From a virus: a stretch of 21,523 nucleotides of DNA. A program made the translations under genes and the position numbers. The stretch spans positions 1 through 21,523 of IMG/VR virus record IMGVR_UViG_3300035698_032252; one strand, written 5' to 3'. Below are positions 1 through 21,523 of the stretch, in pieces. Each line of letters starts with the position of its first letter. Position 1 is the first letter of the stretch. The notes under the pieces are model-generated. The model was not told the origin of the DNA, searched no databases, and saw nothing but the letters and a program-made list of their open reading frames with translations.

Positions 1-1
1 C

Positions 2-433
2 GAGGAGATGACCGTCCTTTGGAACCCCACATCGTTGACCATCGGTAGGATGGTGAATTGGAACAGGATCATCATCCCCGGGATGTCGCACCAGCCGCTT
101 CAGTACCAATGCACGGGGAACAGAGTTGTCACGCTTGACCTACGGATGGACCGTTTCTTCGCCGCGAGTCAGCCCGGGGCGCCAGACATCTTGGAGTTTC
201 GGCGGTTCTTTGATTCGCTGACCGTTCCAGGTGCGGGGCGCAGGTCTCCGACACGGGTGCTGTTCGTCTGGCCTGGGGTCGCGGATTTAGAGGGCCGCGT
301 GACCAGCGTTTCGTATCGCTACGACCGGATCGCATACGACGGGAAGCCGCTGATCTACGTTGCGACGCTTGGCCTGGAGGAAGACCTGACAACCCGCGTC
401 ACCAGCAAAACGCTGAGGATGGAGGGCCGGTAG
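2..433 (+). CDS. Tail-tube / CIS-tube-like baseplate protein (5' end cut by window edge)
   Basis: This resembles the N-terminal tube domain of contractile injection system and myophage tube-initiator proteins. Those carry an early [F/W]NPTS-x-[T/S]-I-x-R-x-VNW motif; here WNPTSLTIGRMVNW is at residues 5-18 counted from the ATG at 8. A mid-protein stretch of the type 'vtLdLrmDrFFA' and a closing beta segment also fit. Such proteins usually sit between the tail tube and the baseplate hub. The reading frame is open to the left edge, and the two codons before the ATG are GAG GAG with no spacing for ribosome binding. I therefore think the true start lies outside the window and ATG 8 is internal. 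The next gene begins directly after this stop. In related systems the tube domain and a LysM domain are often fused; here they are two adjacent genes. Family assignment is by motif memory, not a search. Confidence 0.72.
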   Translation, partial: EEMTVLWNPTSLTIGRMVNWNRIIIPGMSHQPLQYQCTGNRVVTLDLRMDRFFAASQPGAPDILEFRRFFDSLTVPGAGRRSPTRVLFVWPGVADLEGRVTSVSYRYDRIAYDGKPLIYVATLGLEEDLTTRVTSKTLRMEGR

Positions 434-772
434 ATGCCGCCCGGCGCCAGATCTCGCCACCTGTTTGCGCAGGCGTACCAAGACAGCGCGGGGGCGTGGA
501 CGCTGACCGACCGCGCTCCGTACAGGTTTCGCGACGACCCGCAGAACAGCACCCACGTTGCGGCAGATGGCGATACGCTCTGGTCGTTGGCCGGGGCGTA
601 TTTCTCGGACTTGCCGAGGGCTTGCGGCCTCTGGTGGGTCATTGCGGACTTCCAGCAGAACCCAATCATCGATCCGACGCTCACGCTGAGGCCGGGTACC
701 AAGATCGCCATCCCGCCGCCGCGGGTCGTTACGGACGTAGTTCTCGGCGAAGCCCGCCGCCGCGAGCATTAG
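434..772 (+). CDS. LysM-like baseplate / tail protein
   Basis: A 112-residue protein whose second half reads as a LysM-like module: residues about 40-96 run from THVAADGDTLWSLA through a middle helix to LRPGTKIAIPPP, the usual 'GDTLwsIA ... N ... L.pG..l.iPp' layout. Phage LysM proteins of this type (P2 gpX-like, or the LysM part of gp53/Afp7-like proteins) connect the tail tube to the baseplate hub rather than lyse cells. The ATG follows the previous stop with no gap, and GGAGGG at 421-426 is a plausible ribosome site. It lies immediately upstream of the gpD-like hub gene, the expected place. The spacing inside the module is longer than in classic LysM (an insertion around SDLPRACGLWW), so the fold assignment is good but not certain. 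Confidence 0.72.
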   Translation: MPPGARSRHLFAQAYQDSAGAWTLTDRAPYRFRDDPQNSTHVAADGDTLWSLAGAYFSDLPRACGLWWVIADFQQNPIIDPTLTLRPGTKIAIPPPRVVTDVVLGEARRREH

Positions 773-773
773 G

Positions 774-2063
774 GTGGACCGCTCCGGACCCGGGATTAGC
801 GTCGTTGTCCTTGACGATATGGACGCGCCGGAGGGCAGGCGGGCGGCCATTCTCGATGACCGGGTGATCTCGTTCTCCTACGACGACGACGAGTCCAAGG
901 CGGACAAGGCCACGCTGGTCCTCGACAACGACGACCTCCAGCTTTTCGAGATGGGCGACGACGTGCTCGGCGGGACGATACTCGAGGTGTCGTGGGGGTA
1001 CCCGGGGGCGATGGCGCCACCGCGGCGGCTCATCGTAAAGCACATCAAGGGGTTTCGTACGTTGACCGTGGAGTGCCTGGCGCGCTCCGTGGAACTCAAC
1101 AAGGACTCCAAGGCTCGTACGTGGAAAGACAAGACTCGTACGGATGTTGTTCGGGAGATCGCGGCAGAGCACGGCTACGAGGGGGCCTTCGTCGAGCTCG
1201 ACGAAACAGAGGTCGTTTACGACACGATCACCCAAGGCACAGAGACCGATGCCCACTTCGTCACCCGGCTTGCCCGGGCAGAGGGGTACAAGTTCTGGAT
1301 CGACGACACGGGTTTTCATTGGCACGAGCGGCGGTTTGAGGCTGCGCCTTCGCAGGTACTCCGGTGGTTCGACGATCCAGGGCGTGGCGAGATCATCAGC
1401 GTGTCCATCGACTCCGACATGATGCGGCGGGTGGGGAAGGTCAAGGTCCGCGGCCGCAACCCGAAGGACAAGACCACCATCGAGGAGGAGGCCACGAACG
1501 AGACGGCCGACCGAACCGTGTTTGGGTACCTTACCGAGGCCATCGATCCAGAGGCGTTCGGCACAGGTCGGGTTTCGCACTACACGAAATCCGCGCTGGC
1601 GAATTTCACGACAACAGTTCGCCCGACGTCGGCTACCACCGCCGCACAGGCTAAACGTGAGGCCGATGCTGCGTTTCGACGCGCAGAGCGGGCAGCGGTG
1701 AAGCTAACGTTGACCGTCGTGGGCAATGCCGCACTACGGGCCAAGACGGTGATCATGCTCGAAGGCATCTCGTCGATGTTCTCTGGCCGCTACTACGTGA
1801 CGGGCGCGAACCATCAAATTGGCTCCGGGGGATATACCACCACCCTCCGGTGCATACGGGGCGCCAAGAGCAAGCTGTGCAGCGCCAAAGCGCCTGCGCA
1901 GGGCGGGACCCTGAACACCAAAGAGCCGGCAAAGGATGGCGGCGTGACCGTCACCACGACCGAGCGTATAGCAGGGGAGACGTTCACGACCCACCGAGAG
2001 TATCATCGAACGGGCGCAGCGGTCGTACCGGACGATCCTGAGACGGAGACGGAGACCCCATAA
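774..2063 (+). CDS. Baseplate hub protein, gpD / VgrG-N-like (late control D family)
   Basis: 429 residues. The N-terminal half has the layout of gpD/gp27-type hub proteins: a beta strand series with 'ISFSYDDDESKADKATLVLDN' near residues 32-52, a 'W[G]YPG' turn, then 'VKHIKGF...LTVECLAR' and the helical part 'TDVVREIAAEHGY' with 'ETDAHFVTRLARAEGYKFWID' near 160-180, typical of the VgrG/gpD superfamily. The protein forms the ring that links tube and spike. The start is GTG at 774, two bases after the preceding stop, with AGGG just upstream; the later GTG/ATG codons would remove conserved strands. The last 70 residues are polar and Thr/Glu-rich (ends in repeated E-T pairs), probably a flexible tail. 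The stop overlaps the next start as TAATG, so translation is probably coupled to the spike gene. Confidence 0.85.
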   Translation: MDRSGPGISVVVLDDMDAPEGRRAAILDDRVISFSYDDDESKADKATLVLDNDDLQLFEMGDDVLGGTILEVSWGYPGAMAPPRRLIVKHIKGFRTLTVECLARSVELNKDSKARTWKDKTRTDVVREIAAEHGYEGAFVELDETEVVYDTITQGTETDAHFVTRLARAEGYKFWIDDTGFHWHERRFEAAPSQVLRWFDDPGRGEIISVSIDSDMMRRVGKVKVRGRNPKDKTTIEEEATNETADRTVFGYLTEAIDPEAFGTGRVSHYTKSALANFTTTVRPTSATTAAQAKREADAAFRRAERAAVKLTLTVVGNAALRAKTVIMLEGISSMFSGRYYVTGANHQIGSGGYTTTLRCIRGAKSKLCSAKAPAQGGTLNTKEPAKDGGVTVTTTERIAGETFTTHREYHRTGAAVVPDDPETETETP

Positions 2064-2644
2064 TGGCAGACAACTTCGACGACAGAATCGAGACGGAGCC
2101 TCCGTGTTCGGGGATTCCGATCGGGTACGTCACGGACAACGCGGACCCGGAGCAACTCGGGCGCGTCCGCGTGAACGTCCCCGGGTTCATCGAGCCCGAG
2201 TCTGCGTGGGCCAGGCCCCTCGGAACAGCGGGCGGCGGGACTGCAAACCGCGGGCTGTTCTCCGTGCCCCCTGTCGGCGCAGAGGTGGCGCTGTTCTTCG
2301 TCAACGACGACATCGACCAACCCCTCTACCTATCCGCGCACTGGGGGGCGCCCGATGGCGAAAATGAAGTGCCGGTCGAAGGCCGCAAGACGCCGCCCGA
2401 CAACGTGGTTCTCGCAAACGGCCCCTTCCGCATCGAGCTCGACGTCTCCGAGGGGACGAGGCAGCTTCGGATGACCAACCGGAACACCGGCGACTGCATC
2501 ACCATGAACGCCGACACCAACGAGATCATGATCGCGGCGACAACCCGCGTTACGATTCATGCGGTGGGCGCGATTGACCTTGATGCGACGATGATCACCA
2601 TCGGCGGTCGCGCTGTCACCATGGGCATTACGGATCCAATCTGA
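2063..2644 (+). CDS. Central spike / baseplate assembly protein V-like (OB-fold plus beta-helix)
   Basis: 193 residues. Residues about 15-95 match the gp5/gpV OB-fold: 'IGYVTDNADPEQLGRVRVNVPGF', then 'ARPLGTAGGG', 'FSVPPVGAEVALFFVNDDIDQPLYLS', the standard order for gpV and VgrG spike necks. Residues about 110-190 are short repeating beta strands ('MNADTNEIMIAATTRVTIHAVGAIDLDATMITIG'), as in the triple-stranded beta-helix of membrane-piercing spikes. No lysozyme domain is present. The start overlaps the previous stop (TAATG) and the stop overlaps the next start (TGATG). It sits between hub and wedge genes, as in P2-like baseplates. A separate PAAR tip protein is not evident in this window. 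Confidence 0.87.
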   Translation: MADNFDDRIETEPPCSGIPIGYVTDNADPEQLGRVRVNVPGFIEPESAWARPLGTAGGGTANRGLFSVPPVGAEVALFFVNDDIDQPLYLSAHWGAPDGENEVPVEGRKTPPDNVVLANGPFRIELDVSEGTRQLRMTNRNTGDCITMNADTNEIMIAATTRVTIHAVGAIDLDATMITIGGRAVTMGITDPI

Positions 2645-3423
2645 TGGCGGAAATTCCCGATTTCGATCTGTTCGGAGATCATGCGGCCATTGAGCTGCCG
2701 CCCGAGATCGCCTGCCCCGAGATCCCGTGGTTCGATATCTGCGAGGTGATGCTGCCGGGGGGGGCCCAGTTCGCGGATGTCAATCTGCCGCGGATGATCC
2801 AGCCGGCCCTCGCGCCGCTGGTGCCGATGTTCAACATCGTCGAGGCAGTCGTTGCGATCAAGGACTGCATCGAGGCCATCCCCGCAGCGCTTGGCCCGCC
2901 GCCCGACCCGGGGGCCATGTCGGACTGCATCGGCGCCCTCGCGGAGAAAATCGCGCAGCTCCTGCAGTTGTTGCCGCAGCTTGCCGTCCCGAGGATGGCG
3001 ATCGATCTGGTCAACTGCGCCATCGTCGAGTTCCTGAAGTTGAGATCGTTCATCGCGGGGCTGATCGCCCAGGCTCAGCGGATCGCTCGGATCGTCGAGC
3101 GCGCGGCGGAGTTGGGCGACGCCAATCTGCTGGCGATCTCGGTGTGCGCGTCGGATAGACTCGGGGCCACCTTGTCTGACGAGATGAAGGCGCTGATCGT
3201 GTTGGGGCGGCTGCTGGGCATGCTGCGGCTGCTGCTCAGCCTGATCGATCTCGACGAGGAGATCCCGAACTTTGATGACATCTCAGGCGCCCCGCTCGAT
3301 AGCGTGTTGGTGCCGATTGATGCCGCGCTTGTTACGCTGCGGGTGCTTCGAGACAAACTGCAGGAACTGCAGGAATACCTGATACCCAATCCGCCTGTGC
3401 CGCCGTCCGTGCTGCCGTCGTAG
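2644..3423 (+). CDS. Unrecognised hydrophobic helical protein in the baseplate operon
   Basis: 259 residues with no motif I recognise. The N-terminal 60 residues are proline- and acid-containing ('ELPPEIACPEIPWFDICEVMLPGG'), followed by long Leu/Ala/Ile-rich amphipathic helices, for example 'LAEKIAQLLQLLPQLAVPRMA' and 'LLGMLRLLLSLIDLDEEIP', ending in a proline-rich tail. The helices carry too many charged residues to be clear membrane spans and look more like bundled or coiled structure. Five or more cysteines occur in the first two thirds. It is translationally coupled to the spike gene (TGATG) and followed by the gp25-like wedge gene with an AGGAGG site between. Its position suggests a baseplate or tail-tip structural role, but that is inferred only from context. 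Confidence 0.75.
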   Translation: MAEIPDFDLFGDHAAIELPPEIACPEIPWFDICEVMLPGGAQFADVNLPRMIQPALAPLVPMFNIVEAVVAIKDCIEAIPAALGPPPDPGAMSDCIGALAEKIAQLLQLLPQLAVPRMAIDLVNCAIVEFLKLRSFIAGLIAQAQRIARIVERAAELGDANLLAISVCASDRLGATLSDEMKALIVLGRLLGMLRLLLSLIDLDEEIPNFDDISGAPLDSVLVPIDAALVTLRVLRDKLQELQEYLIPNPPVPPSVLPS

Positions 3424-3433
3424 GAGGAGGAAC

Positions 3434-3784
3434 GTGAACGAGCCGATGACCATCCATGCACCGTTCCGGCGCGGCGCAAGCGACATTGCTACGGCGCAAG
3501 GCAGGGATCTCACGGAGGCCGCGATTCGGCAAATCGTCGCGACGACCCCAGGGGAGTTGCCGTGGCGTACCTCGTTTGGCGCGGGGACCGGGCGTCTACG
3601 CCACCGGCCGATGACTGCTGTCCTGCCCGCGCTTGCTCGCATCTGGTCCCGTGACGCCGTGCGCTCGTGGCTTCCCGGCGTCGAGATCACCGCAGCAGAT
3701 GCGGTCATCGACGGAACTGCCATCTCGGTGGTGTTGACCTATTCCGCGCCCGGAGCGGGAAACGTCGTCGCTGTTGAGCTTTGA
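3434..3784 (+). CDS. GPW/gp25-family baseplate wedge protein
   Basis: 116 residues, the usual size for gpW/gp25 wedge proteins. The core 'LTEAAIRQIVATTPGELPWRTSFGAGT' (residues about 26-52) matches the family's 'v.e.i.qiL.T.pGer...p.fG..l' signature, where the family normally has ER and here LPWR follows the pGE. The C-terminal strand pair ('ITAADAVIDGTAISVVLTYSAPG') is typical. gp25-like proteins join sheath and wedge and help trigger contraction. The start is GTG at 3434, with AGGAGGAGG at 3422-3430 just upstream, a strong ribosome site. An in-frame ATG lies at codon 5 but is further from that site. It precedes the J-like wedge gene, as in P2 (W then J). Confidence 0.85.
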   Translation: MNEPMTIHAPFRRGASDIATAQGRDLTEAAIRQIVATTPGELPWRTSFGAGTGRLRHRPMTAVLPALARIWSRDAVRSWLPGVEITAADAVIDGTAISVVLTYSAPGAGNVVAVEL

Positions 3785-3802
3785 TGGGGGGTAGACTGGC
3801 GC

Positions 3803-5326
3803 ATGGCGAACATCCCGGCTAGCCGCGACTACACGGACAAGGACTTCGCCGCGCTGCGCACGCGGCTGTTCTCCTTGATTCAGAGCGTTTTCCCCACATG
3901 GACGGACACCTCTGTGGCGTCGTTCGGCAACATCCTTGTGGAGATGTTCGCCTGGGTAGGGGACGTGCTCACGTTCTACCAGGACGCCCAGGCGCGCGAG
4001 CGGTTCATAGCGTGGGCCACCCAGCGGAGTTCGATGATCGCGCTCGCGCGGCAGTTTGGGTATCACCTCCAGGGGGCGACTGCGGCCACCGCCGACATCA
4101 CGGTGACGCTTGCTGCGGTCCCGGCTGGCGACGTCACCATCCCGGCGGGGACCGAAATTCGTACCCGCGACATCGCAGAGCCGGTCCGGTTCCAACTCCT
4201 CGCGGATGCTGTGATCCTAGCCGCGGCCAGCCCGCCGGTTGCGACCGTTTCGGCCGAGCACTCCAAGACCTACAGCCATCTTGCGGAGACGGACGGCAGG
4301 GTGGACCTGTGTGTCGTCCTGCCCCGGACGCCCTACCTTGACGGAAGCGCCGTCGTGACGGCCGGCAATGGCAGCTTTGCTGAGGTCGATAGCCTCCTGT
4401 CGTCGTCTGTGTCCGACCTGCACTACGAGGTCCTGGTTGACCAGGCAGATCGCGCTACGCTTCGTTTCGGCGGCGCCCGCGGCGGGGAGGCCCCCATCGC
4501 AGGGCTCGTTTCGATCGAGTACAAGACCGGTGGCGGCGCTGTGGGCAACGTCGAGGCAGGGAAGCTGGTGGTGATGGAGGGCGCGTTCCTGGACGCCCAC
4601 GGGCGGCGTGTGCAGCCGACGATCACCAACGCAGCAGCAGCGTCGGGCGGTGGCGCCCGCCAGACAGTTGCGGCGGCCCGGCTCCAGATTCCGGAAACGC
4701 TCCGCGCGCTGACGCGCACCGTCGCGCGGGAGGATTTCGAGATCAACGCCCGGCGCGTGCCCGGCGTCGCCCGAGCATTGATGACCACCATCAACGAGGA
4801 TCCGGTCGTCGCGGAAAACGCGGGGAAGCTCTACGTGATCCCCGTTGGCGGCGGTTTGCCGACGACGGCTCTCAAGGCGGCCGTCACAACGATGCTCACG
4901 GAAACCCGGCCGCACACGCTGACCTTCGTCCTCGAGGTTCTCGATCCGATCTACGTCACCGTGGACATCGAGGTCCGGGCGACGTTTGCTGCCGGCTCGA
5001 CTCCTGCAGTGGTTCGGGATGCTATCCGAGCAGCCCTCGACGACTACTTTGCGATTCTCTACCCGGCGGGGACGACAGACGCGGCGGGTGCCGACATCTC
5101 GGGCACGCCGAACGCCCGGGTGGGGTTCGGCTTCGAACTCGACGACAACGAGATCCCGTGGTCCGATATCGTCGGGGCAATCCTGGAGACGCCCGGGGTG
5201 CTCAAACTGGGGGCGATGGACGTGAAGATCAACGACCTGCCCTCGGACGTGTCTCTCCATGTTCGCGAGTTTCCTGTCCTCGGCGACGTGACAGTCATCG
5301 ACGCCGAGACAGGGACGGAGGTCTGA
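3803..5326 (+). CDS. Baseplate J / gp6-like wedge protein
   Basis: 507 residues. The N-terminus 'DYTDKDFAALRTRLFSLIQSVFPTWTD' followed by 'ILVEMFAWVGDVLTFYQDAQARERFI' (about 48-73) is characteristic of J-like wedge proteins, which typically begin with a helical segment containing 'lle..A...d.l.yy.d....E.fl.ta'. Next comes a beta domain with 'VTIPAGTEIRTRD' and a later part starting 'ALTRTVAREDFEINARRVPGVARALMTT' (about 307-335), the conserved second half. These proteins form the iris of the baseplate. ATG 3803 is preceded by a G-rich stretch at 3785-3791. The stop is one base before the next GTG. Length and domain order are normal for the family. Confidence 0.9.
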   Translation: MANIPASRDYTDKDFAALRTRLFSLIQSVFPTWTDTSVASFGNILVEMFAWVGDVLTFYQDAQARERFIAWATQRSSMIALARQFGYHLQGATAATADITVTLAAVPAGDVTIPAGTEIRTRDIAEPVRFQLLADAVILAAASPPVATVSAEHSKTYSHLAETDGRVDLCVVLPRTPYLDGSAVVTAGNGSFAEVDSLLSSSVSDLHYEVLVDQADRATLRFGGARGGEAPIAGLVSIEYKTGGGAVGNVEAGKLVVMEGAFLDAHGRRVQPTITNAAAASGGGARQTVAAARLQIPETLRALTRTVAREDFEINARRVPGVARALMTTINEDPVVAENAGKLYVIPVGGGLPTTALKAAVTTMLTETRPHTLTFVLEVLDPIYVTVDIEVRATFAAGSTPAVVRDAIRAALDDYFAILYPAGTTDAAGADISGTPNARVGFGFELDDNEIPWSDIVGAILETPGVLKLGAMDVKINDLPSDVSLHVREFPVLGDVTVIDAETGTEV

Positions 5327-5327
5327 C

Positions 5328-5819
5328 GTGGCGGTGGTCAACGGCAGCTTCGAAGAGCGCGGCGTCGCTGACGGATTCGCTGCAGGGTGGACCATCACAG
5401 CAACGCAAGCGTCACGCGCCCGCGCCGGGTTTGGCGATCCGCCCTGGGGCGTCGAACGGTTCTACTGGTACCTGGCGCCAGCCGACGTGCCGCGCCCATC
5501 CGCATTTGCGCTGTTCGATGCCCAGCCCGAGGCCCTTGAGGACTTCGAGGAGGGTTGGGCAAACGACACTTTCCTATCGTCCTGGATCAGCATTCCTCAA
5601 GACGACGCGCTCTTCGCCCCGGGCGGGGAGCATGTCGAGGCGTGGATCGAGTACGATTTGCTGAACTCGTGGGACGACGTTGCAGAGGATGCCCGCGACG
5701 TCGAGTGGTGCATGTGGTTCGTGTTCTGGTTCAGCACGTGGGCCGATGTGCTTCCTCCCCCCGCGTCCGCTGGGATCGAAACATTCGAGGCAAACTGGCC
5801 CCCCGCAGAAACGATCTAG
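5328..5819 (+). CDS. Unrecognised Trp-rich tail-operon protein with jelly-roll-like N-terminus
   Basis: 163 residues, strongly acidic and unusually rich in tryptophan (about 12). It opens 'VVNGSFEERG...GFAAGWTIT', a pattern seen at the start of galactose-binding-like beta-sandwich domains ('NGsFE...GW'). Two related acidic/aromatic motifs follow: LEDFEEGW (near residue 65) and IETFEANW (near 151). The second is only a few residues before the stop, so the protein may be a shortened member of a longer repeat family. The GTG start follows the J-like gene by one base, with GGGACGGAGG at 5311-5320 upstream. Its position between wedge and gpI-like genes suggests an exposed baseplate or fibre-associated component. 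I do not recognise a named family. Confidence 0.72.
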   Translation: MAVVNGSFEERGVADGFAAGWTITATQASRARAGFGDPPWGVERFYWYLAPADVPRPSAFALFDAQPEALEDFEEGWANDTFLSSWISIPQDDALFAPGGEHVEAWIEYDLLNSWDDVAEDARDVEWCMWFVFWFSTWADVLPPPASAGIETFEANWPPAETI

Positions 5820-5828
5820 GAGTGGACG

Positions 5829-6512
5829 ATGGCCGAGGCTGATTGGACGTACTGCAACGACGGGCTGGACATCGCCACCGTAGACCGTGGCTCGACAGCA
5901 GGGATCGACCCGCCCGAGGGCGGCGGGGATTTCTGCTTCGCCATGAACTCTCTCGCCGCGGCGGTTGGCGCGGTGGCCCTGTACTGTAACGCCGCCAATT
6001 TCGCGCCCGCCGCGAAGGGGGCGTCTATTCGCGGGGCGCTCCAGCGGGGCGCAGGCGGCGGGGCCACCGGGTTTGCGCCGGCCATATTCGCGGGGCTCCA
6101 GGGGCCCTCGGTCGATGATTTCGCATACATGCTGGGGCTGTCGGACGACGACCCGCACCGGATCGTTCTCCGCAAGGGCACGGTCCTCGCGGGGCTTGCT
6201 GGCGCCGACGCGCCCAGTGTTCTGCGGTCATCCGATGATGCGCTGGTCCAGGGAACGTGGGCCCACCTGCGCTTGGACTGCATCACCAACGACAACGGGG
6301 ACGTGATCCTCGAGGCATGGCGAAACACGGGGCCTGTGCATACCCCTGCGTGGGTGCCAATCCCGGGCATGGCACAGTTCATCGATGACCACCTTGGCAT
6401 CAACAGCGGGTCGCAGCCGTACACGTCCGGCAGGATGGGGTTCGCAGGGCGTGTTGCCGACGTGACCCGCCGCATGTTCTTCGACCAGATTGAGTGCATC
6501 AGGCAGTTGTAG
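5829..6512 (+). CDS. Unrecognised tail-operon protein, possible ConA-like beta-sandwich
   Basis: 227 residues. The C-terminal half reads as a beta-sandwich of the concanavalin/LamG sort: 'GTWAHLRLDCITNDNGDVILEAWRN' (about 139-163), then 'WVPIPGMAQFIDDHLGINSGS' and a closing strand 'RRMFFDQIECIRQL'. Phage proteins with this 'W.HLRlD...n..GdviL...' pattern commonly sit in baseplate or fibre operons and may bind a surface ligand; that function is inference. The N-terminal half is Gly/Ala-rich with four cysteines over the whole chain. The ATG at 5829 has AGGAG (5818-5822) six bases upstream, overlapping the previous stop. No signal peptide or membrane segment was seen. Confidence 0.74.
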   Translation: MAEADWTYCNDGLDIATVDRGSTAGIDPPEGGGDFCFAMNSLAAAVGAVALYCNAANFAPAAKGASIRGALQRGAGGGATGFAPAIFAGLQGPSVDDFAYMLGLSDDDPHRIVLRKGTVLAGLAGADAPSVLRSSDDALVQGTWAHLRLDCITNDNGDVILEAWRNTGPVHTPAWVPIPGMAQFIDDHLGINSGSQPYTSGRMGFAGRVADVTRRMFFDQIECIRQL

Positions 6513-6524
6513 GGGACCCGCCAG

Positions 6525-6920
6525 ATGGTCGAGGTTACGGCATTCAACTCCAGGCCGGGGCAAGACCAACTCCGGCTCGCGCCGACGGCCATGACGCCGG
6601 AGCATGGGGCATTCGTCTTCGTGCTGGGGTCCGACGATGCTGGGCGACTCGCGGAGCTCGAGGCCGGTGATTACGTCGAGGTGACCCAGGACATCGATGT
6701 CACCGACGTCCGGCTGGTGCGCGCCGCGCTGACCATCCGCGCGCCCGCCGCTCCCGCCGGCTTCCGATGGCGGGTCGCGCTCGTCGCGAACGGCGGCGAG
6801 TACGGCCCCACGTGGGCGTGGCCAGGCCGAACTCGGCGGATCCCTGACGCTGCGATCGATTTCTCGCAGGCGTCCGGCGTCTATACCGTCGGGGCCCGCC
6901 TTACCCTGGAGGCGGTGTAG
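6525..6920 (+). CDS. Unrecognised small beta-rich tail-operon protein
   Basis: 131 residues with no recognised family. Sequence is a series of probable beta strands: 'AFVFVLGSDDAGRLAELEAGDYVEVTQDIDV', 'VRLVRAALTIRAP', 'RWRVALVANGGEY', and the closing 'VYTVGARLTLEAV', without cysteines. AGGGGA at 6511-6516 overlaps the preceding stop and lies nine bases before the ATG at 6525, a plausible ribosome site. The stop TAG overlaps the next GTG (TAGTG), so expression is probably coupled to the gpI-like gene. It is likely a structural partner of that protein, but this rests only on position. Confidence 0.72.
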   Translation: MVEVTAFNSRPGQDQLRLAPTAMTPEHGAFVFVLGSDDAGRLAELEAGDYVEVTQDIDVTDVRLVRAALTIRAPAAPAGFRWRVALVANGGEYGPTWAWPGRTRRIPDAAIDFSQASGVYTVGARLTLEAV

Positions 6921-8257
6921 TGGCAGAAATCGAACTCCCGGGACTCTACGTCGATACGTTCATCGCCTCAGATCCGGCGGGGGATCTGCATCTCATCTGT
7001 CGCGACCCCGGGCCCGACGAAGTGGGCGCTCCGCGCCGCGGAATAATCGTCGTCAAGGTTGTCGATCTGGGATTCCCAGCGGCCGGGATTGAGCTTGATT
7101 CTGTCTCGGTATCCATCGACGGACCGCCAGCCTGGAAGGGCGGGACCGGGTTTTACCTCGGGTGGGATGGCCCAGAATCCCTCGCGCTCCAGGGCCCGAA
7201 CTCGGTGGTGGTCTGGATCGACCCGGAGCAGGACTTCTCTTCCGAGCACGTCGTCCTGGTCCGCGTCCGGGGCGCGCTCGTCGGCGGCGCAGAGAGCATC
7301 GACGAGACCTACTCGTTCGCCATCGAGGACTACGTTGAGCCTTCGCTGGTTGCTGCGCAGGCGACCGGGCAGACCGCAGTCCGCTTGTCGTTCGACGAGC
7401 CGATGGCTGCGATTGCGGAAACGGCATCGTTCACGTTCGCGGCTCTCGGCGCGCCGGCCGTTCCACTAGCCTCCGTCTCGGCAGTCGCAGATGGCAGCGC
7501 CGTTGATGTCGTCGTCTCCCCGGAGATGACCCCGGATGTCATCTACTCGGTGACCGCCGCCGGAATCTGCGACTTGACGGGCAACCCGATTGGAGCCGCC
7601 AACGCCACGACGTTTGGCGGATTCCGGCCGTCGCGCCCACTTGATCGCTCGTTCGATCTGTGGACGATGGCCGTCCCCGCGTACAACAAGCGCCACGACG
7701 TCGGCGGGGATCTCGCGCGGTTCATCGCGTGCATCCAGGAAGTCGTAGATCTGCTTCTTGTGGACGTGGATCGGTTCCAAGACCTGTGGGCCATCGACAG
7801 GGCACCTTCCGAATTTCTCGACGCGCTTCTCTACGATCTCGGCGACCCATTCAGTTTCAACATCGACGATATGGACAAGCGCCGCCTCGCAGCGGTCCTC
7901 GTGGAGATGTACCGAACGAAGGGGACGGCGGCGGGCATTGTCGATGTCGTCCGCTTCTTCGAGGGCATCGACGTCGTTGTTGAGCGGCTGACGGCAGGGA
8001 CGATGTTGCTCGGGGATGCGGAACTCGATGTTGATTGGATCCTCGGATCGACGGACCCTGCATTTCTCTACTCGTTTTCGATCACCACGACGGTGGTGCT
8101 GACAAGCGGACAACACGATAGAATCACGAGGATTGCGGAGTACATGAAGCCGGCGCACACGCATCTATCCGCGATTATTGAGCCCATCGATCTTGCGGCA
8201 GTGGATCACTGGGTGCTCGGCGTCAGCGAACTCGGCGTTGAGACGGACCTGCACTAG
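6920..8257 (+). CDS. P2 gpI-like tail protein with N-terminal Ig-like domains
   Basis: 445 residues in three parts. Residues about 40-138 are an Ig-like beta domain ('VSVSIDGPPAW ... VVLVRVRG ... DETYSFAIEDY'). Residues about 142-232 form a second, SwmB/Big-like domain ('VRLSFDEPM...FTFAALG...VVSPEMTPDVIYSVTAAGICDLTGNPI'). From about 238 a helical domain follows with 'LWTMAVPAYNKRHDVGGDLARFIACIQEVVDLLL' and 'YRTKGTAAGIVDVVRFFEGIDV', the hallmark of P2 gpI-like tail proteins ('R.KGT..gi...l...G'). gpI-like proteins join the baseplate to tail fibres. The usual gpI is about 180-200 residues, so the Ig-like part is an addition, also seen in other myophages. GTG 6920 overlaps the preceding stop, with GGAGG at 6908-6912 upstream. 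Confidence 0.84.
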   Translation: MAEIELPGLYVDTFIASDPAGDLHLICRDPGPDEVGAPRRGIIVVKVVDLGFPAAGIELDSVSVSIDGPPAWKGGTGFYLGWDGPESLALQGPNSVVVWIDPEQDFSSEHVVLVRVRGALVGGAESIDETYSFAIEDYVEPSLVAAQATGQTAVRLSFDEPMAAIAETASFTFAALGAPAVPLASVSAVADGSAVDVVVSPEMTPDVIYSVTAAGICDLTGNPIGAANATTFGGFRPSRPLDRSFDLWTMAVPAYNKRHDVGGDLARFIACIQEVVDLLLVDVDRFQDLWAIDRAPSEFLDALLYDLGDPFSFNIDDMDKRRLAAVLVEMYRTKGTAAGIVDVVRFFEGIDVVVERLTAGTMLLGDAELDVDWILGSTDPAFLYSFSITTTVVLTSGQHDRITRIAEYMKPAHTHLSAIIEPIDLAAVDHWVLGVSELGVETDLH

Positions 8258-8267
8258 GAGAGCCCAC

Positions 8268-9668
8268 ATGGACCGCAAGGACTTCTACAATGGGCAGCCG
8301 GTTACCGAAGGCGAGCTCGACGCGGCCTTTGCCGCTGCCGAGGCTGCAGACCGCGCGATGATGGCGGACCGCGCCGCATGGGGGCTCATCACGGGGGCCG
8401 TCGCGTCCGAGCACGACCCGCTCCCTGACCTCTCCATAGATCTCACCGGCCCGATCAAGGCGTACGACAAGGCGGGGCAGCGCATCCAGACGGGGGTCCT
8501 CCAGACCGTTGGCGTGTCGGTGGACGAAGATGGCGTCTCCACCGAGGTCGTCGGCGCCGGGAACGAGCGGTGGCTTTCGATTTTCCTCGGGTTCGATCGG
8601 CTGCTTGCCGACGAGCGCATCGACGCCAACAGCCAGGTGGTGTGGTTCGAGCGCCAGGAATACTTCCAAATAGTGGTGCGCCAGGCGGCGGAACAACCGC
8701 TGGGCACCAACATCAAGCCGGGGGTGGACGATGCGCTTGTGCTCGTGTGCGATGTCCACCGGACGTTCGGCCAGACGACGATCCTGAACGCGGACATCGA
8801 CGATTCTGGCAGGCAGGATTTCGTCGTCTACACGGCAGGCCAGGTCGCCGCCGTAGATGGACTCTGGGATGTGCTTACGGGCGAGACCGTCCAACTCGCC
8901 CTCGACTCCGTAGACGCGCTGCTGGACGCCCACTTCGACGCGAGCGCCAACCGCCACAACGCGACGGGGCTCGACTACACGCTTGTGGGTGGTAGCTACA
9001 TGCCCGGCGGCACCATCGCGGCCGTTCTGACGGCGCTCGGCAACGCGGATGACCCCACCGAGGGGCCCACGATGATCGGAAGTGACGCCTTCGCGGGAAC
9101 GCCGTACGCGCTCACCAAGGCCAGTCTTCGGTCGCAGGTTTCCCAGTTGCTCGTCCACCTCAACGCACACAAGGCGCCGGTGATCGAGGCGACAGATCCT
9201 ATGCTCCCCCCCGCCACAAACCTCAACGTGGGCGCGACAGTGCAGGCCCAACTCGACGGCATCCGCGTGCGGCTCGCTGTGCAGAACACACTAGAGTCCG
9301 GTTCGCGGAAGGTCGGTTGCGCGGACCTTGGGGCTGGGGACTACCTCACTGTTCCAGCCGACACGCTGCACGGGCAGCTTGTGGACATCTACAATGCCGT
9401 CGAACGCACGCATACCACGTATGCCCACATCCTCTACGCCGACACACAAGTCCTTCTTGATGCCGCCACCAACACTTTCGTCATGCACGCCATGGGCGAA
9501 CCGGACTATGTGACTTGCAAAGTCACCACAAATCCGGCGGCAGGCGACATCAACGCCATCCTGGTCAGTCCTCTTTACAGGGATGGCGACACATGGCTGG
9601 CCAAGGTCAAGAACAACAGCGGCGCAGTTCAGGACGTCGTGATTACTGCGTGGCGCTTGGGTGAGTGA
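8268..9668 (+). CDS. Large baseplate/tail-fibre-like structural protein
   Basis: 466 residues from ATG 8268. A longer reading with an upstream start at 8178 exists, but it overlaps the gpI-like gene by 80 bases and adds a Ser/Arg/Cys-rich segment unlike a structural protein, whereas AGGAG at 8256-8260 is correctly placed for 8268. The N-terminus 'MDRKDFYNGQPVTEGELDAAF' followed by an Ala-rich helix resembles the attachment segment of tail-fibre or tail-tip proteins placed after gpI. The rest is beta-strand-rich with Asn/Asp/Thr and a regular 'NVGATVQAQLDGIRVRLAVQNTLE' helix near 325. It ends with 'VVITAWRLGE'. The likely role is in the fibre or baseplate periphery; receptor binding is possible but not shown by any motif. 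Confidence 0.75.
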   Translation: MDRKDFYNGQPVTEGELDAAFAAAEAADRAMMADRAAWGLITGAVASEHDPLPDLSIDLTGPIKAYDKAGQRIQTGVLQTVGVSVDEDGVSTEVVGAGNERWLSIFLGFDRLLADERIDANSQVVWFERQEYFQIVVRQAAEQPLGTNIKPGVDDALVLVCDVHRTFGQTTILNADIDDSGRQDFVVYTAGQVAAVDGLWDVLTGETVQLALDSVDALLDAHFDASANRHNATGLDYTLVGGSYMPGGTIAAVLTALGNADDPTEGPTMIGSDAFAGTPYALTKASLRSQVSQLLVHLNAHKAPVIEATDPMLPPATNLNVGATVQAQLDGIRVRLAVQNTLESGSRKVGCADLGAGDYLTVPADTLHGQLVDIYNAVERTHTTYAHILYADTQVLLDAATNTFVMHAMGEPDYVTCKVTTNPAAGDINAILVSPLYRDGDTWLAKVKNNSGAVQDVVITAWRLGE

Positions 9669-9671
9669 CGA

Positions 9672-9699
9672 GTGACGTCCAAACGCGATACGGTAAACT
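9672..9699 (+). promoter_or_regulatory. Possible sigma70-like promoter before the 9724 gene
   Basis: The 55-base gap between the fibre-like gene and the 9724 gene contains GTGACG (9672-9677) and TAAACT (9694-9699) separated by 16 bases. Matches to TTGACA and TATAAT are partial (4/6 each). This is the only sizeable gap in the tail operon and is AT-richer than its surroundings. The downstream gene also has a strong ribosome site and a biased codon set, so a dedicated promoter would make sense. A phage late promoter of another type is equally possible. Confidence 0.25.
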
Positions 9700-9723
9700 G
9701 CAACAACAGGAGGTTCTAGCATC

Positions 9724-10965
9724 ATGATTCTGACCATCACGAACACGACCGCCGCCGACATCGGCCCCATCGCAGGGCTCCCCAGCGGAGGGAAGATCGC
9801 CGCGGGCGCGACCAAGGCATTCGCCCTGCAGAGCGGAGCCCAGTGGGACCGCGTGCGCCTCGCGATCGAGGTGGGCTTCGACGCCGGCTCGATCGCCTAC
9901 TCGCTCCGCCCCGACACGACCGCGAGCGACGCGGGCGAGCGGGTCTATCAGGAGATCCTCCGCGTTCGAGACGAGGATCTCACCGCCGAGGCAGTGAGCG
10001 AGACCATCGAGGACGGCTTCACGTTCCCCCTGCGCTCGCGGCTCATCGGGTTCTACAAGCTGATCGACGAGGCCTTCGCAGGGCCCGGCCTCGCGGTCGG
10101 CGCCGTGCAGGTGGGCGGCACCGCGCCGTTCAACCTGGAGCCGGCGCAGACCCTCATCCTCGACGTGGACGAGGCCGGTGACGATACCGCGACCTTCGAC
10201 GCGGCGGGGGCCTTCGACCAGACGAAGGCGGCCACCTTCGACCTCGCCGACGGCGAGACCATCACCTTCACGCTCGACGATGACGCGACGGTCCAGACCT
10301 TCACGATCGCCGCCGCGAACGTCGTGGACATCGACGCGGTGACCGCCATCGAGCTGGCGAGGGAATTCAACCTCCAGGTTCTCGGGTGCCGGGCGAGCGT
10401 CCAGGGCGACGACGTCCGGATCACCTCGGACATGCGCGGGACGACCTCGCGCGTGATCGTCACCGGCGGCACCGCGGTCGCGGAACTCGCCCTCGACGGT
10501 GAGACCGTCGGCACGGGCGACGTGGGGAACATCGACGTGGTGACCCACGCCGAGGTCAAGGCGCTCGTCGAGACCGACATCGCGGGCGTGACCGTGAGCC
10601 AGAACGGCGCGGGGGCCACGATCGTCACGACCGACGCGACAGGCGTGGCCATCAGCCTCGAGGTCAGCGCGCACACCGCGGTCAACCTCGGGCTCACGGA
10701 GAGCACCACGACCGGCGCCGATGCGAGCGGCGCGACCGCGACTGCCGATATCGGGTTTGGGGCGGGGACCGACGCCGACCTGCTCGACGACGGCGCCTCG
10801 ATCGTCGGCACCGGCGAGAGCTTCGGATCGGGCGACAACGCGACGCCGACGCAGCCGCACAACATCGGCGGCGGCAAGCTGCGTGTCCTGGTGGAGAGCA
10901 ACGACAACGTGGTCAACTTGAGCGCAGGGGATCTGACCGCGACGGTGCTCTACGTCGTCATCTAG
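9724..10965 (+). CDS. Beta-rich phage surface/structural protein with internal duplication
   Basis: 413 residues, very rich in Asp, Ala, Thr, Gly and Val and nearly free of Cys and Trp. Residues about 170-257 contain 'GETITFTLDDDATVQTFTIA', 'AVTAIELAREF' and 'DDVRITSDMRGTTSRVIVTGGTA', a domain I have met in phage tail sheath and fibre-type proteins ('vTitsd.rGtsSsv.vtgG'). Residues about 269-326 look like a shorter, diverged copy ('VVTHAEVKALVETDIAGVTV ... ATIVTTDATGVAISLEV'). AGGAGGT at 9708-9714 is an excellent ribosome site nine bases before ATG 9724. Roughly nine in ten of the first 100 codons end in G or C, more than in neighbouring tail genes, which suggests high expression. It is the last gene before the convergent SSB operon. 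Decoration or fibre protein are the best guesses. Confidence 0.74.
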   Translation: MILTITNTTAADIGPIAGLPSGGKIAAGATKAFALQSGAQWDRVRLAIEVGFDAGSIAYSLRPDTTASDAGERVYQEILRVRDEDLTAEAVSETIEDGFTFPLRSRLIGFYKLIDEAFAGPGLAVGAVQVGGTAPFNLEPAQTLILDVDEAGDDTATFDAAGAFDQTKAATFDLADGETITFTLDDDATVQTFTIAAANVVDIDAVTAIELAREFNLQVLGCRASVQGDDVRITSDMRGTTSRVIVTGGTAVAELALDGETVGTGDVGNIDVVTHAEVKALVETDIAGVTVSQNGAGATIVTTDATGVAISLEVSAHTAVNLGLTESTTTGADASGATATADIGFGAGTDADLLDDGASIVGTGESFGSGDNATPTQPHNIGGGKLRVLVESNDNVVNLSAGDLTATVLYVVI

Positions 10966-10976
10966 GCGAGGTGCTT

Positions 10977-11008
10977 GGCTACCGCAGCCGCTGTGGGCTG
11001 CCGCAGCC
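10977..11008. terminator. GC-rich repeat/hairpin between convergent operons, possible bidirectional terminator
   Basis: The 51-base gap between two converging genes holds GGCTACCGCAGCC (10977-10989) and GGCTGCCGCAGCC (10996-11008), differing at one base. GCAGCC (10984-10989) and GGCTGC (10996-11001) can form a six-pair stem with a six-base loop, and each 13-mer can also fold on itself. There is no T-run on either strand, so it is not a classic intrinsic terminator. Its position and symmetry suggest a transcription block or mRNA end-stabilising hairpin serving both operons. Confidence 0.4.
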
Positions 11009-11016
11009 GGGGACGC

Positions 11017-11607
11017 CTAGAACGGGATCGGGTCGTCGTCGGGGATCGGGCTGGAGCCGCCGCCCTGGCCGCCCCAGCCGCCGCCTCCCTGCTGCTGGCC
11101 GCCGCCCCAGCCGCCGCCTCCCTGCTGCTGGCCGCCGCCCTGGCCGCCGCCTCCCTGCTGGCCGCCGCCCTGGCCGCCCCAGCCGCCGCCTCCCTGCTGC
11201 TGGCCGCCGCCCTGGCCGCCGCCTCCCTGCTGCTGGCCGCCGCCCTGGCCGCCGCCCTGGCCGCCCCGCTTGGTGCCATCCGAGAGGAAGACGACGTTGC
11301 GGACGTTGATCTCCCACACGCGCTTCTGCGCGCCCTCGCGGTCCTCGTACTCGCGAGATTGCAGGCCCCCCTCCACGTAGACCTGCCGGCCCTTGCCCAG
11401 GTACTGCGCGCAGGTCTCGCCCAGCTTCCCCCAGACGACGAGGGTGTGCCACTCGGTTCGCTCTTGGCGCTCCCCCGTGTTCTTGTCGTTCCACGTCTCC
11501 GTGGTGGCCATCCGCATGTTGCACACGGCCTGCCCGCTCTGCGTGTGCCGCAGTTCCGGGTCGGCCCCGAGGTTTCCGATCAGCGTCACCTTGTTCAGTC
11601 CAGCCAT
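11017..11607 (-). CDS. ssb: Single-stranded DNA-binding protein
   Basis: 196 residues. The OB-fold (about 1-110) is a textbook SSB: '[22 protein letters not shown]', '[31 protein letters not shown]', '[21 protein letters not shown]' and 'YEI-like [12 protein letters not shown]'. The C-terminus is the acidic tip DDDPIPF, which in bacterial SSBs recruits partner enzymes. Between them residues 115-184 consist only of Gly, Gln and Trp. It coats single-stranded DNA during phage replication and recombination. GAGGAG (11620-11615) lies seven bases before the ATG and overlaps the stop of the upstream helicase gene, four bases away, so the two are one operon. Codons are strongly G/C-ending (about 93% in the first 85), consistent with high expression. 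Confidence 0.97.
11056..11265 (-). repeat. Gly/Gln/Trp low-complexity tandem repeat in the SSB linker
   Basis: 210 bases encode 70 residues (115-184) made only of Gly, Gln and Trp, in imperfect repeats of [14 protein letters not shown] type. Units vary in length and in whether the Trp block is present, as expected from repeat slippage or unequal recombination. Gly/Gln-rich linkers are common in bacterial SSBs, where they influence cooperativity and condensate formation; the near absence of any other residue here is more extreme than usual. The opposite strand reads as a long Ala/Leu open frame, which is an artefact of this repeat. Confidence 0.9.
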
Positions 11608-11611
11608 CTCT

Positions 11612-13522
11612 CTACTCCTCCGGCCGTGCCGGAATCAGGCCCGCGGACACCAGCCAGCGGGTCGGTTCTCTTGCCTTGTCTCGAAGCGTCGTCGGCACGA
11701 TGACGGTGAGGCGGTCTTGCGCCCGGGACATGCCGACGAAAAGCGCCCGTCCGGACTCCGCGATCTGTTCTGGCGTCTTCGCCCACCGCACGGGGATAGC
11801 GCCTTCGCAGGCGCCAACGACGATGACCGCGCGCCACTCGAGCCCCTTTGCGCCCCAGAAGGTCAGAAGCGGGATGCTGCCAGCGGTCATCGTCGGCCGG
11901 TATCGGGCTTCGTCCGATGCGATCCACACCAGCCAATCTCCGGGGGTCGCAACGATTGGGCTGTCGGCATCTGCCGGGTCCCATTCGCGCATCGCGCGGC
12001 AAGCATCGACGAAGGCTGGACCACACCGATCCTCCATCGCAACCGCTGCCGCGCACACCTCCGCAGTCGTAGTCGCAGACGCGATCGACTGCCACCACCC
12101 GGCGGGGGTGAGCGTCTCGGGGCTATCGTCAAGGGCTGTCGCGAGGGAGACGCCCGACCCGTGCGCAGCGGCAACTGCCCTCGTCACGGTCGCTGCTGGG
12201 TCGCCGAGTCCGAAGCATCGGAGGATAAGCGCGACGTCGAAATCGTCTGCCCATCCGCGTGCTGCGAGCCGAGCGAGGGCAACGACCGACCGGCCCGCGA
12301 GGGTAGTCCAGCAACCCCTGTCACGGTTTGGCGTCGTTGTCGCGAACCCTGCGGCGCGCAGCGCGTCCTGCGCTTCTGTCAGTTCGTCCCAGGTTGACGC
12401 CAGGACCGCGATTTCGTGGGGCTCGATCCCAGCAGCAAAGGTCGCGTAGTGGACCTCCCGAACGACGGCGGCGGGCCAGTCGTCCGTCGTCACGATTTCG
12501 ACGCTGCCCTCGTCTTGTCTGCTTGCGACGATCGGAGCTTCGACGCAGGCCCCGTCTTGGACAAGCGCCGCCCGGACTGCCCCGCAGAATTCCACGATCC
12601 GGCGGCCGGATCTGTAGTTCGTGGCGAGGCCTGCAGACACGCCATCCAGCCGCTCGGAGAACGTCGGCACGGTTGGGCCCGTGGAGCCACGGTGCAGGAA
12701 GCCGAAGATGGCCTGCGCGTCGTCACCCACGACTGACAGCGATTTCGGATTCCATGCGTCGATGATCGCCCAGTGGAGGGGCGAAAGATCCTGCCCTTCG
12801 TCCACGACGAGACACCGGATGGTGTCCGTCAGCGCAGGCGTGTCCGTCTCTCCCTCCGCCGCAACCATCTCGTGCAGCATCGTCAGAAGATCGTCGTAGG
12901 TCACGAGAGCGCGGGCGACCAGAAGCCGCCGCGCTTCGTACACCGGCAGCCAGCCCGCGAGTTCGTCACCGCGCGCGGTGAGCCCTGCCTTGAGTTTCCG
13001 TTTGCTCACCCGCTTGCGGAGGTCGCGGTGGGCGGCATCGACCATATCAGCGACATCCTCCGGAGTGGCGATTCCGAAGTCCGCGGAATCGACCCATCCA
13101 AGACGTCGAATGGCGCCACCGCCCGCAAGTTTCCCCGCGAGCGCTCTCCGTGCCCAGCGGTTCGCGAGCCCGTGGATGGTGCCGACGATGGGCATCGAGG
13201 TTTCGATTTTGCCTGTGCCGAGGCACACGCGACAGGTGACGGTAAGCCCGCCGGAAATGACGGTCCCGCATCCTTCACAAGCCCGGCACGGCACAGATTC
13301 AGGAAGGTGGGCTGCGACTCGACGCGCGAGATCGGTTGCCATCGAGCGGGTGTATGTGAATGCGGCAATCTCCGGGGCGCAGAATGCGTACGAACAGATG
13401 AGGTGCGCGATTCGCCCCGCGATCGTTCGCGTCTTTCCCGCGCCAGGCCCCGCCGTTCGCATGATGCGAGCGGCAGGATCTGTCGCGATGGCAGCCTGTG
13501 CGGAATCCAGCATGCCTGGCAT
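11612..13522 (-). CDS. UvrD/PcrA-like SF1 DNA helicase with DnaJ-type zinc hairpin insertion
   Basis: 636 residues from ATG 13522, which overlaps the stop of the SMC-like gene (TAATG) and has GGAGG at 13531-13527. A GTG seven codons upstream lacks a ribosome site. SF1 motifs are complete: Walker A AGPGAGKT (Lys30), motif Ia '[16 protein letters not shown]', 'GTIHG', Walker B VVDEGQD (241-245), motif [15 protein letters not shown], motif IV TNYRSG, motif V '[17 protein letters not shown]', motif [14 protein letters not shown]. This is a 3'-5' helicase of the UvrD class. An insertion at residues 79-104 carries CRACEGCG and CRVCLGTG, a pair of CxxCxGxG motifs like the zinc hairpins of DnaJ. UvrD and PcrA themselves lack this. 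SSB follows after four bases, and SSB commonly recruits such helicases. Confidence 0.92.
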
Positions 13523-15828
13523 TATTCCTCCGTCGTCGCCCACTTTTGGATCTGCTCCGGGCCCACGTCTTCTGCGTCCTTTTTGCTGCGACCGCGAGAG
13601 AGAGCCAGAAGCAGCGATCGAGATCGAGCGAGATCACGCGGTGCGCGGACTCGTCCGAATCCTGTGCGGAGGGCATTGCGGAGTTGATCGATGGTCAACA
13701 TGTTGACCACCGATTCGAGATCGTTCTCATCGGACGCGACTTGGGTACCGTCCTGTTCGGGCTGGGCACCATCGAACGGGTCGAAGTCATCCAAAATGAG
13801 TTGCGGGGATACCTCGGGGACGATCTCCCCGATGTTGATCGTCGTCCAGGCGTCGTCCAGGCCGATGGTTGGCCAGCACTGGCAGACGATGGCTTGCGAT
13901 AGCTCGCCCTCGTCAACCATGGCCTGCAGCCGCTTCATCGTCGCAGCGCGAACGGCAGGATCCAACGGGTCAGCCTCGACCATCGCAATCCGCAGGTCGC
14001 GGTTGAGCACCGAATCGATCGCTCGATTCATGGCCTCGCCAAGGATGATCCGCTGCGACTCAGAGAGCGCGGGCCCGTACCAGAACTTATCGCCGTCCAC
14101 GAGGCCGACACGACGATCCCTGATTGCTACGGTCCAGCCGTCTGGGAGGAAGCGCTGCGCCGCCTCGGTGATGATCTGCTCTCCGATGGCGAGAAGTCGG
14201 GCGCGCTGCTGCTCAACGAGTTCAACGAGTTCAACCGCATCGTGGGCGCGAGTAGCAGCATCGCCCGCGAGCTTCCTGTCGTCCAGGAGACGCTTCATCT
14301 TCCCTGCGTCATTTGCCGCTTCATGCGCTGCAGCCCGGAGGTTGACGACGACGCCATTGGCGGCGTCCGCTGCTGTATTCGCATGCGCATGCGCGACGTC
14401 GGCTTCATCGATCGCAGCCCCAACGTCATCGACCAGCGCGATGTGTTCGGCTCGGGCTGTGCGCAGATCGTCGAGCCTCGTTCTCGCTGCCGCCTCGTTG
14501 CCGCTGCCGGCTGCGCAGGCCGTCGAGCGCTTTTCCATCGCAACCAGCAGCGCGGTCCGCGCCTCCTTCAGCCTCACCCCAGCCCCGTTAGCCGCACTGA
14601 CCGCAGCATCTTCCGCTGCGGATTTCATGTTGAATGACGCTACGAGGCCATCCATCTCGGCTTTCGATACCGAGTTGCGGACGAGAGGGCAGATGCCGTG
14701 CAGGTCGTACGTGGTCGGGACATCGCCGTCTGGGATCGCTCCTCCATCGATCCAGCACTTGGATTCGCTGCACGGGGGGTGCGGCTGTTCGTTGCGCTTG
14801 GCCTCGGCCAGCGCACCCATCGCGGCGTGGCGCTCATTTATCGCTACCGCCTCGGTCGCGGCGTGGCGCTCATTTATCGCTACCGCCTCGGTCGCGGCTG
14901 TGTTGGCTTCGGCGACGGCTGTATCGAGCGCCTCAAGATCCATGCCCGTACCCGCGGTCACCTTCTCGACCGTGGCTTCTGCCTCGTGGATCTCCCGCGC
15001 GAACTCTGCGCACTTGCATTCGTGCGTGCGTCGGGCGGCATAGGCGGTGTCCACAGCCGCCGCCGCAGATGCCTCGACCCGCACCAACTCATCCCTCTTG
15101 GCTTCTGCTGCCTCGAGGGTTTTGTTGGCCGAGGTCGCCGCGTCGGGCTCAATGCGACGACCGCCGAGTGCCGCCCTCGAGCGATCCGCGGATCCGTCGA
15201 TGCTGCGCTTCGCTGCTGCCGTATCGCGCTTTTCCTGCGCGGCGACATCAATCATGGCGTCGAACCGAGCAATGGTGCTGAAAGTGTGGGGTGCCTGTGC
15301 GTTTCTCGTCAGCGCCCCGCAGTGATACGCGGCAACCATCGCCTCCACGCGATCGGTGATGTCGATGGCATCCGGATGCGCAGCCCCGAAGCGGGCGATC
15401 TGCGCCAGGATTTGCGTCTGCGTGGCAGTCAGCCACTCCGCGCCGTCGGGTGCTACGATATCGCCGACAACTGCGTGCAGCAGGGATCCGTCGGTATCCT
15501 CAACGCCATCGACGTAGACTGTCGATTTTCGGAGGCTGCGCTCGGCTGTGGCCCGCTCGCGGGTGAGCACATGCTCTGCACCATCGAGACCCACGGCCGT
15601 CGCTTCGACACGCATCATGTCACCGTCGAGAAGCGCGATCAGGTTGCGTCCGTCCACCTTCTCGCCCGCGACGGTCCTGCCGAAAAGGTAGCGGATGGCG
15701 TCGGCCAATCGCGACTTCCCCGCACCGTTCGGCCCGACGATGGAGGTAAGCCGCCCGAGAACGGCGGAAAATTCCGGCCCCTTGAGGCCGACGATTCGGA
15801 TCGCCGTGATCGCTGTGATGCGCGGCAT
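13522..15828 (-). CDS. SMC/Rad50/RecF-like P-loop ATPase
   Basis: 768 residues. The N-terminus 'AIRIVGLKG ... LTSIVGPNGAGKSRLADAIRYLFG' is the RecF/Rad50/SMC ABC-ATPase head with Walker A at 32-39 (Lys38). The C-terminal head has LSESQRIILGEAMNRAI, equivalent to the LSGGQ signature, and 'LRIAMVEADPLD' where Walker B should be; the usual DE pair reads EA. The middle (about 210-520) is Ala/Glu/Arg-rich helical arm, with a duplicated 12-residue unit and, at C353, C358, H377 and C380, a possible metal site where Rad50 has its CxxC hook. Strong site GGGGAGGT at 15840-15833 precedes ATG 15828. It lies between Rad52-like and UvrD-like genes, with no Mre11/SbcD nuclease in the window. A role in DNA-end handling or recombination is inferred. 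Confidence 0.85.
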   Translation of the reverse strand: MPRITAITAIRIVGLKGPEFSAVLGRLTSIVGPNGAGKSRLADAIRYLFGRTVAGEKVDGRNLIALLDGDMMRVEATAVGLDGAEHVLTRERATAERSLRKSTVYVDGVEDTDGSLLHAVVGDIVAPDGAEWLTATQTQILAQIARFGAAHPDAIDITDRVEAMVAAYHCGALTRNAQAPHTFSTIARFDAMIDVAAQEKRDTAAAKRSIDGSADRSRAALGGRRIEPDAATSANKTLEAAEAKRDELVRVEASAAAAVDTAYAARRTHECKCAEFAREIHEAEATVEKVTAGTGMDLEALDTAVAEANTAATEAVAINERHAATEAVAINERHAAMGALAEAKRNEQPHPPCSESKCWIDGGAIPDGDVPTTYDLHGICPLVRNSVSKAEMDGLVASFNMKSAAEDAAVSAANGAGVRLKEARTALLVAMEKRSTACAAGSGNEAAARTRLDDLRTARAEHIALVDDVGAAIDEADVAHAHANTAADAANGVVVNLRAAAHEAANDAGKMKRLLDDRKLAGDAATRAHDAVELVELVEQQRARLLAIGEQIITEAAQRFLPDGWTVAIRDRRVGLVDGDKFWYGPALSESQRIILGEAMNRAIDSVLNRDLRIAMVEADPLDPAVRAATMKRLQAMVDEGELSQAIVCQCWPTIGLDDAWTTINIGEIVPEVSPQLILDDFDPFDGAQPEQDGTQVASDENDLESVVNMLTIDQLRNALRTGFGRVRAPRDLARSRSLLLALSRGRSKKDAEDVGPEQIQKWATTEE
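14820..14898 (-). repeat. Perfect 36-bp tandem duplication in the SMC-like gene
   Basis: Period 36 with 79 consecutive matching bases, i.e. about 2.2 perfect copies. It encodes ATEAVAINERHA twice, in frame, in the arm region of the ATPase. Perfect identity, including third positions, points to a recent slippage or duplication event. Adding 12 residues is not a whole number of heptads, so it would shift coiled-coil register unless the arm is locally not a coiled coil. Confidence 0.95.
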
Positions 15829-15830
15829 GA

Positions 15831-17009
15831 TTACCTCCCCATCTTCCTGGCTTGTGCGTACATCGCGGCCAAGCAGGCGTTCAGGAACTCCGTGGTCGGG
15901 CCGCCCTCTGCCACGGGCTTGATGACCGCGACGGGGAGGAGATTGGGCATACCGCAGTGGGCCTTCGCTTCATCGAAGATGAGCTGCCCCTCGTTCTTTC
16001 CGATCACCCTCCAGGCCGCGCGGAGGGAATCGATCTGCTCCCGCCGCACGATGGCGAGAGCGACGTCTGCCTGCGACGTGGACGCGGACAGCGGCGTAGA
16101 TGGCGGCACTGTCGAGGGCTGCACAGGCGCGGGTTCGGTGGGCCGCAGTGTGCGCGGCTCGGTCCACTTCTGTTGCCCGGCCGGGGCCCCTGCGGCCTGG
16201 GCCGGGGGCTTCCCTGGGGTGGATCCGGGAACCGGGGGGGTGGGTCCGGGAACAGGGGGCTCGGGGTGGCCCTGGGACGGGAGTTGCACGGAGACCGGGG
16301 GCTGCTCGGCGGGGGGCGTGGGCGGGGCCTGGGTCGGGGGCTGGTGCCCCGCGACGAGGGCCTGGGCCGGGGCCTGGTGGCGGGGGGCCGGGGGCCTGGG
16401 GCCGGGGGCCGGGGCAGGGGAGTCAACGACCCCCGTCTGCGCGTCGTACGCCTGCCCATCTACGGTGGGCACCTGTCCAGACAGCGCGGGCCAATCCGGC
16501 CACTGGGGATCCCGGCGGGCTGCGAAGCGCCGCCAGTCTACGTCGTTGCCATCTGCGTCCTTGGCGTGCAACCGCATGACCGCCAAGCCGAACTGCTGGC
16601 CGAGATTTATCGCGGCGTCGCGGAGCGCGTAGGTGACAGCAGACGCTCGTCCGTTCTGGTAGCAGTCGATGAGATTCTTGGACGTCTTCTCGTCCGAGCC
16701 CGTCCCGTCAATCTCCAGAACACGCCCGCCGGGCGTGTAGATGCGCAGGCGGACGATGCAGGAGAACATCACCCGGAACTTTCCACCGCTGCCATCCGCT
16801 GCGATCCGCTCTTCGCTGATGTCGGTGATCTGGTAGTCCCAGCCCCCGAATCCGAAGACCATGTTGAGCGTGTTTCGGATGGTCACGCCTGGCACGTATG
16901 GCCACCCTCTGTATGGATGGACTCGCACGGACTCCATGTTGATGGGCATGCTCAAACAGGCGACCTGCGTGGGCAACAGCCCACCAAAGATGGGCGTTTC
17001 TTGCTGCAT
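15831..17009 (-). CDS. Rad52-family single-strand annealing protein with Pro-rich linker
   Basis: 392 residues from ATG 17009. Residues about 35-145 fit the Rad52/22 fold: 'YVPGVTIRNTLNMVFGFGGWDYQITDI', 'VMFSCIVRLRIYTPGGRVLEIDGTGSDE', and 'ASAVTYALRDAAINLGQQFG', matching the family's '..R..lN.vFGf.gWs.ev' and 'av..AlkrA...fG...G' signatures. Such proteins anneal complementary strands and bind partner SSB. About 198-305 is a proline-rich linker, followed by a conserved-looking helical C-terminus (315-392). A longer frame starts at 17066, but that ATG lies inside the predicted promoter, and GGAG at 17024-17021 favours 17012 (GTG) or 17009. It is the first gene of the minus-strand operon; its stop is two bases before the next ATG. 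Confidence 0.87.
   Translation of the reverse strand: MQQETPIFGGLLPTQVACLSMPINMESVRVHPYRGWPYVPGVTIRNTLNMVFGFGGWDYQITDISEERIAADGSGGKFRVMFSCIVRLRIYTPGGRVLEIDGTGSDEKTSKNLIDCYQNGRASAVTYALRDAAINLGQQFGLAVMRLHAKDADGNDVDWRRFAARRDPQWPDWPALSGQVPTVDGQAYDAQTGVVDSPAPAPGPRPPAPRHQAPAQALVAGHQPPTQAPPTPPAEQPPVSVQLPSQGHPEPPVPGPTPPVPGSTPGKPPAQAAGAPAGQQKWTEPRTLRPTEPAPVQPSTVPPSTPLSASTSQADVALAIVRREQIDSLRAAWRVIGKNEGQLIFDEAKAHCGMPNLLPVAVIKPVAEGGPTTEFLNACLAAMYAQARKMGR
16204..16266 (+). other. G-quadruplex-type run cluster (template strand of the Rad52-like gene)
   Basis: The plus strand carries eight or more runs of three to seven G with loops of one to seven bases (GGGGG, GGGG, GGG, G7, GGG, GGG, GGGGG, GGGG). This meets the standard G3+N1-7 pattern. 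It arises from the CCC/CCG proline codons of the linker on the minus strand, so the G-rich strand is the template for transcription. Whether it folds is unknown. Confidence 0.6.
16382..16420 (+). other. Second G-quadruplex-type cluster in the same linker
   Basis: Six G runs (6, 5, 4, 5, 4 and 4 long) separated by loops of only two or three bases on the plus strand. Short loops make this a stronger quadruplex candidate than the one at 16204. It again corresponds to the proline-rich linker coding region read on the minus strand. Confidence 0.65.
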
Positions 17010-17031
17010 CACAATTTTTTCTCCGCGTATC

Positions 17032-17049
17032 GTCGAGAATAGCCTCGAC
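17032..17049. promoter_or_regulatory. Inverted repeat at the start of the minus-strand operon, possible operator
   Basis: GTCGAG (17032-17037) and CTCGAC (17044-17049) are perfect six-base arms around AATAGC. If the -10 at 17062-17057 is right, the repeat begins at about +1 of the Rad52 operon transcript. It could be a repressor operator or a short leader hairpin. No repressor gene is in the window. Confidence 0.35.
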
Positions 17050-17056
17050 CGTGGGT

Positions 17057-17085
17057 AGTATCGCATTTACCGGACGGGGGGGCAA
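17057..17085 (-). promoter_or_regulatory. Possible sigma70-like promoter of the Rad52-SMC-UvrD-SSB operon
   Basis: On the minus strand TTGCCC (17085-17080) is followed after exactly 17 bases by GATACT (17062-17057), each 4/6 to consensus. Transcription would begin near 17050, giving a 40-base leader to ATG 17009. A Pribnow-type match at ideal spacing in the divergent gap supports it, though the -35 is weak. Confidence 0.4.
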
Positions 17086-17110
17086 GCATAATCGACACTC
17101 GAATCCCGTC

Positions 17111-17139
17111 TTGACTCTGGCCTGTGCGTCCGGTACCAT
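17111..17139 (+). promoter_or_regulatory. Probable sigma70-like promoter of the rusA-helicase-primase operon
   Basis: TTGACT (17111-17116) and TACCAT (17134-17139) are separated by an ideal 17 bases; the -35 matches consensus at 5/6 and the -10 at 4/6. The predicted start near 17146 leaves about 26 bases to ATG 17172. The -10 overlaps the small palindrome ACCA-T-TGGT (17135-17143), which might serve in regulation. This looks like a host-recognised early promoter. Confidence 0.55.
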
Positions 17140-17171
17140 TGGTCGTTCGGCGATAACTGGACGGGGCGTAA

Positions 17172-17600
17172 ATGGCGCGTGTGTGGGAAATGGCAGTAGC
17201 TGGCGTGCCGCGGACGAAGGCTCGACATCGGAGCGGACGCTCCGGGCGCGGCCCGGACGCGGGGCGCCACGCGTACACGCCCGACACGACCGTTGATTAC
17301 GAGCGGCGTGTGGCCGGCGTTGCGATTAATGCGGGGGTCGCAATCTGCGAGGGACGGTGCGACTTGGACGTCCGCGTCTGGCTACCTGACAGGCGGCGGA
17401 AGGATCTCGATAACGTCCTCAAGGTTGTAATGGACGGGCTCGTTAGAGGCGGGCGGCTGCTGCTCCACGACGACAGTTTCGTCCACGTTCGGTCCGTGCG
17501 GTGCTGGCACGCTGGCTACGATGCCGCGAACCCCCGGGTAGAGATCCGCATCACCGAGGTCGCCGACGACGATCAGCCCCTCCCCGCCGCATGGCCATGA
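17172..17600 (+). CDS. rusA: RusA-like Holliday junction resolvase
   Basis: 142 residues, near the usual 120-140 for RusA. The signature KDLDNVLKVVMDGL (77-90) followed by HDDSFV (99-104) aligns with the E. coli RusA catalytic region: Asp78, Asp80, Lys84 and Asp100/101 correspond to its Asp70, Asp72, Lys76 and Asp91. The N-terminus has the typical 'vaGvPRtKaRHR' start and the C-terminus 'PRVEIRITEV' the final strand. RusA dimers cut Holliday junctions with metal ions, which here would resolve recombination intermediates or branched replicating DNA before packaging. It is the first gene after the plus-strand promoter. GGGG at 17163-17166 is a modest ribosome site. The stop overlaps the helicase start (ATGATG). 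Arg/Gly-rich residues 14-34 look like a flexible insertion. Confidence 0.9.
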   Translation: MARVWEMAVAGVPRTKARHRSGRSGRGPDAGRHAYTPDTTVDYERRVAGVAINAGVAICEGRCDLDVRVWLPDRRRKDLDNVLKVVMDGLVRGGRLLLHDDSFVHVRSVRCWHAGYDAANPRVEIRITEVADDDQPLPAAWP

Positions 17601-19486
17601 TGATTGCGCGCGACTACCAACGCGCAGCCATCCAGGCAATACGGGAGTCCTGGGATGGTGGGGAGTGGGCCGCGTTGTGTGTGATGGCAACTGGGTTAGG
17701 GAAGACTTTTGTTTTCGCTTCGCTTGGTAAGGCTCTCCGGCTGGAAGGGCTGCGACGAATCCTGGTCCTCGCGCACCGGACGGAGTTAATCGAGCAGGCT
17801 GCGGCGAAGTGGCTCGAAATCGACCCTGCCGAAAATGTTGGGATCTACAAGGGCGCGCGGCGGGACCTCCACGCGGATGTCATCGTCGCCTCGGTCGCCT
17901 CGTGTTATCCAGACGGCTACGTCGAGGCCGCATGTCCACACGGGTGCAGAGGCGACGCGCATCTGACCAATCCGCACGGAAGCCACATATGCGGGGAGTG
18001 CAAGCGCCGGTTCACATCCGAAACCTACGATGCGCACTCCTGCATGCAGATCGCGCTCGGGCGGGCCCCTGCCTGCGACGTGTGCCGCGACCGCGGGACA
18101 TACCGAAAGCTGACCCGCAAGGGCAGGCTCCACGAGCTGCCGCTGGACGAGATCGATCTCGTCATCATCGACGAGGCTCACCACGTCACCAGAACATCGA
18201 TCTACGCGGCAGTGATCGAGGCCGTGCGGACGGCCAACCCGGCCTCGCTACATCTCGGCGTAACTGCTACGCCGTTTCGTGCGGACAACCGCGGCCTGGG
18301 GTGGCTGTACCCCGGGGTCGCGTACAACATGGGGATCAAGACGGGGATCGATGCGGGCTGGCTGTCCCCTCTGCGGGGCGTTCGCGTAGAGCTCGACGTC
18401 GATCTGAACGACGTCAAAATCTCCAGGGCCACGGGCGACTACAGCGACGAGGACCTGGCCCGGGTCATGGACACGGTTCAGGCGCGGCGCGAAGTCGTCC
18501 GCGCTTGGATGTATGAGTGCGGCCCGGGGACAGCAGCGGGCGGTCCGCGCGGACGTCGAACCGCAGCATTCTGCCCCACCCTTGCGGCTGCGGAACATCT
18601 CTCCGCGGAGTTCGTCGCCGCGGGCATCTCGTCGGCGTGGATCAGCGGCGTGGCCAAAGATAAGCGCCACCGCAGGGCATCGATCGCGCGCTACTCGGCT
18701 GGGGATCTCCAGGTCATCGTGAGCGTCGGCACGCTGACCGAAGGGTGGGACGATCCGCCCACCGACTGCATCCTCATCGTTAGACCGACCAAGTCCAAGG
18801 GGCTTTTCGTTCAAATAGTGGGGCGAGGAACACGCATCGCGCCGGGCAAGAGCGACTGCATCGTGCTCGACTGCACAGGGGCATCCGCCCTTGGGTTGAT
18901 GTCGCTCGCCGATCTGTCCGACGACCTGCCCAAAGAAGAAGCGATCCCGATCGAGGAAGAAGAGGAGGAGTACGAGAAGCAGCCACAGGAGCCGCGCACG
19001 ATCACGATCCGCGGATACAGCCCGTACGACGTCGATCTGTTCGGCGGCGGCGTCCACTGGGCGCGCATCAACGGAGCGCGGGTCGCCACCGTGGATATCG
19101 GCTCTTCCGTCGTAATTTTCGGGGCTGGCGATTCATTCGCCGCCCTTTCGACCTCGCCGAGCGGCGTCGACTGGATCGTGCGGGATACCCCCGAGCGAGA
19201 GGCGATGATCGCGGCCGAGGCCTTTGCGACGGAGCACGGCAAGGCCCGATTCCTCAGACCAGAGGCGTGGTTCACCCGCCGGCCTGCATCGGATAAGCAG
19301 ATCTCTGCGGTAGCCCGACTTCTCAAATGGTTGGCGGATCGCCGCGCAGGGGTTTCGGGGGTCACGGCGAGCGGGATGTCGATGGCGCTGGCATCGGCGT
19401 GGCTCGGTTATCTGCACGCGCGCAAGAGGTATTTGCTCGCGGCGCGGAGCGCACCACATGTTGAGAGCGCCGCCCGAACGGAGTAG
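17597..19486 (+). CDS. SF2 DEAH-type helicase with cysteine-rich insertion
   Basis: 629 residues from ATG 17597, chosen because ATGA overlaps the rusA stop; ATG 17591 and 17600 are equally possible, and no clear ribosome site separates them. A further upstream start at 17501 adds an Arg/Pro-rich shadow of rusA and is rejected. SF2 motifs: 'DYQRAAIQAI' Q-like motif, Walker A ATGLGKT (Lys36), 'LVLAHRTELIEQA', DEAH (192-195), TATPFR (motif III), 'VIVSVGTLTEGWDDP' (V) and QIVGRGTRI (VI), as in RecG/UvrB-like and phage UvsW/SSL2-type helicases. An insertion at 113-163 contains C113, C117, C132, C135, C149, C160 and C163. After motif VI comes an acidic run, then a C-terminal region with 'SDKQISAVARLLKWL'. 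Likely branch migration or fork remodelling. Confidence 0.92.
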   Translation: MMIARDYQRAAIQAIRESWDGGEWAALCVMATGLGKTFVFASLGKALRLEGLRRILVLAHRTELIEQAAAKWLEIDPAENVGIYKGARRDLHADVIVASVASCYPDGYVEAACPHGCRGDAHLTNPHGSHICGECKRRFTSETYDAHSCMQIALGRAPACDVCRDRGTYRKLTRKGRLHELPLDEIDLVIIDEAHHVTRTSIYAAVIEAVRTANPASLHLGVTATPFRADNRGLGWLYPGVAYNMGIKTGIDAGWLSPLRGVRVELDVDLNDVKISRATGDYSDEDLARVMDTVQARREVVRAWMYECGPGTAAGGPRGRRTAAFCPTLAAAEHLSAEFVAAGISSAWISGVAKDKRHRRASIARYSAGDLQVIVSVGTLTEGWDDPPTDCILIVRPTKSKGLFVQIVGRGTRIAPGKSDCIVLDCTGASALGLMSLADLSDDLPKEEAIPIEEEEEEYEKQPQEPRTITIRGYSPYDVDLFGGGVHWARINGARVATVDIGSSVVIFGAGDSFAALSTSPSGVDWIVRDTPEREAMIAAEAFATEHGKARFLRPEAWFTRRPASDKQISAVARLLKWLADRRAGVSGVTASGMSMALASAWLGYLHARKRYLLAARSAPHVESAARTE

Positions 19487-19892
19487 AAAGAACGACGCCC
19501 GCCGAGGTGAATCGACGGGCGCAGAAGGGGTGACCCGAGGGGGGTTAATCCGCATGGTACATACTGGCGCCCCGCTGTCAACACGCGTTGGCGAGGGGGT
19601 TCAGTTTCGAGGGGTCCGCACAGGCGGCTACGCAGGTGCAGCGACGCAGATACTCGAGCGGTCCTGTTGCCCCGAGTGCCACGCGCTCGGGATGGCGCAA
19701 CCGGAGCACCGCACGTGCCGATGGACGGCGGCGGCGGCTCGTCTTGTCGTTGACGAGCTGGCGGAGCCCATCCATCGCGACGGATGCTGGACGCTTGCGC
19801 TGACGTCGGCCGGTGTTGACGCATTTGCTGCGGTGACCGAACGGCGCAGGGCGCGGGGGCGGGCTGGCGCTCGCGGGCGCTGGCAGCCGTGA
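19458..19892 (+). CDS. Small unrecognised protein with a Cys cluster
   Basis: 144 residues from ATG 19458, which overlaps the helicase end by 29 bases and has GGAG (19446-19449) eight bases upstream. ATG 19554, preceded by GAGGGGGG, would give 112 residues and drop a polar low-complexity N-terminus; both starts are plausible. The conserved-looking part is 'ERSCCPECHALGMAQPEHRTCRW' in the middle, a Cys-Cys-x2-Cys plus His/Cys arrangement that could bind one zinc ion, then an Ala/Val-rich helix and an Arg/Gly-rich basic tail suited to nucleic acid binding. It lies between helicase and primase-helicase and its stop overlaps the next start (GTGA). A replication accessory role is inferred from position only. 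Confidence 0.62.
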   Translation: MLRAPPERSRKNDARRGESTGAEGVTRGGLIRMVHTGAPLSTRVGEGVQFRGVRTGGYAGAATQILERSCCPECHALGMAQPEHRTCRWTAAAARLVVDELAEPIHRDGCWTLALTSAGVDAFAAVTERRRARGRAGARGRWQP

Positions 19893-21523
19893 GAAGCGTG
19901 GGGCGCAAAAAGCAAACCGCCGACGACATCGATCTGTGGGGAGTTGCTTTGCGTGCGGGGCTCTCGCCGCAACGTGCAGGTTCACGCATCCGCTTCTTCT
20001 GTCCGTACTGCGCACCGCAGGAATCTCGTGCCCGCCGCAAGAAGGGGCGCTCTGCGTCTGCAGCGGGGAACATCCAGGGCAACCCCTGGCTGTGCCACCG
20101 CTGCGACGAGCGCGGAAACGCGCTGACCATTGCCGCCTACTACGGGGAGATCGAAAAGTCAGACGAGTGGTCCCCGCCCCGGCCCCCCGCTCCGGCCCCC
20201 GCACCGCCCCCAAAGCGAGAAGACAGGGGGCCCGTCGGCCGGGCGTGGGAACAGATCCTGGCCGCGACGACGGGCGTCGAAATCGATCAAATTGAGCGGT
20301 GGGGCAGGCATGTCCGTGGATGGCCAGGCGACATTGCAGCCCTGATCGCACAATCCGACGACGTGGCGATGCCGGCGGACGGCGGCGGACGCGCTGGCGC
20401 CGCCGTCGTGGGCAAGGCGCGCGCCGTCGGTCGGCGGCTCCTCGTGGCGATTCGGTGCCACCAAGGCCACGTCCGATCCATCGCGCGCCGCTGGCACGAG
20501 CAGGGGCAGCCGCCTGGCGACTTTGGAAAATCAATGTCCCTGCCCTCAGCGATGACCGGGGACTCGGAGGATTGGGGCGGCACATGGGCGTATGGGTCAC
20601 TGCCAGAAGCGATCCACGCCGCAGAAATAGGCGAGCCCGTGTACTTCGTCGAGGGGGCCCCGGACTGGTTCGCTGCATCTGGGGTTATCGCGATCCACGA
20701 CGAGCCCGGCGTCGTCGTCGGGTTCTACAACACGTCAACGGCCATGCGCCTCGTCAAGGCGTTTGTCGATGGGCTCGCTCGCGGTAACCATATCGCCCGG
20801 CGAGTTGTCATCATCCCCCACCACGACCGCCTCAACAAAAAGGGGGTCCGGCCGGGGACGGCCGCCGCCATCGAATGCGCAGAGATCCTCCGCGGACGTG
20901 CGGGCGTCCACCTGGTGGACATCCCCACTTATGGCGAGGAAACCGGCGACCTATCGGACGTCTTGGCCCGCGAGGGCTCGGCGCGGGTCGTCGCTCTCCT
21001 CCGAACCGCGCGCTGCATCCACGCAATGCCGGTCCCGATCCAACAAGCTGCAGACGAGATCGAAACGCGCCTAACCCGCGCGGTCATGGAGGCGACGCAA
21101 AAGACCACGCACAACCGCCTCGCAGTGGTGATCTACCGGGTCACGCCAGGAGCAGGAAAGTCATGGCAAGCACTGCGGCTCGCCGCCCGGGTTCGCTCGG
21201 GGGAGCTCTACATCCCGGCAACGGGGCGCCGCACGAAGGATGTCGCGAAAGAGGACTGGCCGCCGCGGGAACGGTCCGTGGTCTTCGCCACGCCCTCGCA
21301 CGCCCTCGCTGAGGAGAAGCGCGACAGCCTCAACGAGTTGGTGCCCGGGACACCCGCGCGGCACATCTACGGCCTGCTGCACCACTGTCAGTATGCGGAA
21401 AACGTCAAAGAGACGTTCCCCGCAGTCGGGCGACGCGGCATCTGCGGTTGGGGCGATTCGGACGATGAAAACTCCCAACGATGCCCGCTCGCGGACACAT
21501 GCCTCGGGGCAGCGGAGCCGCAG
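19889..21523 (+). CDS. Phage primase-helicase: zinc ribbon, Toprim-like and P-loop domains (3' end cut by window edge)
   Basis: An uninterrupted frame of 545 codons runs from GTG 19889 (overlapping the previous stop as GTGA; a second GTG is at 19898) to the right edge. Residues 38-72 form a zinc ribbon, CPYC ... CHRC, as in T7 gp4 and DnaG primases. A Pro-rich linker (about 92-105) follows. About 185-345 resembles a Toprim primase core: 'RRLLVAIRCHQGHVRSIARRW', FVEG with Glu255, IIPHHDR with Asp313, and GDLSDVLA. A P-loop TPGAGKS (Lys424) and 'VVFATPSHALAEEKR' open a helicase domain. C500, C519, C532 and C538 lie after the P-loop, a possible metal or Fe-S site. It would prime and unwind phage DNA. 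Later helicase motifs lie outside the window, so the helicase class is uncertain. Confidence 0.85.
   Translation, partial: MRSVGRKKQTADDIDLWGVALRAGLSPQRAGSRIRFFCPYCAPQESRARRKKGRSASAAGNIQGNPWLCHRCDERGNALTIAAYYGEIEKSDEWSPPRPPAPAPAPPPKREDRGPVGRAWEQILAATTGVEIDQIERWGRHVRGWPGDIAALIAQSDDVAMPADGGGRAGAAVVGKARAVGRRLLVAIRCHQGHVRSIARRWHEQGQPPGDFGKSMSLPSAMTGDSEDWGGTWAYGSLPEAIHAAEIGEPVYFVEGAPDWFAASGVIAIHDEPGVVVGFYNTSTAMRLVKAFVDGLARGNHIARRVVIIPHHDRLNKKGVRPGTAAAIECAEILRGRAGVHLVDIPTYGEETGDLSDVLAREGSARVVALLRTARCIHAMPVPIQQAADEIETRLTRAVMEATQKTTHNRLAVVIYRVTPGAGKSWQALRLAARVRSGELYIPATGRRTKDVAKEDWPPRERSVVFATPSHALAEEKRDSLNELVPGTPARHIYGLLHHCQYAENVKETFPAVGRRGICGWGDSDDENSQRCPLADTCLGAAEPQ

Follow-up and report, generated by a model that had tools for sequence, protein, structure and literature searches.

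The window, that is, the whole stretch of DNA that was analysed, is a virus record of 21,523 bases. It carries a helicase gene and the following neighbours:

11017..11607, minus strand: SSB with a long Gly/Gln-rich tail, the downstream neighbour of the helicase gene (Pfam SSB, 3.8e-35)
11612..13522, minus strand: UvrD/Rep/PcrA-like SF1A DNA helicase, 636 amino acids from the ATG at 13522 (a GTG at 13543 is also open and would give 643 amino acids)
13522..15828, minus strand: SMC/Rad50-like ATPase, immediately upstream of the helicase gene (SMC_N 6.2e-7, below the curated cut-off; phrog_77, SbcC-like, 2.8e-5)
15831..17066, minus strand: Rad52-like single-strand annealing protein (Pfam Rad52_Rad22, 4.1e-14)
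17172..17600, plus strand: RusA-like Holliday junction resolvase (Pfam RusA, 4.4e-15)
17591..19486, plus strand: SF2 (ResIII/SSL2-like) helicase (ResIII, 3.3e-25), with a cysteine-rich insert at about 17933-18085

Judged by these family matches, the genes of this neighbourhood form a set for recombination and repair. The window shares with two related phage contigs, L032 and L104, the order of things in which the helicase, SMC/Rad50-like and Rad52-like genes lie on one strand and those for RusA and the SF2 helicase on the other, and the SSB gene adjoins the helicase gene in the window and in L104. In L032 and L104 the neighbouring genes were identified by comparing their translations with those of the window; a search was used for the SF2 helicase alone. 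Since the stop of the SMC-like gene overlaps the start of the helicase gene in the window, both are probably translated together. The SMC/Rad50-like protein of the window has the sequence CSESKC, as against a Rad50-like CPTC hook in L032 and CSACDC in L104, and it holds a tandem duplication (ATEAVAINERHAATEAVAINERHAA). The repetitive Gly/Gln-rich tail of the SSB ends in DDDPIPF.

The helicase matches the Pfam families UvrD-helicase (PF00580; 1.2e-23, 84.6 bits against a curated cut-off of 23) and UvrD_C (PF13361; 8.6e-15, 55.4 bits against a cut-off of 25.6), and its best PHROG is phrog_1967, a DNA helicase (2.1e-48). When its structural model was compared with solved structures by Foldseek, the top matches were Deinococcus radiodurans UvrD, Escherichia coli UvrD, Rep and PcrA, with TM values of 0.57-0.70 against the solved UvrD/Rep/PcrA chains. 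Reading of the sequence showed that motifs I, Ia, Ib, II, III, IV, V and VI are all present and in the right order, so that the view of an otherwise intact UvrD-class helicase, put forward in an earlier note on this DNA, was upheld. The motifs and the overall fold are thus those of UvrD, PcrA and Rep (PDB 4c2t, 2is1, 3pjr and 1uaa) and of phrog_1967, and the helicase core presumably works as a standard 3'-5' motor. However, the scores against the NCBIfam equivalog models for Rep (81.5 bits), PcrA (74 bits) and UvrD (69 bits) are far below the respective cut-offs of 951, 911 and 1144. The protein is therefore regarded as UvrD-like, and not as UvrD itself. No Pfam match to the J domain (HPD) was found, which argues against a DnaJ or Hsp40 chaperone. 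Likewise, the helicase has no Pfam match to HRDC and its cysteines lie between motifs Ia and Ib, which sets it apart from the mycobacterial-type UvrD2.

These cysteines belong to an insert that is placed as follows relative to the helicase motifs:

13430..13453, minus strand: motif I (Walker A), AGPGAGKT, residues 24-31
13337..13357, minus strand: motif Ia, TYTRSMA, residues 56-62
13211..13288, minus strand: DnaJ-type zinc hairpin insert (predicted), residues 79-104 in the 636-residue numbering and 86-111 from the GTG start
13265..13288, minus strand: first knuckle, CRACEGCG, residues 79-86, with the motif cysteines and glycines invariant in three homologues
13211..13234, minus strand: second knuckle, CRVCLGTG, residues 97-104, with the motif cysteines and glycines invariant in three homologues
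13169..13183, minus strand: motif Ib, GTIHG, residues 114-118
12788..12805, minus strand: motif II, VDEGQD, residues 240-245

The earlier note had reported two CxxCxGxG units at residues 79-104 (window positions 13211-13288) and had placed them between motif Ia (TYTRSMA) and the GTIHG segment, which is motif Ib; the sequence confirms both statements. Shuffling of the helicase's own residues (200,000 times) produced a single CxxCxGxG unit 577 times and the spaced pair not once. The same paired insert is carried by two related phage proteins, with identities of 41 and 44% to the window helicase, which were found in L032 by searching IMG/VR with a two-knuckle DNA pattern and in L104 with a profile of the knuckle pair. 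The three helicases group in one clade, with a support of 100/100, in a tree built from 29 viral UvrDs. The knuckles read C-R-A-C-x-G-x-G and C-x-x-C-x-G-x-G across the three members, the four cysteines and the four motif glycines being invariant. Indeed, the insert residues that are the same in all three (C, R, A, C, G, G, C, C, G and G) are those of the motif itself and no others. The linker between the knuckles varies both in sequence and in length (10 residues in the window and 13 and 6 in the other two), it is neither basic nor conserved, and the span from the first to the last motif residue is 22-29 residues. All four motif cysteines are invariant, as against two of the helicase's remaining 12 cysteines (Fisher p = 0.008, for three sequences only). 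On this sequence evidence, invariant motif cysteines among variable other cysteines are the signature of a putative metal site. The earlier note had raised the question of whether homologues keep the cysteines, and both L032 and L104 have all four. That the cysteines arose by chance, or through a sequencing or frame artefact, has a negligible probability, since the reading frame is intact and encodes the same motif in each of three separate contigs, and no shuffled sequence had the pair. The insert as read from these sequences is therefore taken to be real and conserved in a small group of uncultivated phages.

The occurrence of the insert beyond these phages was examined by measuring the segment between motifs Ia and Ib in a viral comparison set of 103 fetched sequences that match the family profile. 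The automatic measure failed for about 40 of the 103, eleven of which were read by eye. This segment comprises 59-66 residues with 4-5 cysteines in the three members (63 residues in the window helicase) and mostly 25-37 residues with 0-1 cysteine in the other readable viral relatives; two further relatives have segments of 44 and 56 residues and no cysteine pair. Among the matches listed from the 103 fetched sequences, none of the readable ones other than L032 and L104 has a CxxC pair at this position, and a family-specific scan found no members beyond these two. In agreement with the earlier note, which had stated that UvrD, PcrA and Rep have no zinc module here, such a module is absent from the solved structures, as it is from the other readable viral UvrD-like proteins; in the remaining UvrD-type enzymes that were examined, no more than a short loop takes its place.

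A search of 84,980 bacterial and archaeal genomes with a two-knuckle codon pattern beginning with TGCC found no UvrD with the insert, the matches being DnaJ, UvrA and chance frames; this pattern is narrow and not exhaustive, as it fixes the first cysteine codon, the next base, one glycine per knuckle and GT.H. A two-knuckle pattern beginning with TGCG gave no matches, nor did whole-protein peptide patterns in viral contigs. Profile searches, run without a positive control, revealed no close cellular relative at 1e-40 in 398 plus 396 whole genomes from two phyla. The matches to a one-knuckle pattern were an unrelated phage protein family (CRxCxGTG...RSVGTIHA) and noise. This family, seen in L005, L006, L015, L016, L017 and L019, has a single CRxCxGTG that is followed by RSVGTIHASSAHxCVRRLYYDV. 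A full-text literature search of open-licence papers gave no example of a zinc module within domain 1A of a UvrD-family helicase, and we know of no description of such a protein.

The likeness to DnaJ proposed in the earlier note was borne out by a profile of the insert only, which matched the DnaJ zinc domains among solved structures (E 4.2e-7 for DnaJ 6jzb and 9.9e-6 for 1exk, the zinc domain of E. coli DnaJ). The insert scored 14-17 bits against Pfam DnaJ_CXXCXGXG (PF00684), which is below the cut-off of 32.7 bits of a model that expects four units. The cysteine-rich domain of DnaJ (1exk, 6jzb; PF00684) has paired knuckles like those of the insert, but it belongs to a chaperone and comprises four units with two zinc sites, whereas the insert has two units and lies inside a helicase. 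By homology, it is nearly certain that the insert binds zinc, and the four cysteines of its two knuckles would be expected to hold one zinc ion. The AlphaFold2 model of the helicase, built with 29 aligned sequences, has a pLDDT of 90 and a pTM of 0.89, with blocks of 91-95 over the insert. In this model, strands at residues 76-78, 87-90, 93-96 and 105-107 precede the strand of motif Ib (112-115), and according to the DSSP string the two strand pairs of the insert have one register in common (i + j = 183). Read in this manner, the strands would fit one antiparallel hairpin with the knuckles opposite each other. The structure prediction proposed in the earlier note thus yielded a confidently modelled insert whose strands read as a hairpin, and gave no reason to reject the proposal. 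When modelled alone, the insert gave a low-confidence structure (pLDDT 59.5, pTM 0.30), which indicates that the high confidence of the fold depends on the surrounding helicase.

With regard to the position of the insert, the model shows motifs I, Ia, Ib, II and III following strands 19-24, 52-56, 112-115, 237-241 and 261-266, respectively. The insert makes up the connection from the helix at residues 59-72 to the strand at 112-115, before the motif Ib strand. As modelled, it is located in the RecA-like domain 1A, at the edge opposite the loops that carry the ATP and DNA motifs, an assignment that rests on general features of the RecA-like fold. The earlier note had assigned the insert to domain 1B, which is incorrect, because the segment is a helix-to-strand loop of domain 1A between motifs Ia and Ib. 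The suggestion that it might add DNA-junction recognition found no support either: the topology argues against a direct contact with the single-strand track, and a placement on the other edge of 1A means that such a contact is not the first expectation.

Taken together, the reading that we prefer, and to which we would give an even chance of being correct, is that the insert is a zinc-stabilised docking knob on a UvrD-like helicase for a partner encoded in the phage recombination gene set. The helicase would be a 3'-5' SF1A motor working in this recombination and repair set, and a DnaJ-type hairpin would have been inserted in the 1A loop that joins the helix behind motif Ia to the motif Ib strand, with all catalytic motifs kept. 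Made rigid by zinc, the hairpin would project from domain 1A at the edge that faces away from the ATP and single-strand DNA motifs, and its most likely role would be to dock the SSB, the SMC/Rad50-like ATPase or the Rad52-like annealing protein; taken more widely, the candidate partners from the gene set may also include RusA and the SF2 helicase. Docking of a partner is preferred because the metal site alone is conserved and because, in the model, the knob faces away from the DNA motifs. A precedent is provided by anti-TRAP (2bx9; PF15777), which has two CXXCXGXG motifs in a chain of 53 residues and in which zinc is essential for assembly and function (PMC2896485). It shows that zinc binding and contacts with protein can both be provided by one CXXCXGXG pair per chain (PMC2896485), the number present in the insert. 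However, anti-TRAP is a free-standing protein that forms trimers, whereas the insert sits inside a helicase, and the insert-only profile matched anti-TRAP weakly (E 0.21).

The conservation of the metal-binding motif and of nothing else is also consistent with a hairpin that merely stabilises the helicase or that is a tolerated remnant without a partner, possibly derived from free-standing small phage CxxCxGxG proteins. The insert resembles the small phage families phrog_3931, 8897, 26458 and 22300 (E 0.0008-0.01), and these proteins, like that of L023, are a possible source of the inserted hairpin. We nevertheless consider this explanation rather unlikely, since an insert without a purpose should have lost its cysteines among homologues that are 41-44% identical, and since other UvrDs fold without a hairpin. 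In L023 (Virus Rctr197k), the open reading frame that ends at about 2261 encodes a small protein with a paired CxxCxGxG-like motif.

Slightly less probable still is an accessory DNA contact, in which the hairpin would extend to duplex DNA or to the 3' strand as it exits, and would aid junction recognition or processivity. In terms of sequence the insert does lie between two motifs that contact single-stranded DNA, a hairpin, if long, could stretch round the domain, and in a related phage the SF2 helicase has CxxC and CxxCxGxG units after the motif Ib/Ic strand, nearer to the DNA face. This explanation is, however, difficult to reconcile with a hairpin that leaves the model at the edge opposite the motif loops, and with a linker of 6 to 13 residues that is not basic and not conserved. 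Lastly, CxxC zinc sites can be redox sensitive, and a redox or metal-availability switch, in which oxidation or zinc loss alters the helicase activity, is therefore conceivable but very improbable, as nothing in the sequence or the surroundings points to it.

The docking knob may be viewed alongside cysteine modules in other helicases. Actinobacterial UvrD2 proteins (Tsukamurella WP_068742924.1, L207; Nonomuraea, L206), which at about 29-30% are among the best matches to the window helicase in a plasmid collection, are also UvrD helicases with a four-cysteine module. However, their CxxC pair lacks the GxG, it lies near the C-terminus (residues ~610-660) just before the HRDC, and their Ia-Ib loop is short. 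Pseudomonas phage Ab18 ORF01 (L020) resembles the window helicase in being a phage helicase with a DnaJ-like paired CxxCxGxG hairpin (CSNCDGTG...CPTCEGTG, residues ~297-323), but it is of the SF2/SNF2 family and has the hairpin between SNF2-rel_dom and Helicase_C and not in a UvrD domain 1A. In addition, a cysteine-rich insert of about 60 residues precedes motif II in the SF2 helicases of the window and of L104. That of the window (17933-18085) contains CPHGC, CGEC and CDVC, and that of L104 has four CxxC units (CPAC, CELCDGDG, CRKC and CPICSGEG), two of which are CxxCxGxG. The L104 insert has no significant match among solved structures, and an insert of this kind is absent from L032 and from the Streptomyces and Tunturiibacter phage relatives examined. 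In view of the UvrD-like, SF2 and SNF2 examples, phage helicases seem to have acquired such modules on more than one occasion.

As a tentative extension, for which we see less than an even prospect by some way, DnaJ-type zinc hairpins might serve as built-in docking knobs on the RecA-like motors of the helicases of these phages (the UvrD-like SF1A helicase and, in one relative, the SF2 helicase), which would assemble with the SSB, the SMC-like ATPase and the Rad52-like protein into one recombination machine. More generally, our findings suggest that phage helicases carry DnaJ-type zinc hairpins as a recurrent accessory, and the insert defines, with three members among the matches listed, a small clade of phage helicases with a removable and testable accessory module.
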